Below, one piece after another: positions 1 through 64,000 of a stretch of 64,000 nt of DNA. Below the pieces are notes generated by a model, which was not told the origin of the DNA, did not search any database, and saw nothing but the letters and a program-made list of their open reading frames with translations. The DNA comes from Bacteroidota bacterium (GTDB lineage: Bacteria; Bacteroidota; Rhodothermia; Rhodothermales; UBA10348), in NCBI GenBank assembly GCA_029262855.1, contig JAJCYP010000104.1, forward strand, positions 1-64,000, written 5' to 3'. The position numbers and the translations under genes were made by a program. The number at the start of each line of letters is the position of its first letter. Positions within the stretch are counted from its first letter, which is position 1.

Positions 1-111
1 ACCTACGGGCCACAGGGACCCCTGCTGGATCCCCTTACGCCCACACAACGCCGCATCCTGGCCCTGCTCGATATCCCGCTCCCATGGGCCGAATCACAAT
101 GCCCAGACTAA
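1..111 (+). CDS. C-terminal fragment of an unidentified protein (left-edge partial)
   Basis: Frame 1 is open from base 1 to a TAA at 109-111 and encodes 36 residues containing LTPTQRRILALLDIP. That wording vaguely recalls the tail of some IS transposases, in which a 'TP-Q-R-I-L-LL-IP' stretch closes the protein, but the match is from memory and too short to assign a family. The gene starts outside the window. It is followed by 234 bases without a gene. It could also be a chance open frame. Confidence 0.35.
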   Translation, partial: TYGPQGPLLDPLTPTQRRILALLDIPLPWAESQCPD

Positions 112-221
112 CACCGAAACGGTGCGGAAAACGCGGCTAGCGAACAAAATAAGCGCGTCGTCGAGTCTGGCAGGACTGCGAATGAAGATTGTCCTATGTT
201 CGGGCACTTCGATGACGTCTT

Positions 222-253
222 GACTGTAGAACACTGTACAATGACTGTACAAC
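222..253. repeat. Three ACTGTA direct repeats in helical phase
   Basis: ACTGTA begins at 223, 233 and 244, so the copies are 10 and 11 bases apart. The last two copies extend to ACTGTACAA. They lie about 100 bases upstream of the CBS-domain gene in an otherwise featureless gap (112-345). The spacing of about one helical turn is what a direct-repeat operator would show, but no regulator is known to me for this motif. Confidence 0.4.
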
Positions 254-345
254 CGCAGTGAGCATTCGTCTCAGAAAGAGACGAAACACGTAACGGCACG
301 ACCATTGAGTCTATCGAAAGCAACCAGGCGACCGATCATCTTACC

Positions 346-1008
346 ATGACAGTTGACCATCTCATCAGTGACGCCACGCCTCCCCTGAGACCGGGAGACA
401 CGGTGGAGTACGCGCTGGGTCTGCTCATGGAGCTGCGCGTCCGTCACCTGCCTGTGGTCGATGAGGACAAGATGGTTCTCGGCATTCTCTCCGAAGATCG
501 CCTGCTGGACGCCTCCAGCCCGGACGATCGGGTGGTCGACCTCATCGCCGGCCTCCCTATCGTAGCTGGTAACGAAGACCACGTCTTCGAGGTGTCCCGA
601 TTGATGATGGAACATGATCTCACCACGGTTCCGGTGGTGAGGGGCAATGCGTACATCGGCCTGGTCCGACGGCACGACCTCTTTGAGTGGTTCGCCCGGT
701 CCCTGTCGACGCATGCACCCGGCGCCATTCTGGCGTTGGAAGTGAAACCGCGCGACTACGCCCTTTCCCGCCTGGTTCACGCCATTGAGCAAACCGACGT
801 TCGCGTGTTGTCGATCGGCACCGAGCAGCACGGAACGGTTGACGACAACATCCATGTCACGGTGAAGATCAACGTCCGCGATGCCTCGCGGGCTCGCGCC
901 ATGTTGGAGCGCGAGGGCTATCACGTGGTTGCCGCGTTCGGCGAGGAAGAGGACGAGCAAGACCTGGCCGATCGCGTTCAGGCGTTCATGCGGTACCTGG
1001 AAGTTTAG
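346..1008 (+). CDS. CBS-domain pair protein
   Basis: The 220-residue protein has two CBS domains, about residues 1-60 (with RVRHLPVVDEDKMVLGILSE) and 65-125 (with LTTVPVVRGNAYIGLVRRHD). A C-terminal region from about 130 to 215 resembles an ACT-like fold of the kind that often follows CBS pairs. CBS pairs bind adenine nucleotides and act as energy or ligand sensors; nothing here shows the ligand. It is cytosolic, with no signal peptide or membrane segment. It stands alone 130 bases upstream of gyrB on the same strand. I chose the ATG at 346 because the CBS fold starts at once and no earlier start fits better. Confidence 0.85.
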   Translation: MTVDHLISDATPPLRPGDTVEYALGLLMELRVRHLPVVDEDKMVLGILSEDRLLDASSPDDRVVDLIAGLPIVAGNEDHVFEVSRLMMEHDLTTVPVVRGNAYIGLVRRHDLFEWFARSLSTHAPGAILALEVKPRDYALSRLVHAIEQTDVRVLSIGTEQHGTVDDNIHVTVKINVRDASRARAMLEREGYHVVAAFGEEEDEQDLADRVQAFMRYLEV

Positions 1009-1051
1009 GTCTGCGTATTCGGTCGGGAAGAGCCGAACTGGGATCGGCTGA

Positions 1052-4106
<3,055 letters not shown>

Positions 4107-4109
4107 CCG

Positions 4110-5213
4110 GTGCGGATAGCCCTGGCAGGACCATTCGCTCCCTTCCGAGGGGGTATCGCCCAGTTCAACGACCGACTCCGGCAGGAGCTGGAGTCTCGCG
4201 GCCATGAAATCACGGCCCTGACGTTCTCGCGCCAGTATCCCGGCGTCCTCTTTCCCGGCTCCACCCAATACGACGCCACCAGAGCGGGCGATGCGGCCCC
4301 GGTTCTCGATTCCATAAACCCGGTGTCATGGTTCACCACGGCTCGCCGGATTCGCCGGGAGGCGCCCGACGCGCTGGTCCTGGCTTACTGGACGCCCCAC
4401 CTGGCGCCGGCCCTGGCGGGCGTATCTGCGTTCGCGGGTACGCGCAGCATCGGACTCGTTCACAATGCGCTTCCGCACGACGGGAGCGTTATCGGCAAGC
4501 CGCTCACCCGTCTCTTTCTTGGACAGATGGACGCTGCCCTGACGCTGTCCGAATCCGTGGCGTCCGACCTGGCCAACCTGGGATTCAAGGGCCGGACCCG
4601 GGTGGCCTTCCACCCTGTATATGATCACTTCGGCAGCGGATTGGCAAAGGATGAGGCCCGGTCCCGGCTGGGACTTGAGGGCGCCGGACCGGTGCTCCTG
4701 TGTCTTGGGCTGGTCAGGCCGTACAAGGGCTTCGACCTGGCCCTTGAGGCCTTTCCCAGGGTGTTGGCCGCACATCCCGAGGCGACGCTGGTCATTGCCG
4801 GCGAGGCCTATGATGGAAGTCTGGATGAGCGTTTGGCGGCTGCCCCGGACGCGGTCAGGGCACGGGTAGTCCGCGAGAACCGTTACATCCCGGACGCTGA
4901 GGTTCCGCTCTACTACTCGGCCGCCGACCTGCTGGTACTGCCGTACCGGACGGCGACGCAATCGGGTGCCCTGGCTGCTGCGGCCCATTTCGGACTGCCG
5001 GTTGTGGTGAGCAACCTGCCTGGCCTGGCCGCGCCGGTACGCCAGTTTGAGATGGGAACGGTGGCATCGTCGGGAAATCTGGCTGCCGCTGTGCTGGAGG
5101 CGCTCTTGCCCACGCGCCACGCGGCACTTTCTCAGGGCGGCAGACGCATGGCGCGGGAAGCGTCGTGGGCGAAATTCGCCGGGGAACTCGAAACACTGAT
5201 CGAAGAAGACTGA
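4110..5213 (+). CDS. GT4-family glycosyltransferase
   Basis: The 367-residue protein is a GT-B type glycosyltransferase. The N-terminal domain opens with IALAGPFAPFRGGIAQFNDRL, with the glycine-rich acceptor loop. The C-terminal Rossmann domain carries VLLCLGLVRPYKGFDLALEA near residue 200 and a GT4-like ADLLVLPYRTATQSGALAAA stretch near 275, where an EX7E-type motif would sit. The first acidic residue of that motif is not conserved in an obvious way. A GTG start at 4110, 3 bases after the preceding stop, gives the natural N-terminus. It overlaps the next gene by one base (TGATG). Role: probably assembly of a surface polysaccharide or glycolipid. Confidence 0.88.
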   Translation: MRIALAGPFAPFRGGIAQFNDRLRQELESRGHEITALTFSRQYPGVLFPGSTQYDATRAGDAAPVLDSINPVSWFTTARRIRREAPDALVLAYWTPHLAPALAGVSAFAGTRSIGLVHNALPHDGSVIGKPLTRLFLGQMDAALTLSESVASDLANLGFKGRTRVAFHPVYDHFGSGLAKDEARSRLGLEGAGPVLLCLGLVRPYKGFDLALEAFPRVLAAHPEATLVIAGEAYDGSLDERLAAAPDAVRARVVRENRYIPDAEVPLYYSAADLLVLPYRTATQSGALAAAAHFGLPVVVSNLPGLAAPVRQFEMGTVASSGNLAAAVLEALLPTRHAALSQGGRRMAREASWAKFAGELETLIEED

Positions 5214-6022
5214 TGGACTACGATCCGGTCAAGGACCGATTGATCAAGGCGTTTGAAGGGTCCGTGCTGGGGCAACGTGTGTTCTTCGGACTCCTCCACC
5301 TGGTTTTTCTCCGGTCGTGGTATGTCAGGAAGCAGCTCAAGGTGCTCCTGGCCGACACACCGTCTGCCCGCATCCTGGATGCCGGAGCCGGCTTTGGTCA
5401 GTACACCGATTGGATCTTGCGGCGGTTTCCGGAGGCCAGGATCGTGGCCATCGACATCAAACAGGATTACCTGGATCGGCTGTCCGGCTATCTGAACAAA
5501 GCCGGGCTGGCAGATCGTGCCGAAGTGCGATTTGGAGACCTGACCCAACTGGAGGAATTCGGTCCCTTCGACCTGGTCCTCTCGGTAGACGTGATGGAGC
5601 ACATCGAGGAGGACGTGGCCGTCTTCACGCATTTCCACCGGGTCCTGGCCAGGGGCGGCGCGCTGGTTGTAAACACCCCGTCGGACCAGGGGGGCTCCAA
5701 CGTCTCGGGGGAGGGTGAATCCTCATTTATCGGCGAGCACGTCCGGGATGGCTACGGCGTACCGGAGATCGAGAGCAAGCTGGGTCAGGCCGGCCTTGAA
5801 ATGGAGCGGGTCGAATACGGGTATGGAAGGGCCGGCACGATTGGCTGGAGCCTGCTCGTTCAGATTCCGATGCTCCTGCTCGGCCGCAGCATGGCCTTCG
5901 CAGCAGTGTTACCGCTCTACTACATAGCCGCGCTGCCGTTCGGGGTCGTTCTCAACGCCATCGATCTGGCCGTGAATAACCGGACCGGAACGGGTCTGAC
6001 CGTTTTGGCGAGACGCCCGTAG
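5213..6022 (+). CDS. Class I SAM-dependent methyltransferase with C-terminal hydrophobic region
   Basis: The 269-residue protein has motif I ILDAGAGFGQYT near residue 52, an acidic strand-2 end (IVAIDIKQD) and LVLSVDVMEHIEED after strand 4. This is a Methyltransf_11/25 type fold. The C-terminal part, about 212-250, is hydrophobic and probably membrane-associated, which is unusual for a soluble methyltransferase and suggests a lipid-linked substrate. The ATG at 5213 overlaps the GT4 stop by one base, so it is translationally coupled. It closes the gyrB-GT2-GT4 run; pyrG follows after 73 bases. Confidence 0.85.
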   Translation: MDYDPVKDRLIKAFEGSVLGQRVFFGLLHLVFLRSWYVRKQLKVLLADTPSARILDAGAGFGQYTDWILRRFPEARIVAIDIKQDYLDRLSGYLNKAGLADRAEVRFGDLTQLEEFGPFDLVLSVDVMEHIEEDVAVFTHFHRVLARGGALVVNTPSDQGGSNVSGEGESSFIGEHVRDGYGVPEIESKLGQAGLEMERVEYGYGRAGTIGWSLLVQIPMLLLGRSMAFAAVLPLYYIAALPFGVVLNAIDLAVNNRTGTGLTVLARRP

Positions 6023-6095
6023 TCCGTAGCTTCTCCGGGCATCTCCAGCCGATTTGCCCTCCATCCGGCACCCCAGGCAAGTCCAGCAGAACACG

Positions 6096-7784
6096 ATGCC
6101 CACGAAATACATTTTTGTAACAGGAGGGGTCACCTCCTCATTGGGCAAGGGAATCGTGTGTGCATCGCTCGGCACACTCCTGGAGGCACGCGGTCTTCGC
6201 GTCACCATCCAGAAGTTCGATCCCTACATCAACGTGGATCCCGGGACCATGAACCCGTACGAGCACGGGGAGGTCTACGTGACCGACGACGGTGCCGAGA
6301 CGGATCTTGATCTCGGCCACTACGAACGCTTTCTGGGCATCGAGACTACGCAGGCCAACAACGTGACCACGGGCCGGGTGTACCTGGAAGTGATCACCAA
6401 GGAGCGGGCCGGCGCCTATCTGGGCAAGACGGTTCAGGTGGTCCCCCACATCATCGACCAGATCAAGTCCTGGATGCTCAAGCTGGGCGAGACGGGCGAC
6501 TACGATGTGATTCTCACCGAGATCGGCGGCACTGTTGGAGACATTGAGAGCCAGCCGTACCTGGAGGCCATCCGTCAGCTGCGCTACGAACTGGGTCCGG
6601 GCAACATCATGAACATTCACCTGACGCTCGTGCCTTATCTCGAGGCAGCCGGCGAGGTGAAGACGAAGCCCACCCAGCACTCGGTCAAAACCCTGCTTTC
6701 CTTCGGTCTCCAGCCGGATGTACTGGTCTGCCGTACCGACAGGCCGCTCGACAAGGACGTTCGTCGCAAGCTGGCCCTCTTCTGCAACGTCGATCCGGGT
6801 CACGTCGTGGTGTCCCAGGACGCCGAGAGCATCTATGAGGTGCCGCTTCTGCTGCAGGAGGAGGGCCTGGACCGCATCGTCGTGGATCGCATGAAAATGG
6901 AGGTCGAGCACGACCTCCAGGATTCAGACATGTCGGCCTGGATTGACTTCCTGCGCCAGCTCAAGGAGCCATCCGGCTCCGTCCGAATCGCCCTTGTCGG
7001 CAAGTATGTCGCTCATCAGGACGCGTACAAGTCCATAAGCGAGAGTTTCATTCTGGCGGGTGCCTCACACGACATCCACGTGGACGTGAAGTACGTGCTG
7101 TCAGACGAGATCACCGACGAGAACGTAGCGGACCTTCTGGGAGACGTCTCCGGCATCCTGGTCGCGCCCGGGTTTGGAGGTCGCGGAATCAAGGGCAAAC
7201 TGGAGGCAGTTCGGTTTGCCCGTGAGTCGGATATCCCATTCCTGGGAATATGCCTCGGGATGCAGTGCGCAGTCGTCGAGTTCGCGCGCAACGTATGTGG
7301 ATGGGAGGCGGCCCACTCCACGGAGTTCGACCCCGAAACGCCCCATCCGGTGATCGATCTGATGGAAGATCAGAAGCGCATTGCCGACCTCGGCGGGACG
7401 ATGCGGCTGGGCGCGTACGACTGCTACCTGCTGGAGGGCTCCCTCGCCCGCAAGATCTACGGAGACGAGGAGGTCCGCGAGCGGCACCGACATCGCTACG
7501 AACTCAACAACGTCCTCCGCTACAGGCTGCTCGAGAACGGGATGAGCTTCACCGGGATCAATACCGCAAGGGATCTGGTGGAGATCGTCGAGCTCACCGA
7601 CAAGAGGTGGTTCATGGGCGTTCAGTTCCACCCGGAATACCGCAGCGTGGTAGGCAAACCACATCCGCTGTTCAGTTCGTTCGTGCAGGCAGCCATCGAT
7701 TTTGCCCGGGAGAAAGACCAGATCGGAAAACCCCGGCCGCGTCGCACAGAAAAGAAACTCCAGTTGGCGTCGGTGAAGGTTTAG
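6096..7784 (+). CDS. pyrG: CTP synthase
   Basis: It makes CTP from UTP, ATP and glutamine. The 562-residue protein has the amidoligase domain first (KYIFVTGGVTSSLGKG at the N-terminus, then FDPYINVDPGTMNPYEHGEV) and a class I glutamine amidotransferase domain after about residue 290. That domain holds the nucleophile in FLGICLGMQCAVVEFARN (about Cys385) and the His-x-Glu pair in VQFHPEYRS (about 511-513). The ATG at 6096 places TGG VTSSLGKG at the expected distance; an in-frame ATG at 6054 would add an unconserved leader. A rho-independent terminator follows at 7825-7860, so the gene ends a transcription unit. Confidence 0.97.
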   Translation: MPTKYIFVTGGVTSSLGKGIVCASLGTLLEARGLRVTIQKFDPYINVDPGTMNPYEHGEVYVTDDGAETDLDLGHYERFLGIETTQANNVTTGRVYLEVITKERAGAYLGKTVQVVPHIIDQIKSWMLKLGETGDYDVILTEIGGTVGDIESQPYLEAIRQLRYELGPGNIMNIHLTLVPYLEAAGEVKTKPTQHSVKTLLSFGLQPDVLVCRTDRPLDKDVRRKLALFCNVDPGHVVVSQDAESIYEVPLLLQEEGLDRIVVDRMKMEVEHDLQDSDMSAWIDFLRQLKEPSGSVRIALVGKYVAHQDAYKSISESFILAGASHDIHVDVKYVLSDEITDENVADLLGDVSGILVAPGFGGRGIKGKLEAVRFARESDIPFLGICLGMQCAVVEFARNVCGWEAAHSTEFDPETPHPVIDLMEDQKRIADLGGTMRLGAYDCYLLEGSLARKIYGDEEVRERHRHRYELNNVLRYRLLENGMSFTGINTARDLVEIVELTDKRWFMGVQFHPEYRSVVGKPHPLFSSFVQAAIDFAREKDQIGKPRPRRTEKKLQLASVKV

Positions 7785-7824
7785 AAGCGCCTGTCCTCCT
7801 GCCCCACGATCCGCCACAATTGTC

Positions 7825-7860
7825 AAAAACCCGTCTGAGCATGTATTCAGGCGGGTTTTT
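7825..7860 (+). terminator. Rho-independent terminator of pyrG
   Basis: AAAAACCCGTCTGA at 7825 pairs with TCAGGCGGGTTTTT ending at 7860 with one G-T pair and an 8-base loop. The stem is flanked by A and T tracts, so it could work in both directions. It separates pyrG from the dcw cluster. Confidence 0.9.
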
Positions 7861-7918
7861 CTGTCTCAGTAGATCCACGTAAAGACGCGCTCAACCCGGT
7901 CTTGAGTTCAAGTATCGC

Positions 7919-7946
7919 TTGACATTGAGGCCAAAAAGCGTACATT
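7919..7946 (+). promoter_or_regulatory. Candidate promoter of the dcw cluster
   Basis: TTGACA at 7919-7924 is followed, after 16 bases, by TACATT at 7941-7946, a 4/6 match to TATAAT. It sits 118 bases upstream of mraZ and directly in front of the MraZ-box-like repeats. Assignment to a sigma-70 type promoter is inference; primary sigma factors of Bacteroidota can prefer other sequences. Confidence 0.5.
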
Positions 7947-7973
7947 CGGGGGATGTGTGGGGGATAGTGGGGA
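7947..7973 (+). promoter_or_regulatory. Candidate MraZ-binding repeats
   Basis: Two TGGG cores begin at 7958 and 7968 (10 bases apart), and a degenerate CGGG begins at 7947. MraZ of E. coli and mycoplasmas is known to bind TGGG-type repeats with about 10-base spacing upstream of its own gene. The position just after the candidate promoter fits autoregulation of the dcw operon. Confidence 0.55.
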
Positions 7974-8063
7974 ATTTCCCCATGGTGATTCTTTTCGAGC
8001 GGTCTCGCGACTCGTCGCGGTGTCTGTCCCGATAGGGTCGTCGCCCACCCGATCGTACGGTCA

Positions 8064-8507
8064 ATGGCAACGTTCAAGGGACAGGCGGAATTCTCGGTTG
8101 ACAGCAAGGGTCGCGTAGCGATCCCGGCCAAGATGAGAAACGCCCTCAGCCCAGCCGCAAAGGGGACGTTCACCATGACGCGCGGCTTCGAGAAGTGTGT
8201 CTTTCTCTATCCGATGGATGAGTGGGAGCACATCGAGGAGCAGATCGGTGCCCTCAACATGTACAGTCGCCAGAGCCGTGATTTTGTCCGCACCATTCTG
8301 ATGTGGGCGGACGAGGTCTCGCTCGATGCGCAAGGTCGTATCAGCCTGACAAAACCACTGATTGAGTTCGCCGGACTGTCAGAGAAGGCTCTGATAATCG
8401 GTGCGCTGGACCACATAGAAATCTGGGATCCGACCTCTTTTGAGGCCTACATGAATGGCCAGCAAGATGATTATGAGTCGCTGGCCGAACGCGTGATGGG
8501 TCCATGA
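8064..8507 (+). CDS. mraZ: Transcriptional regulator MraZ
   Basis: The 147-residue protein has two SpoVT/AbrB-like swapped-hairpin domains. The first, around residues 5-50, shows FSVDSKGRVAIPAKMRNAL. The second, around 78-120, shows VSLDAQGRISLTKPLIEFAG. This tandem is diagnostic of MraZ, a DNA-binding regulator that opens the dcw cluster and often represses it. The ATG at 8064 starts directly before the first domain. TGGG repeats lie upstream at 7947-7973. rsmH follows after 40 bases. Confidence 0.95.
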   Translation: MATFKGQAEFSVDSKGRVAIPAKMRNALSPAAKGTFTMTRGFEKCVFLYPMDEWEHIEEQIGALNMYSRQSRDFVRTILMWADEVSLDAQGRISLTKPLIEFAGLSEKALIIGALDHIEIWDPTSFEAYMNGQQDDYESLAERVMGP

Positions 8508-8547
8508 TGAGATCGGATTCAACAACAACATTCGTTCGGACCCTGAT

Positions 8548-9483
8548 GTGAACCCCTACGCATCGGGTTATCACGAACCTGTTCTTTGCAAGGCTGTCGT
8601 AAACGGACTCGTCAGTGTAGCTGACGGGTGCTACGTAGACGCAACGCTGGGGGGCGGCGGCCACACGGCCGCTCTTCTGGACATGTTGGGTCCTTTCGGC
8701 CGAGTGATCGGTGTGGATCAGGATTCCGATGCGATCGAGGAGGCCTCCAAACGACTTGCTCCGGCAATTCAGGAGGGACGCCTCAGTATCGTCCAGGGCA
8801 ATTTCGCCAACCTCCCGGTGCTGCTTGATGCGCTGAATATTTCCGCAATCGACGGCATCCTGCTCGACCTGGGTGTTTCTTCCCACCAGTTCGACGCAGG
8901 ACACAGGGGTTTCAGCCATCGGCTGAACGGTCCGCTCGACATGCGCATGGACGTGCAAATGTCTGAGTCGGCCGGTGATCTCCTCGCCCGATTGGACGAG
9001 AGTGAGCTTCGGCGCATTCTTCGGAAGTACGGTGAGGAGCCTCGGGCACGCGCAATCGCCCACGCAATGCTTGTGGACGGACCCCCGTCCACCACGGCGG
9101 AGCTGGCAGCGATCATCGACCGTGTGGTCGCACCGCCTCAACGCTCCAAGTCCCTCGCGCGGGTATTTCAGGCGCTGAGGATCGCTGTGAACGATGAGGT
9201 GGAAGTGCTGCTGCAGGTTCTGCGAGACGCAACGGACCTGGTAAGGCCCGGCGGTCGCATCGCGGTGATCGCATACCACTCGCTTGAGGATCGCCCGGTC
9301 AAACGGTTTCTCCGCTACGGAAACCTGAAGGGCGAACCAATACGCGATCTGATGGGCAACCTGCTGGCTCCGTGGCGCCCGATCAACAGGCGCCCGATTT
9401 CCGCCGACGAAGAAGAAGTCCAACGAAATCCGCGATCGCGAAGCGCGAGACTTCGACTGGCCGAACGACAGCCACTCCCCTGA
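8548..9483 (+). CDS. rsmH: 16S rRNA (cytosine-1402-N4) methyltransferase
   Basis: It methylates N4 of C1402 in 16S rRNA with SAM. The 311-residue protein shows HEPVLCKAVVNGL at the N-terminus, the SAM-binding VDATLGGGGHTAALL near residue 30, LLDLGVSSHQFD, GFSHRLNGPLDMRMD, ARVFQALRIAVNDEVE and VIAYHSLEDRPVKRF. All are family hallmarks. I use the GTG at 8548; the overlapping ATG at 8546 is out of frame and reads straight into a stop. It is the second gene of the dcw operon; the FtsL-like gene starts 5 bases after its stop. Confidence 0.96.
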   Translation: MNPYASGYHEPVLCKAVVNGLVSVADGCYVDATLGGGGHTAALLDMLGPFGRVIGVDQDSDAIEEASKRLAPAIQEGRLSIVQGNFANLPVLLDALNISAIDGILLDLGVSSHQFDAGHRGFSHRLNGPLDMRMDVQMSESAGDLLARLDESELRRILRKYGEEPRARAIAHAMLVDGPPSTTAELAAIIDRVVAPPQRSKSLARVFQALRIAVNDEVEVLLQVLRDATDLVRPGGRIAVIAYHSLEDRPVKRFLRYGNLKGEPIRDLMGNLLAPWRPINRRPISADEEEVQRNPRSRSARLRLAERQPLP

Positions 9484-9488
9484 CACTC

Positions 9489-9998
9489 ATGCCAACATCC
9501 AAAACAAAGAAGAAGGCCGGCGCAAGACCGGTCCGCTTCGTCAAGTCTTCCCAGCAGGGACGCCGCGCTCCCCAAAGAGCGGTGGCCAAGCGCGCGCAGG
9601 CACGGCCGGCGGCCGCGTCGCGCAGGCGCGCGAGAATGGCTGGCGACGACTACCTGCCCGACTGGCGGGACCTCTCCGGCGGCAAGGCCGGGCGGAGCAT
9701 GAAGCCTGAGTCAGGCGGTGTCTTTGCGGCGGTGTCCACACTCCGGATGGCTCTACTCATCATCGCAGCAGCGGCCGTCGTGACCCTCTACGTTGGCCAC
9801 GTTTACGCCACGGCTGAGCTGCTTGGGGAGGTAGACACGCTTCGCCGCGAAAACCTCGAGCTGCATCTGAAGCACAACCAGATCAAGGCCGACTTCGACC
9901 GCGTCTCCGGTCCGGCCACCATCGCGGGGCGAGCCCGCACACTCGGTCTCGTAGAGGCCGTGCCCACGGGGCAGCCCATCAGACTCGACCTCCGCTAA
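9489..9998 (+). CDS. ftsL: FtsL-like cell-division protein with long basic N-terminal tail
   Basis: The 169-residue bitopic protein has one membrane helix at about 85-105 (LLIIAAAAVVTLYVGHVY). A periplasmic coiled-coil follows (LLGEVDTLRRENLELHLKHN), then the short end GRARTLGLVEA, the usual FtsL layout. FtsL forms the FtsQLB complex that activates FtsWI septal synthesis. The position between rsmH and ftsI is the standard one. The cytoplasmic part of about 80 residues is rich in Lys, Arg and Ala and much longer than in classical FtsL. The ATG at 9489 follows the rsmH stop by 5 bases; the frame is also open upstream from 9372, but that would overlap rsmH deeply. Confidence 0.85.
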   Translation: MPTSKTKKKAGARPVRFVKSSQQGRRAPQRAVAKRAQARPAAASRRRARMAGDDYLPDWRDLSGGKAGRSMKPESGGVFAAVSTLRMALLIIAAAAVVTLYVGHVYATAELLGEVDTLRRENLELHLKHNQIKADFDRVSGPATIAGRARTLGLVEAVPTGQPIRLDLR

Positions 9999-10005
9999 CT
10001 AACGC

Positions 10006-12069
10006 ATGCAAATTCGCGACGAGATTCTGGCTCGGATGTATGTGATGTTGACCCTGCTCGGCCTTGTGCCGGTCCTGGTCAGCCTCCAGGTCTTGCGCGT
10101 GGGTCTCATAGACGCGGACGAACTGGAGGCCGCCGGCAACCGGCAGACGGCGGCGGTGGCTGAGATACCGGCCATGCGCGGCTCGATTGCCGACCGAAAG
10201 GGCCGGACGCTGGTGGTGAATACGGCTCGCTACGACATCGCGGTCGATCCGAGGTTCAAGGGGTTTCCCGCATCGGCCGAGGGCCTGTACAAGAGCCTCG
10301 CCTCCATCACCGGCCGCTCGGCCGCCTCGTATCGCCGCGCGGTGGCCAGGCGCGCAAGCGATCAGTACGCGCTCCTGGAGCGGGGCCTGAGCATTACGCA
10401 GGTGTCCCGACTCGAGCGAACCACGCCGGGGCTTCGGGTGCTGAATCGACACAGCCGGACCTACAACTACGGAACCCTGGCTTCGCATATCCTGGGATAT
10501 GTGGACGCCGATCTTCGGGGCCTGGCGGGTGTGGAGCTGTGGTACGACGATGAATTGACCGGCACGGCCGGCAGCCGCGATATGCAGCGCGACCGGCGGA
10601 ATCGAATCCGACCGGCCGCCGCCGGCCAGCTGGTCCTGCCGGACCACGGAGAGACAGTCATAACCACCATTGACCTGGTGCTGCAAACCATCCTCGAGGA
10701 GGAGTTGCACAAGGGCGTGGTGCGGGCGGGCGCGGTTTGGGGGACGGCAATCGCCATGGATCCTAAGACGGGCGCACTCCTCGCCATGGCCAATGTGCCG
10801 ACGTACGATCCCAACCGACCGGGCAACCGCGGCGTGGATTCGCGCCGAAACCACGCCATTGTCGACCGGGTCGAGCCGGGATCGACCTTCAAGCTGATGA
10901 CGGCCGTGACGGCCGTCCGGGGCGGTCACGTCACGCTGGATGACACCGTCGATGCGGGGCCCGGGTGGATCATGCTGCACGGACGCACCTTGCGGGATTC
11001 CCACGCGAACGGCCGGATTCCTTTCCGGGAGGTGATTTCCCAGTCCTCCAACATCGGGTCGGCACGCGTGGCCGAGCGCGGAACGAGAGGAGAGTTCTAC
11101 CAGACAGCACGCGACTTCGGCTTCGGGATGCCGACGGGCATTGATCTGCCCGGCGAAGTGGCCGGCCACCTGAGACGGGTAGACCAGTGGTCCGGGCCCA
11201 GTCTCTCTGCCATGAGCCGGGGCTACGAGATCCAGGCCAGCCCCCTCCAGATTCTGAACGCCTACGCGGCCTTCGCAAATCGCGGCCTGCTCATGCGGCC
11301 CTACGTGGTTCAGGAGGTTCGGGACGTGACCGGAGAAGTCACCTGGCGAGCGGAGCCCGACTCCATTCGTCGGGTCATGACTCGCGAGCTTGCCGAGAGA
11401 CTGCTGCCTGCCTTCGAACTGGTGGTCGCCAATGGAACCGCCAAGAAGGCAGCGATTCCGGGGATCACCGTCGCAGGAAAAACCGGGACGGCGTGGAAAG
11501 TGAAGAACGGGGTGTACTCGTCCCGCCATTCGATCGCCACATTCGTGGGCTTTTTCCCCGCCGAGGACCCGCTGGTGGCCATGCTGGTGATGATGGACGA
11601 GCCGAAGCTTTCGATCTATGGCGGCGAGGTAAGCGCACCGGTATTCGCTGCTGCGGCGAAAAGGTGGATGCCCAGCCTCCTGGAGTCCGAGCCCGCCGAG
11701 GCGATGGCCTATGTCGACTCCGTTACTGTGCCGCCGCTGAAGGGACTGCCGACTCTGGTGGCCGAGCGCAAGTTGCTGGCTGCCGGCCTTGAGACAGGAG
11801 GCTTTGGGAACGAGTTGGCCCAGGTCAGTTCCCAAACATCACAACCGGGCAGTTCCAGACCCGTCTGGACCCGCGTACGGGTCGAAACCTCGGAGGCTTC
11901 CCTGTCCGAGATGCCGGACCTGTCAGGCTGGACCGTGCGGGATGCCGCCTTCTGGCTGCGGCAACAGGGCGTAGATGTCCGGGTGCAGGGAAACGGAAGC
12001 GTACGTCGTCAATCACCCGCAGCCGGAGCTGCACTGCCCCGGCAGGCAACCATCATCGCCGGTGATTGA
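10006..12069 (+). CDS. ftsI: Division-specific penicillin-binding protein (FtsI/PBP3 type) with PASTA domain
   Basis: This class B transpeptidase crosslinks septal peptidoglycan. The 687-residue protein begins with an N-terminal anchor helix (MLTLLGLVPVLVSL). The PBP dimer domain carries MRGSIADRKGRTLVVNT. The transpeptidase domain has the nucleophile motif GSTFKLM near residue 292, SSN near 347 and KTGTA near 490. The end (SEMPDLSGWTVRDAAFWLRQ and following, about 630-687) is one PASTA domain, as in the FtsI/Spo-type PBPs of Bacteroidota and Firmicutes. It starts 7 bases after ftsL and its stop lies 4 bases before the chosen murE start. Confidence 0.95.
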   Translation: MQIRDEILARMYVMLTLLGLVPVLVSLQVLRVGLIDADELEAAGNRQTAAVAEIPAMRGSIADRKGRTLVVNTARYDIAVDPRFKGFPASAEGLYKSLASITGRSAASYRRAVARRASDQYALLERGLSITQVSRLERTTPGLRVLNRHSRTYNYGTLASHILGYVDADLRGLAGVELWYDDELTGTAGSRDMQRDRRNRIRPAAAGQLVLPDHGETVITTIDLVLQTILEEELHKGVVRAGAVWGTAIAMDPKTGALLAMANVPTYDPNRPGNRGVDSRRNHAIVDRVEPGSTFKLMTAVTAVRGGHVTLDDTVDAGPGWIMLHGRTLRDSHANGRIPFREVISQSSNIGSARVAERGTRGEFYQTARDFGFGMPTGIDLPGEVAGHLRRVDQWSGPSLSAMSRGYEIQASPLQILNAYAAFANRGLLMRPYVVQEVRDVTGEVTWRAEPDSIRRVMTRELAERLLPAFELVVANGTAKKAAIPGITVAGKTGTAWKVKNGVYSSRHSIATFVGFFPAEDPLVAMLVMMDEPKLSIYGGEVSAPVFAAAAKRWMPSLLESEPAEAMAYVDSVTVPPLKGLPTLVAERKLLAAGLETGGFGNELAQVSSQTSQPGSSRPVWTRVRVETSEASLSEMPDLSGWTVRDAAFWLRQQGVDVRVQGNGSVRRQSPAAGAALPRQATIIAGD

Positions 12070-12073
12070 AACC

Positions 12074-13543
12074 ATGATCACACGGCGCGACACGTGCACC
12101 CTCGGAGACGTACTTACTCGCCTGGCGGGCGAGGACTTGCTGGTCCAGGCATCCGGCGACGCCTCGGAAATGAAGATCACCACCGTGACGTCAGACTCGC
12201 GGGAGGTCACGCCGGGAACGCTGTTCGTGGCCATCGAGGGTACGCAGTACGACGGCCACGCCTATATCCGGGAGGCCATTGAGGCCGGCGCATCCGCCGT
12301 TCTCGTAACGAAGGACGCCGAGACTGCCTTGCCGCAGATTAAGGTAACCGACAGCCGGCTGGCCTTGGCACACGCGGGTGCCCTATGGGCCGGGGACCCA
12401 GGCAAGAGTCTGGGGATAACCGCCGTCACGGGCACCAACGGCAAGACCACCACCGCGTGGCTCATCGCCCAGGCCCTCAACGCTGCCGGCGTCGCCTGCG
12501 GGTATATGGGAACCATCGGCTACGGCATGCCCGGCGCGCTGAACGCCGCCAGTCATACCACGCCCGATCCCGTCAAGCTGCAGCTGGGATTGGCGTCGCT
12601 CCTGGAATTGGGATGCCGGGCCTGCGCCATCGAAGCCTCCTCGCACGCCATCGATCAGCAGAGGACGGCCGCGCTTCCCTTCCAGTCAGCGGTGTTCACC
12701 AACCTCACTCGTGATCATCTGGACTACCACGGCACGGTGGAAGCCTATCTGGATGCGAAGGCGCGTCTGTTCGAGGAACTGGACCCGGCCGGCCTGTCCA
12801 TCATCAATATCGACGACCCCGCCGGGCGCGAGATCATGCAGCGTGCGTCCTCGCGCATCCTGACCTACGGTACTGATACGGCTGCCGACATCCGGGTGGA
12901 TATCATCTCCGACCGGGCCGGCCTGCGACTCCGACTCGATGGCCACGACGCGCGATTCCGGCTCTCGGGTGCGTTCAACGCCTACAACCTTGCGGCGGCC
13001 TACGGCGCACTGGAGTCGTACGGCCTGAGTGGAGCCGAGCGCATTGACGCGCTGGCACAGGCCGAATCCGCGCCAGGCCGCTTCGAAATCCTTCCGATTC
13101 GGAAGGACCGCGTGGCCGTGGTTGACTACGCCCACACGCCGGATGCGCTTCGAAACGTCCTGGGGGCCGCCAGAGGAATCCTGCCGGCCGGCGCCAATCT
13201 GTGGTGCGTGTTCGGGTGCGGTGGCGAGCGCGACCGGGGCAAAAGGCCGCTCATGGGTCAGATAGCCGAGGAGATGGCGGACCGGGTCGTGGTGACCTCC
13301 GACAATCCGCGCACCGAAGACCCTCAGGAGATTCTGGATCAGATTCGAAAAGGCGTCAAACAGCCGGACCGAATTCAGTGGGTGGTGGATCGTGGCGAGG
13401 CCGTGAACCGGGCCGTCCAGGCCGCCGGCGTCGGCGATGTAGTTGTGGTTGCCGGCAAGGGCCCAGAGCCCTATCAGATCGTGGGCACCGAGTACCGGCC
13501 GTATTCGGACATGGAGCAAATCAGACAGGCAGCGGGGGTCTGA
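12074..13543 (+). CDS. murE: UDP-MurNAc-L-Ala-D-Glu ligase (meso-DAP adding)
   Basis: It adds the third residue of the peptidoglycan stem peptide. The 489-residue protein has an N-terminal uridine-binding domain (TSDSREVTPGTLFVAIEG), the ATP loop VTGTNGKTTTAWL near residue 119, SSHAIDQQR, and FTNLTRDHLDYHGTVEAYLD. The C-terminal domain carries DNPRTEDP near residue 409. DNPR is the motif of ligases that use meso-diaminopimelate rather than lysine, so the cell wall should be of the A1-gamma type. The ATG at 12074 is preferred; a GTG at 12062 in the same frame would overlap ftsI by 8 bases. Confidence 0.95.
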   Translation: MITRRDTCTLGDVLTRLAGEDLLVQASGDASEMKITTVTSDSREVTPGTLFVAIEGTQYDGHAYIREAIEAGASAVLVTKDAETALPQIKVTDSRLALAHAGALWAGDPGKSLGITAVTGTNGKTTTAWLIAQALNAAGVACGYMGTIGYGMPGALNAASHTTPDPVKLQLGLASLLELGCRACAIEASSHAIDQQRTAALPFQSAVFTNLTRDHLDYHGTVEAYLDAKARLFEELDPAGLSIINIDDPAGREIMQRASSRILTYGTDTAADIRVDIISDRAGLRLRLDGHDARFRLSGAFNAYNLAAAYGALESYGLSGAERIDALAQAESAPGRFEILPIRKDRVAVVDYAHTPDALRNVLGAARGILPAGANLWCVFGCGGERDRGKRPLMGQIAEEMADRVVVTSDNPRTEDPQEILDQIRKGVKQPDRIQWVVDRGEAVNRAVQAAGVGDVVVVAGKGPEPYQIVGTEYRPYSDMEQIRQAAGV

Positions 13544-13544
13544 T

Positions 13545-14702
13545 ATGCTCTATTACCTGATGCAGTACCTGGAGGAGCAGTTCCAGCCACCCGGATTCCA
13601 GGTGATTCAGTTCATCACGGTTCGAGCCGCGTTGGCCGCCATCACGGCACTGTTCATTTCCATGATCATCGGGCGCCGGATTATCCGCTGGCTTGAAGCC
13701 AAACAGCTTGGAGAGTCGGTTCGCGAAGGAGAGCACGCCGGGGCCGTCGACCACGCGCACAAGCAGGGCACCCCGACGATGGGCGGGGTGATCATTCTCT
13801 TTGCCGTCTTGGGTGCCACACTTCTTTGGGGCGCCATCGCCGAAGTATATGTCTGGCTGGCCATGGTGGCCACCGCATGGATGGGCGCCTTCGGGTTCGC
13901 CGACGACTACATCAAGGTCGTGAAGCAGGACAAATCGGGCCTGCCAGCCCGCATCAAGCTGGTGGGGCAGCTCTCTCTGGGACTCTTTGCCGGCCTCGTG
14001 ATCTACTTCCATCCGGCGTTCAGGGAGTTCCACACACTCACCTACCTCCCCTTCATAGCTGGCGAGACGCTCGACTACAACGTCATCGGTGGCGCCGTTG
14101 GCGGGATGGACCTGGGCTGGGTGATCTACGTCCCGGTGGTCATTTTCATCGTCACCGCCCTGTCCAACGCCGTCAATCTGACGGACGGTCTCGACGGACT
14201 CGCGGCCGGCGTCACCGGCATCGTGGCCCTCGGTCTTACCGCTCTGGTCTACATCGCCGGGAACGCCATCTTCGCCGGCTTCCTGACCGACATGTTTCTT
14301 CCGGGTGCCGGCGAGCTCGCTGTGTTCACGCTCGCACTGGCCGCGGCCTGCTTCGGCTTCCTATGGTACAACGGCTACCCGGCGTCGGTCTTCATGGGCG
14401 ATACGGGATCGCTTGCGCTTGGCGCGGCGGTCGGTACGACAACATTGCTCATTCGGAAGGAACTGCTGCTGCCGCTGCTCTGCGCGGTGTTCTTTGTCGA
14501 GTCGCTGTCGGTGATCATTCAGACGGGTTGGTTCAAGTACACACGGAAGTCTACGGGTACGGGCCGGCGCGTCTTCCGGATGGCGCCCATACACCATCAC
14601 TGGGAAGCCGGCGGAATGCATGAAGCCAAGATCGTTGTGCGATTCTGGATCGTCACTGCGATCACGGTGGCAGCGGCCCTCCTCATTCTGCGTATCCGAT
14701 GA
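13545..14702 (+). CDS. mraY: Phospho-N-acetylmuramoyl-pentapeptide-transferase
   Basis: It transfers phospho-MurNAc-pentapeptide to undecaprenyl phosphate to make lipid I. The 385-residue protein is polytopic with about ten membrane helices. It shows GTPTMGGVIIL, the catalytic Asp pair in FGFADDYIKVVKQDKSGL near residue 118, NAVNLTDGLDGLAAG near 207, MGDTGSLALG near 283 and MAPIHHHWE near 347. The ATG at 13545 starts 1 base after the murE stop. murF, which often lies between murE and mraY in other phyla, is absent here. The stop overlaps the murD start (ATGA). Confidence 0.97.
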   Translation: MLYYLMQYLEEQFQPPGFQVIQFITVRAALAAITALFISMIIGRRIIRWLEAKQLGESVREGEHAGAVDHAHKQGTPTMGGVIILFAVLGATLLWGAIAEVYVWLAMVATAWMGAFGFADDYIKVVKQDKSGLPARIKLVGQLSLGLFAGLVIYFHPAFREFHTLTYLPFIAGETLDYNVIGGAVGGMDLGWVIYVPVVIFIVTALSNAVNLTDGLDGLAAGVTGIVALGLTALVYIAGNAIFAGFLTDMFLPGAGELAVFTLALAAACFGFLWYNGYPASVFMGDTGSLALGAAVGTTTLLIRKELLLPLLCAVFFVESLSVIIQTGWFKYTRKSTGTGRRVFRMAPIHHHWEAGGMHEAKIVVRFWIVTAITVAAALLILRIR

Positions 14703-16060
14703 GTCTGGGGCCAAGACATAGCGTCCGTGGTTCCAAAGCCACCGTGGTGGGTGCGGCTCGCAGCGGCCTGGCGGCTGCACGGCTGCTCAACACCTACGGG
14801 TCTCGCGTCTTCGTGACGGAGTCGGGGCGAATCTCGGCCGAGGACGAAAACGCGCTTCGGGATCTGGGAGTCTCCTACGAGTTCGGCGGCCACACGGCCA
14901 CCGGGCTCGATGCGGACTTTATTGTGACGAGCCCGGGCGTGCCACCGACCGCAGATCTGCTTGTGAAGGCACTCAGTGCATCCATTCCGATCTATTCCGA
15001 GATCGAGGTGGCCTCCTGGTTCTGCACCGCCCCCGTCATCGGTATCACCGGTTCGAACGGCAAGACCACGACCACTTCGCTCACGGGACATGTCCTGTCC
15101 CAGTCCGGCCGCAAGACCTGGGTGGCCGGCAACATCGGCCTTCCCTTCGCGGCCATTGTCGACCGCGTCGCTCCCGAGGACGTGGTCGTGCTCGAGGTCT
15201 CGAGTTTTCAACTGGAGCATACCGCAACATTCCGCCCGCGGGTTTCCATCCTGCTGAACATCACGCCGGATCATCTGGACCGCTACGGCGGGAGCATGGC
15301 CCGCTACGCCGAAGCCAAGTTTCGGCTCTGTGCCTACCAGGGTCACGGAGACACGCTGATCTACAACCTGGACGATCCGCTTCTGGAGGATCTGGCCTAT
15401 CGCACGCCGGATCTGGAGCGGCTGGGCATTTCCCTGACCAACCCATCCGGAGCTGCCTACGTCCGGAACGACACTATCCACCTCTGCCTCGACGGCAAAG
15501 ACGAACCCCTTATGGAGACGGAGCAACTGGCTCTCCGAGGCAAGCACAACCTCTACAACTCATTGGCAGCTGCCGTGGCCGCAAGGGTCATGGAGGTGCG
15601 GAGCGATGTTGTGCGAGAAAGCCTCGCCACGTTTGAAGGCGTGCCACATCGACTGGAGCCCGTTCGCGAGGCCCACGGTGTGCGATATATCAACGACTCA
15701 AAGGCCACCAACGTGAACGCGGTCTGGTATGCGCTTGAAAGCATGCGGGACCCCGTGATTCTGCTCGCAGGGGGCCGGGACAAGGGCAATGACTATGAGC
15801 CGCTCCGCCCGCTGGTGGCCCAGAAGGTCAAGACGCTCGTCTGTTTCGGCGAAGCCGGGGGCATGATCTCGGAGGCGCTTGGTGACTCGGCCGGTCGGAC
15901 TCTCCGGGCCCGGGATCTGGAGGAGGCCGTGGAACTGGCAAATGAGGAAGCGGCCGAGGGCGACATCGTCCTGCTGAGTCCGGCGTGTGCGTCGTTCGAC
16001 CAGTTCGACAACTATGAACAGCGTGGCAATGCATTCAAAAGACTGGTGAGCAACCTGTAG
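14699..16060 (+). CDS. murD: UDP-MurNAc-L-alanine:D-glutamate ligase
   Basis: It adds D-glutamate to UDP-MurNAc-L-Ala. The 453-residue length is typical. Seen are the N-terminal Rossmann part VVGAARSGLAAARLL, the ATP loop ITGSNGKTTTTSL near residue 115, VLEVSSFQLEH, NITPDHLDRYG, INDSKATNVNAVWYAL and LLSPACASFDQFDNYEQRG at the end. The last two are characteristic of MurD. The start overlaps the mraY stop by 4 bases, and the stop overlaps the ftsW GTG by one base. Confidence 0.96.
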   Translation: MSLGPRHSVRGSKATVVGAARSGLAAARLLNTYGSRVFVTESGRISAEDENALRDLGVSYEFGGHTATGLDADFIVTSPGVPPTADLLVKALSASIPIYSEIEVASWFCTAPVIGITGSNGKTTTTSLTGHVLSQSGRKTWVAGNIGLPFAAIVDRVAPEDVVVLEVSSFQLEHTATFRPRVSILLNITPDHLDRYGGSMARYAEAKFRLCAYQGHGDTLIYNLDDPLLEDLAYRTPDLERLGISLTNPSGAAYVRNDTIHLCLDGKDEPLMETEQLALRGKHNLYNSLAAAVAARVMEVRSDVVRESLATFEGVPHRLEPVREAHGVRYINDSKATNVNAVWYALESMRDPVILLAGGRDKGNDYEPLRPLVAQKVKTLVCFGEAGGMISEALGDSAGRTLRARDLEEAVELANEEAAEGDIVLLSPACASFDQFDNYEQRGNAFKRLVSNL

Positions 16061-17199
16061 TGCGCGCACTTCTTGGCACCATACTCGTTCGAGATCCACT
16101 GGACAAATACGTTGTTCTGGTGACCCTGGCCCTTTCGGCAGTGGGCGTGGTGGCGGTGTACAGTGCGATTGCCTACCTGGCCGACACCAAGGCCGGCGGC
16201 GATACAAGCGGCCTGCTGGCCGGGCACATCGTGCGCGTTGGGCTAGCCCTGGGGGTAATGGCGGCGGTTTCGTTCATCGACTACCGGTTCATCGCCCGCT
16301 TTGGGAAGACGTTGCTGATAGGCAGCCTGGGACTCCTCGTAGTGGTAAAGATGGCCGGCGTCGCCAATGGTGGTGCAACCCGGTGGTTGGAACTCGGCCC
16401 CGTCAGGTTCCAGCCATCTGATCTGGCGAGAGTGAGTCTGATCCTCTATGCCGCCTGGATGTTGGCCAAGAAGCAGCCCTACATCGGTTCGTTCTCCCGG
16501 GCGTTTGCGCCGCTCCTGTTCTGGATGATCGTGACGGGCGTTCTCATCGGGATGGAGGACCTGTCTACCGCTCTCGTGGCGTTGACCGCGGTGGGGACGA
16601 TGGGGTTTGTGGCGCGGGTCAGGATATGGCAGTTGCTGGCCGTAGCCGGCATTGTGCTGACACTGGGGTACGGGCTTCTGTTGACCTCTCCGCAGCGGGC
16701 GGCCCGCGTCGAGTCCTTCGTGGGCGCCAAGCTGTTTCCCCACACGTCGGCGGAGGATGTGAACTCCGCTCAAGGCGAAGGCTATCAGGCCAGGCAGGCC
16801 CAGATTGCCATTGCCATGGGAGGCCTGACCGGAAAGGGGCCGGGGAAGAGCACGCAGCGAAATTTCCTGCCCGAGGCCTACAACGACTTCATCTTCGCCA
16901 TCATCGCCGAGGAATATGGAGCGGCAGGGGCCCTCGGCGTGCTGGCACTCCTGATGGCCTTCCTCTTCCGCGGATTCCTCCGAATCGCCCGACACGCTCC
17001 CGATCCACTCGGCCTCTTCCTGGCGGTGGGATTGACATCGGCCATTACGATCTACGGCTTTGCGAATGCGGGCGTCGCCAGCGGTCTACTGCCGGTGACT
17101 GGACTGCCACTGCCGTTCGTCTCTTACGGCGGGACGTCGATGCTGGTCAGCGGCGCGATGGTCGGGATGCTCCTGAACATATCGAGGCAACTGCGATGA
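16060..17199 (+). CDS. ftsW: FtsW-type SEDS peptidoglycan polymerase
   Basis: It is the glycosyltransferase of the division machinery and works with FtsI. The 379-residue protein has about ten membrane helices. It shows NGGATRWLELGPVRFQPSD, the SEDS signature with the acidic loop residues GMEDLSTAL, IFAIIAEEYGAAGAL and the C-terminal GLPLPFVSYGGTSMLVSG. A GTG at 16060 overlaps the murD stop by one base; there is no better ATG. It could be called RodA from sequence alone, but its place between murD and murG marks FtsW. Confidence 0.95.
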   Translation: MRALLGTILVRDPLDKYVVLVTLALSAVGVVAVYSAIAYLADTKAGGDTSGLLAGHIVRVGLALGVMAAVSFIDYRFIARFGKTLLIGSLGLLVVVKMAGVANGGATRWLELGPVRFQPSDLARVSLILYAAWMLAKKQPYIGSFSRAFAPLLFWMIVTGVLIGMEDLSTALVALTAVGTMGFVARVRIWQLLAVAGIVLTLGYGLLLTSPQRAARVESFVGAKLFPHTSAEDVNSAQGEGYQARQAQIAIAMGGLTGKGPGKSTQRNFLPEAYNDFIFAIIAEEYGAAGALGVLALLMAFLFRGFLRIARHAPDPLGLFLAVGLTSAITIYGFANAGVASGLLPVTGLPLPFVSYGGTSMLVSGAMVGMLLNISRQLR

Positions 17200-18305
17200 G
17201 TCGCCCGGCCCGCATATTGATCGCAGCCGGAGGAACCGGAGGGCACGTCTACCCGGCGATTGCCGTGGCCAATGCGCTCAAGCGCCAGGTACCGGAGTCC
17301 TCGGTAGCCTTCGCGGGCACCGTGGATCGAATCGAATGGGAAGCGGTGCCGCGCGCGGGTTATCCGATCTATCCCATCACGGCCGTGGCCTTCAACCGCA
17401 GTTCGAAGGCGGCGAATCTGAAGGCCCCATTCAAGCTGGCCCGAGGGGTCAGGCAGAGCATGCAGCTGGTGAGGGAATTTGACGCCGATGTGGTCTTTGG
17501 GGCTGGAGGCTTCGTTTCCGGACCCGTTGGTCTGGCCGCCTGGCTCCGGGGTCGGCCCCTCATTCTGCAGGAGCAGAATGCGTTTGCCGGGATGACCAAC
17601 CGGCTGCTGGGCAAGGTAGCCGAGCAGGTCCACATCGCGTTCCCCGAAGCGCTCGAAGCCTTCTCCGGAAACCGCGCCGTACTGTCAGGAAATCCGGTCA
17701 GGGCCGAACTGATGGACCTGGACCGCACCGCTGCCCGCGAAAGACTGGGCATCCCCCAGGACGCCAAGGTTGTGCTGTCCTTCGGAGGATCCGGCGGGAG
17801 TCAGGCCATGAACGAGGCTCTCCTGGAGGGCATAGAGGACTTCCTGAAGGCCACCGACGCGCATCTCATCTGGCAGACTGGTCCAAGGTATTACGAGCGG
17901 GTGATCGAGTCGGCCCCCACAAGCCCCCGCGTCAGGATTCTCGAATACCTGCACGACATGCCATCGGCGTATGCCGCCTCGGACCTCGCGCTGTGTCGTT
18001 CCGGGGCCAGTACCTGCGCGGAGCTGCTGGTCACCGGCACGCCGTCCATCCTGATTCCGTCGCCAAACGTGGCGGAGGACCATCAGACCCACAACGCCAG
18101 AAGCCTGGTCGACGCAGGAGCCGCTGTCCTCCTGCCCGAGGCCGAGATGCGGGCAGACTGGGTGTCACGGACGGCGGCTTTGGTCAACAATCCCGAGTCG
18201 CTGGAAGCGATGGGTGCAATGGCCAGCGACAACAGCATCAGCGATGCGGCGGAACGCATCGCGGCATCCATCATCAAACTCGCGAACCGGAGGGCGGCGG
18301 CATGA
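17196..18305 (+). CDS. murG: UDP-GlcNAc:lipid I N-acetylglucosaminyltransferase
   Basis: It converts lipid I to lipid II at the inner face of the membrane. The 369-residue GT28 protein has the first glycine loop IAAGGTGGHVYPAIAVA near residue 10, HxE-type region LILQEQNAFAGMTNRLLGK, and LSFGGSGGSQAMNEALLEG. The UDP-GlcNAc site is CRSGASTCAELLVTGTPSIL followed by PSPNVAEDHQTHNA. The ATG at 17196 overlaps the ftsW stop; the murC start overlaps its own stop (ATGA). Confidence 0.96.
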   Translation: MSRPARILIAAGGTGGHVYPAIAVANALKRQVPESSVAFAGTVDRIEWEAVPRAGYPIYPITAVAFNRSSKAANLKAPFKLARGVRQSMQLVREFDADVVFGAGGFVSGPVGLAAWLRGRPLILQEQNAFAGMTNRLLGKVAEQVHIAFPEALEAFSGNRAVLSGNPVRAELMDLDRTAARERLGIPQDAKVVLSFGGSGGSQAMNEALLEGIEDFLKATDAHLIWQTGPRYYERVIESAPTSPRVRILEYLHDMPSAYAASDLALCRSGASTCAELLVTGTPSILIPSPNVAEDHQTHNARSLVDAGAAVLLPEAEMRADWVSRTAALVNNPESLEAMGAMASDNSISDAAERIAASIIKLANRRAAA

Positions 18306-19723
18306 GTGCACCACGCGGAGTACCCGGTTTCGCCCGCTACCGACGGGTCCACATGGTGGGCATCGGAGGCATCGGAATGAGCTCGATTGCCGAAGTGCTT
18401 TTGCGGCGCGGCTTCGAGGTCTCCGGTTCCGATCTAACGCTGTCTGACGTCACGGAGCACCTCGTCAGCCTGGGAGCGGTGATTCATGAGGGGCACCACG
18501 CCTCCAACGTCGGAGATGTCCAGGTAGTCGTTCACTCATCGGCCGTGGACGCCGACACAAACCCGGAGACCCGGGAAGCGCTCAGCCGGCGTATACCGTT
18601 GATCAACCGGTCCTTCATGCTGGCCGAACTCATGCGGACCAAGTTCGGCATCGGGATCGCGGGCACGCATGGCAAGACCACCACCACCTCCATGGCCGGC
18701 CTGGTGGTGGGAGAGGGTGGCTTCGATCCGACAATCATCGTCGGCGGAAAGGTCTCGGTGTTCGGGTCCAACGCCGTGGCCGGGGAAGGAGAGATCATCC
18801 TTGTCGAGGCGGATGAATACGATCGGACGTTCCTGCGCCTGACACCTTCTCTGGCGGTGATCACAAACATTGAGGAAGACCACCTCGATATCTACGAGGA
18901 TCTGGATGACCTCCTGGATGCCTTTGTCCAGTACGCCAACTCGGTCCCCTTCTTCGGGGCTACGATCGTCTGCCTGGACGACGACAATGTGCAGCGGATC
19001 ATCAGCCGCATCGATCGGCGAGTGGTGACCTATGGGACCCGTCGGCAGGCCGATGTGCGGGCCGCAAAAATCGAGCAGGAAGGACTGACGATGAGCTTTG
19101 ATGTGGTGTATCACGGCAAAACCCTGGGCCGCGCCGTACTCCCGATACCCGGACACCACAACGTCCTGAATGCGCTCGCCGCCATCACGGTCGGACTGGA
19201 ACTGGAAATGCCCTTCGTCGAGATCGCGGCGGGCCTAGGGCGATTCTCTGGGGTTCAGCGTCGCCTGCATGTCTTGGGAGAGGCGGGCGATGTGCTGGTG
19301 GTGGACGACTACGCCCACCACCCAACCGAAATTCTGGCGACCCTGGACGCAGCGGTCTCGTCTTGGCCGACCCGGCGCATCGTGGCCGTCTTTCAGCCGC
19401 ATCTCTACTCGCGCACCTCGGACTTCAAAGAGGGTTTTGCGCGGGCCTTCTTCGATGCGGACGTCCTGGTCCTTACGGACATCTACGGCGCACGCGAAGT
19501 CTCGCAGGACCAGATTTCCGGTGCGACCCTGGCCCAGATGGCCGAATCCTATGGGCACAGAGTGGTGCACTACGTCCCGGACAAGGCAGATCTGGCCAGT
19601 TACGTGACGGACCTGCTCAAGCCCGGGGATGTGGTGGTCGTCATGGGCGCCGGCGACATCTGGAGGTCCTCCCGAGAACTCATGGAGCGGGTGGAAGCCG
19701 CCGCCGCGGAGGGTGCTCTATGA
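18302..19723 (+). CDS. murC: UDP-MurNAc:L-alanine ligase
   Basis: It adds L-alanine to UDP-MurNAc, the first stem-peptide residue. The 473-residue protein shows VHMVGIGGIGMSSIAEVLL at the N-terminus, the ATP loop IAGTHGKTTTTSMAG near residue 120, VEADEYDRTFLRLTP, NIEEDHLDIY, VVDDYAHHPTEI and FQPHLYSRTSDF. These are MurC rather than Mpl hallmarks. The start overlaps the murG stop, and the stop overlaps the ftsQ start. Confidence 0.97.
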   Translation: MSAPRGVPGFARYRRVHMVGIGGIGMSSIAEVLLRRGFEVSGSDLTLSDVTEHLVSLGAVIHEGHHASNVGDVQVVVHSSAVDADTNPETREALSRRIPLINRSFMLAELMRTKFGIGIAGTHGKTTTTSMAGLVVGEGGFDPTIIVGGKVSVFGSNAVAGEGEIILVEADEYDRTFLRLTPSLAVITNIEEDHLDIYEDLDDLLDAFVQYANSVPFFGATIVCLDDDNVQRIISRIDRRVVTYGTRRQADVRAAKIEQEGLTMSFDVVYHGKTLGRAVLPIPGHHNVLNALAAITVGLELEMPFVEIAAGLGRFSGVQRRLHVLGEAGDVLVVDDYAHHPTEILATLDAAVSSWPTRRIVAVFQPHLYSRTSDFKEGFARAFFDADVLVLTDIYGAREVSQDQISGATLAQMAESYGHRVVHYVPDKADLASYVTDLLKPGDVVVVMGAGDIWRSSRELMERVEAAAAEGAL

Positions 19724-20448
19724 AGCGATTGCTGGTCACAGGACTGGGGCTTTTCGCTGTTGCATTTCTGGCCCTCCTGGGGTGGAGATGGCTTGATGGG
19801 GTGCCCATCGAAGACATCGCCATCCGGGGAGCCGTGCAGGCCGATTCAGCCGCCATTCTGGAACTGGCCGGGGTCCATCTCGGAGCATCGCTGATGGATG
19901 TCTCTCCTGCAATCATTGCCGACCGTGTCAGGCGGCATCCCTGGGTCGGCGGTGCGTCGGCCTCACGACAACCTACGGGGACGCTCGTGATCTCGGTACG
20001 GGAGCGAGAACCCGTGGCACTCGCGCTGGACCGGGGCGGAAGACCCGAGTACTACCTGGACGCAGCCGGCTACCGTATGCCTGTCGCGGGCGGCCTGGTC
20101 GTGGACGTTCCCATCGTTCGCCATGTCGCAGAGCCGTACCACCCCGTGGTGCCGGTTGGCAGTCCGGCGCTGCGCGCATTCATGGCCCTCCTGCCTGACC
20201 TGGAGGAGTTCCAGGACGCCCTTCTATCGGAAATCCACGAGACCGACAAAGGCGAGATAGACATATTCACGGCCGTCACACCCTCGGGTCAGTCGATTCG
20301 AGTGCGGCTGGGAAGAGACCATTTTGATGACAAGCTCGAGCGGCTGCAGTCCTTCTGGATGCAGGCCGTTCTGGCAAGACCAGAAACCCAATACGACTGG
20401 GTAGACCTCCGTTTCGACGGACAGGTTGTGACCCGGGTACGTGCATGA
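19720..20448 (+). CDS. ftsQ: FtsQ/DivIB-like division protein
   Basis: The 242-residue bitopic protein has an N-terminal helix (LLVTGLGLFAVAFLALLGW). A POTRA domain follows at about 30-100 (VPIEDIAIRGAVQADSAAIL, then VRRHPWVGGASASRQPTGTL and VISVREREPVAL), then the beta domain. FtsQ joins FtsL and FtsB in the divisome. The ATG at 19720 overlaps the murC stop by 4 bases. ddl and murB, often found between murC and ftsQ elsewhere, are absent. The stop overlaps the ftsA start. Confidence 0.88.
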   Translation: MKRLLVTGLGLFAVAFLALLGWRWLDGVPIEDIAIRGAVQADSAAILELAGVHLGASLMDVSPAIIADRVRRHPWVGGASASRQPTGTLVISVREREPVALALDRGGRPEYYLDAAGYRMPVAGGLVVDVPIVRHVAEPYHPVVPVGSPALRAFMALLPDLEEFQDALLSEIHETDKGEIDIFTAVTPSGQSIRVRLGRDHFDDKLERLQSFWMQAVLARPETQYDWVDLRFDGQVVTRVRA

Positions 20449-21746
20449 AACCCGCTGAGGACCCCATGGAGGAGCTGAACGATCACATTGTAGTTGGCCT
20501 GGACATCGGAACGACCAAGGTCTGCGCCGTTGTCGCTACCACGGATGAACTGGACCGCATCAACGTGCTTGGTGTCGGAATGGCGGAATCCGACGGGCTG
20601 AATCGCGGCGTCGTGGTCAACATCGACAAGACGGTTGCGGCCGTCCGGGTTGCGGTGGGCGAAGCCGAGCGCATGGCCGGCGTCACGGTCAACAGCGTGA
20701 TTGCCGGCATCGCCGGCGATCATGTTCAGAGCTTCCAGAGTCGAGGTGTGGTCACCATCTCGAACCGGGACGGCGAAATCACCGAGGGCGACGTCCAAAG
20801 GCTTCTGGAGGACACGACGCACGTGGCGATGCCGGCGGACCGGGAGATCCTGCACGTCATCCCGCAGGAGTTCATCGTGGACGGACAGGACGGGGTCGCG
20901 GACCCAGTAGGCATGTCAGGCGTGCGGTTGGAGGCGAATGTCCACATCATCACCGGTCTGGTCTCCGCCGCCAAGAATATCTACCGCTGCATCGAGAAGG
21001 CCGGGTATCAAGTGGCCGACATCGTTCTCGAGCCCCTGGGCTCCTCCTTTGCGGTGCTTCACCCCGACGAAAAGGAAGTCGGCGTCGCGCTGATCGACAT
21101 CGGCGGCGGCACCACGGACATCGCCGTCTTCGAGGACAACACGATTCGTCACACGGCCGTGATAGCCGTGGCGGGCAACAAGGTCACCGACGACGTCCGG
21201 AAGGGCCTGGGCCTGATGCGCGACCAGGCCGAGCGCCTGAAGTGCACCTACGGAATGGCACTAGTGGATCTCGTGGCCGAAGACGAGCAGATTGCCATTA
21301 CCGGCATCGGTGGTCGCGGCGAGAAGCTGGTCGGCCGATCTACCCTCGCCCAGATCATTCAGCCCAGGATGGAAGAGATCCTGGAGATTGCCGCCATCGA
21401 GATCAAACGCTCCGGATACGGTCGCCACTTGTCGGCTGGCGTCGTGTTGACCGGAGGCGGATCGCTGGTCGCCGGCACGGCCTCCCTCGCCTCTGAGATC
21501 CTCGGATTCGAAGCCCGCCTCGGCAAGCCCATGGGCCTGGCCGGAGGCATGGTCAAGGAGGTAAGCGATCCAAAATTTGCCACCGCCGTCGGTCTGGTCC
21601 TCTACGGACTACGCCCCGAGATGATTGGTGGCACCCCATTCCGCTCAGATATGGTCTCGCGTGATTCCAGGCAGCCCGAACTCGCAGGTGAACGCTTGGT
21701 GGGCCGCATCGCGAATCGCATGAAGACCTGGTTCGACGAACTCTAA
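20445..21746 (+). CDS. ftsA: Cell-division protein FtsA
   Basis: This actin-like protein anchors FtsZ to the membrane. The 433-residue protein shows the phosphate-1 loop VGLDIGTTKVCAVVA near residue 15, the SHS2/1C region, ALIDIGGGTTDIAVFEDNTI as phosphate-2, and VLTGGGSLVAGTASLASEIL as the adenosine motif. The C-terminus ends in an amphipathic stretch, VGRIANRMKTWFDEL, the membrane-targeting helix. The ATG at 20445 overlaps the ftsQ stop; another ATG at 20466 with GAGGA-like bases upstream is an alternative start. Confidence 0.96.
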   Translation: MKPAEDPMEELNDHIVVGLDIGTTKVCAVVATTDELDRINVLGVGMAESDGLNRGVVVNIDKTVAAVRVAVGEAERMAGVTVNSVIAGIAGDHVQSFQSRGVVTISNRDGEITEGDVQRLLEDTTHVAMPADREILHVIPQEFIVDGQDGVADPVGMSGVRLEANVHIITGLVSAAKNIYRCIEKAGYQVADIVLEPLGSSFAVLHPDEKEVGVALIDIGGGTTDIAVFEDNTIRHTAVIAVAGNKVTDDVRKGLGLMRDQAERLKCTYGMALVDLVAEDEQIAITGIGGRGEKLVGRSTLAQIIQPRMEEILEIAAIEIKRSGYGRHLSAGVVLTGGGSLVAGTASLASEILGFEARLGKPMGLAGGMVKEVSDPKFATAVGLVLYGLRPEMIGGTPFRSDMVSRDSRQPELAGERLVGRIANRMKTWFDEL

Positions 21747-21853
21747 TCACCCCTTTCTACCAACAACCCCCAAAATCCGGTTGCTCGCCGGATTCAGTGA
21801 GCGCGCGTTCCGGCCGCTCAAGCGCTACAGCCCAAACCCCATTGGAGGACACC

Positions 21854-23119
21854 ATGGACCAATCATTCAGCTCTCACTTTGCGTTCGATGACGCACTAAA
21901 TGACGAGGCGAAGATCGCCGTCGTCGGCGTGGGAGGCGGCGGAGGGAATGCCGTCAACAACATGATCGATAAAGGCATCCACGGGGTGGAGTTCTTCGCG
22001 ATCAACACGGACTCTCAGGCGCTTTCGGTGAACCTTGCCCCCACTAAACTGCAGGCCGGCCGCGATCTGACCAAGGGTCTTGGCGCGGGCGCTCGTCCCG
22101 CGGTGGGGGCGCATGCCGTTGAGGAGACCAGGGAAGACCTCACCGAGATGCTTCGAGGCTTCGACATGATCTTCATTACCGCCGGAATGGGCGGCGGTAC
22201 CGGAACGGGTGGTGCCCCGATTGTGGCCGCAATCGCCAGGGAACTGGGGGTTCTCTCGGTGGCCATCGTCACGAAGCCGTTTGACTGCGAGGGCCGGCGG
22301 CGACACCAGGCAGCTGAGACTGGCATCCAGCTGCTGAGGGAGAACGTCGACACGCTGATCATCATCCCGAACGAGCGTCTGCTCGACATAGCCGATGTGA
22401 ACACCACGCTTATGGACGCCTTTGCCAAGGCCGACGAGGTGCTCTATAACGCAACGCGCGGTATCAGTGACCTGATCACGGTTCACGGTCTGATCAACCT
22501 GGACTTTGCCGACGTTCGGACCACCATGAAGGAGGGCGGTACGGCTCTCATGGGTGCGGCCATGGCCGCCGGCGACAGTCGAGCGGAGAAGGCTGCCTCC
22601 GAGGCCCTTTCCAGCCCACTGCTCGATGGACTGTCCATCCACGGGGCGCGAAATGTGCTGGTCAACATCACCGCCGGAAAGTCGCTCGGGATCCGCGAGG
22701 CGACCGCCGCCACGAGCATCATTCAGCGCGAGGCTGGCGAGGACGTCGAGGTGATCTTCGGTACCGTCATCGATGAGGAGATGGGCGACGAACTCCGTAT
22801 CACGGTGATCGCGACAGGGTTCGACACCTCCGGAAAGTCAGTTTCCCAGGGTGGCGGGAGGACTCGCACCCTTCCGCTTGATGAAGTCGGCCCGGTTATC
22901 CAATACAAGGGCGAGGAAGCCCTGCAGAAATTGGACATGCCGGCCTATCAGCGCCGCACTGCCTCTTTGTCGGTCGAGCCGCTGGGAAAGGCCGCGGGTG
23001 ACGGAGCACCTCCTTCGCGGGTCCGTCGCCTGAACGTGGAAGACATGGACAAGCGAAGCCAACCGGTCTCCACTGAGAAGGAGGACATGCCCGCGTTTCT
23101 TCGAAAAATGCTGGATTAG
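21854..23119 (+). CDS. ftsZ: Cell-division GTPase FtsZ
   Basis: This tubulin homologue forms the Z-ring. The 421-residue protein shows IAVVGVGGGGGNAVNNMI, the tubulin signature GMGGGTGTGGAPIVA near residue 112, NVDTLIIIPNERLL and the T7-loop stretch LINLDFADVRTTM. A linker of about 80 residues ends in the conserved C-terminal peptide EDMPAFLRKMLD, which binds FtsA. The ATG at 21854 is fixed by a strong ribosome-binding site, GGAGG at 21844-21848; the frame is open upstream from 21797 but lacks one. It is the last gene of the dcw cluster. Confidence 0.97.
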   Translation: MDQSFSSHFAFDDALNDEAKIAVVGVGGGGGNAVNNMIDKGIHGVEFFAINTDSQALSVNLAPTKLQAGRDLTKGLGAGARPAVGAHAVEETREDLTEMLRGFDMIFITAGMGGGTGTGGAPIVAAIARELGVLSVAIVTKPFDCEGRRRHQAAETGIQLLRENVDTLIIIPNERLLDIADVNTTLMDAFAKADEVLYNATRGISDLITVHGLINLDFADVRTTMKEGGTALMGAAMAAGDSRAEKAASEALSSPLLDGLSIHGARNVLVNITAGKSLGIREATAATSIIQREAGEDVEVIFGTVIDEEMGDELRITVIATGFDTSGKSVSQGGGRTRTLPLDEVGPVIQYKGEEALQKLDMPAYQRRTASLSVEPLGKAAGDGAPPSRVRRLNVEDMDKRSQPVSTEKEDMPAFLRKMLD

Positions 23120-23131
23120 CATATCCGCACT

Positions 23132-23164
23132 GTGACCCGGGGTGCGTTTCGCACGCGGGGTCAC
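23132..23164 (+). terminator. Hairpin after ftsZ
   Basis: GTGACCC at 23132 pairs with GGGTCAC ending at 23164, and an inner stem GTGCG/CGCAC follows after a 3x3 internal loop. No T-tract follows, so it may be an mRNA-stabilising hairpin or a weak terminator. Confidence 0.4.
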
Positions 23165-23253
23165 ACTACCTGCCTGAACCTGCGCCCGGATTCTGAGCAA
23201 ATCCGGGGCACTGCCGTCGGGCTGTCGGCTAGCAGGTTTATATAAGGTTCGGT

Positions 23254-23297
23254 CAACGTGAGCCGCGTCCCACAAGGGCGCGGCTCGCGTTGTTTGA
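23254..23297 (+). terminator. Rho-independent terminator-like hairpin downstream of ftsZ
   Basis: CAACGTGAGCCGCG at 23254-23267 pairs with CGCGGCTCGCGTTG at 23279-23292 with one G-T pair, and TTTG follows. It lies 22 bases before the next start, so it could be the true end of the dcw transcript or an attenuator for the following gene. Confidence 0.6.
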
Positions 23298-23314
23298 TCA
23301 GTACCTTTCCGACC

Positions 23315-24907
23315 ATGCCGGGACCTCGTTTCATACCGCTGTTGATGTGCCTGTGGGTCACGTGGGTCGGCTTTGCTTCGGCCCAGTCAGCACCCTTGGA
23401 ACCGGACGGGTCTACGCCGGCGACGGCCCTTCCCCGTCCGGGCCTGGGTATGGTCTGGGATAAACCTGAGGATCCTATTCGGGCGGCGGCCGATCTGAGG
23501 GCCATGGCGGACCTGAGCGTCCGAGCCATCCGGTCGAGCGTCTGGGAAGACCGCCGGCTGTTTGACCTTGCCGATACGCTGGGCATCCTGGTATTCCAGG
23601 AACTGTCTGTCAGATATCCGACGTCGCGGACCCTCGCCGACACGCTGGGTTACGTCCTGCGACAGGTGGATCGAGTCCGTGAGGGCGGCAGAGTGTATGC
23701 GCTTGGCCTTGCCTATGCTCCGGACACCTCCAATCCTGAAACATGCAGATTGCTGGGTGAGATGACCGCGGCCGCCGCCGGCTCACTCAAGACCTACATC
23801 GTATCAGAGTTTGACGTGGACGAATCCTGTCCCAGCAGCGTGGATCTGGTCCTTCTCCGCGCTATTCGCCAAGGGGCTCACGCGGGTGAGATGGGCTTTG
23901 CAGTGGACTCGGAACCGGACCTGCCGGACTTCGAGGGCGCGGAGCAGGCCGAGTATTATGCGAATCAACTGCCAGCGCGCCTGTCGGTCGGCGCCTGGAC
24001 GTTTCTATATCGGTGGGCCGATGCGCCGGAGCCGTCCGCCTTCGCCGCGCGGCCCGGCGGTGGCAGGTGGGGACTTCACCGCTCCGACGGGTCTTCCAGA
24101 CCTTCGCTGGGCGTGGTTGAGGGCGCCGCGCGCAGGTCGCAACGTGCATTTGCACGACCGGTCCCTTCGGCGCCCCGAGCGCCGGCTAACGGGTACGTCC
24201 TTGCCGGTTGGGCGATGCTGCTGGCCTTGCTGCTGGTCTATGCTCGCTCCCCGAGATTCCGGTCCATGTCGGGTCGCTACTTTGCCGCCCACGGGATCTA
24301 CCGGACAGCAGTTGCGGACAATCGAGACCACCTGATATTCTCCAATGTCACCGTCCTGTTGTGTGTGAGTATGCTCTTCGGGATGGTGGGTGAGCAGGCT
24401 CTGCGCAGCTACGCCGACCATCCCGCCTATTCCGCACTGTGGAACTGGTCTGGCGAGGGGGTCCGCGGAGCCCTGAATACGCTCATGGGAAGCCCCGTGA
24501 GGTTCAGTCTCCTGATTGGGTTGTTGGCGCTCCTGGGAATGCTGCTCTGGATGATCGCCTGGTACCTGTTGGCGGCGCGATCGAGAGGAGGCACGTTCTC
24601 TCAGGTGATGACGCTGTCGATCTGGCCGCGCTGGCCCGTGCTGGCGACCCTACCCGTGGTCATGCTCGTGGCGGCCGGGTCCTGGGGGGACGCGGCAGCC
24701 CGGTACTCTGTGGTCTGGGTTCTGGCGACGGGCGTCTGGAGTACCATTCGGACGAATCTGGACGCCTCCCACGTGCTTCGCATGCAACCCTTGGCGGTCG
24801 TTCTGCTTTGGCTGTCCGCACCCTTTGTCTCCATTCTGTTGGCCGCCCTTCTTCTGGCGGGTCGTCACGGAGACAAGTTGGTCTATCTACAGCAACTGGC
24901 CCGTTGA
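23315..24907 (+). CDS. Unknown polytopic membrane protein with extracytoplasmic N-terminal domain
   Basis: I do not recognise this 530-residue protein. It starts with a signal peptide (LMCLWVTWVGFASAQS). An extracytoplasmic region of about 270 residues follows, alpha-helical in appearance and with TPR-like spacing. About six hydrophobic segments come next, near residues 295-311, 340-362, 396-420, 438-456, 464-478 and 492-515. A positively charged Pro/Arg-rich linker near 265-290 precedes the first. The membrane part loosely resembles Yip1-type domains; this is only an impression. The ATG at 23315 is chosen because an earlier in-frame start (23258) lies inside the terminator-like hairpin. It follows ftsZ and converges with the DUF3047 gene. 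Confidence 0.75.
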   Translation: MPGPRFIPLLMCLWVTWVGFASAQSAPLEPDGSTPATALPRPGLGMVWDKPEDPIRAAADLRAMADLSVRAIRSSVWEDRRLFDLADTLGILVFQELSVRYPTSRTLADTLGYVLRQVDRVREGGRVYALGLAYAPDTSNPETCRLLGEMTAAAAGSLKTYIVSEFDVDESCPSSVDLVLLRAIRQGAHAGEMGFAVDSEPDLPDFEGAEQAEYYANQLPARLSVGAWTFLYRWADAPEPSAFAARPGGGRWGLHRSDGSSRPSLGVVEGAARRSQRAFARPVPSAPRAPANGYVLAGWAMLLALLLVYARSPRFRSMSGRYFAAHGIYRTAVADNRDHLIFSNVTVLLCVSMLFGMVGEQALRSYADHPAYSALWNWSGEGVRGALNTLMGSPVRFSLLIGLLALLGMLLWMIAWYLLAARSRGGTFSQVMTLSIWPRWPVLATLPVVMLVAAGSWGDAAARYSVVWVLATGVWSTIRTNLDASHVLRMQPLAVVLLWLSAPFVSILLAALLLAGRHGDKLVYLQQLAR

Positions 24908-24920
24908 CATTGGATCCGGG

Positions 24921-25655
24921 TCAACGGCCGACCTGCAGGTCATCGAAGTCGACAATGGCTGTACTGTTGACCGAGTCCGAATCGCTCCAGAGAAAAATCG
25001 CCGTCGGCCTGTCAGGGGGCGGCCTTCCAAATAGCCGCTCGAAGTCATCCCTGATGTTACGCTGATGCTGGATCCAGTGGCCGAGGCCATCTTCCCCCCA
25101 GGAAGAAACGACAATCAACTTGAGTGCGCCGTACGAATCCGTGAACCCCACAGGCAGCGTCGAACTGTATGAGTACTTGATCCCGCGGGGCCGTCCCAAC
25201 CAGTCCTGATCGAAGAGGACGTAGACGGCCGCACCGGTGTCGTTGAGTTTCGAGCGGTCCTCACGCGCACCGACTGGGAGCTCATGCGCCCGCCAGCGCC
25301 AGCTCAGAAGCGGCCGCTCGGCGACATCCCAGTCCATCCCTTCTCCACTGCGAAGGATGATTCTGTGGGCGTTGTCGCGAACCGTGGCTCGAATAAACTT
25401 GTTGCCTCCCTCCTGCATGACCGTGAAGCGCTCCTCATCGGTCTGCAGCGAGCCGTTGACGGGACGAATATCCTTGCGGTCCTGATAGGTATACCAGCCG
25501 GTGGGCAGGCCTCCGACCTCGAATCGTTCGAAGTCCTCAAGGACCGTGCACGACCGACCGTCCAGACAGCTGGACGTTGCCTGTCCTGACGCGAAGTCGG
25601 AGAATTGAATACCAATTACCCCGGCAAGCAGGAAGGCGCAGGTTGTCAGACGCAT
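24921..25655 (-). CDS. DUF3047 family secreted protein
   Basis: The 244-residue protein has a signal peptide (LTTCAFLLAGVIGIQFSDFASG) and the layout of DUF3047. An early VLEDFERFEVGGLPTGW is followed by LSWRWRAHELPVGAREDRSKLNDTG (shown here only in part: WRWRAHELP, DRSKLNDTGAAVYVLF), GIKYSYSSTLPVG, VVSSWGED and IFLWSDSDSVNS near the end. The fold is probably a carbohydrate-binding-like beta-sandwich; no enzymatic function is established that I know of. It is the last gene of the minus-strand run from 32300, separated from the nucleotidyltransferase by 150 bases. Confidence 0.85.
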   Translation of the reverse strand: MRLTTCAFLLAGVIGIQFSDFASGQATSSCLDGRSCTVLEDFERFEVGGLPTGWYTYQDRKDIRPVNGSLQTDEERFTVMQEGGNKFIRATVRDNAHRIILRSGEGMDWDVAERPLLSWRWRAHELPVGAREDRSKLNDTGAAVYVLFDQDWLGRPRGIKYSYSSTLPVGFTDSYGALKLIVVSSWGEDGLGHWIQHQRNIRDDFERLFGRPPPDRPTAIFLWSDSDSVNSTAIVDFDDLQVGR

Positions 25656-25805
25656 GGAGCGGGAAATATCCTCTCAATGAAGTGTTCCGCCGTCGGGAAA
25701 AGTTACGGGGCGGTGTGCGTATCCAGATTACGCAATGACCGTACCGCGGAGACCGTCAGGCTCCCTCGAGCGTCCTACCGGCTCGGGCGTCAGGCGGCCC
25801 GGGCG

Positions 25806-26546
25806 TCAGGCTCCCGCGGCCTTCAGGCTGCGCTCGGCGTGCTCCAGCATCTCCGGGGTATCGACATCCTGCCAGAATCCGTCACCGATGTCCAGCGTCC
25901 TCATGCGACCGCTGGCCGCGAGCGTCTGGACTCCATTCGAGAGTGAAACGTCGCCGTGCACTGCGAAATGGGCCTCGAGCGCCGAAAGGAGGCCCCTCGT
26001 GCAGACAAAAACCCCTGTGTCGATGCAGTTGTACTGCTCGATGGTCTTCCCGATCGATGTGATCCGATTCTCGGACTCGAGCACTTTGGTGGCGTCATCC
26101 AGATCGAAGACCGATTCGATATCGTAGTCGACCAGCAGGGTGGCACCCCCATCCACGGGCGTGTGGGATCCGGCCAGCTCCATCACATCGTCCCCAACCA
26201 CGTGATCGGCCATCACGAGGACAAAGGCGTCCTCAATGTGTGGGGCAGCCGCGAGCACGGACACTCCATTCTGAAGCTCAAAACGAGGGTTGACGACAAA
26301 TCGAAGGGGAACGGATCCCGTGTACTCACTCTCCAGCGCCGACTGTATCTCCTCAGACTCAAACCCCAGCACGATCACCACCCGCCGGCATCCTGCGAGG
26401 GCCAATCCTCTCACGGCCCGCAGAATCAGCGGCATTCCGCCGACCCTGATCAGCGGTTTCGGCTGGCTGCCTGAATCATCCGTGGCCAGTCGTGACCCGA
26501 ATCCGGCAGCGAGAATGACGCCAACCTTTCCCGGAGTCTCGCTCAC
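25806..26546 (-). CDS. Sugar-phosphate nucleotidyltransferase, probable inositol-1-phosphate cytidylyltransferase
   Basis: The 246-residue protein is a single-domain NTP transferase: VILAAGFGSRL near the N-terminus, KPLIRVGGMPLILRAV, and VLVMADHVVGDD with the metal-binding Asp. The start is a GTG at 26546 whose bases overlap the stop of the inositol-3-phosphate synthase gene (GTGA), a strong sign that they work together. Cytidylyltransferases that activate inositol-1-phosphate to CDP-inositol have this fold and are found beside inositol-phosphate synthase genes. The substrate is therefore inferred from context; a glucose-1-phosphate or choline-phosphate nucleotidyltransferase would look similar. 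No fused CDP-alcohol phosphatidyltransferase domain follows. Confidence 0.8.
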   Translation of the reverse strand: MSETPGKVGVILAAGFGSRLATDDSGSQPKPLIRVGGMPLILRAVRGLALAGCRRVVIVLGFESEEIQSALESEYTGSVPLRFVVNPRFELQNGVSVLAAAPHIEDAFVLVMADHVVGDDVMELAGSHTPVDGGATLLVDYDIESVFDLDDATKVLESENRITSIGKTIEQYNCIDTGVFVCTRGLLSALEAHFAVHGDVSLSNGVQTLAASGRMRTLDIGDGFWQDVDTPEMLEHAERSLKAAGA

Positions 26547-27871
26547 GGGGTGTCGTGATGGGGCTCGTAATTCTCGGAGAGGTGTGTGACCGGCTCGTGA
26601 CCGGCAATCACGCGAAGCGTGTTCTTCAGGCGGAAATGCTGGATGAACAGGTCATGCTCCTGCACGTGTCCCGCACCGACATGTGGCCCCTTGAAATAGA
26701 ACGACAACCACTCCTGGATTCCTGAGCGGCCGGAGCGACTGGCCAGGTCGAGGAAGAGCGCGAGATCAAGGACAATCGGGGCAGCGAGGATCGAGTCCCG
26801 ACACAGGAAATCGACCTTGATCTGCATCGCATAGCCCATCCAGCCGAAAATGTCGATGTTGTCCCAGCCTTCCTTCTCGTCGCCGCGGGGCGGATAGTAG
26901 TTGATCCGCACCTTGTGGTACAGATTGCCGTAGAGCTCCGGGTATATCTCCGGCTGGAGCATGGTGTCCAGTACGGCGGACTTGGTCACTTCCTTTGCGC
27001 GGAAGCTGGCCTCATCGTCCAGGATCTCGCCGTCGCGGTTGCCCAGGATGTTGGTAGAGAACCAGCCGTTGATTCCAAGCATCCGGGCCTTCATGCCCGG
27101 AGCCAGGATGGTCTTCATCAGCGTCTGGCCGGTCTTGAAGTCTTTTCCGGCAATCGGGACACCATTCTCAAGCGCCAGTTGCTCCAGGGCGGGGACATCT
27201 GCCGACAGGTTTGGAGCACCGTTGGCATACGGCACGCCCTCCATGATGGCGGCATAGGCATACAACTGGGAAGGCGATATGGCGTCGTCATTCTCCTTCA
27301 TGCCCCGACGGAAGGCGTCGATGGTGTCGTGGCAGGGTGCCGGCTCGAGGTACACCTCGGTGGAACCACACCAGACCATCACCGCGCGACTCGCGCCGGC
27401 TTCAGCCATCCGGTTGCGGATATCCGCTCGGAGCAATTCGGCCAATTCGAACTTGTTTGCTGCCTTCTTGACGTTGGGCCCATCGAGGCGCTTGACGTAC
27501 TTCTGCTCGAAGGCGGCCGGCATCGGTTTGATGGTCGACAGGTAGTCCTTTACGCCTTCCAGATGCTCCGCGCGGAGGACTTTGGCCCTCACCGCCGCCT
27601 CGTAGGCGTTGTCCGGGAATACGTCCCAGGCACCAAACTCGATGCTCTCCAGCGGTGCCAGATCCACCAGGTCCCGGATGAAGGGGTTGCGACCCTCCGA
27701 GCGGGGCCCGATGCGGATGGTCTGCATCTGGCTCAGCGAGCCAATCGGAGCGGCAAGACCCCTGCGCACGGCCTCGACGCCGGCCATGAAGGTGGTCGAA
27801 ACGGCCCCGAGTCCTGGCGTGAGAACCAGAAGTTTTCCCGAGTCTGCCGGAGTGGTGGCGAATGCGGACAT
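26543..27871 (-). CDS. ino1: Inositol-3-phosphate synthase
   Basis: It converts glucose-6-phosphate to 1L-myo-inositol-1-phosphate with NAD. The 442-residue protein has an N-terminal Rossmann loop LVLTPGLGAVSTTFMAGVEA. The catalytic region shows GKDFKTGQTLMKTILAPGMK and the GINGWFSTNILGNRDGE stretch typical of the family, followed by KVRINYYPPRGDEKEGWDNI and IKVDFLCRDSILAAPIVLDL. The start ATG at 27871 lies directly before the Rossmann loop. It is coupled to the nucleotidyltransferase gene and lies downstream of a CDP-glycerol-transferase-like gene after a 112-base gap. Confidence 0.93.
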   Translation of the reverse strand: MSAFATTPADSGKLLVLTPGLGAVSTTFMAGVEAVRRGLAAPIGSLSQMQTIRIGPRSEGRNPFIRDLVDLAPLESIEFGAWDVFPDNAYEAAVRAKVLRAEHLEGVKDYLSTIKPMPAAFEQKYVKRLDGPNVKKAANKFELAELLRADIRNRMAEAGASRAVMVWCGSTEVYLEPAPCHDTIDAFRRGMKENDDAISPSQLYAYAAIMEGVPYANGAPNLSADVPALEQLALENGVPIAGKDFKTGQTLMKTILAPGMKARMLGINGWFSTNILGNRDGEILDDEASFRAKEVTKSAVLDTMLQPEIYPELYGNLYHKVRINYYPPRGDEKEGWDNIDIFGWMGYAMQIKVDFLCRDSILAAPIVLDLALFLDLASRSGRSGIQEWLSFYFKGPHVGAGHVQEHDLFIQHFRLKNTLRVIAGHEPVTHLSENYEPHHDTP

Positions 27872-27983
27872 AAAGACGGAGGAGACTGAATTTCAGGACG
27901 GAGGAGGCGGTGATTCGCTCCTCACGATGCGCAATCTACGGATCCCCCGTTCAAGGCCCAGTGGCCCCTCCAGGGCTGACCAA

Positions 27984-29195
27984 TCAGGCTTCCTGCAGGA
28001 CCGGACCAACCTCGATACCGCGGGACACGTGTTGCTTGTCGCCCGCCAGTCGCTGCATGGCTTCCCAGATCCGTTCCCGGTTGTGCCCATCGGCGCCGAG
28101 CATGTGCCGATCCAGGAAATCACGAGCGATCACGCGGCAACAGTCTGGATCAACCAGAGCCTTGTCGATCTGATCCATTAGATCGTCGAAATTGCGGGCA
28201 AGAAGGCCGCCGTGTTCCTCGGGGGGCAGCTTCCAGATATACCGCGCCTTATCCAAATGCTTTTCGCGGACACCGGACCACCTGAGTTCACGCCAGATAA
28301 ACGCCTCATCTGCAGAACGAACCGGATACACGTGTACCGTCGGCCTGCCTGTGGCATAGAACAGGTTTGCGATGCTGCTGAAGTTGGTGACGAGAACATC
28401 GGAGACTTGCAGGTCCAGATAATTGTCCGGCGAGGAGTCCTTGAACTTCAGGCAGACGTTCGGGAAGCGCGCCGTCAGACGGTCCAGAAACCCCCGATAG
28501 GCCGCATCGAAGCGGTAGGAGTCATGGAGCCGGATGATGGCGTTGGCGCCATGGCTGTCGATTCGCTCGAGGAGTCGCCCGAAGAGATCCGCATCCTGGC
28601 CCCAGTGGGCGAATACCTCGCCATAGTGCCACGTTGGCGCGATGAGTACCGTCTTCCGGTTGACCACATCGAACGGGTAGTAGGGCTGGGCCAGAGACCG
28701 GTCCATCGGCTCGATGAGATCGTCGTGGCTGGCGGCGCCGAGCTGAAGGCAGTTGCTTGGATGGACCGCGCTCACCTCGGTCCGGTGCTTGAAGTCCCAG
28801 GGACCGAACGCCTGCCAGACCACATTGCGAGCGGGTTTCCGGATGTCACCCCAGGTCCGTTTCAGGGTGTGATGCAGCAGCCAAAGTTCCTTTTCGTCAT
28901 TGGGACCCTTCCAGCCGAACCCGTGCCACAGAATCAGCGCTCGACGGGACGTTCGGAAGAACGGGAGTCGATTGTCCATGATCGTGAGATCCCACTTGCG
29001 GGAGGGCAGGTGGTGGTACCACCGCCGCTTCACGATTTCAGCCTTCAGCGGGAAGAGCTTCGCGACCCCCTGCCTGAGGAAGGTATCCGGGTCGTCCATC
29101 ACAACCCGCAGGGTAACCCCGGGCAACTGATCGAGATATCTGGTGAGACTCCAGAGATCAGCTCCAAATGTTGTTGCCCAGACGAGGACCCTCAT
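27984..29195 (-). CDS. CDP-glycerol glycerophosphotransferase (TagB/TagF)-like enzyme
   Basis: The 403-residue protein resembles the GT-B fold transferases that move a polyol phosphate from a CDP-polyol. Seen are LILWHGFGWKGPND (the HG-type motif of the first domain), TVLIAPTWHYGEVFAHWG, and DVLVTNFSSIANLFYATGRP with the conserved S-S acceptor-side loop in the second domain. There is no signal peptide; the enzyme should sit at the inner face of the membrane. Its neighbours make inositol-1-phosphate and possibly CDP-inositol, so the donor could be CDP-inositol rather than CDP-glycerol. That is inference. Confidence 0.8.
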   Translation of the reverse strand: MRVLVWATTFGADLWSLTRYLDQLPGVTLRVVMDDPDTFLRQGVAKLFPLKAEIVKRRWYHHLPSRKWDLTIMDNRLPFFRTSRRALILWHGFGWKGPNDEKELWLLHHTLKRTWGDIRKPARNVVWQAFGPWDFKHRTEVSAVHPSNCLQLGAASHDDLIEPMDRSLAQPYYPFDVVNRKTVLIAPTWHYGEVFAHWGQDADLFGRLLERIDSHGANAIIRLHDSYRFDAAYRGFLDRLTARFPNVCLKFKDSSPDNYLDLQVSDVLVTNFSSIANLFYATGRPTVHVYPVRSADEAFIWRELRWSGVREKHLDKARYIWKLPPEEHGGLLARNFDDLMDQIDKALVDPDCCRVIARDFLDRHMLGADGHNRERIWEAMQRLAGDKQHVSRGIEVGPVLQEA

Positions 29196-29274
29196 CGAAC
29201 CCGGCGAAGTTTCGCGGAAAGTACGACCCTACACGCATGGGAGGGGAAAGTCCCCAGAATGACGGCGTTTGGGG

Positions 29275-30255
29275 TCATGGCGCGGTAACGGTGTTCTCGT
29301 CCTCCAGACTCGACGCAAACGCGGCGTCGGCGTTCTTGACGTCAGGGTCCTCGCTGAAGTGCGTGGCAAGGAAGAGGCCGAAGTTGGTGGTCCGCACGAG
29401 GACGCTGCTCGCCAATAGCATGCCCGCGATAGCTGTCGTGGCCTGTCCCAACGAATCGGACAGGCCCATTCCGAGGCTCAGGAAGAACAGGTCCTTGCTG
29501 GGTAGAAAAGGGACCCGGTTCAGGACTATCAGCAGACACAGATACGTGAGCCAAACCACGAGACCGATGTCGGGAACACCCACGCTCCACTGGACCACGA
29601 AGAGACCGTTGACCACAATCAGCCGGCCGTAGTGAATGCCGAGGATCCGGTAGGCCGTAGGCTTTGGAAGGGCGAACAGGTAGGTCCGGAACTGGTAGAG
29701 GACCGCGCCCAGGGCGATGGCGAGGCCCAGACCGATCAGGAACTGTGCCTGCGAGACATCCCCAAATATCTTGTTCAGCTCGAGAATCCCACTGCCTCCA
29801 AGCACGGCCAGTAGCGCGGCCGCGGTGGTCATCGAGGCCACTGAGGAAAGAATGTTGACATCGCGGACCGCACGGAACGCTTCAGTTCGCGCGACGCCGA
29901 GCTTCTTGTAGAGCCACCAGAAGAAGTACACTTCTCCCGAGTAGCCGGCCATTTCCTCGTTGAAGACGCGTTTTCTGATCAGCGCTCGCAGTCCCGACCA
30001 GGACGGCACAGGCCAGATCTGCCGGTAGGTGATCAGCTCCGCCAGCGGCTGCGTCAGGTAGATGACAAGAAAGAGAGCATAGAACCACGGAGACGTCGGA
30101 AGCGCGGCAAGAAGATCAGCCCAACCAAGCTGCCCCAGCCGATAGACCAAGTAGACGATGACGCCCAGCGTCATGAGCCGACCAGCCCACGGAAGAAACC
30201 GTTTGACGTGATCGCTCTGGAGGAGCGATGTGAGTCGGTTCAAACGTCTAATCAA
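29275..30255 (-). CDS. AglD/lysylphosphatidylglycerol-synthase-type integral membrane protein
   Basis: The 326-residue protein has about seven to eight membrane helices, for example LMTLGVIVYLVYRLGQLGWA, FYALFLVIYLTQPLAEL, SSVASMTTAAALLAVLGG and FLIGLGLAIALGAVLYQF. The architecture matches the UPF0104 / LPG-synthase transmembrane family, whose members flip or modify lipids. No synthase domain is attached. Its start overlaps the stop of the MlaC-like gene by 4 bases (ATGA). The neighbours suggest lipid-linked envelope-glycan export. The family call is moderately sure; the substrate is unknown. Confidence 0.7.
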   Translation of the reverse strand: MIRRLNRLTSLLQSDHVKRFLPWAGRLMTLGVIVYLVYRLGQLGWADLLAALPTSPWFYALFLVIYLTQPLAELITYRQIWPVPSWSGLRALIRKRVFNEEMAGYSGEVYFFWWLYKKLGVARTEAFRAVRDVNILSSVASMTTAAALLAVLGGSGILELNKIFGDVSQAQFLIGLGLAIALGAVLYQFRTYLFALPKPTAYRILGIHYGRLIVVNGLFVVQWSVGVPDIGLVVWLTYLCLLIVLNRVPFLPSKDLFFLSLGMGLSDSLGQATTAIAGMLLASSVLVRTTNFGLFLATHFSEDPDVKNADAAFASSLEDENTVTAP

Positions 30256-30881
30256 TCAGTGGTCATGTCGTCCCGTCGCTTCTCTAGGCGCTCCATCAGG
30301 GTGTCAAAGCCCCGCTTGCGGATCATGGTACGAAATGACCTCGAATACCCCTCGACGGTACTGACTTCATCCAGAATGATGTCCGTGGCCACCCACGTAT
30401 CGGCCTTCTGCACGAGTTTGTAGGAAACCACCACCGGCACGTCGTCGATGACCGTGGAGGTCTTGACGTCGGCTGCGCCCCCGTTGACGGTAATCGACTT
30501 GTAGGTCACGGCGGCCCGGTAGGGATCCAGGTTGGCGAGCGACTGGCTCCGGACGATATCCGAAAAGACCTCCACAAAATGGGTCTTCTGCTCTGCGGTC
30601 AGTTCCGTCCAATGGGGACCGAGTGCAGCCTTGGCCATTTCGCCGAAGTCCAGGAAGCCGTTGACCACACCCCGCAACTCATCCTTCTTTGCGGCGGCCA
30701 CTTCGGACCCCTTCGGACCCAGGAGCGCCTTGATTGAGGCGTCGCGCTGCTCGAGGAGCGCCCTGATCTGGGCGTCAGGCGCCTGGGCCTGAGCCCGCGC
30801 GGACATTATGCCTGTGCCAGCCAGGAGTAGCAGGAAAACGGCAGCGGTGTTTAGAATTCGGGACAGTAGCATGCGTGACAT
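30252..30881 (-). CDS. MlaC/Ttg2D-family periplasmic phospholipid-binding protein
   Basis: The 209-residue protein has a signal peptide (VFLLLLAGTGIMSARAQA) and a domain of the MlaC fold: VVNGFLDFGEMAKAALGPHW, FVEVFSDIVRSQSLANLDPY and VVSYKLVQKADTWVATDIIL. MlaC proteins shuttle phospholipids between outer- and inner-membrane complexes. No MlaE/MlaF/MlaD genes are adjacent, so the partner complex must be elsewhere, or this copy serves the product of the local cluster. It lies 42 bases downstream of the TolC-like gene on the same strand. Confidence 0.88.
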   Translation of the reverse strand: MSRMLLSRILNTAAVFLLLLAGTGIMSARAQAQAPDAQIRALLEQRDASIKALLGPKGSEVAAAKKDELRGVVNGFLDFGEMAKAALGPHWTELTAEQKTHFVEVFSDIVRSQSLANLDPYRAAVTYKSITVNGGAADVKTSTVIDDVPVVVSYKLVQKADTWVATDIILDEVSTVEGYSRSFRTMIRKRGFDTLMERLEKRRDDMTTD

Positions 30882-30923
30882 GGGTGCGATTGCTCAGTTT
30901 GCGTTCGCCATAAACCAGTTCAA

Positions 30924-32300
30924 CTAGTGTGCCAGCAGCGGTTCCAGCAGCCCCGTGGCCGCGTGAAGTTCCAATATGGCCATGTTGAGCTTGAATACCG
31001 CCTCGTGACGAGCGGCCTCCAGCTGGAGTTTCGCCTGCACGGCCTTGATGAGATCGTCCGTGTCGCCGAGATCCAGATCGAAGTTGACATACTCGGTCTG
31101 GAGCCACTCGCGTGCGATCCTGAAGGACTCCTCGGCGGCTTCCAGCGAGGCCTGTCGGATACGAATCCGACGGTACGCCTGCTCCACCTCGAGGAGGATC
31201 AACTGCTGGGCCGCCGTCTCCTGGTACCTCACTTCCTGCAGATTCGCTCGGGCCTGCTCAACCTTGGCACGCGTCTGGGAGAAATTCAGCTGCAGCCTCA
31301 TCCCGAGTCCTGTCTCGAGTGACCGGGAGAGAAACGAGTCTCCGACATAGGGATTACGCTGACGAAAACGATCCACCGTTCCCGAGTAGTGGGCATGGAT
31401 TCCCCAGATCAACTTGGGGTAGTAGTCCGAGCGGGCGACATCCACCAGGGCGCTCCGGGCCGCAATGCCCGCGGAGACCTGCGCGAATTCGGGGCGGTTC
31501 TGAAGGGCAAGCGTCTGATAGACATCCAGCGAGTCGAGCGTCAAAATGAGCGGCTCCAGGAAGCGGTCGGCCACAGTCACCACCGTGTGGTCCGGCAGCA
31601 TCAGTTGACGCCTCAGCCCCGCGAGTGCCGTCTGGGATTCCTCCCGCACCTCGATGATTCGCCGCCGCACCTCCTGCTCGGTGATTTGGACCTGGAAGAG
31701 GTCTGCGTCCCCGACATCCGGTGAGCCTTCCTCGAGCAATCGCTCGACTTCCGTCCGCGCCCGGCCCACGGCCTTTTCGGCCTCCTCGGTCAGGCTGTCC
31801 ATGGCACCCAACAGGACGACCGAGTAGTACAGCCTTGCGGCACGCAAAGCCACCTCCAACTCTTTGGCCTCGACACCACCCGTCTCCATGCCTATGCCGG
31901 CCTCGGCGGCATCAATTGTTCGCCCAAGCTGTCCCCAGGTCCAGAGCGGTTGAATCAGGTCCACGTCGACCCGGCTGAACGGCGCCAGATCGCCCCAGTC
32001 GTTCCGGACATCGGGGTCCAGATAGAGACGGTCCGTGGGCGTGTTGTTGGGGTTATCCAATCCGGGTGCGACGGCGTGCGCGGAGGTCGCCTTCAGATCG
32101 GTCAGGAACCGGGATCGGACCGCCTGGTCACGGCGGGCTTCGGCGAAACGAACCCGGGCACGCTGAATGTCGATGTCCGGGCTGATCTGGACAGCCCGCG
32201 AGATGGCCTCCGAAAGACTCACATGCACCGTGTCCTGGGCCACCACCGCGGGGGCCAGAAACAGGATCGGGAGGGACATAAACCAGCACAGACGACGCAT
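30924..32300 (-). CDS. TolC-family outer-membrane channel protein
   Basis: The 458-residue protein has a signal peptide (CWFMSLPILFLAPAVVAQ) and two outer-membrane-efflux-protein repeats, with long alternating helices such as SLSEAISRAVQISPDIDIQR and ALAGLRRQLMLPDHTVV. The second repeat includes FSQTRAKVEQARANLQEV. It would form a trimeric outer-membrane tunnel. I chose the ATG at 32300 because the signal peptide starts there; the open frame reaching 32591 runs back over the riboswitch on the other strand. It is the first gene of the minus-strand run and is transcribed away from the B12 operon. Confidence 0.9.
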   Translation of the reverse strand: MRRLCWFMSLPILFLAPAVVAQDTVHVSLSEAISRAVQISPDIDIQRARVRFAEARRDQAVRSRFLTDLKATSAHAVAPGLDNPNNTPTDRLYLDPDVRNDWGDLAPFSRVDVDLIQPLWTWGQLGRTIDAAEAGIGMETGGVEAKELEVALRAARLYYSVVLLGAMDSLTEEAEKAVGRARTEVERLLEEGSPDVGDADLFQVQITEQEVRRRIIEVREESQTALAGLRRQLMLPDHTVVTVADRFLEPLILTLDSLDVYQTLALQNRPEFAQVSAGIAARSALVDVARSDYYPKLIWGIHAHYSGTVDRFRQRNPYVGDSFLSRSLETGLGMRLQLNFSQTRAKVEQARANLQEVRYQETAAQQLILLEVEQAYRRIRIRQASLEAAEESFRIAREWLQTEYVNFDLDLGDTDDLIKAVQAKLQLEAARHEAVFKLNMAILELHAATGLLEPLLAH

Positions 32301-32468
32301 GGCGCGAAACACGACCGTTGGATCTGAACGTTCCCGGTGGCCTTCGGCAGCGCCGCGCCCGCCGCGCCCCGCCGCAGCCATGAACCTTCCCCAAAGACGG
32401 CAGCGGAGAACGTCGGGAAATTGCCGGTCCTCATCGGGCCGGCTATCTTCCGCAGTTCTTTCGCACCA

Positions 32469-32668
32469 AGCGCCTCGGTCCACGCAAGTGGCCAAGAGGG
32501 AATCCGGTGACCGCGGGCTCTGGCCCCGGGAGTCCGGAACTGTACCCGCAACTGTAACCGATCGGACCGGATCCAGGAAGCGAATCTCCACTGCCCACGG
32601 CGGGAAGGAGACCGCAGAGATCCGGTGAGCACGAGGCCGATCGGGAGTCAGGAGACCTGCCGGGCGCT
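32469..32668 (+). promoter_or_regulatory. Cobalamin riboswitch
   Basis: The closing stem AGCGCC at 32469-32474 pairs with GGCGCT at 32663-32668. Inside are AAGAGGGAATCCGGTGA, GGAACTGTACCCGCAACTGT, a CCACTGC...CGGGAAGG block and the B12 box GTCAGGAGACCTGCC at 32647-32661, in the order of the AdoCbl class riboswitch. The 97 bases between it and the BtuB-like start hold ACCCC/GGGGT (32682-32698) and other short stems, the presumed expression platform. Bound cobalamin should switch the operon off. The stretch 32301-32468 before it shows nothing else I can name. Confidence 0.95.
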
Positions 32669-32765
32669 ATCAGCCAAACAGACCCCCGGGTTAGGGGTGT
32701 GGCCTTCGGAGTCCGGCATTGCCGGGTCAGTCTGACGGGTCCCACGTCCTATTGGGGTCAGGCCC

Positions 32766-34583
32766 ATGACTCACTCCGCCGTTATCAAGCGACTCCTGCT
32801 CTGGAGTCTGCTGCCGCCGATTGGTGCTTCCGCCCAATCGATTCCGGACTCCACAAAGGTGGTCCCCTTGGCAGAGGTCATCGTGGAAGGCCGACGGGCC
32901 CCATCCCCGGTGCATGGGAGAGAATTACTGGGAGTGGGAAGTGCTCCTGGCGCCAGCCTCGGGGCGATTTTTGCGGCCCGTCTCGGAGTCTATGTCCACG
33001 GTCAGGGTCCCGGGGCGCCCGCGACGCCACGAATTCGGGGGTGGGATGGCTCGCAGACTTCGCTCGTGCTGGACGGAATCACCCTGACAAACCCACAGAG
33101 CGGGCAGGTGGATCTCTCGATCATGCCCACCTCGTTCCTGGAGAGCGCCACGCTGGAGCTTGGTCCCGGAAGCGCACAAGGCGGCCTGGGCGGTGTCATC
33201 CGTTTGACCACCATCGCTCCGCGCCCTGGCGGTACGCTCCGCCTGGAGGCCTCCCGCGGGCCATTCGGAATCAGGCGAACCGCCGTTGCCGTCGGGCTGG
33301 CAGGTCAGTCCCTGGGCGGGCTTGTGGCCATGGATGCGGCCCGTTTTGCCCAGAACTACCGAACCGGGAGCGGAGCTACCCGGCCATCGGATGGAGGAGA
33401 TCGGATTTCTCTCCTCGGCAAGGTCTTCTACCAGGGCAGCTCAGGAAGATGGACCGGGCAGTGGTTCTCAAGCCATTCCGGAACGGGTCTCCCAGGGCCC
33501 GCCAACGGAAGGCCCCGAAACGCTTCCCAGGATCAGGATATCACGCAGGGACAGGTCGCTCTGCGGAGAGCGTCCTCAACGCGGGTTACTGACCTGTCCC
33601 TGGTGGCTCAGGAATCCAGGGGGAGATTCGAGGACCGGGACTCCGGCGCCATCAGCTCCAGCCGCACCCGCTCCATTCAGGCGTCAGCCAACGTCACGGA
33701 CAAGCAGTGGGCCGTGAACGGAAGCGTGGCCCGGGAATGGATGCCGGTTCAGTCGCAGTCGCAGCTCGCCGTGCGGATCGACGCCCACCGGGATTGGACC
33801 CTGCGGCAGGACGGACCGCTCCTGACGCTGGGTTTCGGCCAGGAAATCATCGCAGGGAAGTACTTCGCCATTCCGCGGGTGGGACTGCTGCACACGATTG
33901 GACCCGTGGAGACCTCGATTTCGGGCGGCCGGACGGTTCGTCACCCCTCCTTCGTTGAGCGTTTCTGGGTGCCGGGCGGCAACGCGAATCTCCAGCCGGA
34001 GGCTGGCTGGGGCGTCGAGGCGAATCTGGCAGGCTCCATGGGGTCGGCTCGGGTCGAAGTGACCGGTTTTCTGGCTCGGTTGACCAACCGCATCGTGTGG
34101 CACCCGAGCCTGGTGTCTGCCGGTTTGCAGGTCTGGAGTCCAATCAACGTGGGCCGCTCGGTTTCGAGGGGCGTCGAAGCGCGGCTGGCCCTTGGGGACG
34201 ACCGTCGTGGGTTGACCCTCGAAGGGACCTGGACATCGGCCACCGACAGGACCGACGAGAAGGCGGCGTCATTCGGCCACCAGCTACGCTACGCCCCCCG
34301 TCTGGTCGCGGCCGGCGAGGGATGGATATCCGTCCGCGGAGTCGTTCTCACATCGTCGGTGAAGAGAACGGGCCGACGGCCCATCGCCTCGGACGGATCA
34401 TTTTTCGAGCCTGCGTTCACTGTGGCCGACGCCACGCTGTCCCGCTCCGCAACAGCCCTTGGGCTGTCCCATCTCCTTTCGGTATCGGTAGCCAATCTGC
34501 TCGATGCCGACTACGCCGCTGTTCGGCTCTACCCGATGCCCGGACGACACCTGACACTCACCCTACGCATCGATCTTCCATGA
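32766..34583 (+). CDS. btuB: BtuB-like TonB-dependent cobalamin receptor
   Basis: The 605-residue protein has a signal peptide (LLLWSLLPPIGASAQS), a plug domain at about 35-150 (VPLAEVIVEGRR, then RIRGWDGSQTSLVLDGITL and LELGPGSAQGGLGGVIRLTT) and a beta-barrel ending in VSVANLLDADYAAVRLYPMP and an aromatic-poor terminal strand LTLTLRIDLP. The size and the short plug match BtuB rather than the larger SusC type. The riboswitch directly upstream assigns cobalamin as substrate. Its stop overlaps the next start by 4 bases. Confidence 0.9.
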   Translation: MTHSAVIKRLLLWSLLPPIGASAQSIPDSTKVVPLAEVIVEGRRAPSPVHGRELLGVGSAPGASLGAIFAARLGVYVHGQGPGAPATPRIRGWDGSQTSLVLDGITLTNPQSGQVDLSIMPTSFLESATLELGPGSAQGGLGGVIRLTTIAPRPGGTLRLEASRGPFGIRRTAVAVGLAGQSLGGLVAMDAARFAQNYRTGSGATRPSDGGDRISLLGKVFYQGSSGRWTGQWFSSHSGTGLPGPANGRPRNASQDQDITQGQVALRRASSTRVTDLSLVAQESRGRFEDRDSGAISSSRTRSIQASANVTDKQWAVNGSVAREWMPVQSQSQLAVRIDAHRDWTLRQDGPLLTLGFGQEIIAGKYFAIPRVGLLHTIGPVETSISGGRTVRHPSFVERFWVPGGNANLQPEAGWGVEANLAGSMGSARVEVTGFLARLTNRIVWHPSLVSAGLQVWSPINVGRSVSRGVEARLALGDDRRGLTLEGTWTSATDRTDEKAASFGHQLRYAPRLVAAGEGWISVRGVVLTSSVKRTGRRPIASDGSFFEPAFTVADATLSRSATALGLSHLLSVSVANLLDADYAAVRLYPMPGRHLTLTLRIDLP

Positions 34584-35671
34584 CCCGCTCCACGCTTCTG
34601 CTTCTCGTCCTGTTCTCGGTCGCCGCCTGTGATACTTCGGATCCCCTGACACCGGAGCCTTCGGCTTCTGCCGCCTGGGTAGCCAACGGAGGAAACTTCT
34701 CGGATCAGAATGGCTCTCTGTCCCGCATCTCCCTGCCTGCCATGTCGGCCGAGCAGGGTCCGACCATGGACGGCTTCATTCAGGCAGTCGAGCCTGCCGG
34801 CGAAGAACTGATCGTCCTCATCAACACGTTCTCGGGAGGACGGATTGACATCGTGGCGGCCGACGGGCGCACAGTCCGCGCCACCATTCCAGATATCGAC
34901 GCGCCCCGTGCGGTCGTAGTGGCCGGTGACAGGGCCTACGTCACGACCTTCGCCTTTGACGGCTCCGGGAGCGTCCTGACGCTCGACGTTCCCTCGGCGA
35001 CGCTTGTGGGGGACCCCATCCCCACGGGCTCGTATCCCGAAGGAATCGCCATCGCCTCCGGCCGGCTGCTCGTGGCGAACGCCGGATTCATTGGTGACGG
35101 CACGACCCTGACGGCGGTGCACCTCGCGACCGGCTCGGTGGACTCCGTCGAGTTGGCCTGTGACGGCCCACGGGATGTCCTGACCCTCTTCACCGGTGAC
35201 CTGGCGGTTACCTGCCTCGGAAGGACCGTGTACAGTGATGACTTCAGCGAGGTACTCGAGCGCACCAACGGGCAGGTGGTATTCGTGGATGATGAGACCC
35301 TGGAGGTCCAGGACAGGGTCATGTTCGAAACGCAATTGGGCTCCACCGGAGGGGGCCAGGCAGCGGCCGCCTCTCTGGATCATCTCCTGGTGCTCGAGGG
35401 TGTGACGAGCACCATCCGCCGTATCGAACTCTCCTCACGGACGTCCGTGTCCCCGTGGATCCTGGACGAAGGGGGTGCCTACGTCGGGGTTTCCGGGATT
35501 GCCCGATCCGCGGACGGCTGGTTCGTAGGACGGCTTGCCCGCGCCGCCGGCGGTTCGTTTCCGGACTACACCGCCGCCGGCCAGGTGGTTATCCTGGACG
35601 ATGACGGCCTGGAGGTACAGACCTTCCAGGTTGGCCCCGCGCCCACGCACATCGCCCTTTCAACAGACTGA
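34580..35671 (+). CDS. Lipoprotein beta-propeller, candidate BtuG-like B12-binding surface protein
   Basis: The 363-residue protein has a lipobox VAAC with Cys17 as the lipidated residue. The rest is a series of YncE/PQQ-like propeller blades, for example ADGRTVRATIPDIDAPRAVV, GDRAYVTTFAFDGSGSVLTL, GSYPEGIAIASGRLLVANAG and YTAAGQVVILDDDGLEVQTF. In Bacteroides, BtuG is a surface lipoprotein with a seven-bladed propeller that binds B12 tightly and hands it to BtuB. The ATGA overlap with the btuB-like gene under the same riboswitch makes the same role likely here. Sequence alone shows only a propeller lipoprotein; the BtuG call is inference. Confidence 0.8.
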   Translation: MTRSTLLLLVLFSVAACDTSDPLTPEPSASAAWVANGGNFSDQNGSLSRISLPAMSAEQGPTMDGFIQAVEPAGEELIVLINTFSGGRIDIVAADGRTVRATIPDIDAPRAVVVAGDRAYVTTFAFDGSGSVLTLDVPSATLVGDPIPTGSYPEGIAIASGRLLVANAGFIGDGTTLTAVHLATGSVDSVELACDGPRDVLTLFTGDLAVTCLGRTVYSDDFSEVLERTNGQVVFVDDETLEVQDRVMFETQLGSTGGGQAAAASLDHLLVLEGVTSTIRRIELSSRTSVSPWILDEGGAYVGVSGIARSADGWFVGRLARAAGGSFPDYTAAGQVVILDDDGLEVQTFQVGPAPTHIALSTD

Positions 35672-35673
35672 GT

Positions 35674-35883
35674 ATGCTGATAGATCGATGTCTCTGTCTT
35701 GGTGTCACGTTTCGGCAGCTCAAGGAGCAGGCCGACCGAACGGCGCACACCCGGCTCGAGGATCTGCAGGTGGTCATGCCCTTCGGTACGGGCTGCGGTC
35801 TGTGCAAACCGTATGTTCGGGAGATGCTGCGAACAGGCGTCACAGAGTTTGACCGGATCATCACGGACTCGGGCGATGCTTGA
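35674..35883 (+). CDS. BFD-like [2Fe-2S] protein
   Basis: The 69-residue protein has C6-x-C8, then 32 residues, then C41-x2-C44, the exact cysteine pattern of bacterioferritin-associated-ferredoxin (Fer2_BFD) domains, which hold a [2Fe-2S] cluster. The second pair sits in FGTGCGLCKPYVREML. It starts 2 bases after the propeller stop and overlaps the decarboxylase start by 8 bases, so it belongs to the riboswitch operon. It may be an electron donor, perhaps for corrinoid reduction, but nothing in the sequence proves the partner. Confidence 0.8.
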   Translation: MLIDRCLCLGVTFRQLKEQADRTAHTRLEDLQVVMPFGTGCGLCKPYVREMLRTGVTEFDRIITDSGDA

Positions 35884-37282
35884 GCTCTCCCGCGATGCCA
35901 TGGAGAGGCTGGGACGGACGGTGATGGAGCAATTGATCTCCCACCGCACGGGCATCAGAGACAAGGCCGCGGGCCGGGTGCTGTCGCGAAAGGAGGCGGA
36001 TTCGCTCCTGGCCGAACCGCTGCCGCTGGACGGCACTGACCCGGAGGCGCTGGTGGGGCGATTGGAACGGGAGGTGTTCTCGAACATCTCCCACGTTGAT
36101 CATCCGCGGTTCTTTGCCTTCGTGCCCGGTCCGGGCAATTTCGTGGCTACCATGGGTGCCGCCCTTGCGGCCGGGCACAACGTATTCGCCGGGACGTGGC
36201 TTGGCGGATCCGGGGCCGCGCGCCTTGAGCAGACCGTCATCGACTGGCTGAAGGAGGCCGTCGGCTACCCATGGGGGGGCGGTGGCCTGTTCGTGAGCGG
36301 AGGCTCCATGGCCAACCTCACCGCGCTTGGTGCCGCCCGGCATGCGAAACTGGGCAGCCACGATGCACGTGGCATCGTGTACTTCAGTGATCAGACTCAC
36401 TCTGCCGTGGAGCGCGCATTGCGGGTGCTCGGCATGCCGGAATCGCACATGCGCAGGATCCCGGCCGACCCGTCCTTCGGGTTGGACGTGGACCATCTCG
36501 CCGGACTGGTGCGCAGTGACCGGGAGGCCGGACTTACGCCGTTCTGCGTGGTGGCGAACGCCGGCACGACCAACACGGGAGCCGTCGATCCCCTGAACGC
36601 GATCGCCGAACTGTGCGAAACGGAAGGCCTCTGGTTCCACGTGGATGGGGCCTACGGAGCCGCGGCGGTATTCGGCCGCCGGGCCACGGAGAAACTCCAG
36701 GGCCTTTCCCGGGCAGACTCGATCGCGCTTGATCCGCACAAGTGGCTCTTCCAGCCTTTCGAATGCGGGTGCCTGCTGGTTCGCGATTCCGTTGCCCTGC
36801 GTTCGGCCTACGCCATCCACCCGGAGTACATGGTGGATACGCGGCTGGAGGACGAGGAAATCAACTACTGCGAGTACGGCGTGCAACTGTCCCGGTCGTT
36901 TCGTGCCTTGAGTCTCTGGCTGACACTGAAGACCTTCGGTGCAGGGGCCATGGGAGAGGCCATCGATCACGCGTTCGAGATGGCCGATCACGCCGAGGCT
37001 GTCCTTTCCGGAATGCCGGGCTGGGCGGTTGTCACGCGGCCCTCGATGGCCATTCTGACCTTTCGTTTCGTTGACGGACCAGAGGAGAGTCTGGACACGT
37101 GGAATGCGGCCATGGTGCGCCAACTCAGGGAGAGTGGCGTAGCGATGGTCAGCTCTACGCTGCTGGACGGCGCCTACGTCATTCGACTGTGTCCCACGAA
37201 CCCTCGGACCACCCGAGAGGACATCGAGGTTACGCTGGACGCGCTGGCCCAATCGGCGCGTGACGCCGGCTACTGTCTGTAA
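35876..37282 (+). CDS. PLP-dependent group II amino-acid decarboxylase
   Basis: The 468-residue protein is of the aromatic-amino-acid/glutamate decarboxylase type. It has PRFFAFVPGPGNFVATMGAA in the N-terminal region, LFVSGGSMANLTALGAARHA, VVANAGTTNTGAVDPLNAIA, WFHVDGAYGAAAVF with the PLP-pyridine-binding Asp near residue 256, and LDPHKWLFQPFECGCLLVRD with the Schiff-base Lys near 289. The substrate cannot be read; tyrosine, tryptophan, serine or aspartate are possible in this family. The ATG at 35876 overlaps the BFD gene by 8 bases, and its 3' end overlaps the convergent amidohydrolase gene by 13 bases. Confidence 0.9.
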   Translation: MLELSRDAMERLGRTVMEQLISHRTGIRDKAAGRVLSRKEADSLLAEPLPLDGTDPEALVGRLEREVFSNISHVDHPRFFAFVPGPGNFVATMGAALAAGHNVFAGTWLGGSGAARLEQTVIDWLKEAVGYPWGGGGLFVSGGSMANLTALGAARHAKLGSHDARGIVYFSDQTHSAVERALRVLGMPESHMRRIPADPSFGLDVDHLAGLVRSDREAGLTPFCVVANAGTTNTGAVDPLNAIAELCETEGLWFHVDGAYGAAAVFGRRATEKLQGLSRADSIALDPHKWLFQPFECGCLLVRDSVALRSAYAIHPEYMVDTRLEDEEINYCEYGVQLSRSFRALSLWLTLKTFGAGAMGEAIDHAFEMADHAEAVLSGMPGWAVVTRPSMAILTFRFVDGPEESLDTWNAAMVRQLRESGVAMVSSTLLDGAYVIRLCPTNPRTTREDIEVTLDALAQSARDAGYCL

Positions 37283-38583
37283 GAGGCGGCAATAGCGGCG
37301 AGTCTCACCTGAATATCCGCTTCCGGATACCACGTGCCCCGCACCATCACACCCGCTCGACTGGCCACGTTACCGATGGACTCAAGGGGGTTGGCCGTCA
37401 AGAGGATGAGATCGGCCCGGTGCCCTTCGGTAATCTGGCCGAACGTGTCCCACGCCGAGAAATAGGTGCCCACGTTCACGGTTCCGGAGCGAAGGACCTC
37501 GTACGAACTCATGCCGGCGTCCACCATGCGTTGCATCTCCCGATGGAGTGAAAAGCCCGGTACAGAGTACTGCTGGGGGGCATCAGTTCCCATCAGGATT
37601 CCGGCGCCCGCCTTGTGCAGCGCCGACAGAACTTGCATTCGGGCGTCAATCACACGCTCGTTCTGCTCGCGGTCAAACTGCGGGTCGCTGGTGCGTTGCC
37701 GATACTGGCGCTCCCAGGACGCCCGCGCCGCGGGTGGGGCGTAGACGAGTTCCGGAAACGCATTGAGACGGTCGAGATCGACCACCGAGTAGAGGGTCTC
37801 CCAGAGCACCATGGTCGGGACAACCCATGCTCCTGCCCCCAAGGTTTGCCGCACGATTTCGTTCAGGGCCACCTCATCCACGCCCTCCGGGTCCGCCCCG
37901 AAGAGGTACTCGACGTAGCCATCCAGATGGTCGAACGTCAGCTGTCCCATACCGATGGCATGCTCCAGACCGACATCAGCCGGGACGTGGCCCCCGAAAT
38001 CGATCCCATTCGCCTTCGCAGTGACGGCCATTGAATCGAACTCGGCCCGCGTCATTCCCGGGTGGATCTTGAGGAGATCCCATCCCTCCTCGACCTGGGC
38101 CCTCACCTTGTCTGCGGCCTGGGAGGGCGAGGATACAGAGTTGCCGTTGAAGCTTGGCCCGGCCAGGTACAGTGTAGGCGAATCGATCGCGCCCTCCTTG
38201 GCCTGTTCTCTCAGGGCCAGTTGGCCGGGGTACCCCAGCATCCCCCTGACGGTCGTGATTCCGTTGGCCAGGTAGAGGTAGAGGGTCTTCTCGATTTCCG
38301 CCTGTGATTGGTTCGGCGGGGGAATGTGGCCGTGCATCTCGGCGAGTCCCGGCATCAGGTACATACCCGCCGCCTCGATGCGACGGGCATTCGCGGGAAG
38401 CTCGGCCGCCTCCGCCGGTCCAATCCAGACAATACGGTCGCCGTCTACCAGAACGGTCTGGTTTTCCACGACGCGTTCGGAGTCCATCGGGATGACCGAC
38501 ACCCCAATGAAGGCGATGGGATCGGCATGCGCGCCAGTGCATACGGCCAGGAAAAATGCGATCGGAAGGAGTAGCGTTTTCAT
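37270..38583 (-). CDS. Secreted metal-dependent amidohydrolase
   Basis: The 437-residue protein has a signal peptide (LLLPIAFFLAVCTGAHA) and the amidohydrolase-1 TIM barrel. Metal ligands lie in MPGLAEMHGHIPPP (HxH), KIHPGM with a candidate bridging Lys, GGHVPADVG, LTFDHLDGYVEYL and LMGTDAPQQY. The end GHRADLILLTANPLESI is typical of imidazolonepropionase/prolidase-like members. It should hydrolyse an amide or cyclic imide in the periplasm; the substrate is unknown. The ATG at 38583 starts the signal peptide, and the divergent ATPase gene begins at 38655. Confidence 0.88.
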   Translation of the reverse strand: MKTLLLPIAFFLAVCTGAHADPIAFIGVSVIPMDSERVVENQTVLVDGDRIVWIGPAEAAELPANARRIEAAGMYLMPGLAEMHGHIPPPNQSQAEIEKTLYLYLANGITTVRGMLGYPGQLALREQAKEGAIDSPTLYLAGPSFNGNSVSSPSQAADKVRAQVEEGWDLLKIHPGMTRAEFDSMAVTAKANGIDFGGHVPADVGLEHAIGMGQLTFDHLDGYVEYLFGADPEGVDEVALNEIVRQTLGAGAWVVPTMVLWETLYSVVDLDRLNAFPELVYAPPAARASWERQYRQRTSDPQFDREQNERVIDARMQVLSALHKAGAGILMGTDAPQQYSVPGFSLHREMQRMVDAGMSSYEVLRSGTVNVGTYFSAWDTFGQITEGHRADLILLTANPLESIGNVASRAGVMVRGTWYPEADIQVRLAAIAASYRQ

Positions 38584-38654
38584 CCGGGAAGATAACTGTG
38601 AGCGGTGGAACGATGGATTCCTGGCGGCGTGGTAGGCCCCAAACACCGCGGAGT

Positions 38655-40163
38655 ATGAGTCTGACAGCTGCTTTTCCTCACACTTCAGTGCGAACGCTAG
38701 GTGCTCTGCGCGAGTCAGGCTACCAGATTCGCAGGGTAAAGGACGAGATCAGATCCAATCTGATCAAGGCACTCAAGAGCGGACGAGATCCGTTCCCCGG
38801 TGTCCTGGGATTTGAGCAGACGGTTATGCCCCAGATCCAGAATGCCATTCTGGGGCGACATGACTTCATCCTGCTCGGTCTCCGGGGCCAGGCCAAGAGC
38901 AGGATTCTCAGGCTGCTTCCGGGACTGCTCGACGAGTATATCCCGATGGTGGCCGGCAGCGACCTTCACGACGATCCATTCCGACCAATCACCAAGTATG
39001 CCAGGGACCTGATCGAGGAGCACGGCCGCGAGACCCCCATCGAGTGGCTTCACCGGGATCTGAGGTACGGCGAGAAACTGGCCACGCCGGACACCTCCAT
39101 CGCCGACCTGATCGGTGACATTGACCCCATAAAGGCGGCACACCGCAAGCTGACCTACGCGGACGAGGAAGTCATTCACTTCGGCATCATTCCGCGCACG
39201 AACCGCGGGATCTTCGCCATCAACGAACTGCCGGACCTGCAGCCCAGGATCCAGGTGGGCCTCCTCAACATCATGGAGGAGCAGGACATCCAGATTCGAG
39301 GGTTCAACATCCGGTTCCCGCTTGATGTGCTGATGGTGTTCTCGGCGAATCCGGAGGACTACACGAATCGGGGGAGCATCATCACCCCGCTGAAGGATCG
39401 GATCGACAGCCAGATCATCACGCACTACCCCACTTCCGTAGAAACGGGAATCGCCATCACCGATCAAGAGGCGTGGCAGGAGAGGGCGGGCGAGGTGGAT
39501 GTGACCGTCCCGCACTTCTTTCGGGAGATCATTGAGCAGGTAGCCTTTGAGGCCCGAGGCAGTGAGTATGTGGATCAGAACTCGGGCGTGTCTGCCCGGA
39601 TGACCAGAGCGGCCCTGGAAAACCTGATTTCCGCCGCGGAGCGCCGGGCCCTCCTCTGCGGAGAGTCCGAAACTACTGCGCGACCGTCGGACCTGTGGTT
39701 TGTGGAAGCCGCCATCACGGGCAAGCTGGAACTGGTCTACGAGGGCGAACAGGAAGGGGCCCAGACCGTGGCGCAAGTGCTCACCGGCCGAGCCCTGAAG
39801 GCCATGTTCGCGAAGCATTTCCCGGCGCCCGAGCGCGACCGGACCACCTATCAGAAGGTGCTTCGGTGGTTTGTTGCCGGCGGCGTGCTCGAGTTGCACC
39901 ACGACATGTCATTCACCGAGTATGCCAAAGCCCTCGATCAGGTGGACGGTCTGCGCGAACTCGTGGATCGTGTGGCTCGGCCAGACAGTCCGGCCGTCCG
40001 TGCGTCGACGATGGAACTTGTCCTTGAGGCGCTGCACCAGCACTCACTGCTCGGGAAGGAGGCCGGCCGCGGGTCGCGGATATTCGTGGACATGATGGGA
40101 TCCATGCTGTCGGGCATCGCCCCGGATGACGGGGACGAGTTCGAGGATTTCGACGACCAATGA
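38655..40163 (+). CDS. MoxR/magnesium-chelatase-I-like AAA+ ATPase
   Basis: The 502-residue protein has an AAA+ domain at about 30-290. The P-loop is LLGLRGQAKSRILRLLPG near residue 75, where an Ala stands in place of the last Gly of the usual GxxGxGKS. Walker B-like GIFAINELPDLQPRIQVG follows, then VMVFSANPEDYTNRGSIITP and LKDRIDSQI as sensor and finger. Helical C-terminal parts contain GVSARMTRAALENLISAAER. Such proteins usually work with a von Willebrand A partner, but none is adjacent. The M1 peptidase gene overlaps its stop (ATGA). Confidence 0.85.
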   Translation: MSLTAAFPHTSVRTLGALRESGYQIRRVKDEIRSNLIKALKSGRDPFPGVLGFEQTVMPQIQNAILGRHDFILLGLRGQAKSRILRLLPGLLDEYIPMVAGSDLHDDPFRPITKYARDLIEEHGRETPIEWLHRDLRYGEKLATPDTSIADLIGDIDPIKAAHRKLTYADEEVIHFGIIPRTNRGIFAINELPDLQPRIQVGLLNIMEEQDIQIRGFNIRFPLDVLMVFSANPEDYTNRGSIITPLKDRIDSQIITHYPTSVETGIAITDQEAWQERAGEVDVTVPHFFREIIEQVAFEARGSEYVDQNSGVSARMTRAALENLISAAERRALLCGESETTARPSDLWFVEAAITGKLELVYEGEQEGAQTVAQVLTGRALKAMFAKHFPAPERDRTTYQKVLRWFVAGGVLELHHDMSFTEYAKALDQVDGLRELVDRVARPDSPAVRASTMELVLEALHQHSLLGKEAGRGSRIFVDMMGSMLSGIAPDDGDEFEDFDDQ

Positions 40164-42184
40164 GGCGACTCGGCCCCAGCCACGTCCTCCGGCTGATCGC
40201 GGCCGCGCTTCTGTTTGGTGGCAGTGGCCCGGTCCTGGCGCAGACCTCTCAGGGCACCCAGACTCGGCTAGCGCCCAGCGGCAACGAGCTCGTCGCCTTA
40301 CCGGGAAGCGACCATCTCCATCGCGTCCCGCTCCGTGGCGGGGCCTCCGTGTCGTCGCCGGACTTCGATGCCACCTACTACGATCTGCAGCTTCGCATTG
40401 AGCTGAACCCGAACAATCTGGTGGGCACGGTACGCGTGAAAGGCGTGGCCCGCGCGGCGCTGACGCAGTTGGTCCTGGATTTCGATGATGCGATGCGGGT
40501 GGAGGGCGTGCTTTCGTCCAGTGGATCCGCCCTGTCGTCCACGCACAGTGATAACGCGCTCACCATCAATCTTCCCGGAGCGGTCTCGCCGGGAGATGAC
40601 GTGGACGTGACCGTCTCCTACGAAGGGCTGCCTGATTCCACCGGTCTGGGCGGCTTTGTTTTCGATACGCTGGCGAACGGAAAACCCGCCATCTGGAGTC
40701 TGAGTGAGCCGTACGCGGCCCGAACATGGTGGCCTTCGCGGGATCATCCCTCCGACAAGGCGGACTCGGTGGACGTGTCGATCGAGGTCCCCCAGCCACT
40801 GACTGCGGCCTCGAATGGACTCTTGACCCTGACAGAGAGCCTCCCTGGTGGATACCGCCGCTTCTCGTGGTCGCACCGCTACCCCATCGCCACGTATCTC
40901 GTTTCGGTGGCCGCTGCCGAGTACGACCTCGATGAGCAGACCTACACGCGGCCGGCCGCGTTGGCCCATGAACTGGGCAACCTGGATCTCCCGCTCGTGC
41001 ATTACAGTTTCGCGGGGAACGGAGCGTTCGTGGGCAGCCACCCCCAGTACGGATTTCAGTACATCACGGATATTTTCCCGGTCCTCGAAAGCTGGTTTGG
41101 ACCCTATCCATTCGACCGCGAGAAATACGGGCACGCGCAGTTCACGTTTGGGGGTGCGATGGAGCACCAGACTCTCTCCTCGATGACCACGAATTATCAG
41201 GGGACCATGGCGCACGAGCTTGCCCACCAGTGGTTCGGGGACTCGATCAGTCCGGAGTCCTGGCCTCACCTCTGGCTGAACGAAGGATTCGCCACGTTCG
41301 GTGAACTGGCCTACTGGAATGAGTCGGAGTTCCCTGACGTCTACGACCAGATTTTCGATATCTACTACAACCGCGCCTTGACAGCCGAGGGCACCGTTGT
41401 GGTTCAAGACACGACCGACATCCTGGACATGTTCGCCCACCGTAGGGTCTACTCGAAGGGGTGGATGGTGCTGCGGATGTTGCGCGGGGTGCTTGGCGAG
41501 TTCACATTCCGGGAGATCATGAAGGCGTACGCCGCCGATCCTCGCTATCAATACGGCACAGCGACAACCGAGGAGTTTCAAGCCTTGGCTGAGTCCATTT
41601 CGGGTCAGGACCTGGGCTATTTCTTCGACCAGTGGGTTTCGGCCGGCGATGGGTACCCGAGATATACGGCCACATGGGGAAAGCGTCCCAGCGGCGCGAA
41701 TTGGGAGGTCGAGGTTACGCTGGACCAGACCACGTCGGGATCGTGGAACCTGTTTCAGATGCCGATTGACATCCGAGTCGAGACGATTGGAGACACCCAT
41801 TCCTTCAGGATTTTCAATCAGTCGCCTCGGGACGTTGTGTTCTTTACGCTCAACGTCGAGCCGACCGGCGTTACGATCGACCCGGATCGTTGGATACTCC
41901 GGGATCCGGACATACAGGTGACCTCGAACGAGGCGGTTTCGGAGATCCCTGCAGAATCGGTCCTGGCCCTCTATCCGAATCCGACAACGAATTTGCTGAT
42001 GGTCGAATCCACCTTCCAGAACGAACGCCGGGCCGATCTGGTGGACGCACTCGGGCGGATCGTCTCCGTGCATCACCTGAAACCCGGTCTGAACCGGCTA
42101 CCGGTCTCACACCTCACGTCTGGTTTCTATGGCCTGCGGACTGAAGACGGCCGAACCTACACCTTCCTCCACTCGCCGAAATGA
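40160..42184 (+). CDS. M1-family metallo-aminopeptidase with T9SS sorting domain
   Basis: The 674-residue protein has a signal peptide (LIAAALLFGGSGPVLAQ). The M1 N-terminal beta-domain covers about 60-240. The catalytic domain has the substrate-binding GGAMEHQTLSSMT near residue 331 and HELAHQWFGDS near 351, followed 18 residues after the second His by the zinc-ligand Glu in WLNEGFATF. The last 80 residues (LALYPNPTTNLLMVES, ending GFYGLRTEDGRTYTFL) form a T9SS type A sorting domain, so the enzyme is exported through the type IX system. The start overlaps the ATPase stop and the stop overlaps the GNAT start. Confidence 0.93.
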   Translation: MRRLGPSHVLRLIAAALLFGGSGPVLAQTSQGTQTRLAPSGNELVALPGSDHLHRVPLRGGASVSSPDFDATYYDLQLRIELNPNNLVGTVRVKGVARAALTQLVLDFDDAMRVEGVLSSSGSALSSTHSDNALTINLPGAVSPGDDVDVTVSYEGLPDSTGLGGFVFDTLANGKPAIWSLSEPYAARTWWPSRDHPSDKADSVDVSIEVPQPLTAASNGLLTLTESLPGGYRRFSWSHRYPIATYLVSVAAAEYDLDEQTYTRPAALAHELGNLDLPLVHYSFAGNGAFVGSHPQYGFQYITDIFPVLESWFGPYPFDREKYGHAQFTFGGAMEHQTLSSMTTNYQGTMAHELAHQWFGDSISPESWPHLWLNEGFATFGELAYWNESEFPDVYDQIFDIYYNRALTAEGTVVVQDTTDILDMFAHRRVYSKGWMVLRMLRGVLGEFTFREIMKAYAADPRYQYGTATTEEFQALAESISGQDLGYFFDQWVSAGDGYPRYTATWGKRPSGANWEVEVTLDQTTSGSWNLFQMPIDIRVETIGDTHSFRIFNQSPRDVVFFTLNVEPTGVTIDPDRWILRDPDIQVTSNEAVSEIPAESVLALYPNPTTNLLMVESTFQNERRADLVDALGRIVSVHHLKPGLNRLPVSHLTSGFYGLRTEDGRTYTFLHSPK

Positions 42185-42684
42185 GCACGACCTCCATGCG
42201 CCGGGCCGGGCCAGACGACGCAGCACTGCTCGTTGAGATGATTCGGGAGCTAGCCGCCTACGAAAACCTGTCTCACGAAGTCGAGTCCGATCCAGCCGTG
42301 CTGGCCTCACATCTGGCAACCGATGCGTCGCCCAGATGCGAGGCGGTCATCGCAGAATCAGAGACGCAAGAGCCGCTCGGTTTTGCCTTGTACTACTGGT
42401 CGTACTCCACCTTCTTAACAGGCTGGGGAGTTTATCTGGAGGATCTGTTTGTCAGAGAGGCACATCGCGGAAACGGAATCGGGCCACAACTGCTCGGGTG
42501 GCTGGCGCACGAAACGGTGGCCAGGGGCGGGAGCCGCCTTACCTGGCAGGTTCTCGACTGGAACGCACCTGCCATCGGCTTCTACGAAAAGCTCGGAGCC
42601 CGGGCACTCCGGGAATGGGAGCCCATGCGTCTGGAAGGTCAGGCGCTTGAGGGCATGGCAGCCCGTTACTCGGGGACGATCTGA
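42181..42684 (+). CDS. GNAT-family N-acetyltransferase
   Basis: The 167-residue protein shows the acetyl-CoA loop REAHRGNGIGPQLLGWLA and the motif B region WNAPAIGFYEKLGARAL. The N-terminal MRRAGPDDAALLVEMIRELA resembles the diamine/spermidine acetyltransferase (SAT) branch. The substrate is unproven. The start overlaps the peptidase stop by 4 bases. The 3' end overlaps a small minus-strand gene by 19 bases. Confidence 0.93.
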   Translation: MSTTSMRRAGPDDAALLVEMIRELAAYENLSHEVESDPAVLASHLATDASPRCEAVIAESETQEPLGFALYYWSYSTFLTGWGVYLEDLFVREAHRGNGIGPQLLGWLAHETVARGGSRLTWQVLDWNAPAIGFYEKLGARALREWEPMRLEGQALEGMAARYSGTI

Positions 42685-42902
42685 CCCTGGCAGTCGACCT
42701 TCTGGCCCAGTCCGGGCCGCGCCGTTGGAGACTGCGACACAGGCAAGGCGGGTTCGCAGTCCTTGGGGACGTAGTGCGTATGATTCCCGTGTGGGACCTC
42801 GAAGTATGGACGGTTGTCGAAGATTCCCAGGGAGTCCAGTATGACAAATGCCAGAAACAGGCCCAGGACAGCGATAAGGATTTTGCGGGTTCGGTTCTTC
42901 AT
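42666..42902 (-). CDS. Small single-pass membrane protein with HTHYVP motif
   Basis: The frame codes for 78 residues: a basic start MKNRTRKI, one helix ILIAVLGLFLAFVILDSLGI, then YFEVPHGNHTHYVPKDCEPA and a Pro-rich tail. The hydrophobic helix, the His-rich motif and codon-like third-position bias suggest a real gene. I do not know the family; His and Cys could bind a metal. It converges with the acetyltransferase gene (19-base overlap) and starts 77 bases from the divergent TonB receptor gene. Confidence 0.6.
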   Translation of the reverse strand: MKNRTRKILIAVLGLFLAFVILDSLGIFDNRPYFEVPHGNHTHYVPKDCEPALPVSQSPTARPGLGQKVDCQGQIVPE

Positions 42903-42979
42903 GGGCCGAGGATAGCAACATTTTCCGGGATCCTCCGCCAACCTGTGATTCAAATACAAGTTCGCTCGACCTTCGCTCG

Positions 42980-45265
42980 ATGATAATCCGTTCCCCCTCG
43001 CTGTTGGCCATGATGCTGCTGTTGGCCGTGCCGGCAGTTGTCCCCCGGGCGGCCAGTGGGCAACTGGCGAGCATCCGGGGCAGAGTAACCGAGACCGGGA
43101 GAGCCGCTCCGCTGCCGGGCGCCTCTGTGGTCCTTCGGGAAGAGGGAGGCGCAAGACGCGGCACCCTGACGGGGGCCAGGGGTGAATTTCTGCTGACCCG
43201 ACTCCGCCCGGGCCAGTACTTCCTGACGGTTTCCTTCGTGGGCTTCGGCACCCGGACGGACACGCTGGAGTTGGGGTTTGACGAGGTCGTGGTATTCGAC
43301 GTGTCCCTGACGGAGGCGGCCGAAGTGCTGTCGGAGGTGGTGGTCGAGGAGACCCGGGTAGTGGAGGGCCGGTCCACGGCTGGACTGGAGGTTGTGATGC
43401 CGTCTGCACTCGCGCGTGTCCCGATGCCGGACGTCTCCTATGATCTGGCGGGCTACCTGCTCACGCTGCCCGGCTTCGTGTCCACCGGAGATCGGGGCGG
43501 GCAGTTGTATGTGCGCGGAGGTACATCCACGCAGAACCTGGTACTGGTTGACGGCATCCCGATTTTTCAGCCGTTCCACATCATAGGGTTCTACTCGGCA
43601 TTCCCGGCCGACATCATCTCATTCGCCGATGTCTATGCCGGTGGATTCGGAGCGCGGTATGGGGGGCGCATATCGTCGGTGGTGGACATCACGACGGCCA
43701 ACGGCAGCAAGGAGCGGACCGAAGGAGCGGTGTCTTTCGCTCCCTTCGTGAGTGGCCTCCGGTTTTCCATTCCCGTTGAGAAGGGCAAGGTGTCCCTGAC
43801 GGGTTCGATCAGAGAGTCCGTGATCGAACAGATTGCCCCGGATCTGCTTGGCCAGGAACTCCCGTACCGCTTTGGAGACCGGTTTCTGAAGCTGCACGCC
43901 TTCCTGAACCAGACCTCAAGCCTGTCCCTTACCGGCCTGCGGACCTTCGATGAGGGAAATCTCGGGACCACGGACGAGGAGCGCCCGTCATCCTGGAAGA
44001 ACGACGCGTTCGGTTTTCGCTACACCTTTCTCCCGGACACCGACGCGGTCCTCTCCCAGTTCGCGATGCACTACTCGCGGATGGAGAGTGCCTACCAGCC
44101 AGCCCCGAATGTCCAGCAAGTGGCCGATGTCGACGCGTTCACGATGGAAATCCTGATCGCTTACCTCATGGGCAAATCCAGAGTGCATGTGGGGCTGTTC
44201 GGAAACCTGAACCGGTTTCACTACGACCTCGGGCCTGGCTCGCGTTCCGTCAGTACCGGGATCACGAGTGGAGGCGCCTACGTGGACACCCAGTTCGAAA
44301 TCTCGCCCTCTTTCCGACTCGAGCCGGGAGTGCGCTATGAAGCGTTCTCGCGCGGAGTGCGGGGCAGCCTGGCCCCCCGGATCCGGGCGCTCATGCTCCC
44401 CTTTGGCCCCGGCTCAAGACAGCAGTGGTCGGTGGCCTGGGGGCGTTATCACCAGCAGATCGTCGGGCTGAACAACGAGCAGGACGTCTCCGACGTATTT
44501 ACGGTCTGGGCGCCGGCTCCTCGAAATTCTCCCGTCCCCAAGGCGACGCACGTGATTCTTGGCGTCCAGCAGCGACTGTGGCGCTGGATGGAGCTCTCTC
44601 TGGAGGGATACTGGAAGGGACTCGAGAATCTGGCTTTCCCTGTCTTTGACGACATTCCAAACAAAGTGCTTGGCTTCTCCCGGGTCGATGGAACCGCCCG
44701 GGGTTTCGATGCACGCATCGAGGTGAATCGTCGCCGATTTTATGCGCAGGTTGGATACACGCTCTCCGAGGTTGAGTACCGGTGGACGGATCCAGGTCGG
44801 GCCGTCATCGACGGCGTCGCGTCGATTGGCGCCGGCGACAGTCCGGCCTTCAATCCGCCGCACGACCGCCCTCATCAGCTGAACACAACGGTTCAGTACG
44901 CGCTGGGGCAGACCAGCCTGACAGCCAGGTGGCAGTATGGATCGGGCCTGCCTTTCACCCAGATTCGAGGGTTTCATCAAGCCCTGTCCGTTGATCCCCA
45001 GAACCCAGGGGCGCTGCTGGGCGACGTGGGGACCACCAAGGTGTCACGGGGAGTCCCCTACGGGGCCAGGCTCCCGGCCTATCACCGTCTGGACATTTCT
45101 GTGGATCACAAATTTGTCCGCCACCGTTCCGTGACCACTCTACAGGCTGGCTTGATCAACGCCTACGACCGCGCCAACATATTCCAGTACAACTTCTTTT
45201 CGGGCGAACGCGTGAATCAACTCCCCCTCGTGCCGTCGATTGGCCTGTCCGTGGAGCTCCGATGA
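42980..45265 (+). CDS. TonB-dependent receptor with carboxypeptidase-regulatory-like domain (copy 1)
   Basis: The 761-residue outer-membrane protein has a signal peptide (LAMMLLLAVPAVVPRAASG). A CarboxypepD_reg-like domain follows at about 29-110 (IRGRVTETGRAAPLPGASVV, VSFVGFGTRTDTLEL). The plug lies near 130-230 (LYVRGGTSTQNLVLVDGIPI, FADVYAGGFGARYGGRISSV), then the barrel. It lacks the FemA/SusC signatures. The stop overlaps the next start (ATGA), so it is coupled to a DUF4249-like lipoprotein. The same gene pair is repeated directly downstream. Substrate unknown. Confidence 0.93.
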   Translation: MIIRSPSLLAMMLLLAVPAVVPRAASGQLASIRGRVTETGRAAPLPGASVVLREEGGARRGTLTGARGEFLLTRLRPGQYFLTVSFVGFGTRTDTLELGFDEVVVFDVSLTEAAEVLSEVVVEETRVVEGRSTAGLEVVMPSALARVPMPDVSYDLAGYLLTLPGFVSTGDRGGQLYVRGGTSTQNLVLVDGIPIFQPFHIIGFYSAFPADIISFADVYAGGFGARYGGRISSVVDITTANGSKERTEGAVSFAPFVSGLRFSIPVEKGKVSLTGSIRESVIEQIAPDLLGQELPYRFGDRFLKLHAFLNQTSSLSLTGLRTFDEGNLGTTDEERPSSWKNDAFGFRYTFLPDTDAVLSQFAMHYSRMESAYQPAPNVQQVADVDAFTMEILIAYLMGKSRVHVGLFGNLNRFHYDLGPGSRSVSTGITSGGAYVDTQFEISPSFRLEPGVRYEAFSRGVRGSLAPRIRALMLPFGPGSRQQWSVAWGRYHQQIVGLNNEQDVSDVFTVWAPAPRNSPVPKATHVILGVQQRLWRWMELSLEGYWKGLENLAFPVFDDIPNKVLGFSRVDGTARGFDARIEVNRRRFYAQVGYTLSEVEYRWTDPGRAVIDGVASIGAGDSPAFNPPHDRPHQLNTTVQYALGQTSLTARWQYGSGLPFTQIRGFHQALSVDPQNPGALLGDVGTTKVSRGVPYGARLPAYHRLDISVDHKFVRHRSVTTLQAGLINAYDRANIFQYNFFSGERVNQLPLVPSIGLSVELR

Positions 45266-46095
45266 CGAGAGCGGCGACGGCATCTGCGGCATTGCTTCTA
45301 TTCCTGGCTGCCTGCGACAACAGCATCCAGCCGTTGGTGGACGGGAGCGAAGGCACCGTATTCCTCTATGGCTATCTCGATAGCGCAGCCGACAGTCAGT
45401 TCGTCCGGCTTGACGGAGCTCGGATTGCCGCCTTCGGAGACGCCCCCGATCTGAGTACGGTTCGCCTTTCATCCACGGACGATTCAGGCCAGATTGTGGA
45501 TTGGATCTACCAAGGCTCGGCGTTGGAAGACGGGAGCACCGGCCACAACTTCCTCGGACTCTTTCGTCCGGTCGAGGGGGGGCGCTATGTCCTGGAGGCC
45601 CGATCAACCGCAGGCCAGGTAACCGTGGCCTCGGTTACTATTCCTGCCCGTCCGTCAATCATGCCAGACCCCCCCAGAGGGGATACCCTTCAGCTCGTTC
45701 AGAAAATTCGGTTGTCAGGGCTGGCACGGAGCCCGTTGCGTGTGCTCGTACAGTACGAGGTCCAGGCACCCGAGAGCCAAGAGGCGGTGAGCATCTCGGT
45801 AGATTACGGGGCAAATGGGACGCTGTCGGCAGACGGCTGGGACTTTGATGTCTTCCTCAAGCGCGATCATCCAACGGTGATGGTCCAGATTGACCGCGGC
45901 ATCGGAGACCGGGACGTCGCCCTGCTCTCCATAGGAGTTCGCGCGGAATTGCTCAGTGCTGAATGGGACGACCCGGATGCGGCACTTAACATCACCGGCG
46001 GTCGCGGTTTCTTTGGCGCCGTTGGTCGCTACGACCTTGGGTGGACCCTGGAGCCGGCGGCCGTCCAGACCATCGGCTTTGTGGATGGGCAGTGA
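45262..46095 (+). CDS. DUF4249-like lipoprotein (copy 1)
   Basis: The 277-residue protein has a lipobox LAAC with Cys18. TVFLYGYLDSAADSQFVRLD near the start and FLGLFRPVEGGRYVLEAR in the middle are in the style of DUF4249, a family found beside TonB receptors in Bacteroidota. The protein is probably a surface or periplasmic partner of the receptor encoded upstream, whose gene overlaps its start by 4 bases. The function of the family is unknown. Confidence 0.75.
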   Translation: MTRAATASAALLLFLAACDNSIQPLVDGSEGTVFLYGYLDSAADSQFVRLDGARIAAFGDAPDLSTVRLSSTDDSGQIVDWIYQGSALEDGSTGHNFLGLFRPVEGGRYVLEARSTAGQVTVASVTIPARPSIMPDPPRGDTLQLVQKIRLSGLARSPLRVLVQYEVQAPESQEAVSISVDYGANGTLSADGWDFDVFLKRDHPTVMVQIDRGIGDRDVALLSIGVRAELLSAEWDDPDAALNITGGRGFFGAVGRYDLGWTLEPAAVQTIGFVDGQ

Positions 46096-46204
46096 TTTGA
46101 TCCGTCCATCGCCTTCCTCCGTCGGCTCGGCCGCCCCGCCTTTCTCCCCGACCGTCCCGGTCGTAACATCCGCGCTCCCTCAATTGAAACACACCCCCGG
46201 ATTG

Positions 46205-48472
46205 ATGGCGCGAATCGCGGCGTTCCTGTTGCTGAGCCTACTCCTTTCCTCGCAGGCTATGGCACAGAACGCCACCATCCGAGGATTTGTGACGTCGGAG
46301 GCGGACGGGCAGCCACTGCCCGGTGTCAACGTTATTCTGCTGGGGGCCGATGGGTCGTTGGTGACAGGTACGGCCACGGATGCCGACGGATTCTACGCGC
46401 TCTCGAGAGTAACACCGGCCACCTATACTCTGCGGGCCACCTTCATCGGGTTCGAGACGCACGAGGAGACCGTGACCCTGGCGGCGGGCATCGTGACGAA
46501 CAACCTGGCCCTTGTGGAAGCCTCGGCGGAGATGGAGGGCGTGTTGGTCGAGGTGGAGCGGGAAACGGCGGGTGCCGCGAACATCACTGCCGGTTTGCAG
46601 ACGGTTCGGCCCGCTGACATCGATCTGATACCCGCTCCGGATATATCCGCAGACCTCGTCAACTATCTCACGGCGCTCCCCGGCATTGTCTCGCAGGGAG
46701 ATCGAGGCGGCCAGCTCTTTGTTCGAGGCGGCGAGCCCACCCAGAACCTCGTCTTGTTGGACGGCATGATGATATACCAGCCGTTCCACGTGGTGGGTTT
46801 TTTCTCGGCCTTCCCGTCTGAGATCATCAACACGGTCGATGTGTACGCAGGCGGCTTCGGAAGTCGCTACGGCGGACGACTGTCATCGGTCATCGATGTC
46901 GCCGCCCGAACCGGAAACAAGCAGCGGTTTGCGAGCTCCTTTTCGCTCGCGCCGTTCGTCAGCACTGCCCGTATCGAAGGTCCGATTGTTCCAGGCAAGG
47001 CCTCGCTGCTGATCTCCGTCCGCGAATCGGTCATCGAGCAGGGGGCGGCGAAGATTGTAGATCAGGACCTGCCGTTCAGCTTCGGTGACCAGTTTGCGAA
47101 GCTGCACGCCAATCTCGGACAGAGCGCACAAATGTCCGTGACGGCCATGCACACGTCTGACCGCGGAAGACTCGGCCTGGATCCGCTGGCGTCTGGCGTT
47201 CAGGCGGCCCAGGAAGAAGTCCACTGGGAGAATCTGGCCGTTGGCACACGCTTCATCTTCCTTCCGGCAACACTCCCCATCTTTGCCGAGGTCTTGGTCT
47301 CGGGGTCCCAGCTGAAGAATGATTTCGGTCTTCCGAGTGAGCCGGTCCGGTCAACGCTGGCGAAGCGCTTCAACTTTGCCACCAACGTCACGCACTATCT
47401 GGGCAACACGGACTTTGCGTGGGGTCTGTTCCTCTCGTCTGTTTCTCTGGAAAGCGACCTCGGCGGACAGTTTCAAAATCTCGATCTGAAGAAGGAGTTT
47501 GTAACGGAAGTCGGTGCCTACATGGAGCCCGAGTTCCGGCTCGGCAACGGCTTACGCGTGCAGCCGGGGGTTCGCCTGCAGTCCTTCCCCAGTAAGGGGC
47601 TGACGTTCTTCGAGCCCCGCCTTCGTGCGGTCTGGAACCTTGGGGCGCATCGAATCAGTGCAGCCGGGGGCATTTACCATCAGGAAATCGTGGGCTTGAA
47701 TGACCGTCGGGACGCGGGCGACGTCTTTACAGCGTGGGTAGCATCCCCGGACGGAGTCGTGCCTCAGGCTGTTCATGCCATCGCCGGGTACTCCGTTCGA
47801 CCGACCAGCTTTCTCACCCTCTCGGCTGAGGTGTTCTACAAGAAACTCACCGACCTCGTCGTGCCCGAGTGGACGGCCTTCCCACGCTTTACCACCGACA
47901 TTCAGGAAGCTGATGGTAAGGCCTTTGGGGCCGATCTCCGCCTGGAGGTCACTGCCGGAAACTCCTTCTACGGCGTGCTCAGCTATGGTCTCTCGGATGT
48001 TCAGTATGACGCGGAGATTCGGGCCCTGCAACTCCTGACCGGAGAGGACGTGATTACCTATGCGCCGCCGCATGACAGACGGCACCAGTTGAACGCGATG
48101 ACCAGCGTGAGTGCGAAGGGCTTCAACCTGAACGTGAGGCTGCAGTTTGGCTCGGGCCTTCCCTTCAACGAGTCGCTGGGCTTCGATCGATACATCCTGC
48201 TGGACAGCCTGGTAAACGTGCTTGACAATCCGGGGGAGGAGCGGGTCCTGTACGGCCGTCCCTACACCGGTCGACTGCCTACCTACCATCGGTTGGACAT
48301 CTCGCTGGATCGCGAATTCGAGTTTGGAAAGCGGACAGCGGCCACCATTCAGGTGGGTCTCATCAACGCGTATGACCGGCCCAACCTCTTCTATCTGGAC
48401 CTCTTCACGCTGCGCAGAGTGGACCAGCTGCCGTTGATCCCAACGGTCGGAATCAAAGTGGACATCAAGTAA
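46205..48472 (+). CDS. TonB-dependent receptor with carboxypeptidase-regulatory-like domain (copy 2)
   Basis: The 755-residue protein parallels copy 1. It has a signal peptide (IAAFLLLSLLLSSQAMA), CarboxypepD_reg-like TIRGFVTSEADGQPLPGVNV, plug motifs LFVRGGEPTQNLVLLDGMMI and VYAGGFGSRYGGRLSSVIDV, and a barrel with YAPPHDRRHQLNAM and FGSGLPFNESLGF. The last two match YNPPHDRPHQLN-type and YGSGLPFTQIRGF segments of copy 1. The two receptors are clear paralogues. The ATG at 46205 precedes the signal peptide; upstream frame-open sequence is not protein-like. Its stop overlaps the next start by one base. Confidence 0.93.
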   Translation: MARIAAFLLLSLLLSSQAMAQNATIRGFVTSEADGQPLPGVNVILLGADGSLVTGTATDADGFYALSRVTPATYTLRATFIGFETHEETVTLAAGIVTNNLALVEASAEMEGVLVEVERETAGAANITAGLQTVRPADIDLIPAPDISADLVNYLTALPGIVSQGDRGGQLFVRGGEPTQNLVLLDGMMIYQPFHVVGFFSAFPSEIINTVDVYAGGFGSRYGGRLSSVIDVAARTGNKQRFASSFSLAPFVSTARIEGPIVPGKASLLISVRESVIEQGAAKIVDQDLPFSFGDQFAKLHANLGQSAQMSVTAMHTSDRGRLGLDPLASGVQAAQEEVHWENLAVGTRFIFLPATLPIFAEVLVSGSQLKNDFGLPSEPVRSTLAKRFNFATNVTHYLGNTDFAWGLFLSSVSLESDLGGQFQNLDLKKEFVTEVGAYMEPEFRLGNGLRVQPGVRLQSFPSKGLTFFEPRLRAVWNLGAHRISAAGGIYHQEIVGLNDRRDAGDVFTAWVASPDGVVPQAVHAIAGYSVRPTSFLTLSAEVFYKKLTDLVVPEWTAFPRFTTDIQEADGKAFGADLRLEVTAGNSFYGVLSYGLSDVQYDAEIRALQLLTGEDVITYAPPHDRRHQLNAMTSVSAKGFNLNVRLQFGSGLPFNESLGFDRYILLDSLVNVLDNPGEERVLYGRPYTGRLPTYHRLDISLDREFEFGKRTAATIQVGLINAYDRPNLFYLDLFTLRRVDQLPLIPTVGIKVDIK

Positions 48473-49371
48473 TGATGCAACGATTCGCCCTCCTGCCTTC
48501 TGTGGTCCTGGTACTGGCCGCCGTGACCCTGTCTGCCTGCGAGACTACCGTCGACCCCTTCGTCGAGGATGACCGATTCTTTACGGTGTTCGGATACCTC
48601 GACACCGCGACCGATCTCCAGGCGGTCCGCGTGATCGCCCTCGGGCGGGTGATTGGAAGCACCAGCGGCGAGATTGACGCGTCGGTCTCCTCCACGGAAC
48701 TTGAAACGGGGGTGACCACCGAGTGGTATCCGGAACTGATTACGTTTGCGGACTCGAGCGTCGGCAGCGTATTCCGGGGGCCTTTCCGTCCCATTCCGGG
48801 GTATTCGTATCGATTCGATGTCGTCCGGAGTGACGGCGCCTCAGCGACGGCCACCACGACGATCCCCGTAGCCACCTACATCACGGTTGATGAACCGATT
48901 GTGGCCATTGCCGATGCCTTTCAGCGGGTCTTCTGGTCGGACATCTCGTTCCGGCCGTTCCGTCTGGAAGTGTGGTACCGGTTCATGGGCGTGAGTCCGT
49001 CAGATCCCTTCCTGAATGCGGTCATTGTCTACGACAATACCGTCTACGGAGCACCCAAGGATGGCGGGTGGGAAGCCCTGGTCCGGCTGACCGACGACCG
49101 CCTGAAGGTCACTCAGGCCCTCAACGTCTCGGAGGACGCCGGCCTGACACTGCTGGGCGTCGGCGCCCGGCTCACGATGTCCGATGACCAGTGGCGGCCA
49201 CCCGGAGGGATTTTCGAGAAGGAAGTCCTGGTCCAACCCGGCACGTTCTCGAACGTGGATGGAGGATTCGGATTTCTTGGATCGGTGAATCAGTTTGCGG
49301 CTGAGTGGACGCTCTCGCCTGAGATCACGACCCGAATCGGGTACACGGTTCCGGGCGCGCCCGTAGACTGA
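48472..49371 (+). CDS. DUF4249-like lipoprotein (copy 2)
   Basis: The 299-residue protein has a lipobox LSAC with Cys23, then FFTVFGYLDTATDLQAVRVI and VFRGPFRPIPGYSYRFDVVR. These parallel copy 1 (VFLYGYLDSAADSQFVRLD and FRPVEGGRYVLEAR). Both copies end with a segment 'GGxGFxGxVxxxxxxWTL' (GGFGFLGSVNQFAAEWTL here). It is coupled to receptor copy 2. Function unknown; a co-receptor role is inference. Confidence 0.75.
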   Translation: MMQRFALLPSVVLVLAAVTLSACETTVDPFVEDDRFFTVFGYLDTATDLQAVRVIALGRVIGSTSGEIDASVSSTELETGVTTEWYPELITFADSSVGSVFRGPFRPIPGYSYRFDVVRSDGASATATTTIPVATYITVDEPIVAIADAFQRVFWSDISFRPFRLEVWYRFMGVSPSDPFLNAVIVYDNTVYGAPKDGGWEALVRLTDDRLKVTQALNVSEDAGLTLLGVGARLTMSDDQWRPPGGIFEKEVLVQPGTFSNVDGGFGFLGSVNQFAAEWTLSPEITTRIGYTVPGAPVD

Positions 49372-49372
49372 C

Positions 49373-50098
49373 GTGTCAGCCGGCGCGGTCGTGGTGATTC
49401 CCGCATTCAACGAGGCGGCGGCCCTGGGCAAGGTCCTGGACGCGATCCCGGACGGGATCGCGACGGCGGTAGTCGTAGCCAACAACGGATCCACCGACGG
49501 GACTCGGCAGGTGGCTCTGGACGGCGGAGCCATCGTGGTTGATGAGCCCAGGCGCGGCTATGGGCACGCGTGCATGGCAGGAATCGAAAAGGCACGCGAC
49601 TGGGATCCGGAAACGATTGTCTTTCTGGACGGCGACTTCTCGGACTATCCCGAGCAGATGGGTCGCCTGGTTGGCCCCATAGATTCGGGCCAATTCGATT
49701 TCGTAGTAGGGTCCCGCATGAGGGGAAACCGTTCACGCGGCGCCCTGCTCCCGCAGGCCCGCTTCGGCAACTGGCTGGCCGGATCCATCATGCGCGTGGT
49801 CTGGAAGGCCGGGTTCACCGACCTTGGTCCCTTCAGGGCTATCCGTCTTGATGCGCTGGACCGGCTGAACATGCAGGATCGCACCTACGGATGGACGGTG
49901 GAGATGCAACTGAAGGCCGTCGAGGCGGGCCTTCGGTGGGTGGAGGTTCCCGTGGACTATCGGCCCCGGATTGGCACCTCGAAGGTGACAGGCACGGTGC
50001 GGGGGACGGTGGGAGCATCCCTGAAAATTCTTCGCATCCTGTTTGGCTATGCCGTGACACGGGGAGCAAGGACGTATCCCGCCCGGCCGCGGGACTGA
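49373..50098 (+). CDS. Family 2 glycosyltransferase (polyprenyl-phosphate type, without membrane helices)
   Basis: The 241-residue GT-A protein shows VVVIPAFNEAAALGKVLDAI, VVANNGSTDGTRQVA, the metal-binding FLDGDFSDYPEQM near residue 84, FVVGSRMRGNRSRGALLPQA and TYGWTVEMQLKAVEAGLRW. The last two are typical of dolichol/undecaprenyl-phosphate-glucose synthase-like members. A GTG at 49373 starts 1 base after the preceding stop. The stop codon lies inside the first unit of the tandem repeat 50085-50157. Only one weak hydrophobic patch is present near the end. Confidence 0.9.
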   Translation: MSAGAVVVIPAFNEAAALGKVLDAIPDGIATAVVVANNGSTDGTRQVALDGGAIVVDEPRRGYGHACMAGIEKARDWDPETIVFLDGDFSDYPEQMGRLVGPIDSGQFDFVVGSRMRGNRSRGALLPQARFGNWLAGSIMRVVWKAGFTDLGPFRAIRLDALDRLNMQDRTYGWTVEMQLKAVEAGLRWVEVPVDYRPRIGTSKVTGTVRGTVGASLKILRILFGYAVTRGARTYPARPRD

Positions 50099-50157
50099 GT
50101 CAACCTTCCGGCCGCGGGACTGAGTCAACCCCGGCAACCCGACTGAGTCAACCTTCC
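50085..50157. repeat. Three tandem units with GACTGAGTCAAC core
   Basis: Units of 25, 23 and 25 bases begin at 50085, 50110 and 50133. Each contains GACTGAGTCAAC; the first two share GGCCGCGGGACTGAGTCAAC. The core holds the palindrome TGAGTCA with an extra base on each side. The first unit contains the stop codon of the glycosyltransferase gene. A fourth GACTGAGTC lies at 50279-50287, directly before the ilvE ATG at 50289. Confidence 0.75.
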
Positions 50158-50288
50158 GGCAACGCTCCAGTGCCCGGACCCAAACGCGCCCGAGACCGTT
50201 TGTCAGGTACGTCCCGCGAGGGTGGATTTGGTTGCCCAATCGGAGCCTTTCGACCCCTGTTCAGCTAACCCAATTCCTGACTGAGTCC

Positions 50289-51224
50289 ATGCAGAAGCAC
50301 GACATCTGGTTCAACGGCGAATTTGTCCCCTTCGACGAGGCCAAGGTGCACGTCCTGAGTCACGTGCTCCACTACGGGTCCTCCGTCTTTGAGGGAGTCC
50401 GGTGTTACAACACCAGGGAAAAAGGCCCCGCGGTCTTTCGTCTGCGCGACCACACGCAGCGCCTGGTTGACTCAGCCAGGATCTACCGAATGGAGATCCC
50501 ATTCGATCTCGAGACCCTGGAGGCCGCGCAGCTCGAGACCATCGCGCGCAGCGGGCTGGATGCCTGTTACATTCGGCCGCTCGTGTTTCGGGGCGCAGGT
50601 CCGATGGGCGTGAATCCGCTCAACAACCCGGTGGAATCGATTATCGCCGTCTGGGAGTGGGGCGCTTACCTGGGCAAGGAAGCCCTCGAGGAAGGTGTGG
50701 ATGTCGAGGTTGCCTCCTGGCAACGGATGGCACCCAATACCTTTCCGGCCATGGCCAAGGCCGGCGGTAACTACCTCAACGCATCGCTGGTGAAGATGAA
50801 TGCCGTGCTGAACGGCTACACCGAGGGCATCATGCTCTCGAAGGACGGCCACGTGGCGGAGGGATCCGGGGAGAACCTTTTCATGGTCAAGAACGGTCGC
50901 CTGTACACCGCTCCGACGTCGCTTTCGATTCTGCCCGGCATTACCCGGGCCTCAATCATGCGACTCGCCGATCAGCTTGGCTATACGGTCGAGACCGCGA
51001 ATATCCCTCGGGAAGCCCTCTACATCGCGGACGAACTCTTCTTCACCGGAACGGCTGCTGAGGTAACGCCCATCAAGAGCGTGGACAACTACGTGATTGG
51101 GAAGGGCAGTCGGGGCCCGGTAACCAAGGCCATTCAGGACGCGTTCTTCGACGTGGTCCACGGAGGGGTTGACTCCTACGGATGGCTGACGCCGGTCAAC
51201 GTTGAGGCCGCGCCCGTTGGTTGA
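50289..51224 (+). CDS. ilvE: Branched-chain amino-acid aminotransferase
   Basis: It transfers the amino group of glutamate to the 2-oxo acids of Leu, Ile and Val. The 311-residue class IV aminotransferase shows [50 protein letters not shown], the PLP-lysine region [15 protein letters not shown] near residue 157, [31 protein letters not shown] and [14 protein letters not shown]. The ATG at 50289 gives the usual N-terminus; an in-frame ATG at 50232 would add an unconserved stretch. A copy of GACTGAGTC occupies the place of its ribosome-binding site. Confidence 0.96.
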
Positions 51225-51254
51225 TCCGTCCCCGCCGTCCCCGCCCGCCCGTCC

Positions 51255-52523
51255 CTACCGGCGCACCGCCCCGGCCGGGACGAATTCGGGGAAGGTCAGG
51301 TTCATCATGAAGTTGGCGAATGGCCTACTCTCGTCGTTGAGGCCGATGATCAGGAAATCATCGTCTCCATCACCGTTGTAGTCGCCGACGGTCATGTCTC
51401 CCTGCGTCAGTCCGGCCAGGAGAAACTCGTGTCGAAACTGTCCGCCCTCATTGATCATGACCCGGCCCGATCTGTGTCCCAGCACGCCCGCGGCACCCGT
51501 CAGGATCAGATCCAGGTCGCCGTCCACATCGTAGTCGCTCCAGGCAACGCCTCCAGCGAGGAGATTCGGAAGCACCGCTTCCACGCGAACCATTCCGCCT
51601 GGCGTTGACCGGAACAGCACGGTCAGTCCGCGCAGCAATTGCGGATCGAGCACGCCGCCGCTGATTACCAGATCCGCGCGACCGTCGTTGTCATAGTCCC
51701 CCCAGTCCAGGTCGGCCAGGTAGAGGCCGGGCATCCCCAGGTCAATGGGCTGGAACGTCCCAAGCTCAACCTGCTCGTACACGAGGCTCAGCGAGCCCTG
51801 GGCAGACTCGCCGGTGAGCGCAAGGTCCAAATCCCCGTCACCGTCCATGTCTCCCCAGCCAAGTGTACAGAGCATGGTGCCGGGCAAGCCGGAAGACAGC
51901 GGCTCAAAGCGACCGCCAGCATTGCGATAGATGATGGTCCTCTGGTCATAGGGCGGAACAGGATTGGCCGCGCCGCAGGTGGCGAAGTCCTGGTCACCGT
52001 CTCCGTCGTAGTCGCCCCACGCCGCGTCTCCCGCAAAGAGGCCCTGCAATGACTGGGCTTGAACCAGATTCAGGCCATCGTTGATGTACAACTCGCCGAC
52101 TGTTTCCACCGTGGGTTGTCCAATGACCCGCTCCACAACGGTCTTACCGAACAGCAACAGGTCACCGTCCCCATCGCCGTCGGCATCTCCCCACTTGGCA
52201 CTCCCGTTCCAGACCTGATTCAGAATGGCGGGCACCCTTCGGTAGACCTTGAAAGACAGGACCACCGGGAAGCCTCCAACGAAGCTGACAAACAAGGAGT
52301 CCTCGAGTACCAATACCCGGGACAGGGCGTTGCCATTGTTCAGGAGTCCTGTCATTACGAGGTCAAGGTCGCCATCGCCGTCCATGTCGCCCAGATCGAC
52401 CGAACCCTCCGTCAAGTCCGGAATCGGATAGTCAATCAGGATGGGCGCCGCCGCCGAAATCTGCGCCGGGGCCGGAAGGGCACCTGCAATGACCAACGCC
52501 ACCCAGACCATAAGGGGCTTCAT
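51255..52523 (-). CDS. Secreted seven-repeat FG-GAP/VCBS protein (copy 3)
   Basis: The 422-residue protein has a signal peptide (LMVWVALVIAGALPAPAQ) and seven FG-GAP/VCBS repeats. The calcium-binding cores are DMDGDGDLDLVMTG, DADGDGDGDLLLFG, DYDGDGDQDFATCG, DMDGDGDLDLALTG, DYDNDGRADLVISG, DYDVDGDLDLILTG and DYNGDGDDDFLIIG. Seven such repeats make one seven-bladed propeller of the integrin-alpha type. No sorting domain follows. I use the ATG at 52523, which overlaps the upstream stop by one base (TGATG). It is the last gene of a three-gene minus-strand operon. Confidence 0.88.
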   Translation of the reverse strand: MKPLMVWVALVIAGALPAPAQISAAAPILIDYPIPDLTEGSVDLGDMDGDGDLDLVMTGLLNNGNALSRVLVLEDSLFVSFVGGFPVVLSFKVYRRVPAILNQVWNGSAKWGDADGDGDGDLLLFGKTVVERVIGQPTVETVGELYINDGLNLVQAQSLQGLFAGDAAWGDYDGDGDQDFATCGAANPVPPYDQRTIIYRNAGGRFEPLSSGLPGTMLCTLGWGDMDGDGDLDLALTGESAQGSLSLVYEQVELGTFQPIDLGMPGLYLADLDWGDYDNDGRADLVISGGVLDPQLLRGLTVLFRSTPGGMVRVEAVLPNLLAGGVAWSDYDVDGDLDLILTGAAGVLGHRSGRVMINEGGQFRHEFLLAGLTQGDMTVGDYNGDGDDDFLIIGLNDESRPFANFMMNLTFPEFVPAGAVRR

Positions 52524-53782
52524 CACAACTCGTAGATGGTCATCACGAGGCTGTTTTCCTGAATCCCGGCTGTCAGGATGTCCAGGCGGCCGTCGTTGTT
52601 GTAATCAAACCAGATGGTCGGTCCAAAGAGAACGCCTCTGAAACTGTGTCGCAGGACAAATCCAGAGTCCGTCTGCTCGTAAACGACTATCCGCTGATTG
52701 TCGGGGGTTTCCAGGTTTTCGATGCCGGCCACCAAGAGGTCCAGATCGCCATCGCCATCAAGATCACCCCAGGCAGCATCGCCCGAGAAGACACCCGAAA
52801 GTGCCACGCCAGAATCCGAAAAACCGGTCCCCTCTGCCCGCAGCAGGGTGGCGCGTCCGGACATCAAGTCCGGGCTCAGCACTCCGCCTGTGACAAACAG
52901 GTCGTCGTCTCCGTCCGAGTCATAGTCGGCAGTGGCCAACCGCGAGAACAGCCCGGAGGGCAAGGACAATGACCGGGTCGTAAAGACGCCGCCGGCGTTG
53001 TCGAGAATCAGGTTGTCCACCCCGTCCACGCCGGAACCCGTAAGCAGCAAGTCCGGACGGCCGTCTCCGTCCGGATCGAAAAAAGCGAGATCGGAGACCG
53101 TTATGACATCTCCCAGCGTGATGACCGGCGAAAACCCAAACGAGCCATCATGGCGATAGATGCCTACGGAGGACTCTCCAGTGGCCGTTACCCCCGACAG
53201 CGCAAGATCCAGATCACCGTCAGCGTCAATGTCCGCCCATGCCACCCGCGACTCGAACAGCGGCGGCAGACCCGGGGTCGCCCTGATGATCAGGGTCCTG
53301 CCGTTCTGGTTTTCGAACACATCGGTCGCCGGTTGCTCCTGCACATTGTCGGTGTCGATGTCGTCGACGGCCCGACCCGAAACGATGAGGTCGGGATCTC
53401 CATCTCCGTCCACATCCGCCCAGGAGACGACGCCGGCCTTCATTCTTCGCGAGGGAAACGCGAAGGGCGAATAGCTGGCAACGATGCGAGGAGGCGATCG
53501 CGGGATAGGCTCCACCAGGCGGGCATTGAAGATGTAGAGGCCGGTGACGGGATAGCCGTCCAGATTCTGCCCGATGAGCATGAGGTCAGGATCCCCGTCA
53601 CCGTCAAAGTCGGCGGTATCAAACGACCCGAACGAACTGAAGGGCACCCCACGGACGACGACCACGGTTTGGGCTGCGGAAGATCCAGTCACGAGGGCGA
53701 GTAACCCCAGCAGAAGGAAAGCGGGCAGCGCTGGCCTCGGGCGGAAGACCGGGTAGGGGGTGGAAGACACGTAAACGGCCAA
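52523..53782 (-). CDS. Secreted seven-repeat FG-GAP/VCBS protein (copy 2)
   Basis: The 419-residue protein has an N-terminal signal (LPAFLLLGLLALVTGSSAAQ) and seven repeats with cores DFDGDGDPDLMLIG, DVDGDGDPDLIVSG, DIDADGDLDLALSG, DPDGDGRPDLLLTG, DYDSDGDDDLFVTG, DLDGDGDLDLLVAG and DYNNDGRLDILTAG. It lacks a T9SS domain and ends in LVMTIYEL. The start is uncertain: a TTG at 53782 lies 2 bases after the upstream stop, and a GTG at 53770 is in the same frame. It is coupled to copy 3. Confidence 0.85.
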   Translation of the reverse strand: MAVYVSSTPYPVFRPRPALPAFLLLGLLALVTGSSAAQTVVVVRGVPFSSFGSFDTADFDGDGDPDLMLIGQNLDGYPVTGLYIFNARLVEPIPRSPPRIVASYSPFAFPSRRMKAGVVSWADVDGDGDPDLIVSGRAVDDIDTDNVQEQPATDVFENQNGRTLIIRATPGLPPLFESRVAWADIDADGDLDLALSGVTATGESSVGIYRHDGSFGFSPVITLGDVITVSDLAFFDPDGDGRPDLLLTGSGVDGVDNLILDNAGGVFTTRSLSLPSGLFSRLATADYDSDGDDDLFVTGGVLSPDLMSGRATLLRAEGTGFSDSGVALSGVFSGDAAWGDLDGDGDLDLLVAGIENLETPDNQRIVVYEQTDSGFVLRHSFRGVLFGPTIWFDYNNDGRLDILTAGIQENSLVMTIYEL

Positions 53783-53784
53783 GC

Positions 53785-55593
53785 TCAGCGAACCAGCGTG
53801 AGTGTCTGGACATCCCGGTACGAGCCGGCCCTCATCTCGAGCAGGTAGATGCCGCCCGCCAGGTGAGTCGGAGCGTCCCAGTCGAGGGTGTATGTCCCAG
53901 GAGCCTGAACCGCGTTCAGGATGAACCCAGCCTGACGTCCCAGCATGTCAAAAACACGTATCTGGACCGTCGAGACGGCGGGAACGTCGTAGTCAATGCG
54001 GGTCCGCTGCGAGAAGGGGTTCGGGTAGGGTGCCCCCAGACGAAACGACGTCGGTACCTGCTCGTCGTCGATGTCCGTGGCCGTGGCCGAAACGTCAAAC
54101 GACCCTTCGTCTGAGAACGATGACGCACTGAAACTGGCGCCAACGGACTGGACACTCCAGTAGTAGCGGCCCGGTGGCAGGTTCTGGAGGTACGTGGATG
54201 TGGAGGAAACGAATCCGGGGCGGGCCACGCGGCGGAGGCCTGATGCCGGATCAGAGGGTGCCGAGCGAACATCGGCCAGGCCGGGTGCCGTACCGATGCG
54301 AAGGTCGTAGGTGACCACGCCAGGGCGCGAGTCGGTCCACTCCAGCGCCACCAAGCCGTCCGTCTGACTCGACCGTAAGGCGCTCGGGGCGGTGAGGTTC
54401 TCCGGGCGTGCCTGGCGCTCGTTCGTGTACAGATTCAGGATGTTGTCGCCGCTCGAGGTCGCGCCCGCCGACAGGAGGTCGAGATCGCCGTCCCCGTCGA
54501 AATCCCCCCAGTCCGCGGATGCAAAAATAGCACCCACCAGGAAGGTCGAATTCTCGAAATCGCCCTGGCCCAGGTTGCGGTAGACCCTCGCTGTCCGGCG
54601 CCCCAAGGCCGACTCCGCACCGAGGGACAGGAGGTCGAGATCTCCATCGTTGTCGTAGTCGCCCCAGCTGATTGAGCCGGCCAGTGAGCCCTGGATGCCC
54701 GTCTCCACCTCCTGGAAATTTCCATTGGTGTTTCGGTAGACCGCCGCCTGTCCCTCGAAAATGCGCGGGGTAACCTGCCCACCGCTGACCACGACATCCA
54801 GGTCGCCATCGGCATCGTAGTCTCCCCAATCGACGCTCGAGAAGGCGAGGGGGGCAAAGCTCGCTACGAGTTCGCTCAACGCGCCTCCGCTGGTTCGGTA
54901 GAGCGAGGTCCGGAAGCCTTCCGGCGTGGCTCCCGAAATCAGCAGATCAGGATCGCCGTCATTGTCATAATCGCCCCATTTGGCCTCGCCAAAGGCAAAG
55001 CCCGGAATGCCGGCCGGTATAGCCGTGAAGCTCCCCCCGTTGTTGACTGCAATGGAGGACTGGTAAGCGCCTGCTGCATCGACCCCCGTAACCAGTAGAT
55101 CCAGGTCCCCGTCATTGTCGGTGTCGGCCCAGCCCAGCGCTCCCGAATGGTAAGCGGGGAGATCCGCACCGATGTCGGCAAAGGCGTTCCCATTGTTGCG
55201 GTAGATCACGGTCAAGGGAGCGTACGGCGCCGTTGCGGACGTACTTCCTGAGACCGCAAGATCAAGGTCTCCGTCTCCATCCATGTCAGCCCAGGATGAA
55301 CGGCTGTACGCCATCGCCCGGACTCCGCCGATGAGCGGCGTGAATGTCGCGCCAGCCTCCCCAGAGCCGTCATTGCGATAGACCGCGGCGGTCAATCCCG
55401 AGGCCGAACGCCCGGAGACAAACGCATCCAGGTCTCCGTCATTGTCGATATCCCCCCAGGCGACCGCGGCATTCCGAACGGCAGGCATGGAGTGCGATTG
55501 TACGTTGAACGTAAACGGCTGGGTGACCGGCTGCGCCATCGCGGCGGGCGCTAGCAGTGCAACCAAAGCTGTCAGGGAGAGGAGTCGGGTCAC
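53785..55593 (-). CDS. Secreted seven-repeat FG-GAP/VCBS protein with T9SS sorting domain (copy 1)
   Basis: The 602-residue protein has a signal peptide (LLSLTALVALLAPAAMAQ). Seven repeats cover about 35-395; their cores are DIDNDGDLDAFVSG, DMDGDGDLDLAVSG, DTDNDGDLDLLVTG, DYDNDGDPDLLISG, DYDADGDLDVVVSG, DYDNDGDLDLLSLG and DFDGDGDLDLLSAG. A fibronectin-like stretch follows (VALEWTDSRPGVVTYDLRIG, LPPGRYYWSVQSVG). The end (LGAPYPNPFSQRTRIDYDVP, then IRVFDMLGRQAG and GIYLLEMRAGSY) is a T9SS type A sorting domain. It is the promoter-proximal gene of the trio and probably surface-displayed; the ligand is unknown. Confidence 0.92.
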   Translation of the reverse strand: MTRLLSLTALVALLAPAAMAQPVTQPFTFNVQSHSMPAVRNAAVAWGDIDNDGDLDAFVSGRSASGLTAAVYRNDGSGEAGATFTPLIGGVRAMAYSRSSWADMDGDGDLDLAVSGSTSATAPYAPLTVIYRNNGNAFADIGADLPAYHSGALGWADTDNDGDLDLLVTGVDAAGAYQSSIAVNNGGSFTAIPAGIPGFAFGEAKWGDYDNDGDPDLLISGATPEGFRTSLYRTSGGALSELVASFAPLAFSSVDWGDYDADGDLDVVVSGGQVTPRIFEGQAAVYRNTNGNFQEVETGIQGSLAGSISWGDYDNDGDLDLLSLGAESALGRRTARVYRNLGQGDFENSTFLVGAIFASADWGDFDGDGDLDLLSAGATSSGDNILNLYTNERQARPENLTAPSALRSSQTDGLVALEWTDSRPGVVTYDLRIGTAPGLADVRSAPSDPASGLRRVARPGFVSSTSTYLQNLPPGRYYWSVQSVGASFSASSFSDEGSFDVSATATDIDDEQVPTSFRLGAPYPNPFSQRTRIDYDVPAVSTVQIRVFDMLGRQAGFILNAVQAPGTYTLDWDAPTHLAGGIYLLEMRAGSYRDVQTLTLVR

Positions 55594-55723
55594 GGGTTAC
55601 ATCCCGGTTGATTCAAGCTGAAGAATGTACGCATCGGGACACCCATCCACCTGAACTATGCGCGAACGGTTGAAGGGAGCGTTCAGGCGGATCTGCAGCG
55701 TCTCTCCGGTCCCGATCTCTGCC

Positions 55724-56455
55724 TCAGGCAGGGACCGCGGCCTCAATCAGATCTTCTGCCACGTCATCTCCCAGATACCAGTCAATCAGCCAGTGCGCCG
55801 CGTAGATCAGCGGCGTAATGACGATGGCCACCAGGAACTTGTACGCGTAGTTGAATAGCGTGACGGCGATGATGGCCTGCAGGGTCATGGGGCCGTAAAA
55901 AGCCACGAACAGGACCACGAACGTGTCGATGAACTGAGATCCGAATGTGGATCCCGTCGCCCGCAGCCAGAGGTGCTTCCCGTCGGTCAGTTTCCGCAGC
56001 CAGTGGAAGAGCGAGATGTCGGCCAGCTGACCAAGGAGATAGGCAACGAGGCTTCCAGCAATGATGCGGCCTGATGCCCCGAACACGGTATCGAACGCCT
56101 CGCCTGGCACCGGCGAGATCGACGCCGTCGGCACGGCCATCGCTGCCTGAATAATGGCGAATTCGAAGATGATCATGACCACGCCCAGGTAGGTCACAAA
56201 CTTGATCCCCGCCTTTCCGAAGTACTCGTTGAGCAGGTCGGTGATGATGAACGTCACCGGAAACGCGATCACGCCGGCCGTCATCACGACCTCGGTGAAG
56301 TCCTCCCCGAGGATGGAAAGCGTGAATGGGAGCTGGACAACGGTGAACAGCTTCGAGGCCGTGGCCTCGGCCACTACCAGCGCGGTGAGAAAGACAGCTG
56401 CGCAAACCACATAGAGCTTCTGGGGGCGCGAGAGGCTGTAGGCCGGCTTGGACAT
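55724..56455 (-). CDS. yhhQ: Queuosine-precursor transporter (VUT/YhhQ family)
   Basis: The 243-residue protein is polytopic with about six helices, such as LYVVCAAVFLTALVVAEATA, VVMTAGVIAFPVTFIITDLL and FVTYLGVVMIIFEFAIIQAA. Family markers are FIITDLLNEYFGKAG and GSTFGSQFIDTFVVLFVAFY. YhhQ imports queuosine precursors such as preQ0 or preQ1 for tRNA modification. The start at 56455 directly abuts the stop of the MarR gene, so it is co-transcribed with that regulator. No queuosine riboswitch was seen upstream. The 130 bases after it (55594-55723) show no feature. Confidence 0.93.
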   Translation of the reverse strand: MSKPAYSLSRPQKLYVVCAAVFLTALVVAEATASKLFTVVQLPFTLSILGEDFTEVVMTAGVIAFPVTFIITDLLNEYFGKAGIKFVTYLGVVMIIFEFAIIQAAMAVPTASISPVPGEAFDTVFGASGRIIAGSLVAYLLGQLADISLFHWLRKLTDGKHLWLRATGSTFGSQFIDTFVVLFVAFYGPMTLQAIIAVTLFNYAYKFLVAIVITPLIYAAHWLIDWYLGDDVAEDLIEAAVPA

Positions 56456-56920
56456 CTAACCGGTCTGGTCGGCCCTGAGCCGCTCCAGCAGCGAACTGAG
56501 CGTCCGGAGTTCCTCGCCATCAAGGTGCCGGGCGATGCCGGCCTGCATCTCGGACACCTCGGGATCCATCGTCGCCAGAAGCGTCTTCCCGCTTTCGGTG
56601 ATCCCGACCTTCACCACGCGGCGGTCACTTCGGGACCGCGCCCTTTCGATGTGTCCGGCAGCCTCCAGTCTGTTCAGCAGCCGGGTTACGTCCGGAGTTC
56701 GGTCGAGGAGGCGACCGCCGATGTCACTGCAGGTCATCCGGGCCGGATCGGCTCCCCGCAGGATCCGCAGGACGTTGTACTGGGCCGGCGTCAGGCCGTA
56801 GGAACTCATCGTGCCCGCCAGAATCGAGGTTATCCAGGAACTGGTCACCAGGATGTCGAACATCGCCCTCTGGCTGTCGTCCGCGATACGGTCCTGCTTG
56901 ATGAGCTCCTCAAGTCGCAT
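56456..56920 (-). CDS. MarR-family transcriptional regulator
   Basis: The 154-residue protein is a winged-helix dimer of the MarR type. YGLTPAQYNVLRILRGADPA precedes the helix-turn-helix TCSDIGGRLLDRTPDVTRLL, and the wing shows RARSRSDRRVVKVGITESGK. It starts 11 bases from a perfect 8+2+8 palindrome (56931-56948), so autoregulation is likely. It is followed without a gap by the YhhQ-type transporter, which is probably its target. The ligand is unknown. Confidence 0.93.
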   Translation of the reverse strand: MRLEELIKQDRIADDSQRAMFDILVTSSWITSILAGTMSSYGLTPAQYNVLRILRGADPARMTCSDIGGRLLDRTPDVTRLLNRLEAAGHIERARSRSDRRVVKVGITESGKTLLATMDPEVSEMQAGIARHLDGEELRTLSSLLERLRADQTG

Positions 56921-56930
56921 GTTCTGACGG

Positions 56931-56948
56931 ATGTTGTTAGAACAACAT
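56931..56948. promoter_or_regulatory. Perfect palindrome, candidate MarR operator
   Basis: ATGTTGTTAGAACAACAT is a perfect inverted repeat (8 bases, AG centre, 8 bases). It lies between the histidine-kinase stop and the MarR start, 10 bases upstream of the MarR ATG. MarR proteins often bind such AT-rich 16-20-base palindromes at their own promoters. The rest of the region is GC-rich, so the sequence stands out. Confidence 0.8.
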
Positions 56949-57898
56949 TAACCGCCACTCGGCTCGTGCGTTCCGGGCGGTCCGGTGCTCAGCGGAAGCG
57001 TGAACGAGAACGTGGAGCCGATGCCTTCGCGGCTCTCGACCACCAGAGTCCGGTCGTGTGCCGCCAGAATATGCTTGACGATTGCCAGGCCCAGACCGGT
57101 ACCTCCCTGGGATCGAGAGCGGCTCTTGTCCACACGGAAAAAGCGTTCCGTGATTCTCGGGATCAGGTCGGTCGGGATCCCTATGCCATCGTCCCTTATG
57201 GAAATCCGCACTTCTGCGCCGGCCCGATGGGCCTCAAGGGTGACGATTCCACCTTCGTTGTTGTACTTGATGGCGTTCTCCATCAGGTTCACGATGACCT
57301 GCCTGAGGTGCTCACGATCCCCGACCACGTCCGGCAGATCGGGCGGAATCCTGGTTGCCACCTGGACGGTCTTTCGCGACGCCACGTGCTCAAGGGATTC
57401 CACGATCTCCTGTGCCAATTCGCCCGTGGAGAACTGTACCGGACGCATTCGGAGCTCGCCCTGCTCGATGCGGGCTATCTCGCCGAGATCCCGCGCCAGG
57501 TGATCCAGCCGATCGGCGTTCCGGAGAATCTTGTCGACGAACTTTCGATTCACCGTCGGGTCCTCCAGGGCGCCTCCCTCCAGCGTCTCGGCGAATCCTC
57601 GGATGGCAAAGATGGGGGTCTTGAGTTCGTGCGAGACGTTGCCAATGAAGTCCCGCCGGTAGTCCTCCATCCGGCGGAGCTCCGCCATTTCTCCCTCGAG
57701 CACCTGGCCAGTCCGAAAAACCTGTCGAACCATGTCATTCAACTCGTCGCCCCGGGGCAGGTGGGCGTCCTCCAGGTTGTCGAAGTGGCTGTGCCGGATC
57801 TGACGAAGCAGGGTCCGGCCCAGCGCCAGTCGCCGTGTCACGAGACGGCCCGCTACCCAGTAGGTGACCGCGAAGATGAGGATCGGTGTCAGCACCAA
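56948..57898 (-). CDS. PhoR-like sensor histidine kinase (start uncertain)
   Basis: The 316-residue protein has HisKA with the phospho-accepting His in FIGNVSHELKTPIFAIRG near residue 89. The ATPase domain has NLMENAIKYN (N box), IRDDGIGIPTDLI (G1), ERFFRVDKSRSR (F) and GGTGLGLAIVKHI (G2). The pair with a PhoB-like regulator suggests phosphate or envelope sensing. The first usable start is a TTG at 57898, but the frame stays open for another 52 codons back into the regulator gene. Those codons would add a second hydrophobic segment and contain no ATG, GTG or TTG. The true start may be a non-standard codon such as ATC at 58042. Only a short loop would be outside the membrane. Confidence 0.85.
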   Translation of the reverse strand: MVLTPILIFAVTYWVAGRLVTRRLALGRTLLRQIRHSHFDNLEDAHLPRGDELNDMVRQVFRTGQVLEGEMAELRRMEDYRRDFIGNVSHELKTPIFAIRGFAETLEGGALEDPTVNRKFVDKILRNADRLDHLARDLGEIARIEQGELRMRPVQFSTGELAQEIVESLEHVASRKTVQVATRIPPDLPDVVGDREHLRQVIVNLMENAIKYNNEGGIVTLEAHRAGAEVRISIRDDGIGIPTDLIPRITERFFRVDKSRSRSQGGTGLGLAIVKHILAAHDRTLVVESREGIGSTFSFTLPLSTGPPGTHEPSGG

Positions 57899-58025
57899 AA
57901 GAGGGACGAACCACGAACCGGGTCCCGCCAGAAAGCCCGCGAGTGCGATCAGCGCCGCCGCCAGCAGCGCCGGTGGCCAGGCGAGCTTGAGGGCGATTCT
58001 GCTGAATCCGCGTTTACGGCTCTCG

Positions 58026-58712
58026 TCAGGCTCGGAACCGATACCCCACCCCCTTCACTGTTTCAATCATGTCTTCGCCCACCTTTTCCCGAATCTTGCG
58101 GACGTGGACATCCACAGTTCGGTCCACAACGTAGACATCCGGGCCCCAAACCTGGTCCAGGAGCTGTTGCCGCGAAAAAACGCGGCCTGGATTGCTGGCA
58201 AGGTATCGAAGAAGCTCGAATTCTTTTCTCGGAAGGTGGAGGGGATCTTCCAGCCCGTCCCGCTCCACAACGTATCTCGTGCGATCTATGGTGAGTCCGT
58301 AGATCCGGACGATGTCGGGCGTGGCCGATGTCCGCTCCGAACCCCGAAGGGAGGCCCTGACCTGGCTGATCAGGACGGGGATGGAGATGGGCTTCGTCAG
58401 ATAGATATCTGCGCCGACATCCAGCCCTTCCACATGGTCGTTCTCCTCGCTGCGTGCCGTCAGCATGACAATAGGCGTGCTCTTGAGCGCCGGGTGTTCG
58501 CGCATCCGCCGACAGGCCTCAAGACCATCCATGCGAGGCATCATGACATCGAGAATGATCAGGTCTGGGACCTGCTTCGAGGCCAGGTGCACGGCCTCAA
58601 CACCGTCGCAGGCCTGTTCCACTTCGAAACCTTCCTTCTCAAGGTTATACCGAAGCAGGTCTAGAATGTCGTCCTCGTCATCGACGACGAGAATGCGTTG
58701 CGGCTCGGCCAT
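58026..58712 (-). CDS. PhoB-like OmpR-family response regulator
   Basis: The 228-residue protein has a receiver domain with acidic D11 and D12, the phosphorylation site D55 in LIILDVMMPRMDG, T85 and K107, and a C-terminal winged helix (HLPRKEFELLRYLASNPGRV, DVYVVDRTVDVHVRKIREKV). It is transcribed first, with the kinase gene following. An 11-base direct repeat of GTTACC lies upstream at 58753-58769. Confidence 0.95.
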   Translation of the reverse strand: MAEPQRILVVDDEDDILDLLRYNLEKEGFEVEQACDGVEAVHLASKQVPDLIILDVMMPRMDGLEACRRMREHPALKSTPIVMLTARSEENDHVEGLDVGADIYLTKPISIPVLISQVRASLRGSERTSATPDIVRIYGLTIDRTRYVVERDGLEDPLHLPRKEFELLRYLASNPGRVFSRQQLLDQVWGPDVYVVDRTVDVHVRKIREKVGEDMIETVKGVGYRFRA

Positions 58713-58752
58713 GGAATCAACCTTACGTGAACCCCAAAGCTACATGACGCCC

Positions 58753-58769
58753 GTTACCTCATTGTTACC
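58753..58769. promoter_or_regulatory. Direct repeat GTTACC-N5-GTTACC, candidate Pho-box-like site
   Basis: GTTACC at 58753-58758 and 58764-58769 has an 11-base period. Regulators of the OmpR/PhoB family bind direct repeats with this period. The site is in the 105-base gap between the divergent regulator gene (start 58712) and oxidoreductase gene (start 58818), so it could control either or both. Confidence 0.5.
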
Positions 58770-58817
58770 AACCGGCGCCTGCCTTGACTACCTTTCCGCT
58801 TCACCAAGCCCGGACTC

Positions 58818-59984
58818 ATGACTGAACGTCGAAAACTCAGATACGGAATGGTTGGGGGCGGCCCCGGCGCATTCATTGGCGCGGTTCACAGAATGGCCGC
58901 CGCACTGGATGGCTCCATGGACCTGGTCTCGGGTGCCTTCTCGTCGAGCCCGGAAAAGTCCCATCAGCAGGGTCGGGAATTGCATCTGGATCCGGCCCGA
59001 GTCTACGACACCTACCAGGACATGGCAGAGGCCGAGGCTGCGCGTGAGGACGGGATCGACTTTGTCTCCATCGTGACGCCCAATCATGTTCACTTTGGCG
59101 CGGCCAAGGCGTTTATCGAACGTGGCATCCACGTGATCTGCGACAAGCCGATGACGAACACCCTGGAAGAGGCCGAGGAACTCTGTCGGCTGGTGTCCAA
59201 GCACGGCGTGATCTTCGCCCTGACGCACAACTATACCGGCTATCCGATGGTCAAGGAGGCCCGGGACCTGATGGCCGCCGGGCGCCTGGGCCAGATTCGA
59301 AAGATCGTCGTGGAATATCCTCAGGGCTGGTTGGCCGAGCTCATCGAGGAGATGGGTCATAAACAGGCTGCCTGGCGGACCGATCCGGCGCGCGCCGGTG
59401 TCTCGTCGGCCATGGGCGACATCGGCTCGCACGCCGAGAATCTTGCCCGCTACATCACGGGACTCGAGATGGAGGAGATTCACGCGGATCTCTCCACACT
59501 GGTCCCCGGGCGACAACTGGAAGACGACGGTAACATTTTGGTGCACTACCAGGGTGGCGCCCGAGGCATTCTTTACGCCTCGCAGATTTCGGTGGGTGAG
59601 GAAAACAATCTTCGGATCAGGGTCTACGGCACCAAGGCTTCGCTGGAATGGAAGCAGGAGCACCCCAACTGGCTGCACCTCCGTTATCCTGACCAGCCGG
59701 AGCAGATCCTGAAGCGTGGTAACCCCTATCTCGGACCGGCCGCCGCACACGCGACGCGGATCCCCGCGGGCCACCCGGAAGCGTTTCTGGAAGCATTCGC
59801 CAATGTCTATGTCATGGCTGGCAGGGCCATCTCGGCCCGCATCCGGGGTGTTGATCCCGATCCTCTCGACATGGATTTCCCAACCGTTCAGGACGGAGCC
59901 ATCGGCGTGCATTTCATACACACCGCCGTCCGAAGCAGCCGTGAGCGCGCGTGGGTGGATGCTGCGTATACGCCCCCGGCCTGA
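58818..59984 (+). CDS. Gfo/Idh/MocA-family oxidoreductase
   Basis: The 388-residue protein has an N-terminal NAD(P)-binding domain ([20 protein letters not shown]), the catalytic-loop motif [18 protein letters not shown] near residue 110 and [22 protein letters not shown]-terminal substrate domain carries [20 protein letters not shown]. It should oxidise or reduce a sugar or cyclitol. A TIM-barrel isomerase follows after 32 bases, a common partner in sugar or inositol catabolism. Confidence 0.92.
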
Positions 59985-60016
59985 AAAACCGGCCTCATCC
60001 TTCAATCCTTCCGATC

Positions 60017-61018
60017 ATGTCTCGTCCAGTCACGCTCTTTACCGGCCAGTGGGCCGATCTTTCATTGGAAACGCTGGCCGAAATGGCCGCGGAGTTCGGG
60101 TACGACGGGCTCGAACTCGCGTGTTGGGGCGATCATTTCGATGTCCAGCGGGCCTTGTCTGAGGAAGGATACTGTCAGGGCCGGCATGACCTGCTTGCCC
60201 GTCACGGGCTGAGCGTCCATTCGATTTCCAACCACCTGGTGGGCCAGGCCGTCTGCGACAACATCGACGACCGTCACAAGTCGATCCTGCCTGCTCACGT
60301 TTGGGGAGATGGCGAGCCCGAGGGCGTTAGAGCACGGGCTGCCGAGGAGATGAAAGACACGGCGCGCGCGGCCGCACGTCTCGGCGTCGAGGTGGTCAAT
60401 GGATTCACGGGTTCCAGTATCTGGCACCTGCTCTACTCCTTCCCGCCCGTCACACCGGCCATGATTGAGGCGGGCTTCTCGGACTTCGCCGACCGCTGGA
60501 ACCCGATTCTGGATGTCTTCGACCGCGAGGGCGTGCGATTCGCATTGGAGGTCCATCCGACCGAGATCGCCTTCGACATAGGATCAGCGGAACGAACGCT
60601 GGAAGCAATCGGCCATCGCCCGGCATTCGGGTTCAACTATGACCCCAGTCATTTCGGATACCAGGGAGTCGATTACGTCGGATTCATTGACCGATTCGGT
60701 GATCGGATCTACCACGTTCACATGAAGGATGTCTGGTGGTCGGCCAATCACGCTGAGGTTGGCGTCTTCGGCGGACACACGGAATTTGGCGACCGTCGTC
60801 GCTTCTGGGATTTCCGATCCCTCGGCCGGGGATCCATCGACTTCGAGGAAATCATTCGGGCCCTGAACCGCGTCGGGTACCAGGGCCCTCTGTCGGTGGA
60901 GTGGGAGGATTCGGGAATGGATCGTGAGCACGGCGCCGCAGAGGCCTGCGACTTTGTGAGGGCCATGGACTTCGCACCTTCGGCCGTGGCCTTCGACGCG
61001 GCGTTCGAGAAGGACTGA
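60017..61018 (+). CDS. Sugar phosphate isomerase/epimerase (AP-endonuclease-2-like TIM barrel)
   Basis: The 333-residue protein shows [67 protein letters not shown] and [20 protein letters not shown]. The last contains metal-ligand Glu and His of the xylose-isomerase-like fold. The ATG at 60017 starts just before the first strand; the frame open from 59951 overlaps the previous gene. It should work with the adjacent oxidoreductase on the same sugar or cyclitol. Confidence 0.92.
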
Positions 61019-61117
61019 CCCACCGCCGCTGGTCACAGGGGCGGCTGCCGGCATTGCGTCCGCGCCGGGAGAGCCTTATCTGGTGGAGCCCCTGAAACCT
61101 ATCTCCTGCCTGGCCAC

Positions 61118-62740
61118 ATGGAAGTCTCCCGCCGCACACGCATTGCCCGACTGAGCGAACTCGCTGATCGTGACCCAACCTATGCCCTGGCCGAAGGCGT
61201 GGATCTGGTGGTGATCCTTTCAGACGGCGAGGTCTCGGTGCTATACGGCCGCTGCCTTCATCGGGGGGCCCTCCTGTCCGACGGTCACGTGGACGGAGAG
61301 GACCTGATATGTGGGCTGCACAATTGGGACTATCGCATCGCCACGGGAGTCTCGGCCTACAACAACGACGAGAAGCTGGAGCGCTTCACCAGCTTTGTTG
61401 TCGGTGATGATGTCTTCGTGGATGCCGATGAAATCGCCCGCTGGAAGAAGGAGCACCCGCAGCCCTACGACAGGGATGCCTACCTCGGCCTGTACCAGGA
61501 CGTGCACGGAGCGCCGGAAGAGCCGAACAACGCGCACATCCAGTCACTGGCGCGGGACGGCCTCAGCAAGGTCGGCCATCACGGCCCGGTTTCGGCGATG
61601 GGTATCGCACTTACTGAACTGCCACGGTGGCGAGATATCCAGATCCTCACGGGCCAACTGGCTATGAGGCCACTGCTGGACGACGCCGAAGTCGGAACGG
61701 ATACCGTCATCGGGCCGGATGCCACGCGTCCGCTGCGCCTCGAGATACCAATCTTCGTCTCGGACATGAGCTTCGGGGCCCTCAGCGCGGAAGCCAAGAT
61801 TGCGCTGTCCACGGGGGCCGAACTGGCCGGTACGGGCATCTGCTCGGGAGAGGGCGGCATGTTGCCCGAGGAGCAGGAGGCCAACAGCCGGTACTTCTAC
61901 GAACTGGCCTCGGCCAAATTCGGATGGGACCTCGAAAAGGTGGCCAAGTGTCAGGCGTTTCATTTCAAGGGAGGGCAGGGTGCCAAGACGGGCACCGGTG
62001 GGCACCTTCCAGGCGAAAAAGTAGTCGGGAAAATCGCGGAGGTGCGGGGCCTGGAGCCCGGCCAACCCGCCATCAGTCCGGCCGTATTTCCGGATTTGGT
62101 GACCGTCGATGACTTCCGGCAGGTGGCCGCTGACGTGCGCGAAGTGACGGGCGGAGTGCCCGTGGGATTCAAACTGTCGGCTCAGCACATCGAAGCCGAC
62201 ATCGACTTCGCGTTGGAAATAGGGGTGGACTACATCATTCTGGACGGGCGAGGTGGTGGTACCGGGGCGGCCCCAGAGGTCTTCAAACAGAACATATCCG
62301 TCCCGACCATCCCCGCCCTCGCCCGTGCACGGCGCCATCTCGATGCGCGATCCGCGACGGAGGTGACCCTGGTCATAACCGGGGGCCTTCGGACGGAGGC
62401 TGATTTCGTGAAGGCCCTCGCGCTGGGCGCCGATGCGGTGGCCGTCTCCAACTCAGCGTTGCAGGCCATTGGCTGCCTTGGAATGCGGGCCTGTCACACC
62501 AACAACTGCCCGGTCGGAATCGCCACGCAGAAGGACCATCTGCGCGCGAGGCTGGAGATCATTAAGTCCGCGCATCGGCTGAAGAACTGGTTCGCGGCCA
62601 CGGTTGAGTTGATGCAGGTGCTGGCGCGAGCGTGCGGCCACGACCACATCTCGGGCTTCTCCAAACGGGACCTCACAACATGGAGTACGGAGATGGCTGC
62701 TCTGTCCGGCGTCCAGTTTTGCGGAGTCGGCAAGGCCTGA
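61118..62740 (+). CDS. Rieske-type N-terminal domain fused to a glutamate-synthase-like FMN domain
   Basis: The 540-residue protein starts with a Rieske [2Fe-2S] domain: C46-x-H48 in GRCLHRGAL and C65-x2-H68 in LICGLHNWDYRI. From about residue 155 it is a GltB-like FMN barrel: IPIFVSDMSFGALSAEAKIA, GTGICSGEGGMLPEEQEANS, QGAKTGTGGHLPGEKV, DYIILDGRGGGTGAAPEVF. The [3Fe-4S]-like cysteines are in GCLGMRACHTNNCPVGIAT near 453-464. It lacks the glutaminase domain of true glutamate synthase. The electron route Rieske to FeS to FMN is inference. It stands alone after the isomerase gene, and its 3' end lies 13 bases from a convergent gene. Confidence 0.9.
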   Translation: MEVSRRTRIARLSELADRDPTYALAEGVDLVVILSDGEVSVLYGRCLHRGALLSDGHVDGEDLICGLHNWDYRIATGVSAYNNDEKLERFTSFVVGDDVFVDADEIARWKKEHPQPYDRDAYLGLYQDVHGAPEEPNNAHIQSLARDGLSKVGHHGPVSAMGIALTELPRWRDIQILTGQLAMRPLLDDAEVGTDTVIGPDATRPLRLEIPIFVSDMSFGALSAEAKIALSTGAELAGTGICSGEGGMLPEEQEANSRYFYELASAKFGWDLEKVAKCQAFHFKGGQGAKTGTGGHLPGEKVVGKIAEVRGLEPGQPAISPAVFPDLVTVDDFRQVAADVREVTGGVPVGFKLSAQHIEADIDFALEIGVDYIILDGRGGGTGAAPEVFKQNISVPTIPALARARRHLDARSATEVTLVITGGLRTEADFVKALALGADAVAVSNSALQAIGCLGMRACHTNNCPVGIATQKDHLRARLEIIKSAHRLKNWFAATVELMQVLARACGHDHISGFSKRDLTTWSTEMAALSGVQFCGVGKA

Positions 62741-62753
62741 CCGTCCGAGGGGA

Positions 62754-63374
62754 CTATTTCAATTCAACCAGTCCGCGCGGCGTCCGAATCTGAGCCACAA
62801 GGTGCGGTCGTTCGGACCTCTCGATGGTGACCGACAGGCCCAGTGAGTCAAGCATTCGCTCGATGCGCTCCGGCTCCGGGTGATGGATGGCGAATCCTTC
62901 CAGCGATCCGGCGACCGGTGCGGTCTGAGCGGGATGCGGAGACCCGCCCCAGTCGATGAGGAAGGGTACGGCCCCTCCCAGTCTCCCGACGAACGGGTCT
63001 GAAAGGGCCCATGCCAGGATGCTCCCATCGGGCCTCATCCTGCGGCAAGGTTGAACATCGCCGAGCGGGGTAGTGGCCTCGTCCACGGCGCGTTGAATGT
63101 CCGATGACTTCGCCACCCAGGTGAACAGGCCGCGAGCTCGTGCCCCCCAGACGTCCGTGAGGCGACCCCGCGCCGGAGGATCCAGCGACGGGTCCGGCGC
63201 GAGTACTTCCAGGTACGTGTCCGGCCCCAGCGAGAGCAGGGCGTTGTGCGTTCCGAAGTCGGGGTGACGCCCGCCCGGCACGGGCTGCACGCCCAGAAGA
63301 CTTTCGATTTGAGCGATTCCGGCGCCCAAATCACCGGTTACAAACACCAAATGATCGATTTCAGGGATTTCCAT
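62754..63374 (-). CDS. Glyoxalase-like (VOC) domain protein
   Basis: The 206-residue protein shows IDHLVFVTGDLGAGIAQIES at the N-terminus with the first metal-ligand-like His. TYLEVLAPDPSLDPP follows with a Glu at the place of another ligand. A C-terminal half, SLEGFAIHHPEPERIERMLD, looks like a second VOC-like unit. This is the Glyoxalase_3-like family of unknown substrate. Its start is divergent from the HU gene with a 107-base gap. Confidence 0.88.
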   Translation of the reverse strand: MEIPEIDHLVFVTGDLGAGIAQIESLLGVQPVPGGRHPDFGTHNALLSLGPDTYLEVLAPDPSLDPPARGRLTDVWGARARGLFTWVAKSSDIQRAVDEATTPLGDVQPCRRMRPDGSILAWALSDPFVGRLGGAVPFLIDWGGSPHPAQTAPVAGSLEGFAIHHPEPERIERMLDSLGLSVTIERSERPHLVAQIRTPRGLVELK

Positions 63375-63418
63375 GTGTCAATTTCAGGGTTGAGGCACCG
63401 AGTTTTCCACCAAATACC

Positions 63419-63445
63419 GCGCAACTGCGCAAAAACCGCTATACT
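63419..63445 (+). promoter_or_regulatory. Candidate HU promoter with overlapping palindrome
   Basis: TATACT at 63440-63445 could be a -10 element, 36 bases before the HU ATG. A perfect 12-base inverted repeat GCGCA-AC-TGCGC covers 63419-63430, where the -35 side would be. No good -35 hexamer is visible, so the call is tentative. Confidence 0.35.
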
Positions 63446-63481
63446 CCTACCTTCACACGGTTCGCCCAACGAGAAACGAGA

Positions 63482-63775
63482 ATGACCAAAACAGAAATGT
63501 CCGAGAAGCTGGCTAAGAAGACCGGCTTGTCCAAGGCAAAGGCGGCGGAAGCCGTCGCCTGCATCTTTGACACAGACCCAGGCAAGGGCATCATCGCTGT
63601 CGAGCTGGACGCCGGCCGCAGCGTAACGATCCCTGGCTTTGGCACGTTTGACACGGCTCGTCGCAAGGCCCGTGAAGGACGCAACCCGCAGACGGGAGCG
63701 ACTATCCAGATCGAAGCACGTACGGTGCCCACGTTCAAGGCTGGCAAGGGCCTGAAGGAGCGCGTGCGGGTCTAA
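63482..63775 (+). CDS. HU-family DNA-binding protein
   Basis: This is a small nucleoid protein that bends DNA. The 97-residue length is typical. KTEMSEKLAKKTGLSKAKAA leads, then VTIPGFGTFDTARRKAREGR with the signature GFGTF, and the arm GRNPQTGATIQIEARTVPTF. The ATG at 63482 starts directly before the helical part. A strong terminator follows at 63794-63831. Confidence 0.96.
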   Translation: MTKTEMSEKLAKKTGLSKAKAAEAVACIFDTDPGKGIIAVELDAGRSVTIPGFGTFDTARRKAREGRNPQTGATIQIEARTVPTFKAGKGLKERVRV

Positions 63776-63793
63776 TCCCAGTCGACTGACACA

Positions 63794-63831
63794 AGAAAGG
63801 CGGCGCGTCCATCTGGACACGCCGCCTTTCT
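63794..63831. terminator. Rho-independent terminator after the HU gene
   Basis: AGAAAGGCGGCG at 63794-63805 pairs with CGCCGCCTTTCT ending at 63831; GTCC/GGAC extends the stem around an ATCT loop with one mismatch in between. A and T tracts at the two sides allow it to serve the HU gene and the convergent gene at the right edge. Confidence 0.9.
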
Positions 63832-63871
63832 GTGTTTCAGGGCCTCTGTGTTTCCCGGCCCCGGCCGAGAT

Positions 63872-64000
63872 CTACATCTCGGCCGCCAACATCGAGATGG
63901 CCTGCGCCAACACGCTGGTCTTGCCTCGGTCCGATGCGCGGACTGCGTCCGTAGAAACCTCGGTAGCCAGCGAAAGCAACATGCGCTTCCGGGCAGCCGT
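63872..64000 (-). CDS. C-terminal fragment of an unidentified protein (right-edge partial)
   Basis: The minus strand is open from the edge to a TAG at 63872-63874 and encodes 42 residues, including KRMLLSLATEVSTDAVRASD and TSVLAQAISMLAAEM. The helical composition and good codon use suggest a real gene that converges on the HU terminator. I cannot name it. Confidence 0.5.
   Translation of the reverse strand, partial: TAARKRMLLSLATEVSTDAVRASDRGKTSVLAQAISMLAAEM

Follow-up and report, generated by a model that had tools for sequence, protein, structure and literature searches.

Among the proteins that serve vitamin B12 uptake at the bacterial cell surface, BtuG has been described as exclusive to Bacteroidetes and was studied in gut strains, where it secures B12 against competitors and the host (PMC6143338). 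The BtuG set considered here comprises BtuG2 (BT1954), BtuG3 (BT2095) and BtuG1 of Bacteroides thetaiotaomicron, together with the PDB entries 3DSM (from B. uniformis), 8BMX, 8OKV and 8BLW. The cobalamin site of BtuG2 lies between the loop Asn54-Thr64 and the mobile beta-5A loop (PMC10404256). In this context, we analyzed a stretch of 64,000 nucleotides from a bacterium of the Rhodothermales, called the window below, and found a locus that is very probably an operon for cobamide uptake of the BtuB-BtuG type, in a bacterium that depends on B12 and makes no corrin itself. As in the BtuG systems, the propeller gene adjoins a btuB-type gene under a cobalamin riboswitch (PMC6143338, PMC10404256).

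The operon is encoded on the forward strand and begins with a cobalamin riboswitch aptamer (RF00174) at 32458-32678. The cmscan match covers the full length of the model (1-189) with 84.7 bits (E 2e-19), where the gathering score is 31.5. The B12 box and the core motifs are present, and the aptamer is the sole cobalamin riboswitch in the 4.74-Mb genome. Cobalamin binding to this riboswitch class lowers expression and B12 shortage raises it. Here, too, cobalamin on the leader RNA would turn the operon down, and shortage would turn it up; inspection of the leader 3' of the aptamer revealed no terminator or clear sequestering hairpin. The receptor gene (32766-34583, 605 aa) follows, and its stop overlaps the start of the lipoprotein gene (34580-35671, 363 aa) in an ATGA at 34580. 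After two further bases comes a closely spaced third gene (35674-35883, 69 aa) for a BFD-like [2Fe-2S] protein, which was absent from the list of the first-pass annotation. That annotation had read the locus from the letters as a cobalamin riboswitch upstream of a BtuB-like receptor, with a propeller lipoprotein overlapping the receptor stop in the same riboswitch operon, and both parts of this reading hold. Its lipoprotein frame, opened at a GTG at 34097, proved over-extended; the start is placed at the ATG at 34580 on the evidence of the signal peptide and the lipobox (VAA-C17). A pyridoxal-dependent decarboxylase gene (35876-37282; Pfam Pyridoxal_deC, 1.3e-62) overlaps the stop of the BFD-like gene in turn; among 40 loci it stands beside the operon in one relative only (L032), and its co-transcription here is probably accidental rather than conserved with the operon.

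The receptor carries the plug and barrel domains (Pfam Plug 1.5e-9, TonB_dep_Rec_b-barrel 4.2e-18) that it has in common with BtuB2, BtuB3 and the BtuB of E. coli, in a chain that is shorter than BtuB2 (about 690 aa). Its best solved relatives in a sequence search of the PDB are BtuB2, BtuB3 and BtuB1 of B. thetaiotaomicron (E 2.5e-20 to 1.2e-14), with E. coli BtuB far behind (E 2.6e-4). Judged by these sequence comparisons, it would be the same type of partner as the BtuBs that pair with BtuG. The best-scoring NCBIfam family is TonB-B12 (8e-19), whose equivalog cut-off of 599.7 bits is not reached by the 67.5 bits scored, and the protein is named BtuB-like for this reason and not filed as a TonB-B12 equivalog. 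The TonB-B12 model presumably describes the proteobacterial type.

The lipoprotein consists of a signal peptide, the lipid-anchor candidate Cys17, an acidic stretch after it, and a propeller at about residues 29-363. Its sequence alone yielded no significant match in Pfam, NCBIfam or the PDB sequences, and a scan of genome contigs with this single sequence found no relatives. A wide alignment was too divergent for the contig search, and the family alignments were built from whole-genome matches instead. The resulting 33-member profile matches the solved BtuG3 and BtuG2 end to end (E 2e-25 and 1.6e-24), and a profile-profile comparison with BtuG by hhalign gives 99.5% and E 5e-23 over 321 columns, at a sequence identity of 16-19%. 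The Pfam family DUF5074, which occurs in BtuG2, is recognized in 15 of the 33 members, the protein studied here being one of those that lack the match. In the profile search the archaeal 1l0q scored better than BtuG (E 1.8e-34) but only over repeated partial stretches, and it was rejected as the closest relative; matches to TIGR03622 (urea permease) and to 3s6d were likewise partial and judged to be chance.

An AlphaFold model (pLDDT 94.5, pTM 0.90) predicts a propeller of the seven-bladed type, the fold of BtuG. In the Foldseek search BtuG chains take the first 16 places, and the VIA-align superposition on 3dsm reaches Z 35.2 with an rmsd of 2.1 Å over 300 residues. Other propellers score between about 29 and 34 (1l0q 33.7, lactonases near 31, YncE in 3vgz 28.7). 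Since so many propellers fall in this range, the fold alone is not decisive, and it is rank, sequence and context together that decide. The family profile meets YncE (3vgz) at E 8e-5, far below BtuG. In the Foldseek ranking BtuK1 (PDB 9S6C), a B12-binding propeller of Bacteroides, comes after BtuG at E 1.6e-10 and 11% identity. The first-pass annotation had suggested that the lipoprotein may be a BtuG analogue and had proposed a structure prediction as one check, with an unlike fold speaking against it. With BtuG chains as the best matches the suggestion survives this check, and the profile comparisons and the predicted fold together support a stronger version of it, in which the lipoprotein is a distant homologue of BtuG rather than a mere analogue.

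The family keeps the B12-contact residues of BtuG2 in part. In the alignment, the BtuG2 loop (NEGNFQYSNAT) corresponds to NGGNFSDQNGS. No other motif of the Rhodothermales family is so well conserved, and Gly38 and Phe40 in it are invariant; the shared pattern NxGNF...N belongs to the loop that grips B12 in BtuG (PMC10404256). The column of BtuG2 Tyr335 holds Tyr or Phe in 33 of 33 members. Across the contact loops, taken from the same paper (PMC10404256), conservation exceeds that of the remaining columns (Mann-Whitney p 2.6e-5), a difference to which structural constraint could contribute. The residues of the upper-ligand cavity follow another course, unlike BtuG2: Trp272 and Tyr316 are not conserved in the family, Trp194 is replaced by Leu, Phe or Ile, and the placement of Tyr239 varies between alignments. 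BtuG3 is also without Trp272, yet binds CNCbl. The mature lipoprotein is acidic overall, as BtuG is, with 46 D/E against 17 K/R. A further difference from BtuG is a pair of cysteines, invariant Cys194 and near-invariant Cys212 (about 35159-35215 of the window), which BtuG lacks. They flank the root of the loop equivalent to the mobile beta-5A loop of BtuG2 and plausibly form a disulfide that stiffens it.

Anchoring of the propeller appears to have been solved in two ways. A lipobox is present in 31 complete orthologues, 29 recognized by pattern and two by eye (L035 and L038), and is followed by an acidic stretch (on average 3.1 D/E among eight residues in the family). This stretch resembles the lipoprotein export signal as defined for Bacteroidetes (PMC5080379) and may act as an export signal here too, which would be a feature in common with BtuG. 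Seven other orthologues (L051, L052, L053, L055, L057, L059 and L061), from several families, have no lipobox and carry a type A sorting domain of the type IX secretion system (T9SS) in its place, a variation unlike BtuG. No orthologue combines the two, and one or two switches of anchor suffice on the tree. T9SS cargo is exported, and the T9SS-tailed orthologues thus lend independent support to a role at the cell surface. Our search of open-licence papers found none linking BtuG to T9SS. Within the window itself, an M1 peptidase at 40160-42184 bears a T9SS C-terminal sorting domain, which suggests a type IX secretion system in the source genome.

The association of the parts can be followed through the whole order. 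Of 60 relatives searched by whole genome, 43 have homologues of the lipoprotein. These cover most of the order's families, and named records place the group in the Rhodothermales. The expectation that a homologue would occur outside gut Bacteroides, in an environmental organism, is thereby confirmed. Rhodothermales are treated as a separate phylum by NCBI and stand inside Bacteroidota in GTDB. Riboswitch and propeller lie 1.9-2.4 kb apart on the same strand in all 36 genomes that have both on one contig, with the receptor between them at nearly every locus; in seven other genomes the two are split over contigs, or the riboswitch is missing from the list compared. Scored over 60 genomes, both are present in 42, neither in nine, and nine are discordant (Fisher p 1.4e-5, uncorrected for relatedness). 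Because it recurs across the whole order, the arrangement is not due to chance. The linkage is also seen in further families of the class and in a few more within the phylum, and the propeller occurs in two records labelled Flavobacteriales. One family (f4; L114, L120 and L121) has the riboswitch, the receptor and, directly after it, the BFD-like gene, with no propeller detected between them.

The genome content fits a need for uptake. The source genome encodes four genes with B12-binding domains, including MetH-like and mutase-like frames, a PduO-type adenosyltransferase and, elsewhere, a BtuF-like and BtuC-like gene pair. CbiC was not found in any of 22 genomes (the source genome and 21 relatives), which makes de novo corrin synthesis unlikely, and together with the B12-using genes this implies that the cofactor must be taken up. 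B12-binding domains occur in 16 of 16 tested genomes, and B12 use is hence non-discriminating. In the proposed mechanism the propeller, lipid-anchored and exported to what is probably the outer face of the cell, would cover the co-encoded receptor as a lid that binds corrinoids. Cobamide would be captured on its acidic face through the NGGNFSDQNGS loop and other conserved loops, and handed to the TonB-driven receptor. The BtuF- and BtuC-like proteins would then bring it into the cell, where it may serve MetH and methylmalonyl-CoA mutase.

Two other readings of the lipoprotein have to be weighed against this one. Propellers of the DUF5074 superfamily might have been recruited here for another ligand, such as a metal chelate or another cobalt compound, or the protein might be a non-binding structural lid or secretion partner of the receptor. 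Propellers do serve many ligands, the aromatic residues that line the upper-ligand cavity in BtuG2 are not kept, and the additional cysteines have no counterpart in BtuG; against this, the gene is strictly linked to a cobalamin riboswitch and a BtuB-type receptor across the order and beyond, and the loop that grips B12 is the very motif conserved best. BtuG and then, behind the archaeal 1l0q, the B12 binder BtuK1 are moreover among the nearest folds. We consider this reading unlikely. That a generic propeller of the YncE or lactonase kind merely adjoins btuB is more improbable still, to the point of being hardly credible: the lack of significant database matches for the single sequence and the many propellers that fit the fold would allow it, but the constant spacing in 36 of 36 genomes, the first place of BtuG among full-length matches by both profile and fold, and the far lower scores of YncE speak against it. 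The uptake operon of the BtuB-BtuG type therefore remains our preferred reading.

Further differences from the BtuG systems are that there is no BtuH domain and that the propeller is followed by the BFD-like gene. The product of this gene shares with the bacterioferritin-associated ferredoxin (Bfd) and the Fer2_BFD family the CxC...CxxC motif and a length of about 65 residues, has no signal peptide, and differs from Bfd in its place in a cobalamin-riboswitch operon. It lies above the cut-off of Pfam Fer2_BFD (1.4e-7), reaches 25.6 bits against the 75 bits of the NCBIfam Bfd equivalog, and had no match among PDB sequences at E 0.1; being below 75 bits, it is filed under the Fer2_BFD domain family only and not as Bfd. 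The cluster motif is conserved across loci except in L036, where it is degenerate: the copy at L036:7379-7543 is decayed and has lost most of the cluster cysteines. In most loci the gene lies 3-75 bases 3' of the propeller; the distance is 248 bases in one locus and about 1.6 kb in three loci of one family (f13), where it stands behind a BtuF-like gene. It is absent from four loci with room for it (L052, L053, L055 and L059) and was not found in two families (f14 and f15).

The distribution of the gene reaches beyond the importer. In relatives that have lost riboswitch, receptor and propeller it is kept at the same place beside a TolC-like gene, which argues that its function is independent of the importer. 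This siting occurs in L118, L122-L126, L128 and L129, most of them without detected riboswitch or propeller, although G024 has a riboswitch elsewhere; those tested have genes with B12-binding domains and no CbiC. In Balneolaceae-like families, a homologue sits between dCTP-deaminase-like and rsmE-like genes (names assigned from sequence motifs). A strict assignment of BFD to B12 import is weakened by its retention without the importer, its siting in the Balneolaceae-like families, the decay in L036 and the absence from f14 and f15. A tentative and rather doubtful proposal is that in Rhodothermales the BFD-like protein belongs to the uptake operon as a dedicated third part. Located in the cytoplasm, it would give electrons for the processing of imported cobamide, either for taking off the upper ligand or for a Co(III)/Co(II) reduction step ahead of adenosylation. 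The same proposal has the propeller delivered by one of two routes, lipoprotein export or type IX secretion. That the protein helps to reduce imported cobalamin is speculative, though it would suit a cytoplasmic [2Fe-2S] protein whose gene is controlled by B12; a general redox function, with the co-transcription being accidental, is no less likely. Among open-licence papers we found none linking BFD to cobalamin, and a link of this small conserved iron-sulfur gene to B12 would seem to be new.

With these results, the BtuB-BtuG capture pair spans an environmental order and neighbouring families, which indicates that the device is old within the wider Bacteroidota lineage and is not an adaptation to the gut. 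What is new is its occurrence in another lineage, where an extra gene is conserved and some orthologues use an alternative anchor. The exchange between lipid anchor and T9SS poses the testable question of whether the lid needs a lipid tether, and with the conserved BFD-like gene it becomes possible to test directly what reduces imported cobalamin in such bacteria.
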